DNA of 60,089 nt, from NCBI RefSeq assembly GCF_028209885.1, contig NZ_JAQLEM010000015.1:1-60089 (forward strand). The letters run 5' to 3'. The position numbers were made by a program, and so were the translations under genes. The stretch comes from Collinsella aerofaciens. Lineage in GTDB: Bacteria > Actinomycetota > Coriobacteriia > Coriobacteriales > Coriobacteriaceae. The first letter of the stretch is position 1. Every line of letters begins with the position of its first letter. The notes beneath the pieces are model-generated. The model made no database searches. It was given only the letters and a program-made list of their open reading frames with translations, and was not told the origin of the DNA. Of this stretch, positions 1 through 60,089 are shown in pieces.

Positions 1-162
1 CGCCGCACGGCAAAACACGCACTCATTTCTTTACCAAAAGCGCGAAATCCACCCTTCGAGGCCCAAAAAATAAAGCCCCAAGCGCTAAAAGTGTTCGCCC
101 GGTGGCAAACCCACACCTTAACCGACGCTGCTAAATCGTTTTAGCAAGAGCAAGATCAACCG

Positions 163-298
163 CGTTTTCGGAAGTGCGGGGAAAAATTGCTTATCCCCGA
201 GCACAAGTCCTTTTATTTCAACAAAACCCCTGATAAAGTTGGCTTAAATACCGCTTGTGCCTGACCTATTTGTCTTTTTCACCGCACTTCCGAAACGG
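163..298. repeat. nested palindrome, MITE-like element
   Basis: Outer arms at 163-186 and 275-298 are near-perfect inverted repeats around the core TTCGGAAGTGCGG. A second stem pairs GCACAAG (200-206) with CTTGTGC (254-260). The architecture of long outer arms, an A/T run and an inner stem beginning CGAGCACA resembles the element at 40804-40922. No coding potential is seen. It lies just before the first gene and fills most of the 341-base gene-free start of the window. Confidence 0.55.
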
Positions 299-341
299 AT
301 AGCTTTTCTAGCCCAAACAACGCTCAAACGATCGGATCGCT

Positions 342-1415
342 ATGTCATTTCTTGCCTGCGGACCCACGGCTTTTCAGTACTATCGCATCCCGCCCCAAAT
401 ACTGGGACTCTATCCGGCAATCCTGCCGCCCGACCATGACCATCGCTTGGTGCATTACTCAAAACAACCGGTATTTAAAGACTTGCTCGGCACACCAGTT
501 TGGAGATTCGTGAGCGAAAGGAAACAACGCGCGAACGGAAAGCTATTTCATAGCCGTCTACTAACCCAAGAACCACCTCCGGGGTCGTTTAGGCAGACTG
601 AACATGGATTTGATGTCACTTCACCGGAGTTCACGCTGCTCAGCCTTGCCACGCAGGTCTCACGCAACCAGTTACTCATGGCGTGCTACGAGATGTGCGG
701 CTCCTTTGCAGTGTTTAAGCCCTGCGAGCGAACGCAACAACAACTCGATGAAGCTATTTCGCTTAAGTTCATTCCACCCAACTGCGGCTGGGAGCGAGTT
801 AACGACACCAAGGGCAATGACACCAACTTGTGGAAGCGCACGCCGCTTCTTACCGCAACGGATATCGCCGCGTTCGCCAAGCAAGCCGCAGGCCTGCGCG
901 GCGTCAAACAACTGCGCTGGGCGGCCGAGCACATGACGGGGCAGGCCGCCTCACCCTTCGAAGTACAGACCTCCATGCTTATCTCGCTCCCCCGCGACGA
1001 GGGCGGCCAGGGCATCGAGATCGCCAACAACGCGCGCGTCCCGCTCAGTGAAGCCGCACGTTCGCTGTATGACAAAACCTGCTGCTACGCCGATATCCTC
1101 ATCGAAAGCGCCACCGACAGCATGGGCGTCATTCTGGAATGCCAAGGCCGCTCTGCCCACGACAGCGATGCCGCGAGCCTCTCCGATGCCGAGCGCGCCA
1201 CCGCACTCACAAGCATGGGCTACGACGTCATCCAAATTACCTATGACCAGATCAAGGAGAAGAAGAGCTTCGACCACATAGCCGAGCTCATCCATAAAAA
1301 GGCCGGGCTTCCCCACATCCCAAAGACCAAACAGGAGCGCATTGCCGAAGATACCTTACGGCAAGAGCTACTTGTCGATTGGGTTGAGCTATTCACTGCC
1401 GGGCCGGCCAGCTAG
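342..1415 (+). CDS. hypothetical protein with DUF559/VSR-like C-terminal nuclease-type domain
   Basis: A protein of 357 aa. The N-terminal part (about 1-200) resembles the AbiEi-like region found ahead of DUF559 domains in actinobacterial proteins. The C-terminal part has the spacing of a DUF559/VSR-like PD-(D/E)XK fold: Asp251, then ECQG at 266-269, His273, an Asp/Arg pair near 282-285 and a hydrophobic strand VIQIT near 296-300. Gln268 stands where such families often have Asp or Tyr, so catalytic activity is uncertain. The ATG at 342 has only a weak ribosome-binding site, so the start may be further in. No cognate toxin or methyltransferase sits beside it. Its stop overlaps the convergent next gene by 4 bp. 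Family assignment is by motif pattern only. Confidence 0.6.
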   Translation: MSFLACGPTAFQYYRIPPQILGLYPAILPPDHDHRLVHYSKQPVFKDLLGTPVWRFVSERKQRANGKLFHSRLLTQEPPPGSFRQTEHGFDVTSPEFTLLSLATQVSRNQLLMACYEMCGSFAVFKPCERTQQQLDEAISLKFIPPNCGWERVNDTKGNDTNLWKRTPLLTATDIAAFAKQAAGLRGVKQLRWAAEHMTGQAASPFEVQTSMLISLPRDEGGQGIEIANNARVPLSEAARSLYDKTCCYADILIESATDSMGVILECQGRSAHDSDAASLSDAERATALTSMGYDVIQITYDQIKEKKSFDHIAELIHKKAGLPHIPKTKQERIAEDTLRQELLVDWVELFTAGPAS

Positions 1416-2260
1416 CAGCTAGCAATCAGGGGCAGCGCAGGCACATCGGGCGATTCGACACGGGCGGCAAAACCCGCCTCGGTCAGCTCGATGACCTCGG
1501 TAAACGTTGCGTCGAAGAATTCCTCGGTTAGCAGGCGGTATGGCGGATGGTCGGGATCGCCGGGGTTTTCGCGTACAATCTCGTGCATGACGCCGATGGT
1601 CTTGAGCACATACTCCTTATGGATGGGATACTGCCCAAAACGCGTCGCCGCAGTATACAGGCGATCGGTCGCGCGCGGAATCGAAACAATGCCGAGCGTC
1701 TTGCCGAACCAGTCAAAGTCGCCTTGCTTTTTAATGCGGAACTCCTCGCACGGCTTGCCGCCGTGCGCCTCCAGGTACTGATTCACGCGCGTATTCCATA
1801 CGGTATCGGCCACCAGATGCGACCAGACACCCAGTGTCAAATCGAGCAACGACTGCGCCACATCTTCGGACGCAAGCGAGAACTCACGAGCGCCGGGACC
1901 GACAACCGGCTCAGCATCCCTGTAGCGCTGGGGATAGTGCACGCGATTCAGTCGCTCGCGCTCCTCGATAATCGAGGTCGCCGCGGCTGGCGCACCGGTG
2001 GGCGAACTTTTAAGCAACGGTGCCACATAGGTATCCCAGAACTCGTGCTCACGCGGCTTAGGGATAGGCTCGGGCTTGGCAAAGTGCGTAATGCGGTACG
2101 GGATGGGATCGGCGATGCCAGGGACCATATAGCCCACGAAAATATCCGGAACCACGCAGCCAAACAAAAAGGCATTGCGGTCGCGCACGCTCTTGGCAAG
2201 CGCACCGGTGCGCTCCAGCAAACGCTCCGTCTGAGCGATATGAATGTTCCAGCTTGGCAT
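1412..2260 (-). CDS. zinc-dependent phospholipase C family protein
   Basis: Resembles the PF00882-type zinc-dependent phospholipase C / S1-P1 nuclease-like family. It begins MPSWNIHIAQ with an early His, has a GCVVPDIF segment near residue 35 (family pattern lGsiaPDi), and a VWSHLVADTVWN segment in the middle (family pattern tHllaD.w). These His and Asp residues would bind the zinc cluster. The protein is 282 aa from the chosen ATG at 2260, which is preceded by GGGGGTG. An in-frame ATG at 2272 has no good ribosome-binding site. No signal peptide is apparent, so a cytoplasmic or unconventional role is possible. The substrate cannot be inferred. Confidence 0.7.
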   Translation of the reverse strand: MPSWNIHIAQTERLLERTGALAKSVRDRNAFLFGCVVPDIFVGYMVPGIADPIPYRITHFAKPEPIPKPREHEFWDTYVAPLLKSSPTGAPAAATSIIEERERLNRVHYPQRYRDAEPVVGPGAREFSLASEDVAQSLLDLTLGVWSHLVADTVWNTRVNQYLEAHGGKPCEEFRIKKQGDFDWFGKTLGIVSIPRATDRLYTAATRFGQYPIHKEYVLKTIGVMHEIVRENPGDPDHPPYRLLTEEFFDATFTEVIELTEAGFAARVESPDVPALPLIASC

Positions 2261-2340
2261 AGCCACCCCCATAAAAAACCTGGATAACTATACCATCACG
2301 GCAAAGCCGCGCGGGCGGCTACGCACGCTCTACGCAGCAA

Positions 2341-3111
2341 CTAGTCCGTAGCACCGCTTTCGGTTCCATACGACGGCGAAGGCGCCTCGACCACATGGTG
2401 ATATCGATCGATATAGATTGCACGGGCACCCAGGCGTCGCACCAAATCCTGGTGATGTGTGCTCATCAAGACCGTCTTACCCGCCGCGACGTAGGCCAGC
2501 AAGAAGTTGACCACGATGTCGCATGAATCCTCGTCGAGCCCATTAGTAGGTTCGTCGAGAACCAAGATATCGGGGTTCATCGATACGACTGCCGCCAGCG
2601 CCACACGCTTCTTTTGCCCACCCGAAAGCTGATAGGGCGAGGCATCGACCAGGTCGGCAACTTGAAACAGTTCTATGGCATCGTGCACGCGACGGTCGAG
2701 CTCGTCTGCCGGCAGCCCCATCTGCGCGGGACCAAAAGCAACTTCCTCACCCACCGTAGCGCAGAACAACTGGGCGTCGGCATTCTGGAACACAAAGCCC
2801 ACGCGCTGATGGAACCGCTGGGCCGTCGCGGAATCCTTGAGATATGCCGCATCGACCATACACCCGTCAAACAGGTATGCCCCTGCGTCCGCGAGTTCAA
2901 GGCCGTTAATAAGACGCATAATCGTCGTCTTACCGCAGCCGTTGGGACCGAGCAGGGCAACGAGTTCACCACGATCGACCTGCAGCGACACGCCATCGAC
3001 AACCGTATGCCCCGCATAGGAGAACACCACGTCGCGCAACTCAATAAGCGGCGCGCCCTCGGCGCCGCCCGCACCGTTCGTGCCCGCCGCACTATTCATA
3101 TCGATCGTCAA
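2341..3111 (-). CDS. cbiO: energy-coupling factor transporter ATPase (CbiO-like)
   Basis: ATP-hydrolysing subunit of an ECF-type cobalt/nickel importer on the inner face of the membrane. All ABC landmarks are visible: Walker A GPNGCGKTT at about 55-63, Q-loop FVFQNADAQLF, signature LSGGQKKRVALA, Walker B ILVLDEPTNGLD and H-loop STHHQD. It is the last gene of a cbiM-cbiQ-cbiO operon, 44 bp after cbiQ. The start chosen is TTG at 3111, which has AAGGG seven bases upstream; an ATG at 3099 lacks a well-placed site. A single ATPase in this cluster fits a homodimer, as in group I ECF systems. Confidence 0.88.
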   Translation of the reverse strand: MTIDMNSAAGTNGAGGAEGAPLIELRDVVFSYAGHTVVDGVSLQVDRGELVALLGPNGCGKTTIMRLINGLELADAGAYLFDGCMVDAAYLKDSATAQRFHQRVGFVFQNADAQLFCATVGEEVAFGPAQMGLPADELDRRVHDAIELFQVADLVDASPYQLSGGQKKRVALAAVVSMNPDILVLDEPTNGLDEDSCDIVVNFLLAYVAAGKTVLMSTHHQDLVRRLGARAIYIDRYHHVVEAPSPSYGTESGATD

Positions 3112-3155
3112 AACGTCGCCCTTCCCTACTCACATCGACGGCTAGACCGCCCGCG

Positions 3156-3992
3156 CTACAGTACCGCACACAACACGGCGAGCAACGCCACGCCGACCGC
3201 ATAGACCGCATCGCGCCAGCCAAAGCCGCTCCGCGCGGGAGCCGGATACGCGCCGGCAAAGCCGCGGCAGAGCATGGCCTCATCCATCGCGCGGCTGCAT
3301 TCCATCGCCTTGATAAAGGTCATGCCCATGATACCCGCGATCGAATCGGTACGCGAAAATCCCTCAGGCGCACGGCCAACGCTGCGCAGCATGACCGATT
3401 CGCACAGATCGTGCGCCGTGCGTCCCAGCACCTCGATATGCTTGAGTGCCATATCAAAGGTAAAGATGACCTCGTCGGGCAGGTGCAGCATTTTGAGCGC
3501 CGCCGACATGCGGCTCCAGGTAAGCGTCCACGAAACGCCCAGCACCAGCGACACATTAATGAAGGTCTTGAGCGCGATCTTGAGCATGGCGCCCGTGGCA
3601 GACGCGCCCAGCAGCAGGGCAGGCAATGCCAGAACCACCGCAAGCCCCGTGGCGCCGAGCGCCGGTACAATGGTCGCACGCAGCCCGCGTACGGGGCGCA
3701 CGGCAACGAGCACCAGCGCAATGGCCGCCATCAACATGAGGTACAGCGGGCTCTGTGTCAGACACACGCACAGGACGCAGACGAACATCCCCACCAGGCG
3801 CACCGGAGCCGAAACGCAAGAAAGGGCGCGGTCGACCAGCGACCCGCCCTCGTGCGCGCCTCCACCCAGGCGAACCCGCTCAAGCAGGCTCGCCAGGTGC
3901 AGGACGTTCTTTTGCATCACACGATGCCGAGCCCCCGCAGGCTCGTATCGCTCCTCGGTCGCAAGCCAGCTAGGCAGCTCGGCTATTGCCAT
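3156..3992 (-). CDS. cbiQ: energy-coupling factor transporter transmembrane protein CbiQ
   Basis: Transmembrane coupling subunit of about 278 aa with several hydrophobic helices (CVLCVCLTQSPLYLMLMAA, IVPALGATGLAVVLALPALL and others). The Ala-Arg-Gly-type coupling motif that contacts the ATPase appears as MLCRGFAG near the C-terminus. It overlaps the end of cbiM by 23 bp, indicating translational coupling. A GTG six bases further upstream (3998) is an alternative start with closer spacing to AAGGA. The operon context with a CbiM substrate-binding component assigns it to Co/Ni uptake rather than vitamin uptake. Confidence 0.85.
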   Translation of the reverse strand: MAIAELPSWLATEERYEPAGARHRVMQKNVLHLASLLERVRLGGGAHEGGSLVDRALSCVSAPVRLVGMFVCVLCVCLTQSPLYLMLMAAIALVLVAVRPVRGLRATIVPALGATGLAVVLALPALLLGASATGAMLKIALKTFINVSLVLGVSWTLTWSRMSAALKMLHLPDEVIFTFDMALKHIEVLGRTAHDLCESVMLRSVGRAPEGFSRTDSIAGIMGMTFIKAMECSRAMDEAMLCRGFAGAYPAPARSGFGWRDAVYAVGVALLAVLCAVL

Positions 3993-5055
3993 GAGCACCG
4001 CTTTCCTTGACCGTAAGCGAGATCAGGCGGAATGCGATGGTGAGCACCGCCACGCCAATCACGCCGGACAGGATATACATGGCAGCCTGGCCGGCAAAGC
4101 CAAGGCCTTGCTCCTCGGAATAGGCCTGTAGGTAATCGCCCGTGGGCAGCGCATCGGCAAAGGTCGGAGTATCGAGACCGACCGAAGCCTGCAGGCTGTC
4201 GTCACCAGCCTCCTGAACGGCGGTCGCGGCGCCCTCGGCGTCCCACTCACCCCAAGCGTCACCCGTGGCCAGCAGGCCCAGCGGCGTGGCCACGACAAGC
4301 ACGGCAACCAAGATGAGCGTGGGGACCAGCGAGGTCTTCTTGGCAGCAGCGCCCTCGGCAGCAAGCTGGCCATCGACGGCCTCGGGCCCGACGATAATGC
4401 TCGGCGCCGTCTTCTTAATGAAACCGTAGATGGCGGCCGTCGCCACGCCCTCGATCACGCCGGCAACCAACATATGCGGGATCAACATGGCCGGAATAGC
4501 CACGGACAGCGGGAAGGGGCAGTACAGCGGCGCGCCCGAAGCGTTGGTAAAGAGCATCGGCTGAATACCAAACTCGATTGCCGCGCACAGGGCCGCCAGG
4601 CACAGGCCGACCCAACCGCTCACGATGGCAGAAATCGAGGTGCCCCAGCTCTTGTCGTGCAAACGGCTGTTGAGCGCACGGAACACGACAGCAGCGGCAA
4701 ACGGCAGCACGAAGGCCATGTTAAAGCAGTTGGCGCCAAAGGACAGGACGCCGCCGTCGCCAAACAGCAGCGCCTGCAGCGCCAGCGCGACCGAAACCGC
4801 GATGGCAGCGGCCTCGGGACCCAGCAGCAGCGCGATGAGCGCGCCGCCGACGGCGTGGCCTGTGGTGCCGCCAGGCAGCGGCACGTTGAACATCATGAGC
4901 AGGAAGGAGAACGCGGCGCAGATGCCCAGGAACGCCATGTGCTCGCGATCGAGCGTGGCGCGCACCTTTTTGATGCAGTGGATCCAAACGGGCACCATCG
5001 CCACCGCCATAACGGCATCGGTCTGCGGGGACAGATAATTATCTGGAATGTGCAT
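3970..5055 (-). CDS. cbiM: cobalt/nickel ECF transporter S-component, CbiM-CbiN fusion
   Basis: Substrate-specific subunit. The N-terminus MHIPDNYLSP is the CbiM/NikM metal-site signature, in which His2 and the free N-terminus coordinate the ion. About seven hydrophobic segments follow. At 361 aa it is longer than a plain CbiM (about 220-250 aa). The extra C-terminal part has one helix (near residue 215), a Gly/Asp-rich extracytoplasmic stretch and a last helix, the layout of CbiN or the PDGLE domain fused to CbiM. The ribosome-binding site GGAGG is 6 bases before ATG. The NikR-like palindrome upstream argues for nickel as substrate. Confidence 0.88.
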   Translation of the reverse strand: MHIPDNYLSPQTDAVMAVAMVPVWIHCIKKVRATLDREHMAFLGICAAFSFLLMMFNVPLPGGTTGHAVGGALIALLLGPEAAAIAVSVALALQALLFGDGGVLSFGANCFNMAFVLPFAAAVVFRALNSRLHDKSWGTSISAIVSGWVGLCLAALCAAIEFGIQPMLFTNASGAPLYCPFPLSVAIPAMLIPHMLVAGVIEGVATAAIYGFIKKTAPSIIVGPEAVDGQLAAEGAAAKKTSLVPTLILVAVLVVATPLGLLATGDAWGEWDAEGAATAVQEAGDDSLQASVGLDTPTFADALPTGDYLQAYSEEQGLGFAGQAAMYILSGVIGVAVLTIAFRLISLTVKESGAHGNSRAA

Positions 5056-5112
5056 GTACGCCTCCCGGTTATCGGCGCACGGAATTGCAACGCCGCTTGA
5101 ATCACCTTTCCA

Positions 5113-5140
5113 GTGTTACGTAATGTCAGATTCGTAACAC
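5113..5140. promoter_or_regulatory. NikR-like operator upstream of cbiMQO
   Basis: Perfect inverted repeat GTGTTACG (5113-5120) and CGTAACAC (5133-5140) with a 12-base spacer, centred about 70 bp before the cbiM start. Written as GTGTTAC-N14-GTAACAC it matches, from memory, the NikR-type signal proposed for several bacteria and archaea. No nikR gene is in the window. Confidence 0.6.
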
Positions 5141-5156
5141 GCCGCGGGCTATCATA

Positions 5157-5193
5157 GCAAAACGGCGCACTGCCGACAAAGCAGCACGCCGTT
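5157..5193 (-). terminator. rho-independent terminator after pheT
   Basis: Read on the minus strand, AACGGCG pairs with CGCCGTT (5187-5193 with 5161-5167), with an inner TGC/GCA pair, followed by TTTTGCT. It ends the pheST transcript before the cbiM promoter. Confidence 0.65.
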
Positions 5194-5300
5194 ATGTAAT
5201 GCGCGTGTCATATATGCAGGCTCAACGGTGCCTTATACCGAAAACAGCAGTCACGTAAGACTCGGCGGCAGCCGACGCTGGCCTATATCCGGCGCAGGAC

Positions 5301-7754
5301 CTAGCCGCGGACCTCGCCGTTTACGCCCTTGCACACCTTGGTGACGATCTTCTGGTGCGCTTTTTCGACCTCTTCGCTGGTGAGCGTGTGGTCGTCGGAG
5401 CGATACGTAAGCGCAAAGGCCATGGACTTCTTGCCCGCACCGATACGGACGGGATCGCGGTAGACGTCGAACAGGCGCACGCCCTCGAGCAGCTTGCCTC
5501 CGGCGCTGGTAATACGGCGCTCAAGATCCTCGCAGGTCACAGTGTTGTCGACCACGATAGCAAGGTCGTGCTCAACGGCCGGGTACTGCGAGAACTCGCG
5601 GTAGTTCTCCTGGTTGCGGGCGCCCTTGATCAGCTTGTCCAAGTCGAGCTCAAAGGCAACGACGACCTCGTCGATGCCCATGGCCTCGCGCGCCTTGGGG
5701 TGGATCTCGCCAACCCAGCCCAGCACGGTGCCGCCGGACAGAACCTCAGCCGCACGACCCGGCTGCAGGAAGGCATAGCCCTCGCCCTCGACGGGACGGA
5801 AGCGAACCTTCTCGATGCGCAGCTGAGCAAGCAGCTCCTCGACAATGCCCTTGCCAAAGAAGAAACGCAGCTTACGGTACTTCATGTTCCAGGACCGCTC
5901 GCTCCACTGGCCCGAGAGCACGCCCGCCACGGACTTGGTCTCCTTGGGCAGGCTGGCGTTCTCGCGACCGTGGAACAAGCTGCCGACCTCGTACAGATGC
6001 ACGTTGGGCGTGCCGTGGGCCTCGTTGTAGGCCACAGACTGCAACAGGCCTGGCAACAGCGAGCGGCGCATCTCGGTCTGCTCGGCTACCAGCGGGTTCA
6101 TGAGCACCACGGGGCAACCGCGACCCTCGGTGGACATACCGATCTTCTCCAGGTCGCCCGGGGCGGCAAAGCCAAAAGTCGTGGTCTCGTTGAGGCCGCA
6201 GGCGCGCAGGATCTCGCCGACCTTACGAGTGAGCTTCTGCTCGCGGGTCAGACCGCCGATGTGGTTCTTGGCAGCCGGAATGGTCGCCGTCACGCGGCCC
6301 ATGCCCCATAAGCGCAAGACCTCCTCGATCAGGTCGATCTCACGCGGCAGGTCGGGACGGAAGCTCGGCGGCGTGACCATAAAGTCCTCGCCGTCGCGCT
6401 CGACGGTGCAGCCCAGGCGGGTGAGCGAGCGCTCGATAAAGTCGGACTCGATGTCGGCACCGCAGATGGCGTGCACGCGGGCCAGGCGCAGCTTGATGCT
6501 GTCGATGGTCTTGGGCGCGGGGAACACGTCCACATAGCCGGGAGCGACCTCGCCGCCGGCGATCTCCTCAATCAGCGCGCAGGTAACGTTGGCAACATCC
6601 ACGCAGCCGGTCTCGTCAACCTGGCGCTCAAAGCGAATGGAGGCGTCGGAGATCAGCGAAAGGTCGCGGCTGGTGTGCGAGGTGCGGCCGGCGTTGAAGC
6701 AGGCGCTCTCGACCATCACGTCAACGGTATCGTCCTCGATCTCGGAATCCATGCCACCCATAACGCCGGCCAACGCCACGGGGCGCTCGCCGTCGGTGAT
6801 GAGGCCCATGCCGGCGTCGAGCACGCGCTCCTCGCCGTCGAGCGTCGTGAACTTCTCGTCCTGCTGGGCGGCACGAACCACCACACGACGGTGGCCATCG
6901 CGCTCGGCAAAGGTGTCCAGGTCAAAGGCGTGCAGCGGCTGACCGGTGAGCATCATCACGTAGTTGGTGATGTCGACGATGTTGTTGTGCGGGCGCACGC
7001 CTAGGGCGTTGAGGCGCTTGACCATCCAGTCTGGCGACGGGCCGACCTTGACGTTGCGCACGATGCGGGCAACGTAGCGGTCGCACAGGCCCTCGTCGGC
7101 GATCTCGACGGAAAGCTCGTCGTCGGTCGCGCGGCCGGTCTCGACCTTGATGGCGGGCAGCTCAACGTGGAAATCGCGGTCGAAGATGGCGCCGGTCTCG
7201 CGGGCCATGCCGATCATGGACAGGCAGTCGGGACGGTTGGGCGTGATCTCACAGTCGAGCACGGTGTCGCTCGAGCCCACGTACTCGGCAAACGGCATGC
7301 CGCAGGGCGTATCCTCGGGCAGGATCATAATGCCGGAGTGGTCGCCACCCAGGCCGAGCTCGCGCGCGGAGCAGTTCATGCCCATGGACACGACGCCGCG
7401 AAGCTTGCTCTTCTTGATCTTGACGTCGCCGGGAAGCACGGCGCCAATCATGGCCGTGACGATGTGGTCGCCGGCCTCGAAGTTCTGCGCGCCGCAGACG
7501 ATCTGCAGCGGAGCGGGATTGCCGTCGGCGTCGAGATTCTTGTCGCCCACGTCGACCGAGCACACATACATGTGGTCGCTATCGGGGTGCGGGATCTTGG
7601 TGAGCACCTTGGCGGTCACCACGTGGTCGAAGGACTCGCCCACGGTGTCGATCGCCTCGACCTCGGTGCCGGTACGGATATATTCGTCCGAAAGGGTCTT
7701 GGGATCCTCCGGAATATCGATCATGGTCTTGAGCCAGTCGTAAGAAACACGCAT
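5301..7754 (-). CDS. pheT: phenylalanine--tRNA ligase subunit beta
   Basis: 817 aa, the usual length of bacterial PheT. It starts MRVSYDWLKTMIDIP and has the tRNA-binding OB domain (about 40-150), a B3/B4 editing region, a B5 domain (about 400-475) and the C-terminal FDX-ACB anticodon-binding domain ending near VCKGVNGEVRG. With PheS it forms the alpha2-beta2 synthetase charging tRNA-Phe. The ribosome-binding site is GAAAGGAG before ATG. It follows pheS after 184 bp, an unusually long gap for this operon, occupied by a repeat element. Confidence 0.97.
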   Translation of the reverse strand: MRVSYDWLKTMIDIPEDPKTLSDEYIRTGTEVEAIDTVGESFDHVVTAKVLTKIPHPDSDHMYVCSVDVGDKNLDADGNPAPLQIVCGAQNFEAGDHIVTAMIGAVLPGDVKIKKSKLRGVVSMGMNCSARELGLGGDHSGIMILPEDTPCGMPFAEYVGSSDTVLDCEITPNRPDCLSMIGMARETGAIFDRDFHVELPAIKVETGRATDDELSVEIADEGLCDRYVARIVRNVKVGPSPDWMVKRLNALGVRPHNNIVDITNYVMMLTGQPLHAFDLDTFAERDGHRRVVVRAAQQDEKFTTLDGEERVLDAGMGLITDGERPVALAGVMGGMDSEIEDDTVDVMVESACFNAGRTSHTSRDLSLISDASIRFERQVDETGCVDVANVTCALIEEIAGGEVAPGYVDVFPAPKTIDSIKLRLARVHAICGADIESDFIERSLTRLGCTVERDGEDFMVTPPSFRPDLPREIDLIEEVLRLWGMGRVTATIPAAKNHIGGLTREQKLTRKVGEILRACGLNETTTFGFAAPGDLEKIGMSTEGRGCPVVLMNPLVAEQTEMRRSLLPGLLQSVAYNEAHGTPNVHLYEVGSLFHGRENASLPKETKSVAGVLSGQWSERSWNMKYRKLRFFFGKGIVEELLAQLRIEKVRFRPVEGEGYAFLQPGRAAEVLSGGTVLGWVGEIHPKAREAMGIDEVVVAFELDLDKLIKGARNQENYREFSQYPAVEHDLAIVVDNTVTCEDLERRITSAGGKLLEGVRLFDVYRDPVRIGAGKKSMAFALTYRSDDHTLTSEEVEKAHQKIVTKVCKGVNGEVRG

Positions 7755-7831
7755 CTAGCTCTCCTTTCATACTGAAAGCCTGCGAAGAGATGCAGGTGGA
7801 AACTTCAACTTTGTGAACATTCCTTACAAAG

Positions 7832-7938
7832 CGAGGGTTGTCCAAGTGCGGCAGATCGGCCCGAAAGAGGAGCGCCGCGTACTTTGGTACGCAAGCGACG
7901 AATGAGCGCCGAGGTGTCGTGCTTGGGCAAGCCGCAGC
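7832..7938. repeat. intergenic repeat element between pheS and pheT (degenerate TCGACG-family)
   Basis: Read on the minus strand it contains TCATTCGTCGCTTGCGTAC, an AAGTACG inverted half, then CTCCTCTTTCGGGCC and TGCCGCACTTGG. The same succession (TCGTCG, GCGTACNNAAGTACGC, CTCCTCNTTCGGGCC, TTGCCACAAATGG) occurs in the element at 51731-51848, so this is a diverged copy. It lies inside the pheST transcript. Confidence 0.5.
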
Positions 7939-9015
7939 CTAGAACTGATTCAAGAAGCGCATATCGCCAGTCATGAGAGTTCTAAGGTCAGGCAAGTCGT
8001 AGCGCAGTGCCGCGACGCGCTCGGCGCCAATACCAAAGGCGAAGCCGGTGTACTTCTCGGGGTCGATGCCGCAGTTGATCAGAACGTTGGGGTCGACCAT
8101 GCCGCAGCCCAGGATCTCAATCCAGCCGCTGTGCTTGCAGAAGTTGCAGCCCTTGCCGCCGCAGACGTGGCAGCTCACGTCCACCTCGCAGCTGGGCTCG
8201 GTGAAGGGGAAGAAGTGCGGGCGGTAGCGCGTCTTGCGGTCCTCGCCAAACATGCACTTAACAAAGTAGTCAAGCGTGCCCTTAAGATCGCCAAAGGTGA
8301 TACCCTCGTCGACGACCAGGCCCTCAATCTGGTTGAACTGCGGCAGGTGACAGGCGTCGGCCGTGTCGGGACGGTAGACAGTGCCCGGGCAGATCATGTA
8401 GATGGGCGGCTTCTGCGACTCCATGGTGTGGATCTGCACGCCCGAGGTCTGGGTGCGCAGCAGCACGTCGGACTCGCCGTGAGCGTGAGCCTCGGGATGC
8501 GCGACGCTGCCGGGGTTGTTGTCGACCACATAGAACGTGTCGCGAGCCGAGCGGCTCGGGTGATCCATGGGCGCGTTGAGCGCGGTGAAGTTGTAGTAGG
8601 AGGTATCGACCATGGGGCCGGACTCGACGGTGTAGCCGATGCCGCAGAAGATGTCCTCGGCTTCCTCGATGATCTGCTTGATCAGGTGCTGGTGACCGAT
8701 CTGCGGACGGATGCCCGGCAGCGTGATGTCGACGGCCTCGTGCTCGAGTGCGTGCTTGAGGGCGGCGGCCTTCATCTCGGTGGTGCGCTCGTCGAGCATG
8801 CCCTCGATCAGCTGGCGCATCTCGTTGGCGCGTTTGCCCATCATGGGACGATCCTCGGGAGCGAGCTTGCCCATCATGCGCATCAGGCCGGTGATACGGC
8901 CCTTGCGGCCGAGCAGCTCAACGCGCGCGGCCTCGAGCTTGGCGGCGTCGTCGGCGCTAGTGACGAGCTCCTTGGCCTCTTCCTCGAGTTTGACCAGATC
9001 ATCAATCAGACTCAT
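7939..9015 (-). CDS. pheS: phenylalanine--tRNA ligase subunit alpha
   Basis: Catalytic subunit, 358 aa from the ATG at 9015 (MSLIDDLVKLEEEAKELV), preceded by AAGGGAAG. The frame stays open far upstream through the T-box leader, but that extension is not coding. Class II synthetase motifs are present: an N-terminal coiled coil, the DHPSRSARDTFYV block, TSGVQIHTM, the FFPFTEPSCEVDV motif 2 region and the Cys-rich CHVCGGKGCNFC stretch common in bacterial PheS. It forms the alpha2-beta2 enzyme with PheT downstream. Expression is probably controlled by tRNA-Phe charging through the T-box leader. Confidence 0.97.
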   Translation of the reverse strand: MSLIDDLVKLEEEAKELVTSADDAAKLEAARVELLGRKGRITGLMRMMGKLAPEDRPMMGKRANEMRQLIEGMLDERTTEMKAAALKHALEHEAVDITLPGIRPQIGHQHLIKQIIEEAEDIFCGIGYTVESGPMVDTSYYNFTALNAPMDHPSRSARDTFYVVDNNPGSVAHPEAHAHGESDVLLRTQTSGVQIHTMESQKPPIYMICPGTVYRPDTADACHLPQFNQIEGLVVDEGITFGDLKGTLDYFVKCMFGEDRKTRYRPHFFPFTEPSCEVDVSCHVCGGKGCNFCKHSGWIEILGCGMVDPNVLINCGIDPEKYTGFAFGIGAERVAALRYDLPDLRTLMTGDMRFLNQF

Positions 9016-9100
9016 GTCTTCCCTTTCGTCTCTCGCACATCCGCGCTCCGGGACGGCTAACGCCGCCCGATGTTGCGGATGCGCGGCCCGGTTCGGTAAC

Positions 9101-9395
9101 AAAAAAAACCGCCCTCGGGCATGTACATTGCCCAAGGACGGTTGAATTCCGCGGTACCACCTTGTTTGACCCGGCGGATGTCTGGCCCGCCGCGCCCACT
9201 CTGTGCCTCTTGTCGCGAGGCTCACGGCTTCCCTACTGGGACTTTGCTGCCACTGGCCGCGTGCCCGTTGAGGTCGCTGCTCGGGAGTGAACGCTTGGCC
9301 CTTGCCACCGCAGGAAGGCTTGCAGCCCATGACCTTCCCTCTCTTGCCGGCGACGCGGCGGGCAAAACCCTCTCCGTCAACGCATTGGGCTATAG
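9101..9395 (-). promoter_or_regulatory. T-box riboswitch, tRNA-Phe responsive, for pheST
   Basis: On the minus strand the T-box sequence AAGGTGGTACCGCGG lies at 9149-9163, followed by a terminator in which GCCCAAGGACGG (9130-9141) faces CCGCCCTCGGGC (9109-9120) and then eight U residues (9101-9108). Upstream are stem-rich segments fitting Stem I, including an AGAGAGGGAAGG/CCUUCC arm. A UUC triplet followed by A at 9289-9291 is a plausible Phe specifier. The T-box and terminator are direct; the specifier and the 5' limit near the TATCCT box are inferred. The rest of this 505-base gene-free stretch (9396-9520) probably holds the divergent promoters. Confidence 0.92.
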
Positions 9396-9520
9396 GATAA
9401 CACATTTCGCGAGCGCATCGCCGCGTTCCGTTTTGTTCGCGCTGGGTACAAGGCAGGTAGCTGTGCAAATTGGCCGCGCACCCGCCTGCGGCGCTCGGCC
9501 TGCGAGATTAAGGATACGGT

Positions 9521-11104
9521 ATGGGAAAGAAACTCGATAAGAAGGCCCAGGCCGCCGTGGCAAAGGCTGCCAAGGGCGTCAAGGCTGCTAAAGTCGATAA
9601 GGCCGTCAAAAAGTTCCGCAAACTCGAGGGCAAGCTGTGGACTCGCGAGTACCTGCTCAAGATTGCCGAGTTCGATGGAGCGACGATTGCTCCTGCCAAC
9701 GGTGCTGCCGCCCGTGCCGACGCCATGGGCACGCTTGCCGGCGAGCATCACAAGCTGCTGACCAGCGAGAAGTCCGTTGAGCTCGTACGCTCGTTAGCAC
9801 GCGAGACGGTTGCAGGCGGACACGTAGACGACCCGCAGCTGCTCGACGAGATCCGCGTGCTCGGCCGCGACCAGCGCGAGGCAAGCGTTATTCCTACCGA
9901 GGAGGCCGAGGCCTGGACCAGGCTCACCTGCGAGGCCGACGCCGTGTGGCACAAGGCCAAGACGGCCAACGACTGGGCGAGTTTTGAGCCCTATGTAGAT
10001 AGAATCATCGCCCAACTTAAGCATCAGGCCGAACTCATGGACCCCAAGCGCGACCCATACGACGTTTGGCTCGACCAGTACGAGCGCGGCCTTTCTGCCG
10101 AGAGCTTCGATGCGTTTTGCGATGAGGTCAAGGCGACGGTCGTGCCGCTCGTGCACGCCATCGGCGAGCGCGGCCAGCAGCCCGCTGCCGACTTTTTGCA
10201 CGCCCGCGTGCCCGAGGCCGCCCAGCGCGCCATGAGCTTCGACCTTATGAAGCTCGTCGGCCTGAACCTGAACGACACCACGCTTGCCTTTACCGAGCAC
10301 CCGTTTAGCGAGGGCTTTGCCGTGGGTGACGCGCGCATCGCGACACACATCTACGAGGACGATTGCATCTCCAACGTCTACAGCATCATCCACGAGGCGG
10401 GACACGCCATGTACGAGCTGGGCGTCAATCCCGCCTATGCGCGCACCTGTCTTGAGGGCGGCACCTCCATGGGCATCCACGAGAGCCAGAGCCGCTTTTT
10501 CGAGAACACCGTGGGTCGCAGCCGCGCCTTTATGGGACCGCTGCTCGAGGTGCTGCGCCGCCACGCACCCGAGGTCTACGGCGACGTCGACGAGGACACG
10601 CTCTACCACGCCGTGAACATCGCGCAGCCTTCGCTGATCCGCACCGAGGCCGACGAGCTCACCTATCCGCTGCACGTTATGGTGCGCTACGAGATCGAGC
10701 GCATGCTGTTTGCCGGCGAGGCCACGGCCAAGGACATCCCCGCACTTTGGAATCGCTTTATGAACGAGTACCTGGGCATTCCCGTTCCTGACGACACGCA
10801 CGGGTGCCTGCAGGATACACACTGGAGCGGTGGCTCGTTTGGTTACTTCCCCACCTATGCGCTGGGCAGCGCCTACGACGCCATGTTCGTGCCGGCCATG
10901 TGCCGCGACGGCATCGACCTTACCGGTGCCTGCGCGAGCGGCGATCTGGCGCCCGTCCGGGCCTGGCTGGGCGAGCACATTTGGCAGTGGGGCCGCGCCA
11001 AGGACGCGCCGGAGCTCATCAAGGGCGCGTGCGGCATAGCGTTCGATGCCCGCTACTACTGCAGCTACCTGCAGGACAAGTTCACCACGCTCTACGAGCT
11101 GTAA
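9521..11104 (+). CDS. M32 family metallocarboxypeptidase (Taq carboxypeptidase type)
   Basis: Zinc carboxypeptidase of 527 aa, close to the family norm of about 500 aa. The zinc site HEAGH is at residues 291-295 (IIHEAGHAMYELG), followed about 25 residues later by the M32 hallmark HESQSRFFEN, which supplies the third ligand region. Other conserved blocks include DEDTLYHAVNI, IRTEADELTYPLH and HWSGGSFGYFPTYALG near the C-terminus. The N-terminal 35 residues are Lys/Ala-rich and probably not part of the fold. No signal peptide is seen, so it is cytoplasmic peptide turnover. AAGGA precedes the ATG. It is monocistronic and followed by a strong terminator. Confidence 0.95.
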   Translation: MGKKLDKKAQAAVAKAAKGVKAAKVDKAVKKFRKLEGKLWTREYLLKIAEFDGATIAPANGAAARADAMGTLAGEHHKLLTSEKSVELVRSLARETVAGGHVDDPQLLDEIRVLGRDQREASVIPTEEAEAWTRLTCEADAVWHKAKTANDWASFEPYVDRIIAQLKHQAELMDPKRDPYDVWLDQYERGLSAESFDAFCDEVKATVVPLVHAIGERGQQPAADFLHARVPEAAQRAMSFDLMKLVGLNLNDTTLAFTEHPFSEGFAVGDARIATHIYEDDCISNVYSIIHEAGHAMYELGVNPAYARTCLEGGTSMGIHESQSRFFENTVGRSRAFMGPLLEVLRRHAPEVYGDVDEDTLYHAVNIAQPSLIRTEADELTYPLHVMVRYEIERMLFAGEATAKDIPALWNRFMNEYLGIPVPDDTHGCLQDTHWSGGSFGYFPTYALGSAYDAMFVPAMCRDGIDLTGACASGDLAPVRAWLGEHIWQWGRAKDAPELIKGACGIAFDARYYCSYLQDKFTTLYEL

Positions 11105-11126
11105 AGCTTAGGCGACACGCCAACGC

Positions 11127-11168
11127 AAAGGGGACGCCGCGGAACCAATCCGCAGCGTCCCCTTTTTT
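11127..11168 (+). terminator. rho-independent terminator after M32 peptidase
   Basis: Stem AAGGGGACGC...GCGTCCCCTT with a GCGG/CCGC extension, followed by TTTTTT at 11163-11168. Confidence 0.9.
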
Positions 11169-11219
11169 CACCCAATAACTAGGTACCCAATGACTAGTTC
11201 GTTGACGCTAATGTCTTGG

Positions 11220-11340
11220 CAACGTCAGCGAAAACGGCCCCAAGCGAGCAAGGTGACGTGAAATGAAAGGGCGCTGACCTTCTGGTCGCGCCCTTGAAAT
11301 TGAACGTCAGATTGCCGCTTGGGGCCGTTTGCAGCGTCGA
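11220..11340. repeat. TCGACG-box intergenic palindrome, copy 1
   Basis: Read on the minus strand it starts TCGACGCTGCAAACG, continues with GGCAATCTGAC (to 11306), and has a mirror arm at 11223-11258. In the centre is a hairpin AAGGGCGC...GCGCCCTT (11267-11295). The arms pair through AACGGCCCCAAGCG and CGCTTGGGGCCGTT. Other copies are at 38651-38683 (single arm) and 51731-51848, always just after the stop of a minus-strand gene. No coding potential. Confidence 0.75.
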
Positions 11341-11342
11341 GC

Positions 11343-11372
11343 AGCTACGCGGTTTGGTAAAACCGCGTAGCT
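11343..11372 (-). terminator. hairpin overlapping the glmM stop codon
   Basis: Perfect 13-bp stem AGCTACGCGGTTT / AAACCGCGTAGCT with a 4-base loop, whose first bases are the glmM TAG. It has no U-tract; the TCGACG-box element follows directly. It may be a 3'-end stabiliser or a rho-type end rather than an intrinsic terminator. Confidence 0.55.
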
Positions 11373-12702
11373 ATAAAGCCTCGAGCGCGTTGGCGATGCG
11401 CTTCATGGCGGCATCGGCGGATGCTTGGTCGGGCGCCTCGGCCAGCACGCGGATAACCGACTCGGTTCCGCTCTTGCGCACGAGCACGCGGCCCTCGCCT
11501 GCCAGCGCAGCCTCGGCCTCAGCGATGGCGTTCTGCACGCCCATGCTCTCGAGCGCGGCGTCCTTGTCCGCCACGTGCACGGCCACCTGCGCCTGCGGCA
11601 GCAGCTTGCACGGAGCCGTGAGCTGCGAGAGCGTCTCGCGCTCGGCACGAATCACTTCCATCACGCGCAGCGAGGTCATAATGCCGTCGCCCGTGCACTC
11701 GATATCGCCAAAGATCGTATGGCCCGTCTGCTCGCCGCCCAGGCTGTAGCCGCCCTCGCGCATCTTGGCATACACGTGACGGTCGCCCACGCCGCTGGTC
11801 ACGGCGCTCAGTCCGGCAAGCTCCAGCGACTTGACCAGACCAAAGTTGCTGGCGATCGTCGGTACCACGGTACCGCCCGAGAGACGCCCGTGCTTGTTCA
11901 GATACACGCCGCACACGTACAGGATCTGGTCGCCGTCTACCACGCGGCCGCGTTCATCCACGGCCAGGCAGCGGTCGGCATCGCCGTCATAGGCAAAACC
12001 CACGTCCAGGCCCTGCTCCACCACGTGACGCTGCAGGCGCTCCATATGCGTGGAGCCGCAGTCGACGTTGATGTTAAAGCCATCGGGCGCGGCATTGATC
12101 ACGCGCACGTCGGCACCGAGCGCGTCAAACACCGGCTTGGCCACCGAGGAAGCCGAGCCGTTGGCGCTGTCGATACCGATCTTGACGCCCTGCAGCGAAA
12201 AGTTCGCACTTGCAATGAGCGAAGCAATGTAGCGGTTGCGACCCTGCATGTAGTCCACCGTGGCGCCGATGTGGTTGCCCGTGGCCAGCGGCACCTCGCT
12301 CTTGCCATCGATGTAGTCCTCGATGAGCTCCAGCACGTCCTCGTCCATCTTAAAGCCGTCGCTGTTGACGAGCTTAATGCCGTTATCGCAAAACGGGTTG
12401 TGGCTCGCGCTGATCATGATGCCGCAATCGAAGCAGCCTTCCACAGTCTGATGCGCTACGCCTGGCGTGGGGATCACGTGCAGCATATAGGCGTCCGCAC
12501 CGCTCGCGACCAGGCCGCTCACCAGCGCTGCCTCGAACATATAACTCGAGCGACGTGTGTCCTTGCCCACGATGACGCGCGCCTTAGCACTGCGGTTGGC
12601 GCCGTAATACCAGCCCACAAAACGGCCAATCTTATAAGCGTGCTCTACCGTCAGCCCAACGTTGGCCTCGCCGCGAAAGCCGTCGGTGCCAAAGTACTTC
12701 AT
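11371..12702 (-). CDS. glmM: phosphoglucosamine mutase
   Basis: Converts glucosamine-6-phosphate to glucosamine-1-phosphate for UDP-GlcNAc and peptidoglycan synthesis. 443 aa, the usual GlmM length. It starts MKYFGTDGFRGEAN (sugar-loop FGTDGFRG). The phosphoserine loop reads ISASHNPFCDNGIK near residue 100, the metal loop YDGDADRCL near 235-245, the sugar-specificity loop GGEQTGH near 320, and the phosphate-binding end VRKSGTESVIRV. GGAGA precedes the ATG. A terminator lies between it and the DUF4012 gene upstream, so it has its own promoter or depends on readthrough. Confidence 0.96.
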   Translation of the reverse strand: MKYFGTDGFRGEANVGLTVEHAYKIGRFVGWYYGANRSAKARVIVGKDTRRSSYMFEAALVSGLVASGADAYMLHVIPTPGVAHQTVEGCFDCGIMISASHNPFCDNGIKLVNSDGFKMDEDVLELIEDYIDGKSEVPLATGNHIGATVDYMQGRNRYIASLIASANFSLQGVKIGIDSANGSASSVAKPVFDALGADVRVINAAPDGFNINVDCGSTHMERLQRHVVEQGLDVGFAYDGDADRCLAVDERGRVVDGDQILYVCGVYLNKHGRLSGGTVVPTIASNFGLVKSLELAGLSAVTSGVGDRHVYAKMREGGYSLGGEQTGHTIFGDIECTGDGIMTSLRVMEVIRAERETLSQLTAPCKLLPQAQVAVHVADKDAALESMGVQNAIAEAEAALAGEGRVLVRKSGTESVIRVLAEAPDQASADAAMKRIANALEAL

Positions 12703-12713
12703 GCGCTCTCCTT

Positions 12714-12748
12714 ACAAAATAGGGGCGAACAGATTGCCTGTCCGCCCC
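12714..12748 (-). terminator. terminator after the DUF4012 gene
   Basis: On the minus strand GGGGCGGACAG pairs with CTGTTCGCCCC (one G-T pair) and is followed by TATTTTG. It sits 12 bases before the glmM start. Confidence 0.75.
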
Positions 12749-12785
12749 AAAATGGTACTCGATTATCTGCGCTACCAGAAAAACC

Positions 12786-15098
12786 CTACGCCGACGCGCT
12801 GTCGCGAGCCGCCTGGCATGTAGGAGTCTGACGCAGCGTAAGCGGCTTGTCCCCCGCCTCGGCCGACGTGGTCAGCGTATACGTGATCGTCGTCGTCTCG
12901 CCAGCATGCAGGTCAACGGTGCCCGAATAGAAGGGGATTCCATGCCACATAGCGGCGCCAAGACCAAACTGGGTGCCCTCGACGGTCAGATCAGTAATGT
13001 TGCCGCCCGTCGGGGCAAACAACGAGACATTCAGACGCTCGTCGTCACGCGCGGCATCGGGTGCGCTCGCCGCAACGTAGTCGGGCAGCTTGCCAGCCTC
13101 CTCCTGCGTCATGATGTTCGTCAGGGTAACGGTGATGCGATAGGAGCACGTGCCGTCGCCGTTCTTCACGCCCTGACCAATCTGAGTGTCGGCGTTCAGA
13201 TACCAGTCGAGCTTGGAGAAGCTCAGGTTGTTAAAGTAAACGCCGGCAACGGGATCGGCACTCGGATCATCCGGATCGGGCAGCGAAGCGTCAATGCCCG
13301 TCTCTTTGATGGCATTCTGCTCATCATCGTTTCTCATCCACGCGATCAGGCGGCCCTCTTCGGCACCGCGCTCAACGGCGCTGACAAGCTTCGTAACATC
13401 GACATCGCCGATACCGCCAAGGATCTTGTCGAAGGCAGCGCTGGCGACGGATGCAAAGATGCCGTCCGACTCCTCGACCGGATAGTTCCAGTACACATCG
13501 TGCATGAGGACCTTTGCGGCGTTGGTGCCGTCGACAACCGTTCCGTCGGGCAGTGACACGTTACCGACCAGGCCCAGCAGATACTGCAGGAACACCGGGT
13601 CGATACCGATGACGCCATCAACGTCCTGTCCATACTGGGACTTCCACAGCGCGGCGACACGCTGCGAGTTGCGGGGCCAATCAGGCGAATAGGTATTGCC
13701 CGAGTTGTACAGGTTGCTGTGGTTGCCGAACAGCGCCTCATCCTCTTCGTCGACGCTCTCGACCGCCTCATCCTCGCTGAGTCCAATGCAGGGAACAAAC
13801 TCGCCAATCGACATCTGACCGTCGGTGACCGAAATCAGGCCCTGCGAACCGCCAAAGCCGCCGCAGGCACGAATCTCGACGTTGTTCATGGCGTACATAA
13901 GGTAGTTGCGCGTCTGGCCGTTGGCGCCGAGCATCTGGGGAAGGACGGGGGCGACCTTCTCCGCCGCGTCAACCGCGCCGTTGAGGGTGGCAAAGCCGTC
14001 CTTGGCCTTATCGACCAGCTCGGTCACCTGGGAAATATGAGTATCGCCAATGCCCTGGACCTTCTCGTTGGCGCTCTTGAACACCTTCGAGCTATTGGAA
14101 AGCGAATCGGCGACCGCCTGTAGCGCGGACACGTTAATCATGCCGTCCTGGAACAGCTTGCCGGGCGTAGCCTGCGAGAGGTTGTCGGCCATGGGAACCA
14201 GCGCATTGCTCGAGACATCGGACAGGGCGTCAATCATGGTGCGGGCCGCATTGATATCGCTGCCATACACCGGGATAAACGAAGCCGCCGCCCACAGCGG
14301 GCTCGAGGTCTTCGCCTTCATGCTGTTACAGAGCTCATCGATCTTCTTCGCGTCGTCAGGCAGCGTCGAAAAATCGCCCGACGTGACCTTGTCCTTAAGG
14401 CCACCGACGATCTCGACAGCCTCCTTCGCTTCGCTCTTTACGGTCTTTGCCGAGTTAAGCAGCATAAAGCCGCTTGCGCCAAGCGCAACGAGAAGCACCG
14501 CGACTACAGCGGCAATAATGGCGCCGGTGTGACGCTTTTTGTGCTCGCCCTTGCGATGGCGATGACGGACCAGACCGTCAGAGGTCGAACTCGACGAAGC
14601 GTCGCTACCGTAGTTCAAGCCAAAATCGTAATAATCTTCCTTGGAACCCGAGCCCGCAAACTCGGCACCGCTATCATCCAGGCGGGCGAACGTGCCAGTC
14701 TCGGAGGCGCCGGTGTAGATCGTGCCAAGGTTACCCGTAAGCCCCGCGCCACCGGCAGAGGGAGTATTGTTGTCGGCCTTGCCGGCATTAACGTTGCCGG
14801 CGGCATTCGCGGCGTTGGCAGCACCTGCGTTGTTCGCAGGTACCGAAGGAGCCCCGCTCGGCTGCGACGCGGAGGTTGCACCGCCCGCAAAGACATTCCC
14901 TCTTGCACGGCCGGTCTTTTTTGCCTTTTGAGACTGCTCGTACAGAGCGGTAAACATCGCCGTCTCGCCCGGGGACACGCGCTTACCGGAGCCGCCCTGT
15001 CCAGCGTCGCCCGGCGTGCCGGCCTTACCAGCCCCGTTCGGACGCGGCGGAACTGCAGGACGGCCGCTATCGCTGCCCTTAAAGTGATTACCAGCCAT
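12786..15098 (-). CDS. DUF4012 domain-containing membrane-anchored protein
   Basis: 770 aa from the ATG at 15098, which has GAGGA eight bases upstream; an in-frame ATG at 15125 lacks one. The N-terminal 180 residues are low-complexity (Gly, Ala, Asn, Pro, Ser) and probably disordered and cytoplasmic. A basic stretch (RHRHRKGEHKKRH) precedes one membrane helix at about 190-212. The rest is extracytoplasmic and matches the DUF4012 pattern of actinobacterial surface proteins: a helical region, then YLMYAMNNVEIRACGGFGG (near 400) and QYGQDVDGVIGIDPVFLQYLL (near 500). The function of DUF4012 is not established; neighbours elsewhere suggest a link to envelope polysaccharide. Confidence 0.88.
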   Translation of the reverse strand: MAGNHFKGSDSGRPAVPPRPNGAGKAGTPGDAGQGGSGKRVSPGETAMFTALYEQSQKAKKTGRARGNVFAGGATSASQPSGAPSVPANNAGAANAANAAGNVNAGKADNNTPSAGGAGLTGNLGTIYTGASETGTFARLDDSGAEFAGSGSKEDYYDFGLNYGSDASSSSTSDGLVRHRHRKGEHKKRHTGAIIAAVVAVLLVALGASGFMLLNSAKTVKSEAKEAVEIVGGLKDKVTSGDFSTLPDDAKKIDELCNSMKAKTSSPLWAAASFIPVYGSDINAARTMIDALSDVSSNALVPMADNLSQATPGKLFQDGMINVSALQAVADSLSNSSKVFKSANEKVQGIGDTHISQVTELVDKAKDGFATLNGAVDAAEKVAPVLPQMLGANGQTRNYLMYAMNNVEIRACGGFGGSQGLISVTDGQMSIGEFVPCIGLSEDEAVESVDEEDEALFGNHSNLYNSGNTYSPDWPRNSQRVAALWKSQYGQDVDGVIGIDPVFLQYLLGLVGNVSLPDGTVVDGTNAAKVLMHDVYWNYPVEESDGIFASVASAAFDKILGGIGDVDVTKLVSAVERGAEEGRLIAWMRNDDEQNAIKETGIDASLPDPDDPSADPVAGVYFNNLSFSKLDWYLNADTQIGQGVKNGDGTCSYRITVTLTNIMTQEEAGKLPDYVAASAPDAARDDERLNVSLFAPTGGNITDLTVEGTQFGLGAAMWHGIPFYSGTVDLHAGETTTITYTLTTSAEAGDKPLTLRQTPTCQAARDSASA

Positions 15099-15247
15099 AA
15101 AGAAATCCTCGCAATTGAGTCGCAATGAAAAAGTCCATAACGTTACTAGTTTATGGCATTTTGAGCATCGACAGCTAAACTCCAGACACGGACATCAATT
15201 GGCGAAAATGCGGCACAACACCTTTTCTGTCTTGGCGGCGGCGTCAA

Positions 15248-16270
15248 CTACACCGTGAGGAACATCATCACGATGATCATGGCAAAGCCGATAAGGTCGG
15301 TCGGCAAAAACACCGTGCCCAGCATAACGGCGCTGGTGATGGTCGCCGAAACCGGCTCCACAGTTCCGATGAGGCTCGCACGCACCGAGCCGATGTCCTT
15401 AACGCCCTGCATATAGAGCATGTAAGCAAAAAACGAGCCGATAACCACGAACACCGCGAGCGCCTCGATACCGGCGGCATCGAGCGCCGGCATATGCGCC
15501 CAGGGCTGCACGAAGACACATGAGACCACGCCCGCCGTGAGCATTGCCGAGCCCGTGACGATGGGGCTACCGTATTCGGGCAGGATCTTGGCGGGAATCA
15601 CCGCCATACACGCGGCGCTGACCGCACACATAAGACCTGCTGCCAGGCCAAGCGTCGAGATATTCAGGCTGGTGGGGTCGCCGCCGGTGGCGATTAAAAA
15701 GGTTCCACCCAGAGCCAGGCCAATGCCGACGACTTCGCGAGTACGCGGCATGCGGCGATCGGTCACGCAGGCGTAGCCCATGATGATAACGAGCTGCAGG
15801 CACTGGAGCACCGTCGCGGTTCCGGCGTTCGTCAGGCGCACGGCCGAAAGATAGCAAAACTGGTTGAACAGCAGGCCAAAGGCGGTAAAGAGCAGCAGCT
15901 GCTTGCGATCGGCGGGTGTGGTCCAGAGCTTAATCAGGCGCTCGCGGTCGCGCGTAACAACCACGGCCATAAAGAGTAGACCGGCGAGAATCTGACGCAC
16001 GCTCATAAGCCACAAGGTGTCGACGTGGTAGATATCGAACAGAAAGCTCGCGCTGGTGCCCGAGAAGCCCCAAAACGAACCGCCCACCAGCGTAGCCAAG
16101 ACGCCCGTGATCATCTTGCGCGACGACGCATCGTTAAGGCGCTCGCGCCAGGCGCGACGGGTGTTGCGGCTGAGCTCGTCGGTGCCCTCGGGCACATCAA
16201 TGTTCGATATATCGGTCATCGGCACCGAAGCCCCTGTGCCTTCGACCTGCTCGACACACTCTTTGCTCAT
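15248..16270 (-). CDS. EamA/DMT family transporter
   Basis: 340 aa with about ten hydrophobic helices in two EamA repeats. A charged N-terminal tail of about 55 residues precedes the first helix (KMITGVLATLVGGSFWGFSG). The drug/metabolite exporter family exports small metabolites or amino acids; the substrate is not deducible. GGGGGAGTG precedes the ATG very closely. It is distinct in sequence from the second DMT gene at 45.8 kb. It appears monocistronic. Confidence 0.88.
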   Translation of the reverse strand: MSKECVEQVEGTGASVPMTDISNIDVPEGTDELSRNTRRAWRERLNDASSRKMITGVLATLVGGSFWGFSGTSASFLFDIYHVDTLWLMSVRQILAGLLFMAVVVTRDRERLIKLWTTPADRKQLLLFTAFGLLFNQFCYLSAVRLTNAGTATVLQCLQLVIIMGYACVTDRRMPRTREVVGIGLALGGTFLIATGGDPTSLNISTLGLAAGLMCAVSAACMAVIPAKILPEYGSPIVTGSAMLTAGVVSCVFVQPWAHMPALDAAGIEALAVFVVIGSFFAYMLYMQGVKDIGSVRASLIGTVEPVSATITSAVMLGTVFLPTDLIGFAMIIVMMFLTV

Positions 16271-16501
16271 TCCACTCCCCCGAAACAGCCTAGAAACAAT
16301 TCGGCTTACCTTACCACGGCGAAGTCACCAGCTGGAGGCTTGTCCGCTTATCGGTAGGACAATTCCGCAGGCGTCTTTCCATAGCTCGATACCGCAATGG
16401 CCTTGCATTATGCGACAGCCAAATCGCGGCAGCAGGCTCTTTTGAAATGGATATGACAAAGCCCCCGAATTCCACAATGTAAGCGATTTTTAAAAATGTT
16501 C

Positions 16502-16530
16502 TTGCCACCGAGTTCAGGCTCCGTTATATT
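16502..16530 (+). promoter_or_regulatory. tRNA-Val promoter
   Basis: TTGCCA (16502-16507), 17-base spacer, TATATT (16525-16530), ending 29 bases before the tRNA. Confidence 0.75.
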
Positions 16531-16559
16531 ATCCCTTGCGCACTTGCGCACCCTTGATC

Positions 16560-16634
16560 GGGCGTTTAGCTCAGGGGGAGAGCGCTTCCCTGACACGGAA
16601 GAGGTCAGAAGTTCAAATCTTCTAACGCCCACCA
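16560..16634 (+). tRNA. tRNA-Val (anticodon GAC)
   Basis: The acceptor stem GGGCGTT (16560-16566) pairs with AACGCCC (16624-16630); CCA is encoded at 16632-16634. The anticodon arm is CTTCC/GGAAG with loop CTGACAC, giving anticodon GAC at 16592-16594, which reads GUC/GUU valine codons. The T arm contains GTTCAAATC. It has its own promoter and terminator. Confidence 0.95.
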
Positions 16635-16642
16635 AATGTTCG

Positions 16643-16680
16643 CAGCTCAGAGGCTATGTCCTCTGGGCTGTTTTGTTTTA
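16643..16680 (+). terminator. terminator after tRNA-Val
   Basis: Stem CAGCTCAGAGG / CCTCTGGGCTG followed by TTTTGTTTTAT. The rest of the gene-free stretch to 16951 shows nothing recognisable. Confidence 0.85.
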
Positions 16681-16951
16681 TGTCGCCAAATCCGCTGGCA
16701 GCTCCAACCGTCATCGCAACGTAACATCAATTCACCTGACGAATGGCTGCCAAACAAATTCAATACCCCAACAGCAACAATAGCCAGGCAGAAAACTGCG
16801 CCGCAAGCTGCTCCAACCGCTCAATAGCCACCGAGGCCGAGACCAACGCGTCTCGAACCCATCCGAGCCGCAGCTTCTCGGCAAAACGCCACAACGTCCA
16901 CACCCTGCGGTATCCTTGAGCCACTTACACCTGCAGCACCAAGGAGCCACC

Positions 16952-17638
16952 ATGCGCACCGAGCTCGATGTTCCCTTTTCGCACAAAGAAGAAGCCAAGG
17001 CGTTGGGCGCCAAATGGGACCGGACCAAGAAGATCTGGTATGTACCCAGCGGCGTCAACCCCGAGCCCTTTGCCGAGTGGCTGCCCGGTGTTGACCGATC
17101 CGACCCCTCAGCGCCGTATATATATCTTGTACTGGGCAAGCGCGAGTGCTGGAAGTGTCACAAAGAGACCTCGGTCGCGGCCTTCGGCATTCCCTATCGA
17201 GCCGATAACGACGAGAGCATCGCCATCGCGCACGCGCCCAACGAAGCCGGGCACATTGCCATCGACACGGCCAACGCCAACGCACTCGCCATCGTGCCCG
17301 CTCTTGGCTGCGTGCCGGGCGAGATCCGCGACTACCTTCATAAGCGCTGCGGCTACAAGCCCGTAGGCGCGCGAGCCTCCAAAGCCCCGTCGCTCGGCAA
17401 CACGTGCACCAGTTGTGACGCGTTGCAAGGCAGCCGCTATCTGTTCGAAGAGCCCTCGTCCCCGTTTGCCCTCACTGCCATCAACAAGCTGCCGGCACTG
17501 GAGTTTGTGCGCGTCGAAGTTGCCGGCGTCTTTGGCGTCCCGGCCACGCGCACCGACTTTGACCAGGCGCTCTTTACCTGGGCACGCGACCATCACGCCG
17601 AGTTCCACAAGAGCCTGTTCGAGGGAATTTACCTGTAG
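16952..17638 (+). CDS. DUF5710 domain-containing protein
   Basis: 228 aa from the ATG at 16952, preceded by AAGGAG. The N-terminal 45 residues (ELDVPFSHKEEAKALGAKWDRTKKIWYVP) are the DUF5710 domain, a small fold often attached to DNA-metabolism or conjugative proteins. The remainder carries two Cys pairs, CWKCHKET near 65 and CTSCDALQG near 150, suggesting a zinc ribbon. No catalytic residues are recognised. It has no operon partner, and lies between the tRNA and the AT-richer PTS region. The role is unknown. Confidence 0.7.
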   Translation: MRTELDVPFSHKEEAKALGAKWDRTKKIWYVPSGVNPEPFAEWLPGVDRSDPSAPYIYLVLGKRECWKCHKETSVAAFGIPYRADNDESIAIAHAPNEAGHIAIDTANANALAIVPALGCVPGEIRDYLHKRCGYKPVGARASKAPSLGNTCTSCDALQGSRYLFEEPSSPFALTAINKLPALEFVRVEVAGVFGVPATRTDFDQALFTWARDHHAEFHKSLFEGIYL

Positions 17639-17749
17639 GGCAAAGCTCGAAAATCGAGTATACCCAGGTAGCAAGGTATATCTAACGGGAAACCGAGAGG
17701 CCGACACTTAGCTGACCAACAATCGATAATCGATACTCCGACTGAATAA

Positions 17750-17796
17750 ATACAGAAACAACCCCCCCCCGCATCGGAGTCAGTGCAGGGGGGGGC
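17750..17796 (-). terminator. homopolymer-stem terminator after PTS operon 1
   Basis: On the minus strand a C8 run (17788-17795) faces a G9 run (17762-17770) across an 18-base loop, followed by TTGTTTCTGTATTT. It is unusual in being built from homopolymers. Confidence 0.6.
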
Positions 17797-17857
17797 AGTG
17801 CCTGAACCAAAACTCAGCCGGATGGCAATCAGCTCACGCTAAGCAAGGATATCAACT

Positions 17858-18676
17858 CTAGAGAATTCCAACCGCAGAGCATGCAATCGAAAAGACGACT
17901 ATCGAGACAAGAACGACCGCAGTATTTGGCTTCTTTCCCATAACCCAATAAATCACAGCTGTTGCGATTACCGAAAGCAGGCATGGCATAATCTGATCCA
18001 GCACGCCTTGAATGGCAAGGGCCTCATCGCCCGAACCGAAAGCCAGCGGAGTTGTAACGCTCACCATTGAGGCAATCATTGCTCCCACCGCCATCATGCC
18101 GACGACGCCAGTCAGTCTCGTCAGACGTTTCATGATATTTGTCTCGGACAGCTTAACGAGTAGCTTGCTGCCCATCTCGTAACCTTTAATGGCGCAAATG
18201 TAGCGCACGGCTTGTGCAGGTATGTTAAACAGTAAGAAAAATAGGACAGCGCCGAGCGGGTTCCCCTGCATTGCGATGGAGCAGCCAATTCCGGCAGTAA
18301 CCGTACGCCAAGTTGTTAGAAACAACGAATCGCCAATGCCGGACAACGGGCCCATAAGCGAAGTCTTCACATTGCTGATAGCTTCTCCACCAATTTCTCC
18401 GCCGTTCGCCTTCACCTCCTCCATTGCTGTCACAATTCCACAAACCAGTGTCGCGAGATAGGGAGTGATGTTAAAGAACTCAAGATGGCGCTTCAATGCG
18501 TCTGCGCGATCTTCTTTCGACGGATACAGCTTCTTGATAATTGGGCCAAGCGTAAATGCATTCGCAAGGTACATTTGCCGCTCGTAATCCCAGGACCCCT
18601 CGAATGTCATTGAGCGTAGGAAATTTTTATTGAGATCGGACTTGGTGATTTTCGATCCACCTTCTTTAGAACTCAT
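17858..18676 (-). CDS. PTS mannose/fructose/sorbose family IID component
   Basis: Membrane subunit of a mannose-class PTS permease, 272 aa. It shows the IID signature FEGSWDYERQMYLANAF near residue 30, FFNITPYLATLVCG, and LMGPLSGIGDSLF near 110, followed by C-terminal helices. It works with IIC (overlapping by 11 bp) and IIB upstream. It is the last gene of the operon SIS-IIB-IIC-IID, before a hairpin terminator. GGAG precedes the ATG. It is paralogous to the IID at 42993-43826. Base composition is AT-richer than the backbone, suggesting transfer. Confidence 0.93.
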   Translation of the reverse strand: MSSKEGGSKITKSDLNKNFLRSMTFEGSWDYERQMYLANAFTLGPIIKKLYPSKEDRADALKRHLEFFNITPYLATLVCGIVTAMEEVKANGGEIGGEAISNVKTSLMGPLSGIGDSLFLTTWRTVTAGIGCSIAMQGNPLGAVLFFLLFNIPAQAVRYICAIKGYEMGSKLLVKLSETNIMKRLTRLTGVVGMMAVGAMIASMVSVTTPLAFGSGDEALAIQGVLDQIMPCLLSVIATAVIYWVMGKKPNTAVVLVSIVVFSIACSAVGIL

Positions 18677-19436
18677 CGTCGTCTCCTTCCACAGAAGCCG
18701 TAACAGCGACAGCGGATTCGCGATCTTTAAATACCATCAACAGCACAATTCCGGCGGCGATGAGCGAAACACCCAAGATTGGCAAGCCCAGATACGCACT
18801 GAGAACGAATCCAAAGATCAAATAAGGCAACAATTTCCGGTCCATGATGGTCCTAAGCAGAATGACAAAGCCGAGGGCGGGCAAAATGCCTGCGGCAACC
18901 GTCAAGCCATGCTGGACAAATTCGGGAATAGCCGCAAGTACGCCTTCCATAACCGGAGCACCCAGCGCATAAGCTGCGGTCACATACAGCGCCTGGGGAA
19001 TAATGAACCCGAAGAAGCTAGAGATAAGATGGGTCCTGCACACCCCGTCAACGTCTCCTCGTTCGGCATATCCATCGGCGGCGCGATTAATAAGAGGAAT
19101 CAGAACGATGTAGCAAAAAATCCTGATTACCATTCCGAGCATTGAAATTGGGATTGCCAAAGCAACGCCGGCGCCAGCATCTGAATGGGAAATGATCGCA
19201 AACGCAGTGCCCAAAATGCCACCGGAAATCACGTCAGGAGGCGCAGCCGCTCCGATTCCCTGAGCGCCCATAAGGGCCAGCTCAATCGTGGCGCCGATAA
19301 TACAGCCACTTGCCAAATCACCGAATGCGAGACCCACAATTGTTCCCGTTATCAGGGGTCTATCAAGCATTGATTTACCAAGAAACCAATTCGAGTAGCT
19401 AAAGCATGAAATAAGAAAGATCAACAGAATGTCCAT
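18666..19436 (-). CDS. PTS mannose/fructose/sorbose family IIC component
   Basis: Sugar-translocating membrane subunit, 256 aa from the ATG at 19436, which has the strong site AAAGGAG six bases upstream; a possible earlier start at 19457 is less likely. The IIC hallmark GAQGIGAAAPPDVISGGILG (near 75-95) is intact. Six or more hydrophobic segments are present. The 3' end overlaps IID, implying coupled translation. With IIB and IID it forms the permease; no IIA gene is in this operon. Confidence 0.92.
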   Translation of the reverse strand: MDILLIFLISCFSYSNWFLGKSMLDRPLITGTIVGLAFGDLASGCIIGATIELALMGAQGIGAAAPPDVISGGILGTAFAIISHSDAGAGVALAIPISMLGMVIRIFCYIVLIPLINRAADGYAERGDVDGVCRTHLISSFFGFIIPQALYVTAAYALGAPVMEGVLAAIPEFVQHGLTVAAGILPALGFVILLRTIMDRKLLPYLIFGFVLSAYLGLPILGVSLIAAGIVLLMVFKDRESAVAVTASVEGDDDEF

Positions 19437-19480
19437 TGCATCTCCTTTCCTTAGCACAAATATCTGTCTGCGCTAAAGGC

Positions 19481-19960
19481 CTACAGAGCCTCCGCCAGTC
19501 GCAATGCCTTATCTCCTGGCAAACTCCGAATTACGATATCGACTCCCGCCTCAACAAGCGCAACAAGGCTCTTCTCTTCGTCCGGAGAAACGTAAACGCA
19601 CCGACTAATTTGTCGGGTTCCCTCTCTCGGTATGACGTTTCCCAGATTAATTGCCTTAATATCTGGGCACCCTTGAGCGAGAAGGCAAGCATCTTTTACG
19701 GTTTTGACGACTATAAACAGACGGTATTTGTCCGTTATGCCACTTCTGATCGCCGCAATCGAATCATCAAGTCCTTTTATTACAAGCTTGCATCCAGAAG
19801 GCTTTGCCATTTTCAGTATTGCGCGTTGGGCATCATCTGCAGCAACCTCGTCATTTGCAACAAGAATGCAATCAGCCCCTAATGCAGACAGCCAAGATAC
19901 GGCAACCTGTCCATGGATAAGTCTCTCATCCACCCTCGTTGCGACGATCATAATTGTCAC
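19481..19960 (-). CDS. PTS mannose/fructose/sorbose family IIB component
   Basis: Cytoplasmic phosphotransfer subunit of about 159 aa. The phosphorylated His lies in VDERLIHGQV near residue 15-20, as in ManX/LevE IIB domains, followed by the fold ADCILVANDEVAADDAQRA. The ATG/GTG choice is open: GTG at 19960 has AGGA four bases upstream, ATG at 19951 has longer spacing. It must receive phosphate from a IIA encoded elsewhere, for example the IIAB fusion at 44.7-45.6 kb; that cross-talk is inference. Confidence 0.9.
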   Translation of the reverse strand: MTIMIVATRVDERLIHGQVAVSWLSALGADCILVANDEVAADDAQRAILKMAKPSGCKLVIKGLDDSIAAIRSGITDKYRLFIVVKTVKDACLLAQGCPDIKAINLGNVIPREGTRQISRCVYVSPDEEKSLVALVEAGVDIVIRSLPGDKALRLAEAL

Positions 19961-19994
19961 CCATTCCTAAAAGCGAGTCGATAAAACCAGGCGT

Positions 19995-20963
19995 TTAATA
20001 CTCGACATGCCACATATAACGGCGCGTCATCAGATCGTGTTTCCTGATATCCCCGAGTGCAGACAGGAGCCTACGCTGTGCCGCATCAAACACAAAGTGA
20101 TTGAAGAACTCGCAGACGCTTGCCGGGAATTGATTGATATAGAGCTCCTTCGCATCCAGCACCGTGACGCGGTCGGCATATTCATCAAGGAACTTCTTTG
20201 CACGCTCATCGTTGGAACGATTTCGGCCATCACTCATAAACAGAACGAAGGGAGTAGTTCGGTCCACAATCTCAAACGGCCCATGGAAGAACTCGCCGGT
20301 ATTGATGAGGGGCGCATGGACCCATTGCATCTCCATCAAGCTGCAAATGGAGAAACCATAGCCGACACCCAGGGCAGGGCCGCCAGCAAGCGGTACGATA
20401 ATCTTATCGTCCTTGTGCGAACGGGCAAACTCTTGCGCGCGGGGCTCGATATAACGAACGACCTCATTCACAACGTCCTGCAGCATATCAAACGCCGCGT
20501 TAGCGTCATTCAGATACTCATAGCCATCGAAAGCAGAGAGGATCTCAAAGGCGAGCTTGAGAATAGGAGCGGCGTTGCTCTCCATATATTTAGTCTCGGG
20601 ATTAAAGATTGTGTTAAAGGGGACGTGGTAATCAGCAATCTTGCTCATATTGGCATTGGGATCATGGCAATAGGCAATCGTAATCGCCCCGGCATTCTTC
20701 GCGACCTCGGTCGCCACCATGGTCTCGGGGGTTCCCGAGAGCGAGCAGAATACGGCAATGGAGTTCTCATCCAGGGCCTTCGGGGTGGCGTGCACGAATT
20801 CGTTACTCGTAATCATCTGTGCGTCGATACCCTTGCCCTCGCGCTGAATCAAGTAGAAGGCCGGATACTGAGCAAGGAGAGACCCTCCGCAAGCCACGAA
20901 GTAAACGTTCTTGGGATGGAAATCCTTGGCGAGCAGGTCCTGGACGATTTTCTCTTCTTTCAT
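19995..20963 (-). CDS. SIS domain sugar-phosphate deglycase/isomerase (FrlB/GfrF/FraB-like)
   Basis: 322 aa with two SIS folds. It matches the FrlB/GfrF/FraB group, which splits phosphorylated Amadori compounds (fructoselysine-, glucoselysine- or fructose-asparagine-type). Visible blocks: VYFVACGGSLLAQYPA near 20, FCSLSGTPETMV near 92, LMEMQW and GEFFHGPFEIVD near 210-230, and the terminal TRRYMWHVEY. The Glu of LMEMQW and the His of FFHGP are 16 apart, the spacing remembered for the FraB catalytic pair E214/H230. It is the first gene of the PTS operon, so it probably acts on the PTS product. The substrate is inferred only to class level. Regulated by the palindrome at 20978-21007. Confidence 0.85.
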   Translation of the reverse strand: MKEEKIVQDLLAKDFHPKNVYFVACGGSLLAQYPAFYLIQREGKGIDAQMITSNEFVHATPKALDENSIAVFCSLSGTPETMVATEVAKNAGAITIAYCHDPNANMSKIADYHVPFNTIFNPETKYMESNAAPILKLAFEILSAFDGYEYLNDANAAFDMLQDVVNEVVRYIEPRAQEFARSHKDDKIIVPLAGGPALGVGYGFSICSLMEMQWVHAPLINTGEFFHGPFEIVDRTTPFVLFMSDGRNRSNDERAKKFLDEYADRVTVLDAKELYINQFPASVCEFFNHFVFDAAQRRLLSALGDIRKHDLMTRRYMWHVEY

Positions 20964-20977
20964 CGCTACTCCTTTGT

Positions 20978-21007
20978 ATTAATACATGTCCTACTACATG
21001 TATTAAT
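20978..21007. promoter_or_regulatory. GntR operator before the SIS-PTS operon
   Basis: Perfect palindrome ATTAATACATGT - 6 bases - ACATGTATTAAT, 15 bases before the SIS start. The half-site ACATGTAT recurs at 21833-21854 before the adjacent gntR gene. Confidence 0.7.
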
Positions 21008-21095
21008 TAGAGAATAATCCACGCTGCAGCGTAGTCAAGAAAAAACTGTCGTTTTCCCGCGAACGGCAGTTTAGAGTCGTAAGCGGCAAGCGCTT

Positions 21096-21812
21096 CTATG
21101 CGTAAAACTGATAAAGACCCGGATCGTCGGCAATGGCATGCTGATCGGCAACATGCAGCGGATGCCCTTCCGAATCTTTAACGAAGGACCTATTGAATAG
21201 CAGAGCCGAACCAAGGTCGACCTTGAGGAGCTCAGCGTCTCGATCGTCCGCATAGACAATTCCTATACGACGAGTAAGTTCCCCCGGCATCACGCCATGG
21301 CGCTGCAAAAGTTCGTATAAAGACCCTTCGAGATCGTGTTCGGCCAAGAACGCGAAGGAAGCTCGAAAGTAATTGGTTTCGGACAGTACCGGCCTACCAT
21401 CAGAAAACCTAACGCGACAGAGCTTAAAAGCAGGCGAATTGTCTAGGCCCAGAAATGAAACCACTTCCTTTGGACAATCCGCTTCGAGAGAGGCGGACAC
21501 AATCCGTGCAGACGGCTCCTTTCCCTGCAATCGGCAAAGATCGGAAAAGCTGACAGAAGAACGTGCATGTCCGTCAGAAGCAGCAGACGTACTCTCGTTA
21601 TCTGCAACGAATGTGCCTCGCCCATGCTCTTTTACCATCAGGCCTTCATTTACAAGATTCGCCAATGCGTGTCGCAGCGTCACGCGGCTGACGCCAAACT
21701 GCTTGCACAAAATCTGTTCTCCCGGGACTTGCTCACCAGGCCCCCAGGCACCCGATTCAATATTCGCCTTTAAACGGTCTTCAACCTGAAGATATAGCGG
21801 CTTTTCATCCAT
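21096..21812 (-). CDS. GntR/UTRA family transcriptional regulator of PTS operon 1
   Basis: About 238 aa. An N-terminal GntR winged helix (YLQVEDRLKANIESGAWGPG, then CKQFGVSRVTLRHALANL as the recognition helix, near 35-55) is joined to a C-terminal UTRA effector domain (about 95-238). HutC/NagR-type repressors with UTRA usually bind phosphorylated sugars. GGAGG precedes two adjacent ATGs (21815, 21812); the second has better spacing. It lies just upstream of the SIS-IIB-IIC-IID operon on the same strand. Related palindromes in front of itself and the operon suggest autoregulation and control of the operon. Confidence 0.9.
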   Translation of the reverse strand: MDEKPLYLQVEDRLKANIESGAWGPGEQVPGEQILCKQFGVSRVTLRHALANLVNEGLMVKEHGRGTFVADNESTSAASDGHARSSVSFSDLCRLQGKEPSARIVSASLEADCPKEVVSFLGLDNSPAFKLCRVRFSDGRPVLSETNYFRASFAFLAEHDLEGSLYELLQRHGVMPGELTRRIGIVYADDRDAELLKVDLGSALLFNRSFVKDSEGHPLHVADQHAIADDPGLYQFYA

Positions 21813-21832
21813 CATTACCTCCTGACAGTCTG

Positions 21833-21854
21833 ATACTTGTAATATTACATGTAT
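21833..21854. promoter_or_regulatory. GntR autoregulatory operator
   Basis: Near-perfect palindrome ATACTTGTAATATTACATGTAT, 21 bases before the gntR start, sharing ACATGTAT with 20978-21007. Confidence 0.6.
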
Positions 21855-22048
21855 TGACTTTCCGTCAGCTGCATATGCGTCACCATTTTCAAATTAGTTG
21901 GAGAAAACCCTTTATAGAAATGAGGAAGTGCGAAGCATAACGCGCCGAGCACGATGTCTACGCGTTCCCCATTGGAGCGCTGCGGGCGTAGGGCGGTGCA
22001 TCTCAGCTCATTTGATTATCTTGACTGGCAATTTAGTCATCAAAGCTA

Positions 22049-22087
22049 CGGCTCCGCCTCGTCATAGGTAATGGCGAGGCGGAGCCG
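22049..22087 (-). terminator. hairpin after the restriction endonuclease gene
   Basis: 13-bp perfect stem CGGCTCCGCCTCG / CGAGGCGGAGCCG with a 13-base loop. There is no U-tract, so the terminator role is uncertain. The stretch 21855-22048 between this and the gntR promoter shows nothing else recognisable. Confidence 0.5.
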
Positions 22088-22144
22088 CGATCAGAAATAG
22101 CGACGTTACGAACAGAACGCCGTTGAGAATCCCATGCGAAAACG

Positions 22145-23650
22145 CTACAGCCCCAGAATATGCTCCAGGTAGCCCTTGTTGAACCAGAACGATTGCTTCG
22201 TCATCCAACGCCCGTCGGGCAGTTCGTAAGCATTCCTTGCGATGTCACCGATCTCTGTTCCATCGGCAAACTTGTAAGCCGCTTTTGACGTATGCGGACG
22301 AACGTGAACAATTGGGTTGTCCGCCATACCGGGCAGATTGTTAGTCACTTTGAGCTTTCCGCTCGCATCCCGATACGGATTGAGCTCAACGCCCTCACGT
22401 ATTACCTTTCGCGTCTCATCCCAACAAGCTTTCGCAGGGCCTTCGATTTCGTTTTCTCCCATCGCCCAGAACAAACAACGGTCGAGACGCAGCACGCCAT
22501 CGTGGTCCTCGCGAAACACAACGAAGAAGAAGCGATTAGTCTCAAGGCATGCATGAAAAGGCGACGTTTCCCAGTCTTCCTCAATTAAACGCTTGAACTC
22601 AAACGGTGGGAACGACATAGCTTGTTCGATGTGCCCCCTGTTGTTAACTCGAACGGTTCGGACGGAAATGCCTGCCTTGACGAATTCCTCGGCAGCATTG
22701 TTTTTGATTCCGAGCATACGATAGACGAGCGTTGTCCATTGCGCCTTATTGCCCGTGTACTCCAACCCGTATTGCTCCGCAATCTGACGATCAGTTTCGC
22801 CATAGTGTTGCTCGATAAGTCCAGTTACGTAACTTTCGAAATCGATAGACTTGCCATCGTCCTGAACAATGCTCTCCCCGACTCGCGGAGCACCGAGGAC
22901 ATAAGTATGGAGCACATAGTCCATATACGAGCGCTTGAGGGAAAAGGCGCGACGCTTTGCGCGATGACGCTCAATCTCACCCGTATCGGTATTGAAGTAT
23001 TCATAATACTGGTCCGCCCACATCGTGGCCTCAGTTGCGCCCTTCGTGCAAGCACCCAGATAAGTCGTCATGCCTTCTGAAAGCTCGTCCGCACGGCCAT
23101 CCTGAATATAGGAAATAATCTTCTCGTAGTCGGCGCGAATGATTTTCATGTCTTTTTCGGGAAGACGCACCATGACAGCGCGCTCGATACGCTGGTCATA
23201 TTTGTCGATAGAACGATCTCGGCCGTAATAAATCAACAGAATATTGCTGAGCTTAGTCTTGAGGTGAGAATTGTCATAGTCGAGCGAAACAGGACGGTCG
23301 TAAGGGATCATGGTCAGGACAAGACGCTCACCCGCAGACTTACGGCCATTCTTGAGCACATCGAAACACGTTGCCTTGAGCTCAACGCCCGCCTCGGGAA
23401 AATCGGGACGGTCGTCGCTATTGGCCTTGTAGCCAAAGTAGCGCTCCTCGATAAGAGTACCCATACCGCCTTTGTACTTTTTGGAGCCAAAGTCCTTGGG
23501 CGCACTCTCCCCTTCCGGGGCAATACCGAGCTCGAGAATATCGCGGAACGTCATGCCGTCGAGATTGGCAGCGTAGCGCTCAATGCTTGAAGGGTCAGAA
23601 AAATCAGTATCGTCAAGCATGCGCTTGAAATCGAGGCGCTTCTTGGACAC
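22145..23650 (-). CDS. Sau3AI-like type II restriction endonuclease (MutH family)
   Basis: 501 aa, close to Sau3AI (about 490 aa). The N-terminal catalytic domain has the MutH/Sau3AI pattern: GTLIEERYFGYKANSDDRPDFPEAG followed by VELKATCF, giving the D...ExK metal site near residues 80-95. A second, MutH-like effector domain would lie in the C-terminal half. The chosen start is GTG at 23650 with GGAGG six bases upstream; the frame stays open further upstream without a ribosome-binding site. It is divergent from the C5-methyltransferase at 23793. By analogy the target may be GATC, which is inference. Confidence 0.85.
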   Translation of the reverse strand: MSKKRLDFKRMLDDTDFSDPSSIERYAANLDGMTFRDILELGIAPEGESAPKDFGSKKYKGGMGTLIEERYFGYKANSDDRPDFPEAGVELKATCFDVLKNGRKSAGERLVLTMIPYDRPVSLDYDNSHLKTKLSNILLIYYGRDRSIDKYDQRIERAVMVRLPEKDMKIIRADYEKIISYIQDGRADELSEGMTTYLGACTKGATEATMWADQYYEYFNTDTGEIERHRAKRRAFSLKRSYMDYVLHTYVLGAPRVGESIVQDDGKSIDFESYVTGLIEQHYGETDRQIAEQYGLEYTGNKAQWTTLVYRMLGIKNNAAEEFVKAGISVRTVRVNNRGHIEQAMSFPPFEFKRLIEEDWETSPFHACLETNRFFFVVFREDHDGVLRLDRCLFWAMGENEIEGPAKACWDETRKVIREGVELNPYRDASGKLKVTNNLPGMADNPIVHVRPHTSKAAYKFADGTEIGDIARNAYELPDGRWMTKQSFWFNKGYLEHILGL

Positions 23651-23792
23651 GGGATACCTCCGAAACTCGCAACTAACCCCATAGTAGTTCAGAGCAACTA
23701 CTAACGCCCAGAAAATTGAGGTCTTGATCTTGTCCCCTCGATCGGCTATTGTTGTGAGCACCATAAACGGACACAGCAGCGATTGGAGAAAC

Positions 23793-25055
23793 GTGTCTGA
23801 GATTAATATTGCCGAGCTTTTTGCGGGCGTCGGTGGATTTCGTTTAGGTCTCGAAGGCTATGCCGACCCTCGACATCCCGAGTTTTATATGAAACCAGCC
23901 GGCCCCTTCCGCACCATTTGGGCAAATCAGTGGGAACCGCCCGGAACCAAAGCGCGTCAGTTCGCGGCCCGTTGCTACATGGATCGCTTCGGCGATGATT
24001 CCGTTGTCAACGAAGACATTAATAGGGTCTTGGAACAAGCCGAAGCGGGCGAAATCGAAATCCCCAATGTCCAAATGGTCGTTGGCGGTTTCCCCTGTCA
24101 AGACTACTCTGTCGCGCGTCCGCTCAATCAGGCACACGGCATCGAAGGAAAGAAGGGTGTCCTCTGGTGGGACATCTATCACTTCCTCGAAATGAAGAAG
24201 CCCAAGTTCGGTCTCTTTGAGAACGTCGACCGCCTGCTCAAGTCGCCCGCGTCTCAACGCGGTCGCGACTTCGCCATCATCCTAAGCTGTCTTGCCGACC
24301 TCGACTACACGGTCGAATGGCGCGTGGTCAACTCTGCCGAATACGGTTTCCCCCAGCGTCGCAAGCGTGTTTATATCTTCTGCGAAAAGGACGCTGGCAA
24401 GGTTGATCTCGTTGATCGCATGCACAACGGCGTCATGGCTAAAGCCTTCCCCGCCATCTATCCCGACGAGATGTCCGAGCTCGACGTTTTACCCGACCCC
24501 TACGAGAACTCAACTCGTTTTGGCGTCGGCCAAAAGACCTCTCAATTCAAGAATGCTGGCGTCATGCAGGGCTGTCATGTTCTGACCTGCGACTTTGCCG
24601 AAGACTATCACGGTAAGCGCCACGTGCTTGGCGACGTGCTTGTCGACGAAGCTGATGTCCCGGAGCAGTTCTACATCTCCGACGAAAAGCTTCCCGACTG
24701 GCGCTACCTTAAGGGCAGCAAGCGCGAAGAGCGCATTAACAAAAAGACAGGCTTTACGTACACGTATTCCGAGGGAGCCATGAGCTTCCCGGATGCCACC
24801 GACAAGCCGAGCCGCACCATCCTCACAGGAGAAGGCGGCACAGGAGCGAGCCGCTTCAAGCACGTCATCGAATGTCCCGATGGCCGTTTCCGCCGTCTTG
24901 TTCCCGACGAGCTCGATCAGCTTCAGGGATTCCCGAAAGGCTGGACCGATACGGGCATGACCGACGGCCATCGAGCCTTCTGCATGGGCAACGCACTCGT
25001 CACCGGCGTGCCCCATCGCATTGGCGAAGCTATGGTCGAAGTGTACGGCCTCTAA
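23793..25055 (+). CDS. dcm: DNA (cytosine-5-)-methyltransferase, cognate to the Sau3AI-like enzyme
   Basis: 420 aa. The C5-methyltransferase motifs occur in order: motif I ELFAGVGGFRLG near the N-terminus, motif IV GGFPCQDYSVARP with the catalytic Cys near 110, motif VI FENVDRL, motif VIII FPQRRKRVYIF, a target-recognition region (about 230-340), motif IX near RLVPDELDQLQGFP and motif X GNALVTGVPHRIGEAM. The start is GTG at 23793 with TTGGAGAA upstream. Both genes of the pair use GTG and face away from a 142-bp spacer, which must hold both promoters. It protects the host from the divergent endonuclease. Followed by a terminator. Confidence 0.95.
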   Translation: MSEINIAELFAGVGGFRLGLEGYADPRHPEFYMKPAGPFRTIWANQWEPPGTKARQFAARCYMDRFGDDSVVNEDINRVLEQAEAGEIEIPNVQMVVGGFPCQDYSVARPLNQAHGIEGKKGVLWWDIYHFLEMKKPKFGLFENVDRLLKSPASQRGRDFAIILSCLADLDYTVEWRVVNSAEYGFPQRRKRVYIFCEKDAGKVDLVDRMHNGVMAKAFPAIYPDEMSELDVLPDPYENSTRFGVGQKTSQFKNAGVMQGCHVLTCDFAEDYHGKRHVLGDVLVDEADVPEQFYISDEKLPDWRYLKGSKREERINKKTGFTYTYSEGAMSFPDATDKPSRTILTGEGGTGASRFKHVIECPDGRFRRLVPDELDQLQGFPKGWTDTGMTDGHRAFCMGNALVTGVPHRIGEAMVEVYGL

Positions 25056-25066
25056 GGCAAGCAATC

Positions 25067-25103
25067 CGGAGCCGACAGTTCACGCTGTCGACTCCGTTTT
25101 TTT
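25067..25103 (+). terminator. terminator after the C5-methyltransferase
   Basis: Stem CGGAGCCGACAG / CTGTCGACTCCG (one mismatch) followed by seven T residues. Confidence 0.88.
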
Positions 25104-25181
25104 CATCCCACTCCCCTGTATACTGATGTAGCACGTGTTTCATCCGGGCTTGTTGGGCCGGATTGTTCATGGGAGGGTCTT

Positions 25182-25673
25182 ATGGCTGCTTCGAATCCGC
25201 CTAAGGGGAGCGTTTCTTCTTCGTCCATCAAGCCGGTGACGCGCAAGGCCGTGCGTTGCCAGCGCGAGGTCGCCTGGCTTGTCACGCAGGCAGCAGGCAG
25301 GCTTGTGGCGACCACTCAGGACGTCAATGCGCCTACGCCGAGCTTTGTGCTGGCAGTGGCGCTGGATCGAGTACGCCAGCTGGAACTCGCCGCACAAGAA
25401 GACGGCAGCCATCTTGGCTACCAGGACGCTATGGCACCCGACCTGTTGACCTTTTGCCACATGGCCAAGTTGCCCGCCGCGCCCAATGCGCTTTCGGACG
25501 CAGGCTACATGTTTACGCTTTCGGGCGCGGAACTCATCCGCGATATCTACGCATACTGCAGCGAGCTCGCCGAGCGCAGCGTTTTTGGCACGGCTGAAGT
25601 CAAACCGGGAAATGTCATCAAGCTGGTTCTTAGGCTGTTCTTGATAGACGGGTTCGGGGCCATGCCGGCGTAA
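25182..25673 (+). CDS. hypothetical protein
   Basis: 163 aa, not recognised. The ATG at 25182 follows GGGAGGGTCTT, a good ribosome-binding site. The sequence looks helical: a Ser/Pro-rich first 20 residues, then helices around REVAWLVTQAAGRLVA, FVLAVALDRVRQLELAAQ and ELIRDIYAYCSELAERS. No signal peptide, membrane segment or metal motif is seen. It lies between the restriction-modification pair and the Schlafen-type gene, so a defence-island role is possible but unsupported. GC content is like the backbone. Confidence 0.6.
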   Translation: MAASNPPKGSVSSSSIKPVTRKAVRCQREVAWLVTQAAGRLVATTQDVNAPTPSFVLAVALDRVRQLELAAQEDGSHLGYQDAMAPDLLTFCHMAKLPAAPNALSDAGYMFTLSGAELIRDIYAYCSELAERSVFGTAEVKPGNVIKLVLRLFLIDGFGAMPA

Positions 25674-25773
25674 GCCGAGCCTTTAGCATCACCGTCGACT
25701 GGGCAACAACCGCTTTACCTTAATGGACGCCAATCGAGGGTCGATTATTGGGTCGCCTCGTCCACTAACGCAT

Positions 25774-27240
25774 CTATCCCACGCGCTCCGACAGTCGATA
25801 CTTGCGGTTGCGGCTCGTCGCCGGCGCCGTGGGCTCAAGCTCGCCTTGAGCAATGAGCGCGTTGACGCGCGACCTAACCTGGGAAATTGTGAGCCCTGTG
25901 TGCTCTACCAGCTCGCGCGTCCCCAGCTCGCCGTAGTGTTTGAGTGCCGTCACAATTAAGCCCCCGCCATGATCGACCGGCTCGATCTTTGAACGGTAAA
26001 GTACGACCTTGAACCGATCGAATCCCGGGCAGAACAGGGGCTCGGCCAGACCATGCGCGCGCATGGCATCGATCATCATCGGGATGCCCGAGCCATTGCC
26101 CTCAGCCGGCGAACCTGCGCCATCCGGCAGCGGGACAATCGACATGAGCTTCACAAGCGTCGCGTTACGGCATCGGGAGCTGCCGTCAAACAAGTTCTCG
26201 CGAGTCTTTCCCCCGTAAAGGCCGCCAGGATTCGTCACCTCGACACGATCGTCAAAGACGTCGACGGCAATCGATTGTCCACAGAACCGATCCCCGTATT
26301 CTCGATGGATTACGGCGTTGGCGATTGCCTCGCGCAGAACCTCCTCGGGAATCTCAAGCGAGTCGACACGCGAGACGCCTTGGACGGTCGAGGTTCGCCG
26401 CAAATTCTTGGCGACGGCTGCGACGGCATCCGAGATCATCTCGCCCAACGTTCCCTCACAGATTGTGCGGTCCATGAATCTCAGCGACCCCGCCATGCCC
26501 TTCTGAGTTCCCGCATGGACAGCCACGTCAATGAAGAGCTTGGGATAGAACTGCTGAGGGTAGGTGCCCACAACTAGGAGTCCAGCCTTGGTGACATTGT
26601 CCTGGGAATCAAGGATATTTAGGCGCTCCAGCTTCGTTTGTTTGTCCGGCGCGCCGCGCATTGCCCGGGGCGTCAACGAGAAAGCCCGATCTATCGTACG
26701 GTCGACCAGCGTCTCGTCGAGATCGTCCGCGCCCGCACCCGCCACCGCGTCGCGATCGCTCGGAGTCGCTCGACCGCATGACGCCAATGCGAGCACCTCG
26801 GTCGATGAAAGCGGCACATCTTTGTCATCGATGCGCTTGTAGCTGCCGCCCTGGGCGCCCCGCTCTATGACATAGCAGGGCTTGCTCGACGGATCGAGCT
26901 CCTCAATCGTAATGACGAGAACGATGACGCCCTGAAGCTCCACTCGCTCGATTGTGTATTTAGGCGGATTGGCCAGCTTTCCTCGACCGCCCGCATCACC
27001 CATGCCTGACACAAATTGGTTGAGCACTTTCTCGGTCTCGAAGTTCTCAACCGGGACAAAACCTGCGCGCTCACTCACTCCGAGCACGATGATTCCGCCG
27101 GCAGTGTTCGCGAATGCGCTCACCGTTTCCCACACGTCGCGGGAAAGCGTCGTGGCGCTCTCCTTCACTTCGACGTTAAGATCATCCGAGCCCATACGCC
27201 TTAAAGACTCAAGCAGACCGGTCAGCTCGTTTTCGTTCAT
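25774..27240 (-). CDS. Schlafen AlbA_2 / ATP-binding transcriptional regulator-like protein
   Basis: 488 aa from the ATG at 27240 (AAAGGACG upstream); a GTG two codons earlier is possible. Residues about 1-130 form an AlbA_2 (Schlafen) putative DNA-binding domain (LNVEVKESA, FANTAGGIIVLGVSE). The middle contains a HATPase_c_4-like region with REAIANAVIHREY and VTNPGGLYGG near 300-335. The C-terminal 60 residues form a winged helix (LGTRELVEHTGLTISQVRSRVNALIAQGE). Such proteins are often annotated as RecG-like but are not helicases. Dense TATCTCTC clusters directly upstream are candidate operators for its own wing domain. Confidence 0.87.
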   Translation of the reverse strand: MNENELTGLLESLRRMGSDDLNVEVKESATTLSRDVWETVSAFANTAGGIIVLGVSERAGFVPVENFETEKVLNQFVSGMGDAGGRGKLANPPKYTIERVELQGVIVLVITIEELDPSSKPCYVIERGAQGGSYKRIDDKDVPLSSTEVLALASCGRATPSDRDAVAGAGADDLDETLVDRTIDRAFSLTPRAMRGAPDKQTKLERLNILDSQDNVTKAGLLVVGTYPQQFYPKLFIDVAVHAGTQKGMAGSLRFMDRTICEGTLGEMISDAVAAVAKNLRRTSTVQGVSRVDSLEIPEEVLREAIANAVIHREYGDRFCGQSIAVDVFDDRVEVTNPGGLYGGKTRENLFDGSSRCRNATLVKLMSIVPLPDGAGSPAEGNGSGIPMMIDAMRAHGLAEPLFCPGFDRFKVVLYRSKIEPVDHGGGLIVTALKHYGELGTRELVEHTGLTISQVRSRVNALIAQGELEPTAPATSRNRKYRLSERVG

Positions 27241-27296
27241 CTGCACGTCCTTTCGCTCGGTCCTGCGGAGAATGCCACGGATAGATTTCCCTCGTC

Positions 27297-27371
27297 TCTC
27301 AGTTATCTCTCGTAATTATCTCTCATCTATCTCTCTATCTCTCGGCTTAGAGATAAGAGATAGATAGAGAT
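27297..27371. repeat. TATCTCTC repeat cluster 1
   Basis: Four to five TATCTCTC-type units, the first inside CTCAGTTATCTCTC, followed by inverted GAGATA units (AGAGATAAGAGATAGATAG). The cluster is directly upstream of the AlbA_2 gene and forms an imperfect palindrome. Confidence 0.7.
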
Positions 27372-27462
27372 GGAATGTCTACCATTTGCTTCATTTATAC
27401 ATATTTTTGCTGGTAGAACAATCGGTATTGAGACAATACCATGATTGCCTGTCTCTTTGCTG

Positions 27463-27535
27463 CTCAGTTATCTCTCATATTTTTCTCTCATCTTCCTGTC
27501 ATCTCTCATATTAGAGACGAATGAGAGACGAGAGA
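27463..27535. repeat. TATCTCTC repeat cluster 2
   Basis: It again begins CTCAGTTATCTCTC, has further TCTCTCAT units, and ends with inverted GAGAGACGAGAGATA units. Between the clusters are two small inverted repeats, TCTACCA/TGGTAGA (27378-27417) and GGTATTG/CAATACC (27424-27440). Confidence 0.65.
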
Positions 27536-27547
27536 TACGCGAGTGAT

Positions 27548-27727
27548 GGACGAGCGAGGATTTTCGGACGGTCGGATATCGAGAGTGGATATTTGGACGG
27601 TTTTTGGGGCTTTTGCGGCAAATTCCGTCCAAATATCCACTCTCGTTCGATAGGTATCCGGAAATCCTCGCTCGTCCGTCCGAATATCCACTCTCGTTTG
27701 GCGAGTGTCCAATTTTCCACGCTCGTG
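27548..27727. repeat. array of six about 24-bp GAGNGTGGAT units in both orientations
   Basis: Two plus-strand units start at 27548 and 27578, four minus-strand units end at 27647, 27675, 27698 and 27727. Consensus: ACGAGNGNGGATATTYGGAC. Units 2 and 3 form a perfect 20-bp inverted repeat (27581-27600 with 27625-27644) around a 24-base loop. Short open frames run through it on both strands and give repeated peptides such as RTRVDI, but they lack ribosome-binding sites. Related units occur at 38546-38647. Confidence 0.75.
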
Positions 27728-27861
27728 CGGCGGGCACGCGGGACCTATGCCCAATCCGGCTGCATCGTCTCCAGTTCGCCGCAGGGTCGCGGCCCCATAT
27801 GGGTATACTCTCGAGGATTCGACTCGATTCGCCCCCGCTGGGGCGTCAAAGGAGACTGCAT

Positions 27862-30800
27862 ATGCCCACCACCTCAACCGACCCGCGCGCCGCAGCCGCT
27901 ACACTGCTGGTGCCCGGCACTACCTGCCACGGCTTTGCCGTCGAGCACCGCGAGACCGTGCCCGAGCTCGACTCGGACGCTTACGTGCTGCGACACACTG
28001 CCTCGGGCGCTCGCCTGCTGTACCTGGCATGCGACGACGAAAACAAGGCCTTTGCCATTGGCTTTAAGACGCCGCCGGCCGATTCCACCGGCGTGTTCCA
28101 TATTCTTGAGCACTCGGTGCTGTGCGGATCGGCTAAGTTCCCCGTCAAGGAGCCGTTTGTCGATCTGATCAAGAGCTCCATGCAGACGTTTCTCAACGCC
28201 ATGACCTACCCCGACAAGACCATCTACCCCGTTGCCACCACCAACGAGCAGGATCTGTACAACCTGATGGACGTGTACCTGGACGCGGTGTTCAACCCGG
28301 CCATCTATACCAAGCCCACCATTTTTGAGCAGGAGGGCTGGCACTACGAGCTGGACCTGCCGGAGAGCGTCGAGGGCGAGGGCGAGGGCGGCTCCGCGAG
28401 CCTGCGCGAGGGCACGCTGCGCTATAACGGCGTGGTGTTCAACGAGATGAAAGGTGCGCTGTCCGACCCCATGAGTGTGCTGGACGATGCCGTCAACGCC
28501 GCGCTCTATCCCGACACCGCCTATGCACACGAGAGCGGTGGCGACCCGCGCGCGATTCCCGCGCTCACCTACGAGCAGTTCCTGGACACGCACGCGCGCC
28601 ACTACAATCCTTCCAACTCTTATATAACGCTCTACGGCGACCTGGATGTGGACCGCGCGCTGGCGTTTTTGGACGAGCGCTATCTGTCGCAGCCGAGCGC
28701 TGCGAGCCGCCGCATGGACGCCGCCGTTGCCGCCGGCGAGGACCCGTCCGCGCTGGCACCCAATCCACTGGGCGTGCAGGTACCCGTGACCTGCGAGTAC
28801 AAGCGCATCGAGATGGCCACCACGCCCGAGAACGCCCTGGTGGGCCTGGGCCTGGTGCTGGGCAGTGCGCTCGATCGCAAGCGCACGATCGCGGCGGACA
28901 TCCTGTTTGAGGCACTGCTGGGCTCCAACGAAGCGCCGGTTAAGAAGGCCATTCTGGCCGCCGGCCTGGGCGGCAACGTGGTGAGCTACACCGCGGCCGA
29001 GAGCCTGCAGCCCTACGAGCTCATCATGCTGCAAAACGCGCAGCCCGGCGTGGCGCGCGAGCTGCGTCGCGTGTTCCAAGACGCCTGCCGCGACCTGTGT
29101 GAGCACGGCGTTCCGCGCGAGCGCCTGGAGGCCATCATCAGCAGCAACGAATACGACCTGCGCCAGCGCGACTATGGCATCGCCGACGGCGTGGCCATTG
29201 CGTGCGACGCACTGAGCACGTGGCTCTACGATGACGACGCCGCGACGCTGGCGCTCAAGTACGGCCCGGTGTACGAGAAGCTGCGCGGCGAGCTGAACGG
29301 CACTTACTTTGAGGACCTGTTGCGCGAGCTCGTGCTGGAAAACGATCACATGGCGCTGGTCGAGCTGGTGCCGGTGGACGCTGCCGAGGGTGCGGAGAGT
29401 GCCGAAGCTGCCGAGCTAGCTGCCAAGCGCGACGCCATGACCGATGCCGAGCTGGCGGACGTGACCGAGCGCACGGCCGCGCTGCGTGCCGCGCAGGAGG
29501 CCGAGGACACGCCCGAGGCCAAGGCCACGCTACCGCGCCTGCGCGTGTCCGACATTGGCGAGGCACGCCCCGAGCCGCCGCTCGTTGTGGACACAACCGC
29601 GCCCATCCCCTGCCTGCGCCATGGCATCCCCACTAACCGCCTGGCCTACGCCATGCAGTACTTCGACCTGAGCTGCGTCGCATTTGAGGACCTGCCCTAC
29701 GTGACGTTGCTCTGCCGCCTGCTCAAGCAGCTGCCCACGCGCGAGCACTCGGCCGAGGAACTCGACAACTTGCTCGCCGGCAAGCTCGGCTTTTTGAGCT
29801 TTACGACCGAGGTCATGACGCAGCCCGACGTGGACGACGTGCGCCCCTACCTGCTGGTGAGCGCCGGCGCCCTGTCCGAAAAGATCGACGCACTGGCAAG
29901 CCTGCCGCGCGAGGTGTGGTCGAGCACGCTTTTGCTCGATGCCGACGCCGACCGCGTTCGCGACGTGCTCACGCAGATTCGCATTGGGCTTGAGCAGGGC
30001 TTTATCAACAACGGCCACTCGGCGGCGCTGGGTCGCGCGATGAGCTACAGCTCGCCTTCGGCCGTGGTGCGCGAGCAGCTTTCGGGCGTAGATTTCTACC
30101 TGTTCCTGCGCAATCTGCTCGAGCACTTTGACGAGCGCGTGGACGGGCTGCGTACCAAGCTTGCCGAGCTGGCGGAGCGCATCTTTGTGGCCGATGGCTG
30201 CATGGCGAGCTTTACCGGCAGCAACGAGGACTTTGACGCATACTGGGATGCCGCGGGCGACCTGGGGCTAGGTGCGGGCGATGGTGCCGATGCCGGCCGC
30301 GACGCTCTCGTGGTGCCGACGCCGCGCGACCGCCACGAGGCTTTCGTCATCCCCAGCGATATCTGCTTTGCGGCAAGCGCGTCCGACCCGCGTCGCCTGG
30401 GCATCGACGTGACGGGCGCCTGGGCGGTTGCCGCCAACGCGCTCTCCTACGACTACCTGTGGAACGAGATTCGCGTGAAGGGCGGTGCGTACGGCTGCGG
30501 ATTCCGCGCAGCCGGCGAGCGCCAGACGGCGTTCTACACCTACCGCGACCCAGCAATCGACCCCTCGATTGAGCGTGTGGCGCGCGCAGGCGAATGGCTC
30601 GGCAGCTTTGAGCCCGACGAGGCTGCCTTTGAGGGCTTTATCGTAAGCTGCGTGAGCGGCATGGACGCGCCGGTGAAGCCGTACGCGCTCACCAAGCGCC
30701 GCAACACGACCTACCTGGCCGGGCTCGATCCGCACGCACGCGAGGAGCGCCGCGCCCAGATGCTCGCCGCCACGCCCGGTGAGCTTCGCTCGCTCGGTGC

Positions 30801-30906
30801 CGACGTGACGCGCATTGCGGCCGAATCGCCAACCTGTGTTTTTGGCGGCCGAGACGTCATCGCCAAGAGCAACGCCGGCTTTAACGTAGTCGACCTGCTG
30901 GGCTAA
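27862..30906 (+). CDS. M16C insulinase-family zinc metallopeptidase (PreP-like)
   Basis: 1014 aa, the size expected of the single-chain presequence-protease type with four M16 domains. The inverted zinc motif HXXEH appears as HILEHSVLCGS near residue 80, and the next block (KSSMQTFLNAMTYPDKTIYP) is the M16C hallmark. The C-terminal half ends with a GGAYGCGF-type block near 865. It degrades peptides in the cytoplasm. The ATG at 27862 follows AAAGGAGACTGCAT; the frame is open further upstream into the repeat array, but that part is not coding. A negatively charged, Glu-rich segment occurs near 370-390. No operon partner. Confidence 0.94.
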   Translation: MPTTSTDPRAAAATLLVPGTTCHGFAVEHRETVPELDSDAYVLRHTASGARLLYLACDDENKAFAIGFKTPPADSTGVFHILEHSVLCGSAKFPVKEPFVDLIKSSMQTFLNAMTYPDKTIYPVATTNEQDLYNLMDVYLDAVFNPAIYTKPTIFEQEGWHYELDLPESVEGEGEGGSASLREGTLRYNGVVFNEMKGALSDPMSVLDDAVNAALYPDTAYAHESGGDPRAIPALTYEQFLDTHARHYNPSNSYITLYGDLDVDRALAFLDERYLSQPSAASRRMDAAVAAGEDPSALAPNPLGVQVPVTCEYKRIEMATTPENALVGLGLVLGSALDRKRTIAADILFEALLGSNEAPVKKAILAAGLGGNVVSYTAAESLQPYELIMLQNAQPGVARELRRVFQDACRDLCEHGVPRERLEAIISSNEYDLRQRDYGIADGVAIACDALSTWLYDDDAATLALKYGPVYEKLRGELNGTYFEDLLRELVLENDHMALVELVPVDAAEGAESAEAAELAAKRDAMTDAELADVTERTAALRAAQEAEDTPEAKATLPRLRVSDIGEARPEPPLVVDTTAPIPCLRHGIPTNRLAYAMQYFDLSCVAFEDLPYVTLLCRLLKQLPTREHSAEELDNLLAGKLGFLSFTTEVMTQPDVDDVRPYLLVSAGALSEKIDALASLPREVWSSTLLLDADADRVRDVLTQIRIGLEQGFINNGHSAALGRAMSYSSPSAVVREQLSGVDFYLFLRNLLEHFDERVDGLRTKLAELAERIFVADGCMASFTGSNEDFDAYWDAAGDLGLGAGDGADAGRDALVVPTPRDRHEAFVIPSDICFAASASDPRRLGIDVTGAWAVAANALSYDYLWNEIRVKGGAYGCGFRAAGERQTAFYTYRDPAIDPSIERVARAGEWLGSFEPDEAAFEGFIVSCVSGMDAPVKPYALTKRRNTTYLAGLDPHAREERRAQMLAATPGELRSLGADVTRIAAESPTCVFGGRDVIAKSNAGFNVVDLLG

Positions 30907-30920
30907 GGCACGGCAAGCAA

Positions 30921-30965
30921 AACTACCACGAAGGGCGCAGTTCACAGGCGCCCTTCGTGGTAGTT
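30921..30965 (+). terminator. 18-bp perfect hairpin after the M16C gene
   Basis: AACTACCACGAAGGGCGC pairs perfectly with its complement at 30948-30965 around a 9-base loop. There is no U-tract. Confidence 0.6.
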
Positions 30966-31009
30966 CGAACACTTGTTCTATACGCACACATGTTCTATAG
31001 TAGAGGTGC

Positions 31010-31047
31010 TTGCATCGAACTGAAATTGCAACTAGAATATAGTTGCA
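31010..31047 (+). promoter_or_regulatory. hicAB promoter with overlapping operator
   Basis: TTGCAT (31010-31015), 17 bases, TAGAAT (31033-31038). The palindrome TGCAACTA-GAATA-TAGTTGCA (31027-31047) covers the -10, the expected place for a HicB operator. Two TTGTTCTAT-like boxes lie further up at 30973-30981 and 30990-30998. Confidence 0.7.
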
Positions 31048-31061
31048 GAATGTGAGGCGGG

Positions 31062-31325
31062 ATGACTCGATCCGATAAACTCATCGCCCAGCTGCTTAGC
31101 TGTCCTTCAACGTATAGATTTGCTGACTTTCTTAAAGTTATGGCTTCATATGGCTTTGAAATGGACAGCAAAGGCAAGACGTCCGGATCGCGCGTTCGCT
31201 TCTACAGGCCATCAGATGGCAGGATGTTCGTAATGCACGCACCTCATCCATCTGACGAATTGACAGCGGGGACCATTCGAAACATCGTTCGCTTTCTGCA
31301 AGATGTCGGAGGTAGTCATGAGTAA
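31062..31325 (+). CDS. hicA: HicA family toxin
   Basis: 87 aa mRNA interferase with the dsRBD-like HicA fold. The family's GxxxxxxxGSH is seen here as GFEMDSKGKTSGSRVRFYRP, where the usual catalytic His of the GSH loop reads Arg, followed by HAPHPSDELTAGTIRNIVRFL, the typical H-P-x-x-E-L-x-x-G-T-I-R-x-I-L end. The replaced His may mean reduced activity, or the nearby His residues may substitute. GAGGCGG precedes the ATG. It overlaps hicB by 8 bp. Confidence 0.88.
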   Translation: MTRSDKLIAQLLSCPSTYRFADFLKVMASYGFEMDSKGKTSGSRVRFYRPSDGRMFVMHAPHPSDELTAGTIRNIVRFLQDVGGSHE

Positions 31326-31647
31326 CGTTTTGGCATACAAGGGTTATTTCGCCCCGGTCGAGTTCGATGCCGAACAGCATGTGCTAACAGGTATGGTCGC
31401 CGGCATTAGGGACGCAATCGTATTTGAAGGCTCCACGGCTGAAGAAGTGGAGCAATGCTTCCACGACGCCGTCGACGATTACCTTGAGTTTTGCGCCGAG
31501 AAGGGCAAGGAACCCGAGCGGGCTTTTAAGGGCTCGTTCAACGTAAGAACGGGCTCTGAGCTCCACAAGCAAGCAGCGCTGGCAGCGGCAAAGAAGGGTG
31601 AGTCACTCAATAAGTTTGTGACTGAAGCGATCGCTGCGGCGCTGTGA
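31318..31647 (+). CDS. hicB: HicB family antitoxin
   Basis: 109 aa from the ATG at 31318 (GGAGG upstream, overlapping the hicA end). The N-terminal HicB-lk domain has YKGYFAPVEFDAEQHVLTGMV and a DAIVFEGSTAEEVEQCFHDAVDDYLEFC segment. The C-terminal part (ELHKQAALAAAKKGESLNKFVTEAI) is an Arc-type ribbon-helix-helix DNA-binding tail like the HicB group carrying RHH. It neutralises HicA and probably binds the palindrome in its promoter. Confidence 0.92.
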   Translation: MSNVLAYKGYFAPVEFDAEQHVLTGMVAGIRDAIVFEGSTAEEVEQCFHDAVDDYLEFCAEKGKEPERAFKGSFNVRTGSELHKQAALAAAKKGESLNKFVTEAIAAAL

Positions 31648-31660
31648 AGCCAACGTCGAG

Positions 31661-31699
31661 TCGAAGCCGCCACACAGGGCGCCTTTGTGGCGGCTTCGA
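31661..31699 (+). terminator. hairpin after hicAB
   Basis: 14-bp stem TCGAAGCCGCCACA / TGTGGCGGCTTCGA with an 11-base loop; a weak T-run follows (GTTT). Confidence 0.6.
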
Positions 31700-31713
31700 C
31701 GTTTGCCCAGATA

Positions 31714-31752
31714 AAACCTGCCAAAATAAACCTGTCCCTTTTTGGCAGGTTT
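31714..31752 (-). repeat. REP-like element, copy 1
   Basis: AAACCTGCCAAAA and TTTTGGCAGGTTT flank the core TAAACCTGTCCC. The reverse complement matches copies 2 and 3, including the flank TTTTATCTGGGCAAACG. It directly abuts the ribosome-binding site of the cyclo-ligase gene. Confidence 0.75.
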
Positions 31753-31768
31753 GCTAGAGGAGGCTGGG

Positions 31769-32365
31769 ATGGATAAGGCCGAGCTGCGGCGGACGGTGAT
31801 TGCCCGGCGCGACGCTCTTGATTTGGATATGCGGGCGGCAAAGTCTGCTGCTGTATGCGCGCGACTCGTTGAGTTACTGGGCAGCTCGGATCCCGCGGCC
31901 CCGCGCACCGTTGCCGTCTATGCCGCCATAGGTTCCGAAATCGACCCCGCCGCGTTTGCCGCAGCGGCCGCAAAACATGGCTGGCGCGTGGCCTATCCGT
32001 GCATGCTCTCGGCAGCTGACACCGTGGCTTGTGGCCAGCGCATGTGTATGCGGGCAATCTCTGCCGACGATGCGTCCGCGGCTCCGTTTATCGCCCACCC
32101 CACGCGGGCCTTCGCGGCCACGGACGTCGACAGCGACCACTTCCCTATCGTGCCTGCCGAAGCTCTCGACATGATTATCGTGCCGCTTGTAGCCTTCGAC
32201 CGCGCCGGCGCGCGCCTGGGCTACGGCGGCGGCTGCTACGACCGCTACCTGCCCACGCTCTCGCCCGCATGTCAAATCATCGGCATCGCCTTTGACGAGC
32301 AGCGTGTCGACCATGTTCCCACCGATGCCCACGACCTGCCGCTACCCCACATCATCAGCGCCTAA
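31769..32365 (+). CDS. 5-formyltetrahydrofolate cyclo-ligase
   Basis: 198 aa from the ATG at 31769 (GAGGAGG upstream). It converts 5-formyl-THF to 5,10-methenyl-THF using ATP. The N-terminus (MDKAELRRTVIARRDAL) and C-terminal nucleotide/folate site (VPLVAFDRAGARLGYGGGCYDRYL, GIAFDEQRV) are diagnostic. Cytoplasmic folate one-carbon recycling. Monocistronic, converging with metA. The leader consists of a REP-like palindrome, which could affect translation. Confidence 0.95.
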   Translation: MDKAELRRTVIARRDALDLDMRAAKSAAVCARLVELLGSSDPAAPRTVAVYAAIGSEIDPAAFAAAAAKHGWRVAYPCMLSAADTVACGQRMCMRAISADDASAAPFIAHPTRAFAATDVDSDHFPIVPAEALDMIIVPLVAFDRAGARLGYGGGCYDRYLPTLSPACQIIGIAFDEQRVDHVPTDAHDLPLPHIISA

Positions 32366-32388
32366 CGGCTGGCGCACCTCCCGACGGC

Positions 32389-33315
32389 CTAGTGTTCCTC
32401 GCCGGCGCGGGCCAGGTCGTAGGGCGTGGTCTGGTAGACGTAGTAGTTGAGCCAGTTGGTGTAGAACAGCTGAGCCTGGCTGCGCCAGACGTTGCGCGGC
32501 TCGGCGGTGGGGTCGTCGCCCGGGAAGTAATGCGCCGGCACCTGAGGGTTGAGTCCGCGCTTCACGTCGCGCTCGTACTCCAGGCGCAGCGTGTCGGTGT
32601 CGTACTCGGGATGGCCAAAGACAAAGAAGCGGCGGCTATCGGTCGACTTGACGATGTACAGGCCCACCTCGTCGGACACGGCCACGACCTCAAGCTGCGG
32701 CTCAGCCTCCACGTCCTCGCGGCGCACGTCGGTGTTGCGCGAATGCACGGCATAGAAACGGTCGTCGAAGCCGCGGACCAGCGGGCTTTGCGGCTTCACC
32801 AGATAATGCTCGAACACGCCGCTCGCCTTGGCCGGCAGGTCGTACTTCTGGATACCGTAATGATGGTACAGGCCGGCCTGCGCACCCCAACAAATGTGCA
32901 GCGTAGAGTGCACGTGCGTGGTGGACCAATCCATGATCTGGCAGAGTTCGGGCCAGTAGTCGACCTCCTCGAACGGCATCTGCTCCACCGGCGCGCCCGT
33001 GATGATCAAGCCGTCGTAGTGGATATCGCGGATGTCGTCGAACGTGCGGTAGAACGTCTCCAGGTGGCCGGCACTCACGTGCGTGGCCTCGTGCGTTTTG
33101 GTGCGCAGCAGGTCCACCTCCACCTGCAACGGCGTATTGGAGAGTTTGCGCATGATCTGCGTCTCGGTGGCGATCTTGGTGGGCATGAGGTTGAGGATGA
33201 GCACGCGCAGCGGACGGATGTCTTGGTGCAGCGCGCGATACTCGGTCATGACAAAGATGTTCTCGCTCTCGAGCTGCGCGGCAGCAGGAAGGGCGTCGGG
33301 AATACGAATGGGCAT
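32389..33315 (-). CDS. metA: homoserine O-acyltransferase MetA (acetyl-CoA type by residue 111)
   Basis: 308 aa. First committed step of methionine synthesis. It starts [20 protein letters not shown]. The catalytic Cys sits in [16 protein letters not shown] near 142, with His in VFGHPEYD near 235 and Glu nearby. The residue at position 111 (TGAPVE) is Glu, which in the MetA family marks acetyl-CoA use, whereas Gly or Leu there marks succinyl-CoA; so homoserine O-acetyltransferase is more likely than the traditional succinyltransferase name. No methionine riboswitch is apparent in the 211 bases upstream. Confidence 0.94.
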
Positions 33316-33526
33316 GGATGCTCCTTACGAGTCAGTTGCAGCTATGGTACAACGAGCGGCCCCATCCGCGCGAGTGCATCGCCCCGAGACACCGTCAGCG
33401 GCCCAAATCACTCCAAAAGTAGAGATTAAGGCGTGTCCCAAAAATCTACGGCGCTTTAGCCTAGCAAAGTGGCAGCAGGACGCTACAATGGTTCGACGCG
33501 AAAAACTCGGCCGAAAGGATACGTAT

Positions 33527-34504
33527 ATGTACCAGACGCGTAAGATCGGTGTGGTCGGCCAGGGCCACGTAGGAGCACATGTCGCCAACAGCCTGCTCAT
33601 GCAGGGCATTGCCGATGAGCTGTACCTCTGCGATTTCAACGAGGCCAAGGTGACGTCCGAGGTCCAGGACCTGCGCGACTCCCTTTCGTTTGTCCCGTAC
33701 AACACCAAAATCGTCAACTGCTACGACCACTACGAGGAGCTGGCCTGCTGCGATGTCATCGTCAACGCCGCCGGCAAGGTCGCGCTGGCCGCTGGCAACC
33801 GCGACGGCGAACTGTTCTTTACCACCGACGCCGCCCGCACCTTTGCCAAACGCATCGTCAATGCCGGCTTTGACGGCATCTTCGTGAGCATCTCCAACCC
33901 CTGCGACGTCGTGTGCACCGAGCTGTGGCACCTGACCGGCTACGATCCCAAGAAGATCATCGGCTCGGGCTGCGGTCTGGACTCCGCCCGCCTGCGCACC
34001 GAGATCTCCAAGAAGGTCGGCGTGAGCCCCAAGTCTATCGACGCCTACATGATCGGCGAGCACGGCTTTAGCCAGCTGGCCGCCTTTAAGGCCGCAACCA
34101 TCGCCGGCAAGAGCCTTAACGAGCTTCAGGCCGAGAACCCCGACAAGTACGCCTTTGACCACATGGAGGTCGAGGAACTCGCACGCAAGGGCGGCTACGT
34201 AACCTACCAGGGCAAGCAGTGCACCGAGTACGCCGTCGCCAACTCCGCCGCGCGCGTCTGCGCCGCCGTGTTGCACAACGAGCACGCCGTGCTTTCGGCC
34301 TCTACGCTTATGACCGGCCAGTATGGCGAGGAGGGCATCTTTACCTCCCTGCCGTGCGTGATCGGTGCCGAGGGTGTCGAGGAGGTCTACACGCTGGACC
34401 TGTCCGAGCACGAGCTCGAGGGCTTCCACAAGAGCTGCCAGCACATCCGCGATAACATCGCCCAGCTCGACTGGTGGGACGCCGAGGCCTACGACGCCAA
34501 GTAG
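33527..34504 (+). CDS. L-lactate dehydrogenase / L-2-hydroxyisocaproate dehydrogenase family protein
   Basis: 325 aa NAD-dependent 2-hydroxyacid dehydrogenase. The Rossmann loop GQGHVG is at 11-16, SISNPCDVVC near 125-135, the substrate Arg in GLDSARLR near 150, and catalytic His179 in IGEHGFSQ. The mobile loop reads AAGNRDGE rather than the canonical PGETR, close to L-2-hydroxyisocaproate dehydrogenases, so the substrate could be pyruvate or a longer 2-oxo acid. The ATG at 33527 follows CGAAAGGAT; the frame is open further upstream across metA but is not coding there. Monocistronic. Confidence 0.88.
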   Translation: MYQTRKIGVVGQGHVGAHVANSLLMQGIADELYLCDFNEAKVTSEVQDLRDSLSFVPYNTKIVNCYDHYEELACCDVIVNAAGKVALAAGNRDGELFFTTDAARTFAKRIVNAGFDGIFVSISNPCDVVCTELWHLTGYDPKKIIGSGCGLDSARLRTEISKKVGVSPKSIDAYMIGEHGFSQLAAFKAATIAGKSLNELQAENPDKYAFDHMEVEELARKGGYVTYQGKQCTEYAVANSAARVCAAVLHNEHAVLSASTLMTGQYGEEGIFTSLPCVIGAEGVEEVYTLDLSEHELEGFHKSCQHIRDNIAQLDWWDAEAYDAK

Positions 34505-34598
34505 TCCTCCGGTTGATGCGACAACTCACTCATACGGACACAATGTAAAGCGGGCCGCGACACGCTTGCGAATCGAAGGTGAATGCTTTTCCCGTTAC

Positions 34599-35567
34599 CT
34601 AGTACTGTTCGATGCCCATGTAGCGACGAACCTCGGGGCTGTGGTCGAACACCTTGCCGCGCGCGGCGCGCAGCTCGCAGCTCATGTTGTAGAAGAAGAT
34701 CGGCTCCAGGTACGAACGCACGCTGGCGGGCACCTCGCCCACGCCGTACTCGAGCGCGTCGAGTACCATGATCGTGTCGGTGTGCGTGTTGAGGAACGCC
34801 AGCGCTCGCTCCTCCATGGGGCGGCACTCGCCCGATCCAAGCTGCACAAAGTAGGACACGCCGGGCTCGGTAGCCTCGAAGGGGCCGTGGAAGTACTCGC
34901 CGGAGTGGATATAGCAGCAGTGCTGCCATTGCATCTCCATGAGCGAGCAGATGGCCATGGCGTAGGTCTGGCTAAAGTTGGGTCCGGAGCCCAGGATATA
35001 GAAGAACTTGTGCTGCTGGCAGAGCTCGGCAAAGCGGGCGCCCAGCTCGGCGTTGACCTTCTCGCGTGCGGCGGGCAGCAGCGCATCCATCTGCTTAAGG
35101 CCTTCGTACATGTCGGCGAGCGCCTCGTAACCCTCCTGCTGGTCGAGCAGCTCGGCGGCGATCAGAGCGCCGATACCCTGCGGGACCTCGGCCTGCGGCA
35201 CGCCTTCGCCCCACGGATAGACCCAGGTGGTCCACTTGCCGTTATCGATCTTGGAGCCCTCGCAGTCGGTCATGGCCACGACCTCGGCGCCGGCTGCCAG
35301 CGCCATCTCGCAGCCGTCAACGACCTCCTGCGTGTTGCCGCTGTGGCTGCAGGCGATGACGAGTGACTTCTCGCCAAGACTCTTGGGGGCCATCAGGCAA
35401 AACTCGCGCGCCGTGTAGACCGTCGAGGTAAACGTGGTTGCCTCGCGCTTGAGCAGCTCGTTGGCCGGCATCAGGTCGATCATCGAACCGCCGCAGGCGA
35501 TCCAAAAGACGTTCACAATCTTGCCCTTGCGCTCGATAATTTCCTGAATCAGATCGTGTGCGTTCAT
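34599..35567 (-). CDS. SIS domain deglycase/isomerase (FrlB/GfrF/FraB-like), second copy
   Basis: 322 aa, paralogous to the gene at 20.0 kb. Key blocks: VFWIACGGSMIDLMPANEL near 20, ACSHSGNTQEVV near 93, LMEMQW and GEYFHGPFEATE near 210-230 with the Glu and His 16 apart, and VRRYMGIEQY at the end. It lies downstream of gntR (35712-36467) on the same strand without any PTS gene next to it, so its substrate must enter by a transporter elsewhere. Two tandem operator-like repeats lie in its 144-base upstream region. Confidence 0.84.
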   Translation of the reverse strand: MNAHDLIQEIIERKGKIVNVFWIACGGSMIDLMPANELLKREATTFTSTVYTAREFCLMAPKSLGEKSLVIACSHSGNTQEVVDGCEMALAAGAEVVAMTDCEGSKIDNGKWTTWVYPWGEGVPQAEVPQGIGALIAAELLDQQEGYEALADMYEGLKQMDALLPAAREKVNAELGARFAELCQQHKFFYILGSGPNFSQTYAMAICSLMEMQWQHCCYIHSGEYFHGPFEATEPGVSYFVQLGSGECRPMEERALAFLNTHTDTIMVLDALEYGVGEVPASVRSYLEPIFFYNMSCELRAARGKVFDHSPEVRRYMGIEQY

Positions 35568-35620
35568 GGTGATGGCCTTCCTTGTGTGACGGTTTTGAAC
35601 GACGACAGCTCGTACCTGCG

Positions 35621-35703
35621 GTCGTTCTATGTTGTCCTATTTATAACACGCACGACGACGCTCGTGAAGTCATTTTACCAAACTTGTTCTATATTGTTCT
35701 ATC
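35621..35703. promoter_or_regulatory. tandem 10-bp operator-like repeats before the SIS gene
   Basis: Two pairs of direct repeats, each one helical turn apart: GTCGTTCTAT-GTTGTCCTAT (35621-35640) and TTGTTCTATA-TTGTTCTATC (35685-35704). They flank the likely promoter of the SIS gene and lie just after the gntR stop. The same TTGTTCTAT box occurs before hicAB. Confidence 0.6.
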
Positions 35704-35711
35704 TGTGGACG

Positions 35712-36467
35712 TTAGATGTCGAACACGTAGCGCGAGCCCACGATCTTTTGGCGTCCGAGCAGCAAGGGTCGCTCGCCCGCATCGGTAAAGTACGCCTCCA
35801 TATAGAAGAGCGGCTCGCCGACCGGCACCTCCAGCAGCGGGGCTGCCTGAGCATCGGCAAGCGCAATCTCCACGGTGCAGGGGTCGGATTTGAGCGGCGC
35901 GCGGCCCGAATGCTCGGCAACGAGCGCAAAGATGGAATTGTTCGTGAGGTCCTTGTCGGCAAGCGTCTGCAGATAGGGATGGTCGGCCAGCACAAAGGCG
36001 TTGTTCTCGAGCATGACGGGCACGCCGTCTGCCGTGCGCACGCGCTCGACAACGATGAGCTCGCAGCCGGGTTCCACCCCAAAAAACGCCGCGTCCTCGC
36101 GCGTCGCCGCAACCACCGTGCGCGACACCAGACGTGCTCCGGCCACCATGTCGTTGGCAGCACAACCCTCGGAAAAGCTCTGAACGTCACCCTTCTGGAC
36201 AATCTTGCGCTTGAGCTTGGGCGCGCACACAAACGTGCCCCTCCCCTGCTGGCGGTTGAGATACCCCGCGCGCGACAGCTCCTCGATGGCGCGACGCACG
36301 GTGATGCGTCCCACGCCGTAGTACTTCGCGAGCTCCATCTCGGAAGGAATGCGCGAGCCGGATGCGTACACGCCACGCGCGATCTCGCCTTTTAGGTCGT
36401 CCATTACCTGCTGGTACAGCGGCACGGCGGACACCTCAGTGCGCTCGGTTTTATCGTCGGATGCCAT
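35712..36467 (-). CDS. GntR/UTRA family transcriptional regulator, second
   Basis: 251 aa. GntR winged helix near 15-80 (LYQQVMDDLKGEIARGVYASG; KYYGVGRITVRRAIEELSRAG as recognition helix) and UTRA domain from about 105. The start ATG at 36467 follows GGAGCG, two bases after the recQ stop, so it can be co-transcribed with recQ. The likely target is the SIS gene directly downstream, through the tandem repeats at 35621-35703. The effector is probably a phosphorylated sugar derivative, by family analogy. Confidence 0.9.
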   Translation of the reverse strand: MASDDKTERTEVSAVPLYQQVMDDLKGEIARGVYASGSRIPSEMELAKYYGVGRITVRRAIEELSRAGYLNRQQGRGTFVCAPKLKRKIVQKGDVQSFSEGCAANDMVAGARLVSRTVVAATREDAAFFGVEPGCELIVVERVRTADGVPVMLENNAFVLADHPYLQTLADKDLTNNSIFALVAEHSGRAPLKSDPCTVEIALADAQAAPLLEVPVGEPLFYMEAYFTDAGERPLLLGRQKIVGSRYVFDI

Positions 36468-36469
36468 CG

Positions 36470-38452
36470 TTACGCTCCATCCCGTGCATGCTCGGATTCA
36501 AACTCTTCTATCGCCGCCATAAACTGCTCGCCAAAGGCGTCGGCCTTTTTCTCGCCGATGCCGTTGACCTGGATAAGCTCGTCGCGCGTCTGAGGACGTA
36601 GACGGCACAGGCCGCGCAGGGCCTTGTCAGAGAAGACCATGTACGGTGCCATCTCCAGCTCGGTCGAGATCTCCTTGCGGAGTGCCCGTAGGCGCTCAAA
36701 CAGCTCGGCGTCGTCGCCCACGCGCGGTCGCTGATCCAGCTCGGCCTCCTCGCGCAGCAAATCCACCGCACGGCGGGCACGGGCCGAGGCCTTGCGCTTG
36801 GACGCGCGACGCTTAACGGTAAAGGCGAACGTCTCGTCCTCGACCTCGCCGGCACGCGGGCCCAGACCCACGACCGGATACTGGCCCTGCGAGGTGGCCA
36901 GGTAGCCCCGCCCGCACAGCTGGCCGATGATGTCCTTGATGCGCCCGACCGATTCGCTCGACAGCTCACCGTAGCCGCGATCCTCGTCCAGATGCATCTG
37001 GCGAATGCGCTCGGTGTTGCCGCCGTGAAGCACGTCGGCGATCAGCGACTTGCCAAAGCGCATGGGGCGCGTGGCCACATATTGCACGGCGGCGCGGGCC
37101 ATGTCGGTGACGTCCTCGACCTCGAACTGTGTGAGGCAGTTGCTGCAGTTGCCGCAACCCTCGGCGTCATCCGTGGCGGTGGCGCCCGCACCAGCCGCGG
37201 CAGCATGCTCGGCCGCGGCCTCGTCGCCAAAGTAGCGCAGCATGTATTCGCGCAGACAGCCGGTGGTATTGCAGTAGCCCTCCATCTGGCTGAGCAGACG
37301 ATATCGATTCTGGAGCGCCCACGCGCGTTGCTCGTCGTCAAGTGCCTCGTCGGCAGCGTCGCCGCGATCGATCAGAAAACGGCGCATGCGAAAATCGTTG
37401 CCGTTCCACAGCAAGTGGCAGCTGGCCGGGTCGCCGTCACGACCGGCGCGGCCCGCCTCCTGGTAGTAGGCCTCGATACTCTCGGGCACGTTGTTGTGGA
37501 TCACGTAGCGCACGTTGGGCTTGTCGATGCCCATGCCAAAAGCGTTGGTGGCAACCATCACCTGGATATCGTCGTCGATAAAGGCGCGCTGGCTTTGCCG
37601 GCGGGCGTCGTTGCCCATGCCGGCATGGTAGCGGCCAACGCGAATGCCGCTGGGGCCCAGCGCCTCGGCAAGCTCGCCTGCCAGCGCATCGACCGTCTTA
37701 CGGGTCGAGCAATACACGATGCCGCTCTCGCTCGAATGCGCAATCACATAGTCGCGCACCCACGCGGCCTTGGCCTTGTCGCCCATCTCCTCGCAGCCAA
37801 AGTAGAGGTTCTTGCGATCGAAGCCCGTCACCACCGTCGCGGGGTTTTGCAGGCCGAGCATCTGCTGAATGTCCGCGCGCACACGCTCGGTCGCCGTAGC
37901 GGTAAAGGCCGCCACGATGGGGCGCTGCGGCAGGGAATCGATGAACTCGCGAATCTGTAGGTAGGCGGGGCGGAAATCCTGGCCCCATTGGCTCACGCAG
38001 TGGGCCTCGTCAATGGCCACGAGCGGCACGCCAATGCCGCCGTCCGCTGCGGCCTCCTGCGCAAAGGCTAAAAAACGCGGCTCGAGCAGGCGCTCGGGCG
38101 CCACGTACATAAGCTGGTAGCGGCCCTCGCGCGCTCGCTTGAGCACGGTGTTTTGCTGGGCCGGAGTAAGGCTGGAGTTGAGATAGCTGGGTCGCGCACC
38201 CGCCGCGAGCAACGCACGGGTCTGGTCCTCCATAAGCGACAGCAGCGGACTCACCACAAAGGTGATGCCAGGCAGCATGAGCGCGGGCACCTGGTAGCAA
38301 ATGGACTTGCCGGCGCCCGTGGGCATCACGCCCAGCGCATCGCGACCGGCAAGGATTGCATCGACCATGCGGTCCTGTCCCGGGCGAAACGAGGTGTAGC
38401 CAAAATAGGCGCCGAGCGTGTCGAGCGCCATCTGCTGCATGTTATCGGTCAT
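36470..38452 (-). CDS. recQ: ATP-dependent DNA helicase RecQ
   Basis: 660 aa 3'-5' helicase. Walker A MPTGAGKS at 43-50, DEAH box IDEAHCVSQWG near 148, helicase motifs through QEAGRAGRDG near 320, the RecQ zinc-binding Cys cluster (CLREYML ... CGNCSNC near 395-435) and a C-terminal HRDC domain (about 580-655, RALRKEISTELEMAPYMVFSD). The Cys cluster is interrupted by an Ala-rich insertion of about 20 residues. GGAA precedes the ATG. It is followed two bases later by gntR, an unusual partner. Confidence 0.96.
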   Translation of the reverse strand: MTDNMQQMALDTLGAYFGYTSFRPGQDRMVDAILAGRDALGVMPTGAGKSICYQVPALMLPGITFVVSPLLSLMEDQTRALLAAGARPSYLNSSLTPAQQNTVLKRAREGRYQLMYVAPERLLEPRFLAFAQEAAADGGIGVPLVAIDEAHCVSQWGQDFRPAYLQIREFIDSLPQRPIVAAFTATATERVRADIQQMLGLQNPATVVTGFDRKNLYFGCEEMGDKAKAAWVRDYVIAHSSESGIVYCSTRKTVDALAGELAEALGPSGIRVGRYHAGMGNDARRQSQRAFIDDDIQVMVATNAFGMGIDKPNVRYVIHNNVPESIEAYYQEAGRAGRDGDPASCHLLWNGNDFRMRRFLIDRGDAADEALDDEQRAWALQNRYRLLSQMEGYCNTTGCLREYMLRYFGDEAAAEHAAAAGAGATATDDAEGCGNCSNCLTQFEVEDVTDMARAAVQYVATRPMRFGKSLIADVLHGGNTERIRQMHLDEDRGYGELSSESVGRIKDIIGQLCGRGYLATSQGQYPVVGLGPRAGEVEDETFAFTVKRRASKRKASARARRAVDLLREEAELDQRPRVGDDAELFERLRALRKEISTELEMAPYMVFSDKALRGLCRLRPQTRDELIQVNGIGEKKADAFGEQFMAAIEEFESEHARDGA

Positions 38453-38545
38453 GGTTTCCTAACGTCCAAGTCATCTGCCGCCGATTATACGCCGCCACGC
38501 GGACCGGCGTCGCCCGGCTGCCGGCCACGGGCAATACGATCCAAG

Positions 38546-38683
38546 GCGGACGAGCGTGGATTTTCGGACACTTTCCGGATGAGCGTGGATAATCTCCCAC
38601 TTTGAGGCCGTCACCGAGCCAAAAACGGGAGATTATCCACGCTCATTCTGCAGATTGCCGCTTAGGGACGTTTGCAGCGTCGA
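38546..38683. repeat. composite repeat: GAGCGTGGAT units plus TCGACG-box copy 2
   Basis: Plus-strand units at 38546-38572 and 38577-38603 and a minus-strand unit at 38625-38647 resemble the array at 27.5 kb. ATGAGCGTGGATAATCTCCC (38579-38598) pairs perfectly with 38627-38646. Directly adjoining is the box CAGATTGCC...GTTTGCAGCGTCGA (38651-38683), a single arm of the TCGACG-box family. A small hairpin CCGCCGTT/AACGGCGG lies between it and the gntR stop. Confidence 0.72.
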
Positions 38684-38718
38684 CCGGTCCGCCGTTCGTC
38701 AGAACGGCGGAACCAGCC

Positions 38719-39438
38719 CTACATGACCATAACGTAGCGGCTGCCCACGTAGTACTGCTTACCCATCAGGACCGGCTCTCCATTGGGACCGGTAAAGCCG
38801 GCACGCAGGTTGAGCAGCGGATCGTGCGGAGCAATGCCCAGCTCGGCCGCCTGCTCGGCGTTAGCTCGAACGGCCTCGACCGTACGGTAGCCAACCGAGA
38901 CAATCGGCGTTCCGCCAACACGCTCGACCTCGGCAAAAATCGACTTGTCCTCAAGATCGGCCGTCAACAGCTCACGGTAGGCGTCAAACGGCACAAAGAT
39001 GTTCTCCTCAAAGATGGGCTCGCCGTCGGCCGTACGCACGCGCTTGATATGCAGCAGCAGCGCATCCTTCTGCAGGCCAAAGAACTCCATCTCGTTTTGG
39101 CGCGCCGGAACGATCTGGCGATCGATCACGTGCGCACCGGCCTTCATGCCGTTGCCGGCACACAGCGCGGTAAACGTCTGCAGCGTCGAGGCGTGAAACT
39201 GGCGGTTGATGTGCGGCGTGGAGACAAAGGTGCCGCGGCCCTGCTGCTTAACCAGGTAACCATCGGAGCACAGCTCCTCGACAGCGCGGCGCACCGTAAT
39301 ACGGCTCACCTCGTACTGCTCGGCTAGTTCAAGCTCGGACGGAATACGCTCCTTGGGTGCATAAACACCTTTCTCGATCGCATCCTTGATTTCGTCATAA
39401 ATCTGCTGGTAAAGCGGTGCATTTTTGGGCGCAGGCAT
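38719..39438 (-). CDS. GntR/UTRA family transcriptional regulator, third
   Basis: 239 aa with the GntR winged helix (LYQQIYDEIKDAIEKGVYAP; EQYEVSRITVRRAVEELCSDG near 35-60) and the UTRA domain (about 95-239). About half its residues are visibly shared with the regulator at 35.7 kb, including the start PLYQQ and end GSRYV. No metabolic gene is adjacent; YitT is upstream. A CGTTATATAC box in its promoter recurs before the DMT gene at 46.9 kb, and a CGTTATAATG variant before PTS operon 2, suggesting those are its targets. Confidence 0.9.
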   Translation of the reverse strand: MPAPKNAPLYQQIYDEIKDAIEKGVYAPKERIPSELELAEQYEVSRITVRRAVEELCSDGYLVKQQGRGTFVSTPHINRQFHASTLQTFTALCAGNGMKAGAHVIDRQIVPARQNEMEFFGLQKDALLLHIKRVRTADGEPIFEENIFVPFDAYRELLTADLEDKSIFAEVERVGGTPIVSVGYRTVEAVRANAEQAAELGIAPHDPLLNLRAGFTGPNGEPVLMGKQYYVGSRYVMVM

Positions 39439-39477
39439 ATCTGATCACTCTTATCAAAATAGCTAAATTTCTAATAC

Positions 39478-39487
39478 GTATATAACG
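39478..39487 (-). promoter_or_regulatory. CGTTATATAC box upstream of the third gntR
   Basis: Minus-strand CGTTATATAC, part of the imperfect palindrome ACGTATATAACGT, 40 bases before the start. The identical 10-mer is at 46910-46919. Confidence 0.5.
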
Positions 39488-39530
39488 TCTAGTTTCATGT
39501 TACCTCATATTGATAAAACGATACACCCTC

Positions 39531-39575
39531 CCTACCAAAAAGCGACAGCTTCATTTTGGTAGGTTTTATCTGGGC
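39531..39575 (+). repeat. REP-like element, copy 2
   Basis: CCTACCAAAAAGCGACAG then TTTTGGTAGGTTTTATCTGG; diverged in the core but flanked by the same TTTTATCTGGGCAAACG as copy 1. Confidence 0.7.
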
Positions 39576-39656
39576 AAACGAGAGCCCTCGAAAGCAACGG
39601 GGCTTTCGGGAGGCTCGTTCGGATGGGTTGCGCAGGACCGGCAAAATGCCAATACC

Positions 39657-40664
39657 CTACTTGCCGTCATCCTGCTGCAGGCTGTCCTGTTCGCTGAGGC
39701 GCGCCTGCCTGCTGGCCATGCGTGCGGGCTTGTCGGGATCGGGAACGGCCGTGGGCATGGGCTCGTCGACATGACCGCCCCACCAGCCGCCCACAAAGTT
39801 GAGCGTGTGGAACACGTTGATCACGGCGCCGGGATCAACGTCGCACACCAACTTGATAATGTCCTGGCTCTCGTAGGTCGAAACAACGGTGTTCAGCAGG
39901 TACATCTTTTCGCGGCTGTATCCGCCGACGACCTCGGCGCAGCTAATGCCGTGCTGAAAATGGTTTACGTAGGCAGTCATGACCTCGTCTGCCTTGCGCG
40001 TCGTAATCTGCAGCGTCACGCGATCGTAGCGACGATAGAAACTGTCGATAGTCTTGGTCGAAATAAACTGGAACACGATGGAATACGCCGCCTTGTCCCA
40101 GCCAAACATAAAGCCAAAGATCGCCAGGATAAAGCAGTTGAAACCAAAGATGACGCCCCAGATGGTCTTGCCCGTGTGGTTGGAAACCCACAGCGCGATA
40201 AAGTCGGTGCCGCCGGTGGATGCGCCGGATTTAAGCGCGATGGCAGCGCCCAGACCCGAGACCACGCCGCCAAAAATGATGAGCATGATCTTGTCGCCCA
40301 AAAACGGCGCGAAGTGAAAGACGTTGAGGAACAGCGATGAGAGCACGACCTGCATCATCGAGAAGATGACGAAGCGCTTGCTAATGCCGCTCCAACATAG
40401 GAGCGCCACGGGGATGTTGAGCGCGAGCATACCGAGCGAAATGTCGATGTGAACGCCGCCCAGCGAGGTAACGCGATCGAGCAGGACCGCGACGCCGGTG
40501 AGACCGCTCGGAAGCAGGTCGGCGGGCTGAATGAACGCCTGGATCAGGAATGTCTGGAGGACGGCAGAAATTGTGACCGCCACGGCAGTAATGGCACGGC
40601 GGACGATGGTGAGGCGGCCGAGCATGAGCACGCGGTCCGTGAGCTGATCGATGGCGTTCGCCAC
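39657..40664 (-). CDS. YitT family membrane protein (DUF161/DUF2179)
   Basis: 335 aa. About six hydrophobic helices in the first 200 residues, with the YitT pattern FIQPADLLPSGLTGVAVLL near 45 and SGASTGGTDFIALW near 145, followed by a soluble C-terminal DUF2179 domain (about 215-290; YDRVTLQITTRKADEV, CAEVVGGYSREKMYLLNTVV). A polar tail of about 40 residues follows. The start is GTG at 40664 with AAAGGAG six bases upstream. The function of YitT proteins is not established; transport is suspected. Confidence 0.9.
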   Translation of the reverse strand: MANAIDQLTDRVLMLGRLTIVRRAITAVAVTISAVLQTFLIQAFIQPADLLPSGLTGVAVLLDRVTSLGGVHIDISLGMLALNIPVALLCWSGISKRFVIFSMMQVVLSSLFLNVFHFAPFLGDKIMLIIFGGVVSGLGAAIALKSGASTGGTDFIALWVSNHTGKTIWGVIFGFNCFILAIFGFMFGWDKAAYSIVFQFISTKTIDSFYRRYDRVTLQITTRKADEVMTAYVNHFQHGISCAEVVGGYSREKMYLLNTVVSTYESQDIIKLVCDVDPGAVINVFHTLNFVGGWWGGHVDEPMPTAVPDPDKPARMASRQARLSEQDSLQQDDGK

Positions 40665-40803
40665 GTAGGCTCCTTTCGAAGGCAGATGTGGTTGTGGGGC
40701 ATGCCCGCGATTGTAGCATGGAGCGTGCGGGGGCGCTTCAATTCAACCTCCCTCGACAACCAAAACGGGACCAGCAACCCCCACGACCAAAGGGCAAAAT
40801 TCC

Positions 40804-40922
40804 AAGTGAGTAGACTTTTTACGATCTGCCGAGCACACCCAAAACCGCCACCCCTGTGACCTGCGGTTTTACAAAGGAAGATATGCATTGTGCTCGGCCT
40901 GCGCCAAAAAGTCTACTCACTT
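40804..40922. repeat. nested 119-bp palindrome, MITE-like element
   Basis: A 17-bp perfect terminal inverted repeat (AAGTGAGTAGACTTTTT, 40804-40820 and 40906-40922), an inner 10-bp stem GCCGAGCACA/TGTGCTCGGC (40828-40837 and 40889-40898), and an innermost AAAACCGC/GCGGTTTT (40841-40848 and 40863-40870). No coding potential. It sits in the 355-base gene-free interval between yitT and the HAD gene; the remainder shows nothing recognisable. Confidence 0.7.
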
Positions 40923-41019
40923 AGTCCGAATCGAAGCCAAACGGATCAAAATCGAAACCAAATTGAGCCAGTCCACCGCAAAAAACGTTTGAACCCGTGC
41001 TTCTCGCGGCGGATTGACA

Positions 41020-41649
41020 CTACACAGCGGCCAAAATGTCGGTCAGATTATCAATAACGGCATCGGCTCGCGATTGATCGAGGTTGACGCCCTCGTGCGG
41101 ACGCAGTGCCAGGACGCGGGCGCCGGAACGTTTGCCAGCCTCGATCCCCAAAGGCGAATCCTCGATAACCAGGCACTCGGCAGGCTCCACCCCCAGCGCC
41201 TCCATGGCACGCAGGTAGATCTCGGGGTCGGGCTTAAACGCACTGCACTCGTGACCGCTGATGGTGTAGTCCAGCACGTCGGCGATACCGGCAATCCCCA
41301 CCAGCTCGTCAATGAGCTCGCGATAGGACGAGCTTGCGATGACGCACTTCACGCCGCGCTCGTGCAGCTTGCGCATCACCGGCTCCGTCTGCTCGTTGAG
41401 CAGCTCGGCATACGGAACGGGATGGTCCGGGCTATAGACCTGCTTGTACTCCACGCGCAGACGCTCGCGCAGCTCAACATCGTCGGGCACCAGCGCCTCC
41501 CAAATGGCCGGCTCGTTAGACCCCGAAAGATCGGGGATCTCGTCAAAGTGGAACCCCTTCTCCTCCATAAACGCCACGCGACGACGGTTGTAGAACCACT
41601 CGGTATCGACCAGCACGCCGTCCATGTCAAACAGCACTGCTTTGATCAT
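41020..41649 (-). CDS. HAD family phosphatase, beta-phosphoglucomutase-like
   Basis: 209 aa from the ATG at 41649 (GGAGGAG eight bases upstream; an ATG at 41655 is too close). HAD motif I DMDGVLVDTE near 7-16, a helical cap (about 17-85), motif II VIASSSYREL near 110, motif III Lys in KPDPEIYLRAME near 145, and motif IV VIEDSPLGIEAG near 165. The cap type fits sugar-phosphate or sugar-phosphomutase members. A terminator separates it from the SIS-PTS operon upstream, but its position suggests it may act on a related sugar phosphate. Confidence 0.9.
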   Translation of the reverse strand: MIKAVLFDMDGVLVDTEWFYNRRRVAFMEEKGFHFDEIPDLSGSNEPAIWEALVPDDVELRERLRVEYKQVYSPDHPVPYAELLNEQTEPVMRKLHERGVKCVIASSSYRELIDELVGIAGIADVLDYTISGHECSAFKPDPEIYLRAMEALGVEPAECLVIEDSPLGIEAGKRSGARVLALRPHEGVNLDQSRADAVIDNLTDILAAV

Positions 41650-41663
41650 ACGCATCTCCTCCC

Positions 41664-41708
41664 ACCTGCCAAAAAGGGACAGGTTTATTTTGGTAGGTTT
41701 TATCTGGG
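41664..41708 (+). repeat. REP-like element, copy 3
   Basis: ACCTGCCAAAAAGGGACAGG, then TTTATTTTGGTAGGTTTTATC, then TGGG. As in copy 1 it abuts the ribosome-binding site of the downstream gene (here the HAD gene, on the minus strand). Confidence 0.75.
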
Positions 41709-41743
41709 GTTTTGTGGCGCGACGGATACGCCCTCCCCAAAGC

Positions 41744-41775
41744 AAAAAAGGGGACGGGGCGCAAACCCCATCCCC
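41744..41775 (-). terminator. terminator of PTS operon 2
   Basis: On the minus strand GGGGATGGGG pairs with CCCCGTCCCC, followed by TTTTTTGC. Confidence 0.85.
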
Positions 41776-41809
41776 TCTCAATCAACCCGTAAGGTCTACT
41801 TACTTGTGA

Positions 41810-42793
41810 TTAGTAGGAAAGCTTCCACATGTAGCGACGCATGGTCAGCGGGTGCTGACGGGCCTCGGCGATCTGGTTGCCGTACTCGCGCATAACGGCG
41901 AGGTGCAGCAGCGGGTTGAAGTAGGTGACGACGCTCGCGGGCACGGCGTCAGCCAGGCCGTAGTCCTTGGAGTCGATCAGAGCGACCTTGGCGCCCATGC
42001 GCTCAAGGAAGGTGAGGGCGCGGGCGTCCATCGGACGGGTGGCGCCATCGGACATGAAGAAGACGTAGGGCTTACCCTCGGTGGAAACCTCGAACGGGCC
42101 GTGGAAGTACTCGCCGGTGTTGTAGGCGGCGGCGTCGATCCACTGCATCTCGGTGAACAGGAAGGCAGCGTGAGAATAAGCCATCTTCTCGGAGGCACCG
42201 GAAGCCATGAAGTAGATCATCTTGTCGTCCTTGAAGTCCTCGGCGAACTTCTTGGCGAGTTTCTTGCAGGACTGAGCGGCGTTCTCGCAGAGCTCGAAGA
42301 CGTTGGTGAGGCCGGTGATCATGTCCTCGTAGTGGTCATAACCCTCGGTCTGCTGAAGGATCTCGACAGCAAGAGCGATGGCATAGCCGGGCTTCTCGCA
42401 CTTGGCAGCGAAGTTGGCGTGGAAGCCGTGAACGATGACGTAGTCAGCGTCGACGGTCAGAGCGGAGCCAGCCTTGTTGGTAAGGGAGACGACCGGGCAG
42501 TTGTGCTTCTTGGCGGTCTTGTTGGCCTCGACGGTCTCGGGCGTGGAGCCACCGAGGGAGCAGGTGATCACGAAGGTGTGCTCGTTGACCCAGGAAGGCG
42601 TGTCGTAGTTGAACTCGTTAGCGGTGAAGATCTGAACGTTCAGCTTGTCCGTGTTGTTGGCCAGGAAGTACTTGGCGGGGTAAAGGTCGGACATGGAGGC
42701 ACCGCAGCCGACGAAGGCGACGCTGTGGATCTCGTGGTTGGACAGGACGTCAGCGACGATCTGCTTAGGGAGGTTAAGGTCGATCTCGTACAT
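41810..42793 (-). CDS. SIS domain deglycase/isomerase (FrlB/GfrF/FraB-like), third copy
   Basis: 327 aa from the ATG at 42793 (AAAGGA nine bases upstream; another ATG at 42802 is too close). Blocks: VAFVGCGASMSDLYPAKYFL near 20, TCSLGGSTPETVEA near 92, TEMQWIDAAAYNTGEYFHGP near 213-232 with the catalytic-type Glu and His 16 apart, and MRRYMWKLSY at the end. It is the last gene of the operon IIAB-IIC-IID-SIS, so it probably cleaves or isomerises the PTS product. A palindrome lies in the 199 bases between IID and this gene. Confidence 0.87.
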   Translation of the reverse strand: MYEIDLNLPKQIVADVLSNHEIHSVAFVGCGASMSDLYPAKYFLANNTDKLNVQIFTANEFNYDTPSWVNEHTFVITCSLGGSTPETVEANKTAKKHNCPVVSLTNKAGSALTVDADYVIVHGFHANFAAKCEKPGYAIALAVEILQQTEGYDHYEDMITGLTNVFELCENAAQSCKKLAKKFAEDFKDDKMIYFMASGASEKMAYSHAAFLFTEMQWIDAAAYNTGEYFHGPFEVSTEGKPYVFFMSDGATRPMDARALTFLERMGAKVALIDSKDYGLADAVPASVVTYFNPLLHLAVMREYGNQIAEARQHPLTMRRYMWKLSY

Positions 42794-42883
42794 CTGACAC
42801 ATTCCTTTCATTTTTTGCGGCGCCACATTGCCGGGCGCTCGCAGGGTTACCGTGGTTTGGACCGAGTCGCCGGCCCATTGAGG

Positions 42884-42914
42884 ATGCGACAAAGGGACTG
42901 TCCCATTGTCGCAT
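42884..42914. repeat. palindrome between IID and SIS genes
   Basis: ATGCGACAA-A-GGGAC-T-GTCCC-A-TTGTCGCAT: two nested perfect stems around one base. It contains the GGGAC core seen in the REP-like elements. It could be an internal processing or attenuation site. Confidence 0.6.
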
Positions 42915-42992
42915 TTTGGGGATGGAAGCCTGCCTGGGGTATGGGATGCCAGGCAGGCCCCCGGGGGAAAGCGGTTAGGCGCTTAGTCGCGA

Positions 42993-43826
42993 CTAGGCCA
43001 GGATGCCGACCGCGGAGAGGGCGATGCCGCCCACAATGGCGATCACGAGAAGCCAACCGGTGTTGACGTTCTTCTTGATGAGCCAGTACATAAGGCCGGT
43101 GAGGCCGAGGGAGATCATCTGGGGCATCATGCCGTCCAGGATGTCCTGGATAACGACGGTGCCGTCAGCGAACTGCAGCGGGGTGGTGGCGCCGATCAGC
43201 GTAGCGATCATGCCGCCCACGGACATAAGACCCACGATGCCGCAGACATACATGAGCTTCTCCATGAGGTCGCCGCCCTGAAGCTTACTCAGGTACTCGT
43301 GGCCGCCCTGATAGCCCATCTTGGCTGCGAACCAGGTGATCAGCACAGAGGGGACGATGGAGATGAGCATGGCCAGGATCGGGCCCATGATGGAGCCCTG
43401 CTGAGCCAGCTGAACGCCCAGGCCAAAGGCGATAACGCGGATGGTGCCCTGGAAGAAGGAGTCACCGATGCCGGAAAGCGGACCCATGAGGGAGGTCTTG
43501 ACCGCGTTGATCGAATCGGGATCGAAGTTCTCGGGATCCTTGGCGTACTCCTCCTCCATGGAGGCGGAGAGGCCTAGGATAAAGGCGCTCGTCTGCGGGG
43601 TGCAGTTGTAGAACGCCATGTGACGGTGGTAAGCCTCTTTCTTAGCAGCGAGCTGCTTGGGGTCGGACTCATCCGGATAGAGGCGATCGAGCGTGGGAAC
43701 CATGCCGTAGAGGAAGCCCATGTTCATCTGACGCTCGTAGTTCCAAGAGGCCTGGATGGCCCAGGAGCGCCAGAAGAACTGGCTGACCTTCTTGTTCAGG
43801 GACACGTCCTTGGTTGCGGTTGCCAT
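42993..43826 (-). CDS. PTS mannose/fructose/sorbose family IID component, second
   Basis: 277 aa from the ATG at 43826 (GGAGG upstream). The IID blocks are complete: IQASWNYERQMNMGFLYG near 30, FYNCTPQTSAFILGLSASME, and LMGPLSGIGDSFF near 115, with C-terminal helices. A further open frame upstream overlaps IIC and is not coding. It forms the membrane permease with IIC. Unlike operon 1, this cluster has codon use like the GC-rich backbone. Confidence 0.94.
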   Translation of the reverse strand: MATATKDVSLNKKVSQFFWRSWAIQASWNYERQMNMGFLYGMVPTLDRLYPDESDPKQLAAKKEAYHRHMAFYNCTPQTSAFILGLSASMEEEYAKDPENFDPDSINAVKTSLMGPLSGIGDSFFQGTIRVIAFGLGVQLAQQGSIMGPILAMLISIVPSVLITWFAAKMGYQGGHEYLSKLQGGDLMEKLMYVCGIVGLMSVGGMIATLIGATTPLQFADGTVVIQDILDGMMPQMISLGLTGLMYWLIKKNVNTGWLLVIAIVGGIALSAVGILA

Positions 43827-43839
43827 AGTGTGTTCCTCC

Positions 43840-44634
43840 TTAGTCTTCGTCGTCTTCGAGCGGATCGTAGTCGGAATCGACACCGGCGGCTGCATGGGAA
43901 CCGTTGAACTTGAAGCCCATGAAGACGACAGCCAGGCACACACCGATCAGAGCGACCGCGATGACGGACAGGTTGAGGTAAGCGGCGAGCAGGAAACCGA
44001 TGAACAGGAACGGAGTCATACCCTTCTTGATCATCATGGTGAGCAGCAGGGCCAAGCCGTAGGCGGTCATGATCTTGGTCGAAACGTTAAGACCAGTGGA
44101 CAGCCACTCGGGAACCATGTTGACGATGGCCTGAACCAGGTCGGTGCCAACAAAGACGGCGAGGAAGATCGGCAGGAAGTACATGACGGCGTACAGACCG
44201 GAGCCGGCGCAGATGTGCATACGGTAGGCGGTCTTGAACTTTCCGTTATCGATCGCGCTATCTGCCACATGGGTGAGGGCGGCGATGATGGAGCGGAACA
44301 CGATGCCGAGGAGCTGACCCAAGACGGCGACCGGGATGGCGATCGTCATGGCGGTCTCGGCGGAAGCATCGGTCAGGCACGCAAAGGCAGCGGCCACGAT
44401 GCCGCCCAGGACCATATCGGGCGGAACGGCGGCGCCGACCTGCACCAGGCCCATGGACACGAGCTCGACGGCGGCACCGACGGCAAGGCCGGTGGGCACA
44501 TCGCCCAGCAGCAAACCAACGAGCGTAGCGCCAACGAGGGGCTGCTCGAAGTTAAGACGACCGAGCAGGCGGGAGTCCCACATGCAGAACACGCCGACGA
44601 GGCCGACGAGCACCGCACTGATGAACGTATTCAT
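43840..44634 (-). CDS. PTS mannose/fructose/sorbose family IIC component, second
   Basis: 264 aa membrane subunit. The IIC hallmark GLVQVGAAVPPDMVLGGIVA near 70-90 matches the G-A-Q-G-I-G-x-A-x-P-P-D region. Six to eight hydrophobic segments are visible. The ATG at 44634 follows GAGAAGGGT. It lies between IIAB and IID with small gaps, so operon expression is expected. Confidence 0.93.
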   Translation of the reverse strand: MNTFISAVLVGLVGVFCMWDSRLLGRLNFEQPLVGATLVGLLLGDVPTGLAVGAAVELVSMGLVQVGAAVPPDMVLGGIVAAAFACLTDASAETAMTIAIPVAVLGQLLGIVFRSIIAALTHVADSAIDNGKFKTAYRMHICAGSGLYAVMYFLPIFLAVFVGTDLVQAIVNMVPEWLSTGLNVSTKIMTAYGLALLLTMMIKKGMTPFLFIGFLLAAYLNLSVIAVALIGVCLAVVFMGFKFNGSHAAAGVDSDYDPLEDDED

Positions 44635-44670
44635 ACCCTTCTCCTTTCAGTCAGGCAAAAGCCTGGTTGA

Positions 44671-45594
44671 TTACAGCTTGGCGTCGATGTCGACGCTCTG
44701 ATACGTAGGGGTCTGCTGAACATAGAGCTTGATTCCCATGTCGAGCAGCTGGTTGACGTCGGCCTTCTGGGTGGCGTCGAGGAAGACGGAGCTGTCCTTG
44801 CCTCCGACCTGATCGGCACCGTCGTGGTTGGCGGTGGCGCCCAGGTTGATGGCGTCGAGCTTGTAGCCCTGGCAGAACTGCAGCATCTCGGCGGTGTTGC
44901 CAAAGACGAACATGACGCGCTCGCCGAGGGTGTTGAGCTTGTCCATCTTGGCGAGGGCACGCTCGACGGTGAAGACGTTCAGACGCACGCCCTGGGGCTT
45001 GGCCAGCTTAAGAGCGCCCTTCTTGATGTCATCGTTGGCGGCAGCGTTGTCGACGACGATGATGCGCTCGGCCTGAACCTTGGTGGTCCAGGTAAAGACG
45101 ACCTGGCCGTGCAGCAGACGGTAGTCAAGACGTGCGAGGACGATCTTGGCGGGACCGGAGCTGTGGCGGGACGCCTTAGCCTTCTTGGCGGGAGCCGCGG
45201 CAGCCTCGACCGGTGCGTTGGGGTTGGTCAGACCGGTGCGGGCCTCGTTGATGAGGGCCGCGAGCTCGGCGCCCTTGATGGGGACGGGGCTCATAGCGAG
45301 CGTCAGCGCCAGCGGAATATTGAAACCGCTGACAACCGTGAACTTCGTGCCGTTCTTGGAAAGCTCGACCATGTTGTTGTTGACCGAGCTGCCGAGCATA
45401 TCGGTCAGCACATAGACGGTGTCGTCCGCGTTGAACGTGGCGATCATGGCGTCCACCTTATTGGTGATGGGCTCCTTGTCGTCACGAGCAAGCGACACGA
45501 CGTGGACGTTCGACACGTCGCCGAGAACCATCTCGAGCGTGTCTTTGGCGCCTGCGGCCAGGCCGCCATGAGATGCGAGAATGATCTGATTCAT
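44671..45594 (-). CDS. PTS mannose/fructose/sorbose family IIAB fusion
   Basis: 307 aa. The IIA domain (1 to about 130) has its phosphorylated His in IILASHGGLAAGAKDTLEM (His9) and the DMLGSSVNN block. An Ala/Pro/Lys linker (about 133-150) leads to the IIB domain with its His in LDYRLLHGQVVFTW near 165. This is the cytoplasmic phosphate relay from HPr to the sugar. It is the first gene of operon 2. The only IIA domain in the window is here, so it might also serve the IIB at 19.5 kb. GGAGGAGG precedes the ATG. Confidence 0.93.
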   Translation of the reverse strand: MNQIILASHGGLAAGAKDTLEMVLGDVSNVHVVSLARDDKEPITNKVDAMIATFNADDTVYVLTDMLGSSVNNNMVELSKNGTKFTVVSGFNIPLALTLAMSPVPIKGAELAALINEARTGLTNPNAPVEAAAAPAKKAKASRHSSGPAKIVLARLDYRLLHGQVVFTWTTKVQAERIIVVDNAAANDDIKKGALKLAKPQGVRLNVFTVERALAKMDKLNTLGERVMFVFGNTAEMLQFCQGYKLDAINLGATANHDGADQVGGKDSSVFLDATQKADVNQLLDMGIKLYVQQTPTYQSVDIDAKL

Positions 45595-45610
45595 CTTGCC
45601 TCCTCCTTTT

Positions 45611-45629
45611 CGTTATGGTCATTATAACG
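45611..45629. promoter_or_regulatory. operator-like palindrome before PTS operon 2
   Basis: CGTTAT-GGTCATT-ATAACG, 17 bases before the IIAB start. Its minus strand begins CGTTATAATG, close to the CGTTATATAC boxes at 39478 and 46910. Upstream, TTATATG/TTATATT boxes recur at about one turn (45632-45649). Confidence 0.5.
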
Positions 45630-45777
45630 TCTTATATGTTGCTTATATTGCTAATTAGTATAAAGACCGTTCGCGGGTGAAAATCGACCGTTGACGGGTT
45701 TAACGTATTTGAAACGTTGGGGCTGGATAGGCCGGCGCTAGCTGGATAACCCCAGGTCAGACCCTGCGCGCAATCCC

Positions 45778-46860
45778 CTATCGCACGAAGTACCAGGGGC
45801 TTTCCTGTACGGTGGGTTCCAGCGCAATGCCGGTGCGTTCCTTAAACAGATCCATGTCCTGAGATTTTTCGGTCCACCACGCATTGGGCTTAAAGGTCAT
45901 GCTCTCAATGACATGACCGACAAACACACTGTTGCGCAGCTTGGAGAAGTCGGTGTTCATAATCAGGATGGACGCGAGCACCAGCACGATGCCCAGGACC
46001 TTGATCGCGCCGGCGGGCTCGGCGTAGACACCAATGCCCAGCAGTACGGTGACGACCGTCTCGAATGACATTACGACGGGAACTTTCGACGTCTCGAGCC
46101 CCATGGACAGACCCTGCATATATAAGACATAGGCCACAGCTGTGGGGATGAGTCCAAAACCAAAGAACAGCAGCAGCAGCTGTGGCGACATTGCCGCGGC
46201 GACATCTGGCCACGGAGCCGCGATAGCCGCCATAACCGCACCGCCAAAAACAAGGCCCCAAAACGTGACAGCCAGCGGGTGGACCGTCTTGGTTGCTATC
46301 CGGCTAAACACCGCGAGTGACGCGCCACAAAAGCCCGCGATCACGCCCGACGTGACGCCCCAAACCGAAAAATGGAAACCGGAAAGGTCGCCATTGGTCA
46401 CTGCAAGTACACAGCCACCGATATTAAAAGCGATGGCAACGAGCTTGTTGGGAGTCACATCCTCGCGATAAAGCACGCGGCCGAGCATGACGCCAAACAC
46501 CGGCGAGGTGTAGAGCAGCACCGAGGCCGTGGACATGCCCACCTCGCCCATGCACTCGTAATAAAGCGTGTTAGCGGTGGCGAGGCCGATAATGCCAAGA
46601 AGCGCACAGGGAACAAGCTCTTTAGGACTTGCCTTGAACAGTGCCAGGGGACCCGATGCTTTTCCCTCACGATCGCCTCCCTGGCAACCCATGAACGCCA
46701 AGACCGGAGCCATTAAGACGGCACCCGACAACAGGCGAAAGGCCGCCATGCTCTGAGACGAAACACCCATGGCCGAGATGCCGTTTACAAAGATTCCGAT
46801 GCTGCCCCACATAAGCGCGGCGATCAGCACCAGCACATAGCCCAGATTGCTTTTCTTCAA
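45778..46860 (-). CDS. EamA/DMT family transporter, second
   Basis: 360 aa from a TTG at 46860, preceded by GAGGAGG at good spacing; a GTG at 46896 would add 12 residues but has no ribosome-binding site. About ten hydrophobic helices in two EamA repeats (VLVLIAALMWGSIGIFVNGI first; KVPVVMSFETVVTVLLGIGVY in the second). The last 55 residues are hydrophilic (KLRNSVFVGHVIESMTFKPN onwards), longer than usual. It lies beside PTS operon 2 and shares a promoter box with the third gntR, so it may export a by-product of that pathway. Confidence 0.88.
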   Translation of the reverse strand: MKKSNLGYVLVLIAALMWGSIGIFVNGISAMGVSSQSMAAFRLLSGAVLMAPVLAFMGCQGGDREGKASGPLALFKASPKELVPCALLGIIGLATANTLYYECMGEVGMSTASVLLYTSPVFGVMLGRVLYREDVTPNKLVAIAFNIGGCVLAVTNGDLSGFHFSVWGVTSGVIAGFCGASLAVFSRIATKTVHPLAVTFWGLVFGGAVMAAIAAPWPDVAAAMSPQLLLLFFGFGLIPTAVAYVLYMQGLSMGLETSKVPVVMSFETVVTVLLGIGVYAEPAGAIKVLGIVLVLASILIMNTDFSKLRNSVFVGHVIESMTFKPNAWWTEKSQDMDLFKERTGIALEPTVQESPWYFVR

Positions 46861-46900
46861 CGCAGCCTCCTCGGTATTGTTTCCAATATGTTTCACACTA

Positions 46901-46919
46901 CGTTATAGTCGTTATATAC
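46901..46919 (+). promoter_or_regulatory. CGTTATA tandem boxes before the second DMT gene
   Basis: CGTTATAGT immediately followed by CGTTATATAC, 41 bases before the TTG start. The second box is identical to the minus strand at 39478-39487. Confidence 0.5.
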
Positions 46920-46990
46920 ATTTTTCAAGACACAAATCGGCGAGCGGGAAAGTGATCCGTTTTCCTCCGTCCTCAGCGGATTACTTGGCG

Positions 46991-47055
46991 GTTGCGGTGG
47001 ACTAGTTCCCAAATAGAGGCTTCAAGCCCCCAAACAGGAACTATTCCACCGCAAC
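46991..47055. repeat. palindrome after the fourth SIS gene
   Basis: Outer arms GTTGCGGTGGACTAGTTCC (46991-47009) and GGAACTATTCCACCGCAAC (47037-47055), inner stem GGCTT/AAGCC (47018-47028). There is no U-tract on either strand; it may end the SIS transcript or be another mobile palindrome. Confidence 0.6.
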
Positions 47056-47091
47056 TTATGAGGACATCGAGCTGTTAGGCCGCTCTATCCC

Positions 47092-48084
47092 CTAGTAGTC
47101 GAGCTTCCACATGTAGCGGCGCGTCATGTAGTCCTTGTGGGTGACGGCGGAGAGCGCGCGCATATACACGTTGTTGAGGATCGGGGCAAAGATCAGGTGG
47201 TTGAAGTACTCGCTCACGCTGTCCTTGATGTCGTTGAGGCCGAGCTCCTTGGCGTCGAGCTGATAGACGCGCTCGCCACCGTACTGGTTGACGAAGCGGA
47301 TGCCGCGCTCGTCGTTGCAGCGGCTGCGGCCGACGCTGATGAGCTGGAACAGCGAGGTGCGCTTGTCCAGGATCTCGAAGGGGCCGTGGAAGAAGTCGCA
47401 GGTGTTGATGGTGCAGGAGTCGATCTGCAGCATCTCCTGCACGTTGCAGATGCTAAAGACGTAGGCGGCACCAAAGAGCGGGCCCTGGGCCATGACGTTG
47501 ATGCAGGGCTTGTCGGCGTTCTGCTCGGCCCACTTGGCAGCGAGCGGACGGGTATACTCGACGGCCTTGCGATAGATGGGGTCGACCAAGTCGAAGGCGG
47601 CCATAGCGGTCTCGTACTCGGCATAGCCCTCGGTCTGCTGCGTAAGCTCCATGGCGATCATGGTCACGACGGCAGAGTTGGTGCGACCCATGCAGGACTC
47701 GTCGACGGCCAGGCTGTCGTACTGGATCTTGTAGTCGCAGACCTCGGTGAGGCCGGACTCGTCAACATAGATGGCGATGGTGCTGGCGCCGTGGTCCTTG
47801 GCGACCTGGGCGGCGACGATGGTCTCCTTGGTGCCGCGCATGGACACGACGACGGCTAGGGTGTTCTCGTTGACATAGGCGGGCATGGCGTGCACGAACT
47901 CGTTGCTGGTGTAGCTGGAGCTCACGACCTGCGTGGCCTCGTGCTCCATAAAGTACTGGGCAGGATAGTTGCCGCCGTTGGATCCGCCGGCGCCAATCCA
48001 CACGACGCGCTTGATGCCGCCCTTGTCTGCCTTGTCAGCCAAAACCTGGGAGACGACGTCCTTAACCTGTTCCTGAGTAGTCAT
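47092..48084 (-). CDS. SIS domain deglycase/isomerase (FrlB-like), fourth and most divergent copy
   Basis: 330 aa. Blocks: VVWIGAGGSNGGNYPAQYFM near 28, VVSMRGTKETIV near 98, QEMLQIDSCTINTCDFFHGP near 220-240 and TRRYMWKLDY at the end. The catalytic-type Glu and the His of FFHGP are kept 16 apart, but the GE before FFHG is CD here, and the ACGGS loop is GAGGS, so the substrate may differ. It is divergent from gntR (48290) across 205 bases that carry three matching operator-like boxes. No transporter gene is adjacent. Confidence 0.85.
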   Translation of the reverse strand: MTTQEQVKDVVSQVLADKADKGGIKRVVWIGAGGSNGGNYPAQYFMEHEATQVVSSSYTSNEFVHAMPAYVNENTLAVVVSMRGTKETIVAAQVAKDHGASTIAIYVDESGLTEVCDYKIQYDSLAVDESCMGRTNSAVVTMIAMELTQQTEGYAEYETAMAAFDLVDPIYRKAVEYTRPLAAKWAEQNADKPCINVMAQGPLFGAAYVFSICNVQEMLQIDSCTINTCDFFHGPFEILDKRTSLFQLISVGRSRCNDERGIRFVNQYGGERVYQLDAKELGLNDIKDSVSEYFNHLIFAPILNNVYMRALSAVTHKDYMTRRYMWKLDY

Positions 48085-48122
48085 CGTGCATCAGCCTTTC
48101 TTCTCGTTTGATGCTCTCGATG

Positions 48123-48169
48123 GCATACAAGTTACATACATGTTTTGGTTATGTCGACTAGTTGTATGC
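48123..48169. promoter_or_regulatory. operator pair before the fourth SIS gene
   Basis: GCATACAAGTTA (48123-48134) and the inverted TAGTTGTATGC (48159-48169). A third copy, GCATACAAGTTA, is at 48262-48273, 16 bases before the divergent gntR. The arrangement fits control of both genes by that GntR. Confidence 0.65.
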
Positions 48170-48261
48170 TATATTTGTCTTAGAAATTTTGCTGGTAAGG
48201 TTTTCGGTAGCTCGATACCAGCGGTTTTATTGTTGTGTTGAATACATGCTTGCTTAGATAA

Positions 48262-48273
48262 GCATACAAGTTA
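48262..48273 (+). promoter_or_regulatory. operator half-site before the fourth gntR
   Basis: GCATACAAGTTA, identical over 12 bases to 48123-48134, located in the gntR leader. Confidence 0.55.
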
Positions 48274-48289
48274 GATATAGGCTGATCGC

Positions 48290-49012
48290 ATGAACGCTTC
48301 ATCTAAAAAGAAACTGAGCCAATACGAGCGCTTGGCGGGTACGCTTCGCGACCGCATCGCCGCCGGCATCTACGCACGCGGAGACAAGCTGCCGTCCGAG
48401 ATGGAGCTCATGGACGAATCGGGGCTGTCGCGCAGCACCGTGCGCCACGCCCTTAAGGTTCTCGTTGATGAGGGCCTGGTGCGCACCGAGCGCGGGCGTG
48501 GCGCCTTTGTGGCCGACACGCCCGCGCTCCACGAGAACAACCTAGTGTTTTCGAGCTATACCAAGCAGGTCGAAGGTCAGGGCATGAAGCCCACCACGCG
48601 CACCGTGGACTCGGGCTTTGCCAAGGCGGCCGGCAGCATAGCTAAGTTCTTTGACGCCGCCGTGGGCAGCAAGCTCGTCAAACTTGTCCGCCTGCGCTAC
48701 CTGGACGACGTGCCGCTGTGCCTGGAGACCACCTACCTGCCGCCAAGCTTCGAGACGCTCATCGATCGCGATATCAACGGTTCGCTCTACGCGACGCTGC
48801 GCCAAGAATTCCATCGCGCGCCAGCACAGGGACATAAGACCTTTGAGGTGTGCTATGCCTCGCAAAACGAGGCGTTTTTGCTCAACGTCGAGCGCGGGCA
48901 GGCGCTGATCCTGATCACCGACTACGTCTACGACACCGACGGCCGACCGCTCCATGTCTCTAAGCGCATCCAACGCACCGACCGCGCCAAATACACCGAG
49001 CCAATCGGCTAA
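48290..49012 (+). CDS. GntR/UTRA family transcriptional regulator, fourth
   Basis: 240 aa. GntR winged helix (YERLAGTLRDRIAAGIYARG; DESGLSRSTVRHALKVLVDEG near 38-58) and UTRA domain from about 90, ending DRAKYTEPIG. It has only a weak ribosome-binding site (TAGGCTGATCGC). It is divergent from the fourth SIS gene, with shared GCATACAAGTTA boxes. It is more distant from the other three GntR proteins than they are from each other. Its stop codon lies in a REP-like repeat. Confidence 0.9.
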   Translation: MNASSKKKLSQYERLAGTLRDRIAAGIYARGDKLPSEMELMDESGLSRSTVRHALKVLVDEGLVRTERGRGAFVADTPALHENNLVFSSYTKQVEGQGMKPTTRTVDSGFAKAAGSIAKFFDAAVGSKLVKLVRLRYLDDVPLCLETTYLPPSFETLIDRDINGSLYATLRQEFHRAPAQGHKTFEVCYASQNEAFLLNVERGQALILITDYVYDTDGRPLHVSKRIQRTDRAKYTEPIG

Positions 49013-49048
49013 CCTGCCAAAATAAACCTGTCCCTAAATGGTAGGTTT
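49011..49048 (-). repeat. REP-like element, copy 4, spanning two convergent stops
   Basis: AACCTGCCAAAATAAACCTG, then TCCCTAAATGGTAGGTTT. The gntR stop (49010-49012) and the GNAT stop (49034-49036) both lie in it, and the last residues of the GNAT protein are encoded by it. Confidence 0.75.
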
Positions 49049-49624
49049 GGGGAGGTCGGGGAACCAGGTTGGTTTGGGTTGGTTGGGGACGCGCTCGGCT
49101 AGGACCAACTCCATCCAGCACATGTCGTACCAGCGGCCGAACTTTTGGGCGCAGCGGTCAAAGGCACCCACCAGGCGATACCCCATATGGGCATGGAAGT
49201 CCTGGCTGTTGTGCGTCAGGTACTCGTCGTCCTTGTCGTGCGGCACGGCGATGAGGGCACACATGTTGGTGATGCCCATCGCGATCAGGCACTGCTTGAG
49301 CGCGTCATGTAGTTTGCGGCCCAGCCCGCCGTGGCGCACATCACGCGCCAGGTAGATCGACGTCTCGACCGACCAGTCGTATGCCTCGCGGCTGTTAAGC
49401 GGGCTCGCATAGGCATAGCCCACCGGACGCCCGTCCAACTCCATCACCAAATACGGATAGCGCCTGAGCGTACGCTCGATGCGCCCGGCGAACTCCTCAA
49501 CGCTCGGCACCTCATATTCGCAGGTAATCGCCGTCTGGCGCACATACGGCTCATAGATGGCAAGCAACGCCGACGCGTCATCGGGCGTCGCCAGGCGAAT
49601 CGTCGGCTCGGACATCTCGGTCAT
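49034..49624 (-). CDS. GNAT family N-acetyltransferase (phosphinothricin acetyltransferase-like)
   Basis: 196 aa from the ATG at 49624 (GGAGAAGGG upstream). The family features IYEPYVRQTAITCEYEVPS near 30, the acetyl-CoA loop VRHGGLGRKLHDAL near 110 (R-x-x-G-x-G/A) and HMGYRLVGAFDRCAQKFGRWYDM near 155-175 match the Pat/MddA group that acetylates methionine-like or phosphinothricin-like amines. The real substrate is unknown. The final PKPT-I tail comes from the REP-like element. Confidence 0.87.
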   Translation of the reverse strand: MTEMSEPTIRLATPDDASALLAIYEPYVRQTAITCEYEVPSVEEFAGRIERTLRRYPYLVMELDGRPVGYAYASPLNSREAYDWSVETSIYLARDVRHGGLGRKLHDALKQCLIAMGITNMCALIAVPHDKDDEYLTHNSQDFHAHMGYRLVGAFDRCAQKFGRWYDMCWMELVLAERVPNQPKPTWFPDLPKPTI

Positions 49625-49640
49625 ACAACCCTTCTCCCCC

Positions 49641-49684
49641 AAAAGCAAAGGCCGCCCTGCGCCAAGCTCAGGCGCAGGGCGGCC
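49641..49684 (-). terminator. terminator after the threonine aldolase gene
   Basis: 14-bp stem GGCCGCCCTGCGCC / GGCGCAGGGCGGCC, 7-base loop, followed on the minus strand by TTTGCTTTT. Confidence 0.88.
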
Positions 49685-49702
49685 CCTTGTCATTACATCA
49701 GG

Positions 49703-50728
49703 CTACAGGACAGCCGCCAGCGCGTCGATGTCCTCCTGCGTCGTGGCCCAGCTAGTGCAAAAACGCACCACCGTGTGGGTATCGTCGTACTTTTCCCAGT
49801 ACTCGATCGCCGCATGCTCGCGAATGCGGGCCATGTCCTCGTTGGGCAGAATCACGAACTGCTGGTTGGTCGGCGTCTCCAAGAAGAACTGGTAGCCGCG
49901 CTCGTGCAGCACGCGACGCAGCGCCTGAGCGGTCTCAATCGCCTGGCGACCAATCTCAAAATACAGGCCATCGGTAAAAAGAGCCTCGAACTGCACACCC
50001 GTCAGGCGGCCCTTGGCAAGCAGCGCGCCATGCTGCTTAATACGCGGAATGGGATGCGCCGGGGCATGCATGCCGCAGAACACCACAGCCTCGCCGCAGA
50101 GCGCGCCGCACTTGGTGCCGCCGATGTAGAACACGTCGCACAGCTGCGCCAGCTCGGGCAGGGTAATGTCGCACTCATCGGCCGCCAGCGCATAGGCCAG
50201 GCGAGCACCGTCCACAAACAGCGAAATCTCGCGCTTCTGGCACACCGCGTGAATCGCCGCGAGCTCGGCCTTGGAGTACAGCGTGCCGTACTCGGTCGAT
50301 AGGCTCACGTACACGGCGCCCGGGAACACCGTATGCTCGTAGCTCTCGTTTTCGTAGAACACCTGGATATAGTCCTCCAGATCCTCGGCGTGCATCTTGC
50401 CCTCGTAGCCGGGGATGGTGAGCACCTTGTGGCCGCCAAACTCGATGGCGCCTGCCTCGTGGCAGGCGACGTGGCCAGTCTCGGCAGCAACGACGCCCTC
50501 GTAGGGCGCAAGCAGCATGTCGATCACCGTCGCGTTGGCCTGCGTGCCGCCCACCAGAAAAAACACGTCGGCATCGGGGGCCTGACAGGCCTCACGGATA
50601 AGCTGCTTGGCACGCTCGGTGTGCGCATCGGTACCGTAGCCGGGCTGCGGCTCCATATTGGTGTCGACGAGCGCCTGCAGCACTGCCGGATGTGCGCCGT
50701 GGGAATAATCGTTGTTAAACGCGAGCAT
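49703..50728 (-). CDS. threonine aldolase family protein (low-specificity)
   Basis: 341 aa PLP-dependent enzyme of fold type I. It begins MLAFNNDYSHGAHPAVLQAL; the cofactor-binding block VGGTQANATVIDML lies near 60, AHVACHEAG-like TGHVACHEAGAIEF near 85, and the Schiff-base Lys in DVFYIGGTKCGALCGEAV near 205. It would cleave L-threonine or L-allo-threonine to glycine and acetaldehyde. AAGAGAGGATTG precedes the ATG. Single-gene unit with its own terminator. Confidence 0.92.
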   Translation of the reverse strand: MLAFNNDYSHGAHPAVLQALVDTNMEPQPGYGTDAHTERAKQLIREACQAPDADVFFLVGGTQANATVIDMLLAPYEGVVAAETGHVACHEAGAIEFGGHKVLTIPGYEGKMHAEDLEDYIQVFYENESYEHTVFPGAVYVSLSTEYGTLYSKAELAAIHAVCQKREISLFVDGARLAYALAADECDITLPELAQLCDVFYIGGTKCGALCGEAVVFCGMHAPAHPIPRIKQHGALLAKGRLTGVQFEALFTDGLYFEIGRQAIETAQALRRVLHERGYQFFLETPTNQQFVILPNEDMARIREHAAIEYWEKYDDTHTVVRFCTSWATTQEDIDALAAVL

Positions 50729-50773
50729 GGCAATCCTCTCTTACCGGGTATCGGCCAGATGATTCAAACGGAG

Positions 50774-51637
50774 CTATTGTACGCCGTTGGGATAGGCAAT
50801 GCGCGCGGCAAGGCACTCAAGCGCCAGCACCAGGGCAAAGCCGCAGCTTACGTCACTCAAAAAGTGCGCCCCGATCACGATGCGCCCAAAGGCGACGAGC
50901 GCCGCGATCACAGCCGCCGCCCAAAAAATCACGCGGCGACGCGACGGTTTTTCCTTAAAGGCTGCCGCGGGAAGCCCGGCGAGCATAAGGCCGATCGCCG
51001 CATGCGCCGTGTGTCCGCTCGCAAACGACTTGAACCCGTCCTTGATCACGCCGGCGGCGATATAGGTCCACTTGTCGGGATTGCCGATCACCCACCACGG
51101 CTGAAAATTGAGCCCCGGCGTGACCTCGATCACGCGCATGCGCGGGCGCGACCACAGTGGCTTGACGATCACGTTGAGGATGATGGCCTGAGCGATCCAC
51201 ACGGCAAGCACCATCAACGCCCAGCGCGTGAGTTCGTCGGGCTCGGTCGTGCGCGTGAGGCGATAGACGATAAGGTTGGCAGCGATGACCAGCACAAACG
51301 TCAGCACCAACTGAGCCGCAATGAGTTTACCGCCAACCCTCAGGGACGAAACGATCTCGTAGCCGGTCAGGCCAACGTTGACGAGGATGCCGAGCGCGGC
51401 AAGCCATTTGCTGCCCCTGGAGTCGGGACGCACCGCGCGCACGAGCATAACGCCCGCGATGCTCGCCGTCAGCTCAAACGGCAACTCGCCAGCGGCCTCG
51501 ATAAAGCGGCCGTACATGCTGCCGATGTTGAACAGCGCGCTCGAGATCTGATAATCGAAGAAACTGCCCACGCCCAGACAAAGACACAGGACAACCGCGA
51601 TAATGGCGACATCTTTCTTATAGATGTATCCGAACAT
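50774..51637 (-). CDS. PAP2 superfamily phosphatase
   Basis: 287 aa from the ATG at 51637 (GGAAAG upstream). Membrane protein with about six helices. The phosphatase motifs are present: motif 1 KPLWSRPR near 140, motif 2 FASGHTAHA near 195 and motif 3 RIVIGAHFLSDVSCG near 245, giving the catalytic His pair. Likely substrates are undecaprenyl pyrophosphate or phosphatidic-acid-type lipids. Followed within 50 bases by the threonine aldolase gene. Confidence 0.9.
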   Translation of the reverse strand: MFGYIYKKDVAIIAVVLCLCLGVGSFFDYQISSALFNIGSMYGRFIEAAGELPFELTASIAGVMLVRAVRPDSRGSKWLAALGILVNVGLTGYEIVSSLRVGGKLIAAQLVLTFVLVIAANLIVYRLTRTTEPDELTRWALMVLAVWIAQAIILNVIVKPLWSRPRMRVIEVTPGLNFQPWWVIGNPDKWTYIAAGVIKDGFKSFASGHTAHAAIGLMLAGLPAAAFKEKPSRRRVIFWAAAVIAALVAFGRIVIGAHFLSDVSCGFALVLALECLAARIAYPNGVQ

Positions 51638-51730
51638 GCTTTCCTTTCGGTCGGGCGAAGGGCGGTCAACCTGCAATGTGGGTGAGACGAAGATGGCTTT
51701 GTCCCGTAAATACCCTTACAGGTTGAGCAT

Positions 51731-51848
51731 AAGTAAGCGAAAACGTTCCATTTGTGGCAAGGTGGCCCGAAGGAGGAGGGAAGCGTACTTGCGTACGCGA
51801 CCGACGAGTGAGGGTCAGATTGCCCAAATGGGGCGTTTGCAGCGTCGA
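51731..51848. repeat. TCGACG-box intergenic palindrome, copy 3
   Basis: On the minus strand: TCGACGCTGCAAACG, then a CCCCATTTGGGCAATCTGAC segment (51813-51833), a central GCGTACGCAAGTACGC hairpin, CTCCTCCTTCGGGCC and a mirror arm CCTTGCCACAAATGG ending CGTTTTCGCTTAC. It sits a few bases after the mfd stop. The centre matches the pheS-pheT element, the ends match the element at 11.2-11.3 kb. Confidence 0.75.
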
Positions 51849-51852
51849 CCCG

Positions 51853-54800
51853 TTAGTCGTCATCGCTCGCACCCAACTGCTGCAGCAGCATGAGTGCCGC
51901 GGCCACGGGGCCGGTGCCGTCGTTGGCGTCGAGACCGCGACCCAGGCCGCTGCCCGCGCCGGCGCCCGCCTTGTAGGGCACCGACAACTTGCGGCTCTTG
52001 GGGAAGTTCACCGCGCCATAGCGGGTCTTAAGCTCAAAGGCCACCTTCTTGGGCACGTCGACGCCCAAAAACGTGATGCGACCGCCGCTGAGCGTGACGC
52101 TCTCGAGCCCCAGGCGCTCGCCGCGAATGCGGATGCGCGCGCGATTGAACAGGTTGAGTCCCGCCAACGGCAGCTCACCATGCGCGGCCTCGGTCTCTTC
52201 CTGCACCTCGTCAATGCTCTCCAGGTCCTCGGCCGCTGCGAGCTTACGGTACACGAGCACGCGCTGGTCCACCGCCGGCAGGTACTCCTCGGACAAGAAG
52301 TAGTCGGCCGGCAGGTTAATACCCACGCTCGCCGCCTCCACGCCGGCGTCGTCATCGCCGCGCGCCTCGGCCACGGCCTGGCCCAGCATCTGCGTAAACA
52401 GATCAAAGCCCACGCTCGACAGGTTGCCGTGCTGCTCGGCTCCCATAAGCGAACCGGCGCCACGGATCTCAAGGTCGCGCATGGCGATGCGCATGCCGCT
52501 GCCCAGGTCCTGGAACTCGGAAAGTGCGGTCAGGCGCGCCGTTGCCTCCTCGGTGAGCGGCAGCTCGCCGGGGAACATAAAGTACGCGTAGGCCTGCGTG
52601 GCAGAGCGGCCCACACGGCCCTTGAGCTGGTAGAGCTGCGCCAGGCCAAGGCGCTGCGAGTCCTCGATGATCAGCGTGTTGGCCGTTGCGTTGTCGATGC
52701 CGCTCTCCACGATGGTCGTGGCGATGAGCACATCGATCTTTTTGGTCGCGAACTCAATCATCACGTCCTCGACCTCGCGCGGGCTCATCTTGCCGTGTGC
52801 CACGCCCACGCGCGCCTCGGGCGCGGCCTCATGCACGCGCGCCACGGCGTCATCGATGGTCTTAACGCGGTTGGACACGTAGTACACCTGGCCGCCGCGG
52901 CCCACCTCCAGGCGAATCGCCGCGCTCACCACATCGGGGTCGTACTCCCCCACGTGCACGATCACGGGACGACGCCCGGTCGGCGGTGTGGTGATCAGGC
53001 TCATGTCGCGCACGCCGCTCGTGGCCATCTGCATGGTTCGCGGAATAGGCGTTGCCGAAAGCGTGAGCACGTCGATTTGCTCGCGCAGGTTCTTGAGCTG
53101 CTCCTTGTGCTGCACACCAAAGCGCTGCTCCTCGTCGATGATCACCATGCCCAGGTTCTTGGGGTTCACGTCGGCAGAAAGCAAGCGGTGCGTGCCGATG
53201 AGCACGTCGATCGTGCCCTCGGCAAACGCCTTAAGCGCGCGCTTTTGCTGCGCCGGGGTGCGGAAGCGGCTGAGCACTTCGACCTCGAGGCCAAACGGGG
53301 CAAAGCGCTCAAAGAACGTCTCATAGTGCTGCTGGGCCAGAATGGTCGTGGGGCAGAGCACCATGACCTGGCGGCCGGAGTCCACGCACTTAAACGCCGC
53401 GCGCAGGGCAACCTCGGTCTTGCCAAAGCCCACGTCGCCGCACAGCAGGCGGTCCATGGGCTTGGGCGCTTCCATGTCGGCCTTGATGTCGGCAATAGCC
53501 TCCAGCTGGTCGCGCGTCTCGTCGTAGGGAAAGCTCTCCTCCATCTCGATCTGCTCGGGCGTGTCGGGCGGGCAGGCGATACCGGTAATCGACGAGCGGC
53601 GTGTATACAGGTCGACCAGGTCAAACGCCAGCTTTTTGGCATTCTTGCGCGCCTTGTTGGTAGCCCGCGTCCAGTCGGCGGTGTTGAGCCTGGTCAGGCG
53701 CGGCTTGTCGCCGTCGGGGCCAACATAGCGCGTGATGCGGTCGACCTGCTCGAGCGGCACGTAGAGCTTGTCGCCGTCGGCATATTCCAGCAAAAAGTAG
53801 TCGCGCTCCTTGCCGCCCACTTCCTGGCGCGCGATCTCGCTAAAGAGCGCGATGCCGTGAGTGGCGTGCACCACGTAGTCGCCCGGCTTAAACGGAAACG
53901 TGATCTGCGTAATGTCCACCTTGCGGCGGCTGCGCGCGCGGTTGGCATCCATACGGGCGTTGAGGTCGGCGATCGAGAACACGGCCAGGTTGGCATCGGG
54001 CACCACCACGCCCTGCGGCAGGGCGGCATCGACAAAGGTCACGCGTCCGCGCGAGATAGTGGGCACGGCAGCACCGGCGGCAGCCTGGGCCGCGCCCGCC
54101 TCGAGCGAGCGGGCGTTGAGCGCGTCAGCCTTACGCTCGCGAATTGCAGCATGAGCATCCTGACGGGCAGCACGATCGGCAGAATCTGCCGCCGCCACGC
54201 GCACGCGCTCGCCAATGACGCCGGCGTTTTCGGGCGCGGCCGTCAGCGATTCCTCAAAGGTAATGCCCTCGTCGCCAAAGGTGAGCTCCATCGACTCGCG
54301 CGCGCCGCGGTCGGGAATGGCAAACACGCAGGCATAGCGCTTGCCCACGACTTCCTGAACGCGCGTCATAAAACGGTTGTCCGAGCCTGCGATAGCAGGC
54401 TGCTCAATCTTGAGCTCGGCCGTCACCGCACCGCCGGCACGGATGAGGCTTACGTAGTTCAAGCGCTGCTGGGCACCAAAATCGAGCTGTTGAGCGCGCA
54501 CGTACAGACCATCCAGGCGGTCAATCCCTGCCTCGCCGGCACGCGCCTCGATATCCTCGTAGGCGCGCAGGCAGTCGTCGAACAGCGAGCGCGGCTCGGA
54601 CAGAACCACGAGCGCCTTGCCGCTCACGTGCGCCAACGGGCTTACGGTCTGGCCGTACATCACCGGCAAAAAGCGGTCGAGCTCGGGCGTGACGATGCGC
54701 GCATCCACCATCTCGAGCAGCGCCGCTAGCTTGCTATCGTCCTGGCTGGCGCGATAGAGCGCCACATGCATGTTGTGGACCGCCTCGTCGGTAAGCGCCA

Positions 54801-55485
54801 GCTCGCGGCAGGGAAAGATTTCGATGCTGTCCTCGTTGCCGATGGTCTGCCCCGTGGAGCTCACCATGCGGCGGATGCGGTCAATCTCGTCGCCGAAGAA
54901 CTCGATGCGCACGGGTGCCTTTTCCTGTGCGGGGAACACCTCGACGGTGTCGCCGTGAACGCGAAACAAGCCGGGCGCATCGGCGGCGCCGGCATTGGTG
55001 TAGCCCATGCCCACCAGACGCTGCGGCACCTCGTCAAAGGGAATCTCCTCGCCCACCGCAAAGGTCGTGGACTCCCAGTAGTGGCTCTCGACCGGCGGCA
55101 CGCAGCGCAGCAGCGCGCGAGCCGAGGCGACCATGATGCAGTTGTCCCCGCGCACGATACGCCCGAGCGCCTCGCAGCGCTGGGCCACCACGGCGTCGTC
55201 GGGCGCCTGCTCGCGCCAAGGATAGTCCTTGCGCTCGGGAAAGCGGCACACGTGCGCCAGGCCCACATAGGCGGCAAGGCTACGCGCGGCGCGATCGGCC
55301 GCATCCTCGCCACTCACGATGTAGACCGTGGGGCGCGGGCAGCGCGCAAACTGGGCGGCGGCCATAAGCGTTCGACCCGACTGAGACACGGCCAGCGTCA
55401 CGTCCTCGCCAGAATCGAGCCCGGCCTCGACGGTCTGCAGCGCCTCGGCAGTGTAGAGCTGCGCGGCTATACGGTGAATGAGCAT
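51853..55485 (-). CDS. mfd: transcription-repair coupling factor Mfd
   Basis: 1210 aa from the ATG at 55485 (GGAGGA five bases upstream). UvrB-like N-terminal domains (about 1-350), the RNA-polymerase-interacting CarD/RID region with FKPGDYVVHATHGIALF near 535, then the RecG-like translocase with Walker A LCGDVGFGKTEVALRA near 683 and DEEQ box MVIIDEEQRFGV near 790, and the C-terminal TRCF domain. It displaces stalled RNA polymerase and recruits UvrA. The CDS includes an Ala-rich segment (about 460-480) less usual in Mfd. A long open frame on the opposite strand is a composition artefact. Confidence 0.96.
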   Translation of the reverse strand: MLIHRIAAQLYTAEALQTVEAGLDSGEDVTLAVSQSGRTLMAAAQFARCPRPTVYIVSGEDAADRAARSLAAYVGLAHVCRFPERKDYPWREQAPDDAVVAQRCEALGRIVRGDNCIMVASARALLRCVPPVESHYWESTTFAVGEEIPFDEVPQRLVGMGYTNAGAADAPGLFRVHGDTVEVFPAQEKAPVRIEFFGDEIDRIRRMVSSTGQTIGNEDSIEIFPCRELALTDEAVHNMHVALYRASQDDSKLAALLEMVDARIVTPELDRFLPVMYGQTVSPLAHVSGKALVVLSEPRSLFDDCLRAYEDIEARAGEAGIDRLDGLYVRAQQLDFGAQQRLNYVSLIRAGGAVTAELKIEQPAIAGSDNRFMTRVQEVVGKRYACVFAIPDRGARESMELTFGDEGITFEESLTAAPENAGVIGERVRVAAADSADRAARQDAHAAIRERKADALNARSLEAGAAQAAAGAAVPTISRGRVTFVDAALPQGVVVPDANLAVFSIADLNARMDANRARSRRKVDITQITFPFKPGDYVVHATHGIALFSEIARQEVGGKERDYFLLEYADGDKLYVPLEQVDRITRYVGPDGDKPRLTRLNTADWTRATNKARKNAKKLAFDLVDLYTRRSSITGIACPPDTPEQIEMEESFPYDETRDQLEAIADIKADMEAPKPMDRLLCGDVGFGKTEVALRAAFKCVDSGRQVMVLCPTTILAQQHYETFFERFAPFGLEVEVLSRFRTPAQQKRALKAFAEGTIDVLIGTHRLLSADVNPKNLGMVIIDEEQRFGVQHKEQLKNLREQIDVLTLSATPIPRTMQMATSGVRDMSLITTPPTGRRPVIVHVGEYDPDVVSAAIRLEVGRGGQVYYVSNRVKTIDDAVARVHEAAPEARVGVAHGKMSPREVEDVMIEFATKKIDVLIATTIVESGIDNATANTLIIEDSQRLGLAQLYQLKGRVGRSATQAYAYFMFPGELPLTEEATARLTALSEFQDLGSGMRIAMRDLEIRGAGSLMGAEQHGNLSSVGFDLFTQMLGQAVAEARGDDDAGVEAASVGINLPADYFLSEEYLPAVDQRVLVYRKLAAAEDLESIDEVQEETEAAHGELPLAGLNLFNRARIRIRGERLGLESVTLSGGRITFLGVDVPKKVAFELKTRYGAVNFPKSRKLSVPYKAGAGAGSGLGRGLDANDGTGPVAAALMLLQQLGASDDD

Positions 55486-55510
55486 GCTGTTCCTCCGGCA
55501 TTGCAACGCC

Positions 55511-55538
55511 AAAAGCCCGCCGAGGCAAGCTCGGCGGG
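55511..55538 (-). promoter_or_regulatory. hairpin plus U-run in the mfd leader
   Basis: CCCGCCGAG/CTCGGCGGG (55516-55538) followed on the minus strand by CTTTTGG, 12 bases before the mfd ribosome-binding site. No gene upstream on this strand would need it, so it may act as an attenuator, or as the bidirectional end of an unseen transcript. The remainder of this 322-base gap to 55790 holds two divergent promoter regions without clear motifs. Confidence 0.5.
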
Positions 55539-55790
55539 TCGTTCGTCAAAGTTCATTGATGTTTATGGTACCGCACGCCCCCGTGACCAAAAGCCAAAGC
55601 GACATCATGCCAAATGTTGCCCACAACGGTCTTGCTAACGGGTTTTCCCAGCTTATTAATCCGCTCTCCGCTTTTTGATTTGCTGCCTTCCGGCAGCGAT
55701 TTACATCGTCCACACCCCCTGGCGAGCATTTCGAGCTACAAAGCGCCTATAATTGACCATGCTTACGTATTCAATGTCACTTTTTGAGGA

Positions 55791-55799
55791 GGGGGGGGG
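55791..55799 (+). repeat. G9 homopolymer at the ribosome-binding site of the first FHA gene
   Basis: GAGGA (55786-55790) is followed by nine G residues and then TAAAACAA before the ATG at 55808. The run lies within the Shine-Dalgarno/spacer region, where slippage would change the spacing. Confidence 0.8.
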
Positions 55800-55807
55800 T
55801 AAAACAA

Positions 55808-56764
55808 ATGGCCGACACTCCATCTTGTGCACTGTATGCCGGACTCAAGTCACTCGGTCGCATCAACAACGGTAACGCCGCGCAAATTCTCATGGCCGGC
55901 AACGCCCGTTACGGTGGACGCCTCATCTCCGAACGCTTGACGGTCCCATCGTTTATCTCACGCGAAATCGTTCACGCCAAACCCGGTGACCTTCCCGAGC
56001 CGCTGTTTGCGCCCTTTGAACAAAGTGCGCACCAGATACTCAACCTCATCATGCAAAACCGAGGCTCCGACCCCCAATCGCTGAGCAAGGTCGCTAAACG
56101 CTACATGGAGTCGTGTGTCCCAGACATGCAGGATGCCCTTACCAATTGCGGCGTCGACGGCATGCTCTTTAGAAACGGCGTCGAGCGCATCGAAACCGCT
56201 GACGATAGCGACATCAAAGGTCGCCTCTACATCCATCTGGTCTTTTTTATCGTTACCGGCTGCCTTGGCGACCCCGCCCGCGCCATCGAATACACCGAGT
56301 CCTTTGTGTCCGACCAGATGCTCTCGACACTCGGCACGGTCGAGACGACCGTCACCTCGTTTTTCTCGACAACCGCGCGCCCCACGGGAGACATTCGCCT
56401 GGGGCTGCTGCGCGTCGTGGGCAACTCGGCACGACCGCCGCTGCGCCCCCTTACCACGGACCCGGTGGGCAGCATTATCGGGTCGCTGACGGGCGACGAG
56501 AACGCCATCACCGACGTCGATTCCGATGTCTCGCGTCAGCACCTGCGCATTTGGCTCCAAGACGGACGCTGGCTTGCGCAGGGCCTCGGCTCCACCAACG
56601 GATCGTTTTTGATCTCGGGAGTCGACCGCTGCCGACAGGCTATCGAACCGCCCAGACGCGAGCGCCCCGCCAACTTTGCCAACACTCCCGTCGAGATTCA
56701 CAACGGAGACACGCTTTGCTTGGGCGCCACGACGCGTTTTTTGGTCATTCGCATCACAAACTAG
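55808..56764 (+). CDS. FHA domain-containing protein 1
   Basis: 318 aa. The C-terminal third (about 205-318) is a forkhead-associated domain: SIIGSLTGDENAI, SDVSRQHLRIW, GLGSTNGSFLI. The Gly-Arg of the phosphothreonine pocket reads Gly-Ser, while SRQH and STNG are kept. The N-terminal 200 residues match no family I recognise, but share blocks with the second FHA protein: INNGNAAQILMA, FISREIVHAKPGDL, FFIVTGCLGDPARA, STLGTVETT. No membrane segment. The ATG follows a GAGGA-G9 ribosome-binding region. A strong terminator separates it from the kinase gene, so its dosage is independently set. Confidence 0.85.
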   Translation: MADTPSCALYAGLKSLGRINNGNAAQILMAGNARYGGRLISERLTVPSFISREIVHAKPGDLPEPLFAPFEQSAHQILNLIMQNRGSDPQSLSKVAKRYMESCVPDMQDALTNCGVDGMLFRNGVERIETADDSDIKGRLYIHLVFFIVTGCLGDPARAIEYTESFVSDQMLSTLGTVETTVTSFFSTTARPTGDIRLGLLRVVGNSARPPLRPLTTDPVGSIIGSLTGDENAITDVDSDVSRQHLRIWLQDGRWLAQGLGSTNGSFLISGVDRCRQAIEPPRRERPANFANTPVEIHNGDTLCLGATTRFLVIRITN

Positions 56765-56788
56765 CCCGCCCACACATCTTCGACGCAC

Positions 56789-56836
56789 AAGGTGCCGTTA
56801 TTTGCATCAATCCATGCAAATAACGGCACCTTTTCA
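56789..56836 (+). terminator. terminator between FHA gene 1 and the kinase gene
   Basis: 18-bp perfect stem AAGGTGCCGTTATTTGCA / TGCAAATAACGGCACCTT with an 8-base loop, followed by TTCAATTAA. Confidence 0.88.
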
Positions 56837-56906
56837 ATTAAGGCAACGGTTGCGCTACCTTTTCACTAACATTATTGCTATGCATTTTTCTCGAAAGGAT
56901 CGCCCC

Positions 56907-58916
56907 GTGACGTACGATACGGACATGGATATCATCGCGTTGTCCCCCTTTGAACCAAACGCCATGTTTGCGACCACCGAAGACTCCGATACCATTCGCC
57001 GCTTTACCACCCTGTTGGATTGCGGGGCAGTCGGCGGCGGCTCCCACCATCTTCGCAAGGTCGCCAACACCGAGGGCGAGACCTTTGCGCTCAAGACGCT
57101 GTGGCCCCTCAGCGGCTGTGATGAAAACGGCTCCGTTGTCAGCCCCTCGGGCATCAAGACGCTCACCGAGGAGTATCGCAATCTTGCAGTCGTCTCACTG
57201 TTGGGCGGCTTTCCCAAAACCTATGGCTACGGTTATGCCGGCAACACACCGGTCATCCTTATGGAATGGATTGAAGGCCTGCCCCTTCGCGATGCCGCGG
57301 CAGAGCTAACCGACCCCGCCGAGGGCGGCCGCATTCCCGCAAACACCGTCGCCGCAATCGGAAAACGCCTGGGAGAGATCCTCCTGAGTACCCAAAAGCT
57401 CGATGCACCTTTTGTGCACCGTGATATCTCCTTGCGCAACATCATTATTCGAACGACGCGCCGACCCCTTGCCCAGCAGATTGCACACTGTAGTTTTGAC
57501 CTTTGCCTGGTCGATCTGGGCAGCTCGAGCATCAAGCGCTCGGACCCCTCGTTTACCATGTCCACCGGCATCTGGCGCAACGGCACCCCCGAGTTCGCCC
57601 CGCCTGAGATGCTCTCCAACGACATCCCCGAGCTGGCGCCGCTGCGCACGTCGCCCAGCATCGATACATACGAGCTCTGCAGCGTGCTCTACACGCTCTA
57701 TGCCGGCCACACGCCATATCGTCTAAACGAGCATATGGACCAGTCGCCCTACCTGTACAAGATCGAGCACGAGCCCGAGCTGCTCGAGGCGCGCTTACCC
57801 GGCGACCAAAAGCTTGTCGATGTCATCATGAGTGGCATCCATAACGAGCAGTCCCAGCGCGCGCCGCTGTCTACGATTGTCGGCAAGCTCGATGTCTGGA
57901 TTAAAGACATCGATTTTGAGCCGCGCACGCCGCTGCCCGCACCTGTCGACTTTAGCCAGCAACCAAAGGCTTTCAGCTCCGACAAGGCTCAGACGCGCCA
58001 TCCGATCATCTCGCGTCGCACTGCGCTCACGCTCGGCGGTGTCTGTGTTGCCGGCATCGCAGCTTCCGCCATTGCCACGGGGTGCTGGGGGCTTATCGAC
58101 CTGGCGCACGGCATCAAGCCGTCACTCGACGATTACACCTGGGAAGAACTCGCCCTAATCTCCCGCAAAATCCAAGAGACATCTTCCAACAAAAAGGCGC
58201 TCGCGATTGCCGAAACCTACCACCTGGTAAACAGCAAGCAGTCGCTCGAAAACGAGAACACCAAGACCGTCAGGCTTTCCGATGGGACCAAGGCACAAGT
58301 CCAGATCGTGGGCTTTAAGGCAGACACGCTCACCGATGACGGCCTCCCCGCGGGCATCACCTTTATGTTCCGCACCCCCATCGCCATGCGCGCCGTAAAT
58401 GACAGCGCCGCTACGGGCGGTTGGGAGCAATCGTCGCTTCGCGAATGGTTGGCGGACAAGGGCATGGCTACGCTGCCCGACGATCTCCGTAATCAGATCC
58501 GCCCGGTGCGAAAGCTTACCAACAACACCGGCGCCACTAAAGACGTCTCCAGCATCACCGCCACCGATGACAAGCTGTGGCTGCCGTCCATGAGCGAGCT
58601 GTGCGGCTACCAAGCGCCCGAAACGTTCGCAGAAGGCTGCGAGTACCTTTCTGACCTCTACAGCGGAGAAGGCGAGCAGTACCAGCTCTATCGCGAGCAG
58701 AGTGTGAGCGGTCTGACCACCAATGATGCCATGGTCCGCACCGTCGCCGGCCAAAAGATCTGCTACTGGGAGCGCACCCCCAGCGCCGACTGCAGCGAAG
58801 GCGCCGACTCGACGTACTTTAACCGCGTTGGAAAAGACGGCGACGTGTTTAGCTGGGCAACGCCCGGAAACAAACCGGACCTAATGACCTATGCCCTGCC
58901 CGGCTTTTGCATCTAA
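56907..58916 (+). CDS. membrane Ser/Thr protein kinase with DUF6273 extracytoplasmic domain
   Basis: 669 aa from the GTG at 56907 (GAAAGGA at good spacing); an ATG at 56880 and earlier open frame lack one. Hanks-type kinase domain at about 25-330: Lys62 in TFALKTLW, HRDISLRN near 171-178, LVDLGSSS (DLG for DFG) and the activation segment end GTPEFAPPEM. A linker precedes one membrane helix (about 375-395, after SRRTALTLGG). The outer part (about 440-669) is a DUF6273 domain: GWEQSSLREWLADKG, LWLPSMSELCGY and SWATPG. The topology suggests kinase inside, sensor outside. The kinase motifs look intact. It lies between two FHA genes. Confidence 0.87.
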   Translation: MTYDTDMDIIALSPFEPNAMFATTEDSDTIRRFTTLLDCGAVGGGSHHLRKVANTEGETFALKTLWPLSGCDENGSVVSPSGIKTLTEEYRNLAVVSLLGGFPKTYGYGYAGNTPVILMEWIEGLPLRDAAAELTDPAEGGRIPANTVAAIGKRLGEILLSTQKLDAPFVHRDISLRNIIIRTTRRPLAQQIAHCSFDLCLVDLGSSSIKRSDPSFTMSTGIWRNGTPEFAPPEMLSNDIPELAPLRTSPSIDTYELCSVLYTLYAGHTPYRLNEHMDQSPYLYKIEHEPELLEARLPGDQKLVDVIMSGIHNEQSQRAPLSTIVGKLDVWIKDIDFEPRTPLPAPVDFSQQPKAFSSDKAQTRHPIISRRTALTLGGVCVAGIAASAIATGCWGLIDLAHGIKPSLDDYTWEELALISRKIQETSSNKKALAIAETYHLVNSKQSLENENTKTVRLSDGTKAQVQIVGFKADTLTDDGLPAGITFMFRTPIAMRAVNDSAATGGWEQSSLREWLADKGMATLPDDLRNQIRPVRKLTNNTGATKDVSSITATDDKLWLPSMSELCGYQAPETFAEGCEYLSDLYSGEGEQYQLYREQSVSGLTTNDAMVRTVAGQKICYWERTPSADCSEGADSTYFNRVGKDGDVFSWATPGNKPDLMTYALPGFCI

Positions 58917-58951
58917 CACCTTCCCCGGATACCAGAAAGGAGCCTCGCATC

Positions 58952-59941
58952 ATGCGTGCGGAAACACCTTCCGAGGTGCTCTTTGATTTCCTTAAGTGCG
59001 ACCTGCAGATCAATAATCGCGAAGCGGCGCGTATCTTGATTTCGGACAAGCCGATGGGCTCCAAACCGGCTCCAAGGTTTCGCATTACCGAAAAGACGTT
59101 TCTGTCGCGACGCGTGGTGCACGTCGTTCCGGGTACCGACAAGATTGACCCTGAGATGTTTACCGATTTTTCGCAGAGCGTCCAGAACTTGGCTGCAGCT
59201 GTAAAAATCGGCAGCGCCAGCAGTCCAGCGGCCGTCAACGCTCGCCAGCAAGCCATTACGGCGCATGCCCTCGAGCGCATGGCAACGTCGCTCGAACACT
59301 GGGGGCTCGATGGTTCCATCCTGCGCAATATCTTTGACCGTATCGCCTTCACGCCTGGCCTCAAGCAAAGCGACCGGCGCCTTTTGGAGCTCCTTGCGCT
59401 AACGGTCTGCGGATGCCTGGCCGATCCAAATGCCGCCGCCTCCGAGGTCAAAGACTTTGCCATAACGCAGCTAGCCCAGACATTTGGCACGCTCGAGACC
59501 ACCGAGATCGTCCAGGCGCAGGATACCAACCACAAGGTCAACGAGCCTCCTGCAAAACTGGGGCTGCTCAGGCTTGCGAAAGACGGCTCGGCCTTGCCGC
59601 CGATCTATCCCTTGAGCCTCGATCCCGAGGGCACGGTTTTAGGCTCGTTCGCACACGACCGAAACAGCATCACCAACGTGGGTCCCGATGTATCCCACCG
59701 GCACCTGGGCGTGGCGTTTTCTAACGGCACATGGCTCGCAAGCGGCCTTCACTCCACCAATGGAACGGTGCTGGTGACACGCAGCGGCGCGACCACCGTT
59801 ATCGAAAAGCCACGCTCGCTGCGCTCCGCCGGTGACGAGGACAAGCAGATTCCTATCCACGACGGCGACCTGCTCAAGCTGGGCTCCTCGACCGATTTTT
59901 TGGTGCTGAAGATCTCCTCGAACGTACGAGCATTGGCCTAG
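58952..59941 (+). CDS. FHA domain-containing protein 2
   Basis: 329 aa from the ATG at 58952 (GAAAGGAG upstream), 35 bases after the kinase gene and probably co-transcribed. FHA domain at about 210-329: TVLGSFAHDRNSI, GPDVSHRHLGVAF, GLHSTNGTVLV. Again the Gly-Arg is Gly-Ser, and the SRxH motif is SHRH. The N-terminal half shares INNREAARILI, FLSRRVVHVVPG, TVCGCLADPNAAA and TFGTLETTE with FHA protein 1. The two are therefore paralogues of the same unknown-domain plus FHA architecture and are likely readers or substrates of the kinase. Confidence 0.85.
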   Translation: MRAETPSEVLFDFLKCDLQINNREAARILISDKPMGSKPAPRFRITEKTFLSRRVVHVVPGTDKIDPEMFTDFSQSVQNLAAAVKIGSASSPAAVNARQQAITAHALERMATSLEHWGLDGSILRNIFDRIAFTPGLKQSDRRLLELLALTVCGCLADPNAAASEVKDFAITQLAQTFGTLETTEIVQAQDTNHKVNEPPAKLGLLRLAKDGSALPPIYPLSLDPEGTVLGSFAHDRNSITNVGPDVSHRHLGVAFSNGTWLASGLHSTNGTVLVTRSGATTVIEKPRSLRSAGDEDKQIPIHDGDLLKLGSSTDFLVLKISSNVRALA

Positions 59942-59970
59942 GGCCGAGCTCGCCCAATAAGAATCAACGC

Positions 59971-60009
59971 AAAGGGGCGCCGCTGCACACATCGCAGCGG
60001 CGCCCCTTT
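59971..60009 (+). terminator. terminator after the FHA-kinase-FHA locus
   Basis: 15-bp stem AAAGGGGCGCCGCTG / CAGCGGCGCCCCTTT with a 9-base loop, ending in TTTATAT. The last 80 bases of the window hold nothing recognisable. Confidence 0.85.
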
Positions 60010-60089
60010 ATATGGCGTGGACATCTAAAAACGTATGCAGAAGTCGAAAACCTCAACAAGATAACTAAAACATAAAAGCCGCGTGGGGG

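Follow-up and report, generated by a model that had tools for sequence, protein, structure and literature searches.

Organization of the kinase-FHA locus

The window analyzed here, a 60,089-nucleotide stretch of Collinsella aerofaciens DNA, carries two genes for FHA proteins, FHA-A and FHA-B, on either side of a gene for a Hanks-type kinase, which has a DUF6273 domain and is predicted to cross the membrane by one helix (Table 1). This arrangement had been described in an earlier note on the same DNA and was confirmed by gene calls and Pfam. In the kinase, Pkinase scored 32.5 bits against a cut-off of 31.7 and DUF6273 scored 38.9 against 23.5; the FHA profile (cut-off of 20.7 bits) was above its cut-off in FHA-A (31.4 bits) and just below it in FHA-B (18.8 bits).

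Table 1. Features of the kinase-FHA locus, with positions in the window
Feature	Positions	Strand	Remarks
Run of nine G, FHA-A leader/ribosome-binding region	55791..55799	+	Ten G in the nearest relative, L247
FHA-A gene	55808..56764	+	318 aa, ATG start
N-terminal domain of FHA-A, residues 1-176	55808..56335	+	Mostly helical; no family or fold match (AF2 and searches)
Thr177 codon, FHA-A linker	56336..56338	+	Near-invariant (80/83 clusters); proposed phosphoacceptor
FHA domain of FHA-A, residues 195-318	56390..56761	+	Pfam and structure model
19-pair hairpin with short T run at its end, gap between FHA-A and kinase	56789..56832	+	Terminator- or attenuator-like (RNA fold)
Hanks-type kinase gene	56907..58916	+	669 aa, GTG start
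Kinase domain, residues ~30-335	56994..57911	+	Limits approximate; catalytic Lys, HRD, DLG, PPE (APE-like)
Ser-Arg-Arg (369-371) and Gly/Ala-rich hydrophobic stretch	58011..58100	+	Predicted membrane anchor, Tat-signal-like
DUF6273 domain (PF19789), kinase residues 495-631	58389..58799	+	Pfam; outside location proposed
FHA-B gene	58952..59941	+	329 aa; starts 35 nt past the kinase
Thr180 codon of FHA-B	59489..59491	+	Counterpart of FHA-A Thr177
18-pair terminator-like hairpin past FHA-B	59970..60010		Placed on the minus strand by the terminator scan

The locus had been drawn from an in-frame TTG at 55784, which does lie upstream; FHA-A was instead called from the ATG at 55808. The GTG start of the kinase has AAAGGA just upstream. 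FHA-A is separated from the kinase/FHA-B pair by a strong hairpin (z of -5.87 and -32.8 kcal/mol in an RNA fold of 56764-56850), which is kept in L247 and is absent from the output of a simple terminator scan. Phase variation through the G run of FHA-A was considered and rejected, since the difference between nine and ten G comes from two genomes only; the presence of two such runs in the window is at most mildly unusual (10 of 100 shuffles).

Among the loci examined, only two, that of the window and that of a relative (G021), were seen to have FHA genes on both sides of one kinase; one FHA protein per kinase is usual. Moreover, FHA-A and FHA-B fall in different sub-branches of the FHA tree (SH-aLRT of 90 and 83, both unstarred), so that the simple duplication implied by the earlier note, and likewise a recent tandem duplication, is not favored at this moderate level of tree support. 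The "two-output sensor circuit" proposed from the pair is therefore weak. The reported lack of a PP2C partner was correct for the window, where one phmmer query gave no match at a useful E value (best, 0.78). Nevertheless, 41 of the 43 genomes of the genus encode a PP2C, in single copy in 37 of those 41, and its absence beside the locus does not mean that the phosphatase is absent.

A shared N-terminal domain, its linker and its neighboring kinases

FHA-A and FHA-B align over nearly their full length with 35% identity (322 aligned columns, E of 3e-57), indicating that their shared N-terminal region is real. The region had been put at about 200 unrecognized residues; it is indeed shared and unrecognized, and it consists of approximately 176 residues followed by a disordered linker of approximately 20. 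Searches for a known family in Pfam, NCBIfam and the PDB found none: Pfam returned one sub-threshold match (DUF3926, 13.3 against 26.4 bits), NCBIfam returned nothing, and no PDB chain matched better than an E of 0.15. The AF2 model of FHA-A residues 1 to 184 was confident (pLDDT of 92.1, pTM of 0.88), and no fold search with it was significant (best E of 1.6 in the PDB and 0.27 in a viral model library), although a second look at the matches covered mainly residues 87 to 177 and barely the first 86. These results support an unrecognized conserved domain, here called the N-domain, and the model is only suggestive of a new fold. The transcriptional regulator EmbR was matched by Foldseek over 288 to 289 columns of the full model, but a second look confined the match to the FHA part, and the N-domain by itself gave no significant match among those listed, a list from which a true relation might be missing. 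The FHA-A linker (residues 171 to 194) was modeled below a pLDDT of 50.

Of 395 genomes from Coriobacteriales (the order taken in its wide sense), 112 carry the N-domain; outside the order, a phylum sample of 396 genomes gave one marginal match. In the genomes searched, the family is confined to this one order. For 91 of the 116 distinct N-domain genes examined, a kinase gene is found no more than 2.6 kb away (84 on the same strand, 7 on the opposite one); these 116 genes come from selected stretches rather than from all 112 genomes, with several near-identical Collinsella loci skipped and relatives' genes called by a simple script, and 2 of the 91 neighbors (at L224 and L232, one on each strand) are a different, PknB-like kinase. 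The other 25 genes have no nearby kinase, and six of them lie less than 1 kb from a contig end. Some kinase-less N-domain genes sit with STAS, HATPase and SpoIIE genes. The earlier note had named a known family for the N-terminal region, or FHA genes occurring mostly without the kinase, as findings that would count against it; given the empty family searches and the 91 adjoining kinases, neither was found.

The neighboring kinases were divided into those with four helices (class I) and those with a single helix (class II), leaving aside 16 kinase rows (one duplicate) with no usable C terminus or an ambiguous helix count, about seven of which look soluble. The divergence of FHA proteins and kinases was correlated over 74 pairs (r of 0.87, with none of 2,000 permutations as high) and within classes (r of 0.88 for 42 class I pairs and 0.76 for 32 class II pairs), species relatedness being still included in these values. 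On the FHA tree, with 44 and 33 labeled rows, kinase architecture switches only twice. In both analyses a few of the rows set aside above were classed by hand, L089 and L090 as class I and L115 and L075 as class II, and two kinases with two FHA proteins each were counted twice. The catalytic Lys, HRD-Asp, Asn, DFG-Asp and APE-Glu are kept in all 74 pairs (the window kinase reads DLG in place of DFG), suggesting that the kinases are competent. A kinase-FHA fusion protein, P0154, was rejected as proof of interaction: its junction was read as falling where the two genes briefly resemble each other, and its cluster has one member, so it was treated as a deletion or an assembly chimera.

Within the linker, residue 177 is Thr in 80 of 83 clusters (formed at 70% identity) and Ser in one, whereas no further column between 165 and 197 is conserved at more than 61%; P0126 and P0154 were excluded from this count. 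Thr177 comes right after the last helix of the N-domain (residues 156 to 176), and it could be structural rather than a phosphoacceptor. The FHA-A linker reads GTVETT, a setting like that of the ETTS switch of GarA and OdhI; the published GarA peptide that was set beside it is SDEVTVETTSVFRADFL (PMC8546545).

Canonical phosphothreonine-binding FHA domains carry Gly-Arg, Ser-x-x-His and Asn-Gly. By fold, FHA-A is an FHA protein, passing the Pfam cut-off. Of the canonical residues, Ser242 and His245 are each retained in 82 of the 83 clusters and Asn264 in 79, but the Arg of Gly-Arg is replaced at position 226, mostly by Ala (33/83) or Ser (25/83). Judging from these residues, the domain may bind phosphothreonine differently or not at all, and the "phosphopeptide reader" of the earlier note is unproven for an FHA domain lacking the canonical Arg.

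The predicted membrane anchor of the kinase

The window kinase has a hydrophobic stretch directly after its Ser-Arg-Arg. The composition of a Tat signal, with Ser or Thr and two Arg directly before a Gly/Ala-rich, uncharged helix, was found in 29 of the 32 class II kinases, including that of the window, versus 2 of the 42 class I kinases (22 of 25 versus 2 of 34 when kinases more than 70% identical were counted once). Among other proteins of the same loci with a single inner helix, 4 of 97 had the motif, three of these being class II kinases or pieces of them missed by the filter. It was also kept in all 120 window-kinase relatives listed out of 354 matches, which are near orthologues of at least 88% identity and add little. 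The mean Gly content of the anchor helix is about double in class II (0.193 versus 0.088), and hydrophobicity did not differ significantly between the classes (p of 0.11).

Tat family models gave a sparser picture. TIGR01409 matched above its cut-off in one of 10 anchor fragments (L085) and below it in three, PF10518 gave a sub-cut-off match in one of 10 longer fragments, and the window fragment, which has Ala where Tat signals favor Phe, matched no Tat family. TatC, encoded in 42 of the 43 genomes of the genus, is too widespread to discriminate and was discarded as support. Outside the membrane, as proposed, all 10 examples chosen carry DUF6273 or WG repeats, the outer domain being swappable. 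The N-terminal Tat-type lipoprotein signals of the same loci look alike, one of them reading SRRRAL (L186). Taken by its sequence, the anchor looks like a Tat-like signal anchor inside the kinase, an unusual place for such an export signal, and it would make use of TatC. In the open-licence literature, we found no report of an internal twin-arginine signal anchor in a kinase, nothing relevant on Tat-dependent transmembrane serine-threonine kinases (one match was unrelated by its title and the start of its abstract) and nothing on a Tat signal in a WG-repeat protein kinase; judged by title, none of the DUF6273 papers concerns kinases.

A proposed kinase-adaptor switch and its place among known systems

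We propose, at roughly even chances, that the kinase and its FHA neighbor form a signaling family confined, in the genomes searched, to the order, with a Tat-like anchored sensor and the linker Thr as a switch. The adaptor would comprise the helical N-domain, the short disordered linker and the FHA domain, paired with a Ser/Thr kinase. In the branch of the window, the kinase domain would be cytoplasmic, the signal anchor would span the membrane, and the sensing of something outside would fall to a folded domain, DUF6273 here and WG repeats in sister loci. Upon a signal, the active kinase might bind the neighboring FHA protein and phosphorylate the linker Thr (Thr177 of FHA-A, Thr180 of FHA-B); by analogy with phosphorylation of the ETTS segment in GarA and OdhI, the phosphorylated linker might then engage the FHA domain of the same or a partner molecule and alter what the N-domain binds, whatever output that domain may have. 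The PP2C encoded elsewhere could reset the system.

The missing Gly-Arg arginine, together with the direct abutment of Thr177 on the last helix, would also fit a phospho-independent FHA scaffold in which Thr177 caps that helix within a constitutive complex that does not switch. We regard this as unlikely, since the other three binding residues are kept and since capping would tolerate Ser, which occupies position 177 in one cluster of 83. Less probable still is an arrangement like that of EmbR and PknH, with an N-domain that binds DNA and an FHA protein acting as a transcription factor set by the neighboring membrane kinase. That system likewise combines a kinase with an FHA protein, EmbR ranks 4, 6 and 8 among the Foldseek matches of the full model, and a divergent helix-turn-helix might be seen in the modeled helices 5-17, 21-28 and 47-55; the second look placed those EmbR matches in the FHA part. 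A diverged version of the ordinary PknB/FhaA cell-wall kinase locus, finally, would account for an actinobacterial kinase adjoining FHA genes and for an FHA domain that appears ordinary by its modeled fold, but it is very unlikely: the N-domain is absent from standard families, and a separate kinase/FHA set lies a few kilobases from a class I N-domain locus in two Collinsella loci (L087 and L092). In the window kinase, only Pkinase and DUF6273 scored above their Pfam cut-offs, with no PASTA domain, and the window has no notable PP2C.

A bolder form of the proposal, offered tentatively and at less than even chances, is a transmembrane kinase family built via Tat, with a folded, swappable sensor outside, the kinase inside and a dedicated adaptor of new fold bearing the Thr switch. 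A serious if doubtful alternative is that the two Arg merely set an N-in/C-out topology during ordinary Sec insertion. This would agree with the positive-inside rule, with the window anchor matching no Tat model and with hydrophobicity failing to separate the classes. However, Ser or Thr ahead of the two Arg is also kept, the motif is rare in class I and in other single-helix proteins, the Gly content is about doubled, and the lipoprotein signals of the same loci are similar.

If the kinase-adaptor proposal holds, Collinsella and its relatives, a gut-bacterial order, gain a signaling family of their own, which brings one candidate phosphosite and a domain with no recognized relatives. Should the anchor function in the way proposed, Tat would install the receptor half of protein kinases, a use not found in the parts of the literature searched. 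In the open-licence literature, we found nothing on an FHA domain in Collinsella (the match concerned Bifidobacterium), on an FHA domain and a kinase in Coriobacteriia (the match concerned Bifidobacteriales) or on an Eggerthella FHA domain with serine threonine.

Among profiles of known systems, FhaB/FipA (NF049868) scored 21.2 and 15.1 bits against a cut-off of 125, and the anti-phage kinase MADS6 15.8 against 460. Another anti-phage kinase, PD-T4-6, gave the best PADLOC match (E of 3.9e-11) in the kinase domain, from a library without cut-offs. The best NCBIfam kinase match was the kinase domain of the class IV lanthionine synthetase LanL, whose 39.4 bits are far under the 650-bit cut-off and cover only profile positions 238 to 454 of 851. 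Sec-Tat dual-targeted proteins, such as the actinobacterial Rieske protein, are described as anchoring an exported C-terminal domain by an internal Tat signal (PMC5449189, PMC7317946); in these, membrane helices precede the Tat motif, whereas in the window kinase a soluble kinase domain does, and the main text of PMC5449189 does not contain the word kinase.

The other close likenesses are to kinase-FHA pairs. PknQ and MupFHA of a Mycobacterium ulcerans plasmid, a kinase and an FHA protein in one locus, are reported to associate; they are set apart by description rather than by sequence, the available part of that paper mentioning neither an N-domain nor DUF6273 (PMC4238996). PknH phosphorylates EmbR, an FHA-bearing regulator (PMC6213207; the FHA domain is given by the title of its reference 41), but EmbR is OmpR-like, and no relation to the N-domain was detected. 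With GarA and OdhI, FHA-A shares a Thr-rich segment ahead of the FHA domain, its GTVETT resembling the TVETT of GarA. Yet FHA-A reads ETTV rather than ETTS and has 176 residues of N-domain ahead of the FHA domain, and only about half of the clusters (38 and 40 of 83) have Glu or Thr at the two conserved positions that follow the near-invariant Thr. GarA, moreover, has no N-domain and keeps the Gly-Arg arginine. In GarA and OdhI, the kinase docks on the FHA domain (PMC8546545, PMC12321487). None of the kinase-FHA systems compared has the same architecture, in agreement with the earlier note, which knew of no named system of this kind, and the locus would represent a variant of kinase-FHA signaling not previously described.

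Genes and probable transcripts of the window locus

Gene calling confirmed the observation of the earlier note that two FHA genes flank the kinase, with all three genes on the plus strand. The region said to be shared by the two FHA proteins was also recovered, FHA-A and FHA-B aligning over nearly their full length with 35% identity. RNA folding of positions 56764 to 56850 yielded a hairpin 3' of FHA-A (-32.8 kcal/mol, z -5.87) that is absent from the output of a simple terminator scan. Because of this hairpin, and of the 142 bases between the FHA-A stop and the kinase start versus 35 bases between the kinase and FHA-B, the locus is probably transcribed as FHA-A alone, with some read-through, plus a kinase/FHA-B pair. 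The G run of the FHA-A leader has nine residues in the window versus ten in L247, the nearest relative, and is a possible slippage site affecting FHA-A translation. A contig of Collinsella sp. WCA1-178-WT-3 carries an FHA-A homologue with 96% identity, and the sources named for homologues were Collinsella.

Coordinates of features in the window and in other fetched genome stretches (L numbers)
Feature	Stretch	Positions	Strand	Remark
FHA-A gene	window	55808-56764	+	gene call
Kinase gene	window	56907-58916	+	gene call
FHA-B gene	window	58952-59941	+	gene call
19-pair hairpin ending in short T run	window	56789-56832		3' of FHA-A; RNA fold
Nine-G run in FHA-A leader	window	55791-55799		sequence
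Second nine-G run	window	17762-17770	-	sequence
PknB-like kinase with own C-terminal FHA domain	L224	1493-2731	-	adjoins N-domain FHA gene
PknB-like kinase with own C-terminal FHA domain	L232	1893-3158	-	adjoins N-domain FHA gene
Bitopic protein directly 5' of class I kinase	L079	7416-8414		no Pfam family
Bitopic protein directly 5' of class I kinase	L087	10725-11780		no Pfam family
Short DUF6273 frame	L221	4663-5283		adjoins N-domain FHA gene
Row of N-domain FHA gene, membrane FHA protein, VWA protein, and PP2C phosphatase	L238	4257-10001		

Distribution and partners of the N-terminal domain

A profile of the N-terminal domain alone (N-domain) matched 112 of 395 genomes and 32 of 123 genera of the order as defined by GTDB, which may be wider than that of NCBI, where Collinsella belongs to the Coriobacteriales. 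The same search of a phylum sample gave matches in 13 of 396 genomes, 12 of them inside the order and the other, outside it, marginal (E 8.8e-4, 46 model positions). When the class was searched with a full-length profile, long matches came from the same order and, among the matches listed, those outside it spanned the FHA part only. An FHA signature follows the N-domain in 102 of 118 reading frames. The tails of the remaining 16 were read as five broken or cut frames, ten FHA-like ones with altered motifs, and one (L191) that leaves its contig within the FHA part; no intact N-domain without an FHA part was seen among the 118 frames.

Stretches were fetched around 116 distinct N-domain genes from 98 genomes and the window, and a kinase domain lay within 2.6 kb of 91 of them, encoded on the strand of the N-domain gene in 84 cases and on the opposite one in 7. 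Two of these 91 kinases (L224 and L232) are of a different, PknB-like type. The other 25 genes have no kinase nearby, six of them being less than 1 kb from a contig end. Two architectures recur among the paired kinases: class I (42 kinases) usually has four C-terminal helices, and class II (32 distinct kinases, including that of the window) combines a single helix with an outer domain, which was DUF6273 or WG repeats in 10 of 10 kinases selected for the scan. None of the catalytic residues (Lys, Asp, Asn, DFG-Asp, and APE-Glu) is missing from any of the 74 FHA-kinase pairs. Upstream of the class I kinase, several loci (such as L061, L079, L087, L091, L165, and L172) encode, with a stop/start overlap, a bitopic protein of approximately 270 to 380 residues, a possible third component; those of L079 and L087 matched no Pfam family at E up to 0.01. 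In Collinsella, this arrangement lies near genes that are presumably recR and dnaX.

Several variants were also observed. The paired kinase appears soluble, with no terminal membrane helix, in L159, L160, L177, L180, L181, L182, and L183, the last stopping right behind the kinase domain and perhaps being cut. The kinase-adjoining FHA gene of genome G003 (C1:1074855-1075786, in L078) is split into frames of 199 and 135 codons and looks broken in that genome. The DUF6273 frame of L221 is possibly a class II kinase remnant. In P0154, one metagenome sequence, a truncated kinase is fused in frame to an N-domain FHA protein, probably by deletion or as an assembly chimera.

In the phylogeny of 110 FHA proteins, only two changes are required to account for the class labels (44 of class I and 33 of class II). 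FHA and kinase distances correlated with r 0.87 over 74 pairs, a value to which the common ancestry of the species contributes, and 0 of 2,000 permutations were as high. These results support the earlier note in suggesting a signalling pair not described before. Since FHA-A and FHA-B belong to separate sub-branches within the class II part of the tree (SH-aLRT 90 and 83, unstarred), the two-FHA locus looks assembled rather than duplicated, and it is untypical of the family. The two-output circuit put forward in the earlier note is not general.

Among loci without a paired kinase, the N-domain genes of genus g35 (family f2) adjoin STAS, HATPase_c_2, and SpoIIE phosphatase genes. In L185, L187, and L189, such neighbors (the HATPase_c_2 genes RsbW-like), identified by Pfam for three L185 genes and one L189 gene and by sequence likeness for the others, suggest a link to partner-switching signalling. 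In genus g75, N-domain genes adjoin FHA, VWA, and PP2C genes, and in L162 a membrane FHA protein, the sole neighbor checked there, lies by the N-domain FHA gene. These contexts, too, point to phospho-signalling. As claimed earlier, no PP2C was found in the window, but its absence is not a mark of the system, because 41 of 43 genus genomes encode PP2C (exactly one in 37 of the 41).

Linker threonine and membrane anchor compared with known systems

Conservation was evaluated on 325 family sequences in 83 clusters at 70% identity. Position 177 (FHA-A numbering), in the linker between the N-domain and the FHA domain, is Thr in 80 of 83 clusters; the others have Ser, Gly in a garbled-looking sequence, and a gap where the sequence is truncated. 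Between 165 and 197, no other column is more than 61% conserved, and residues 171 to 194 have a pLDDT below 50 in the full model. The FHA-A linker (GTVETTVTSFF) recalls the GarA peptide SDEVTVETTSVFRADFL, centred on a phosphorylatable ETTS motif according to PMC8546545, in which, as in PMC12321487, the FHA domain is a docking site for the kinase. In the alignment, it is the first T of TVETT rather than the phosphorylated pair that corresponds to the invariant Thr, and only about half of the clusters conserve the following E, or the following T. The resemblance is therefore a lead and does not amount to a test. Ser242 and His245 (82 of 83 clusters each) and Asn264 (79 of 83) of the FHA domain are conserved. 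The arginine of the usual Gly-Arg, important in FHA domains, is not kept in the family, which counts against a GarA-like reading of the linker Thr.

Immediately N-terminal to the helix, Ser/Thr-Arg-Arg occurs in 29 of 32 distinct class II versus 2 of 42 class I kinases (22 of 25 versus 2 of 34 with kinases more than 70% identical counted once). Of 97 further single-inner-helix proteins from the same stretches, four have it, three of the four being class II kinases or pieces that escaped the filter. C-terminal to the Arg pair, the class II anchor has an uncharged run of 19 to 33 residues; its Gly content is 0.193 versus 0.088 in class I, and hydrophobicity did not differ significantly between the classes. 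The anchor resembles the Tat consensus S-R-R-x-F-L-K, as given in PMC7317946, and N-terminal Tat-type lipoprotein signals of the same loci. On ten anchor fragments, TIGR01409 scored above the cut-off in one (L085) and below it in three; it did not match that of the window, whose motif, SRRTAL, is without the favoured Phe. Among the matches listed, 120 of 120 relatives of the window kinase, all close, have SRR, and 42 of 43 genus genomes encode TatC.

A kinase with an internal Tat signal was not found in the open-licence papers searched; internal Tat signals are known from polytopic Rieske-type proteins, according to PMC5449189. Overall, we rate the locus as a variant of the already known kinase-plus-FHA kind of signalling, with two testable oddities: an N-domain with no recognised relatives and, within a kinase, an anchor that looks like a Tat signal.
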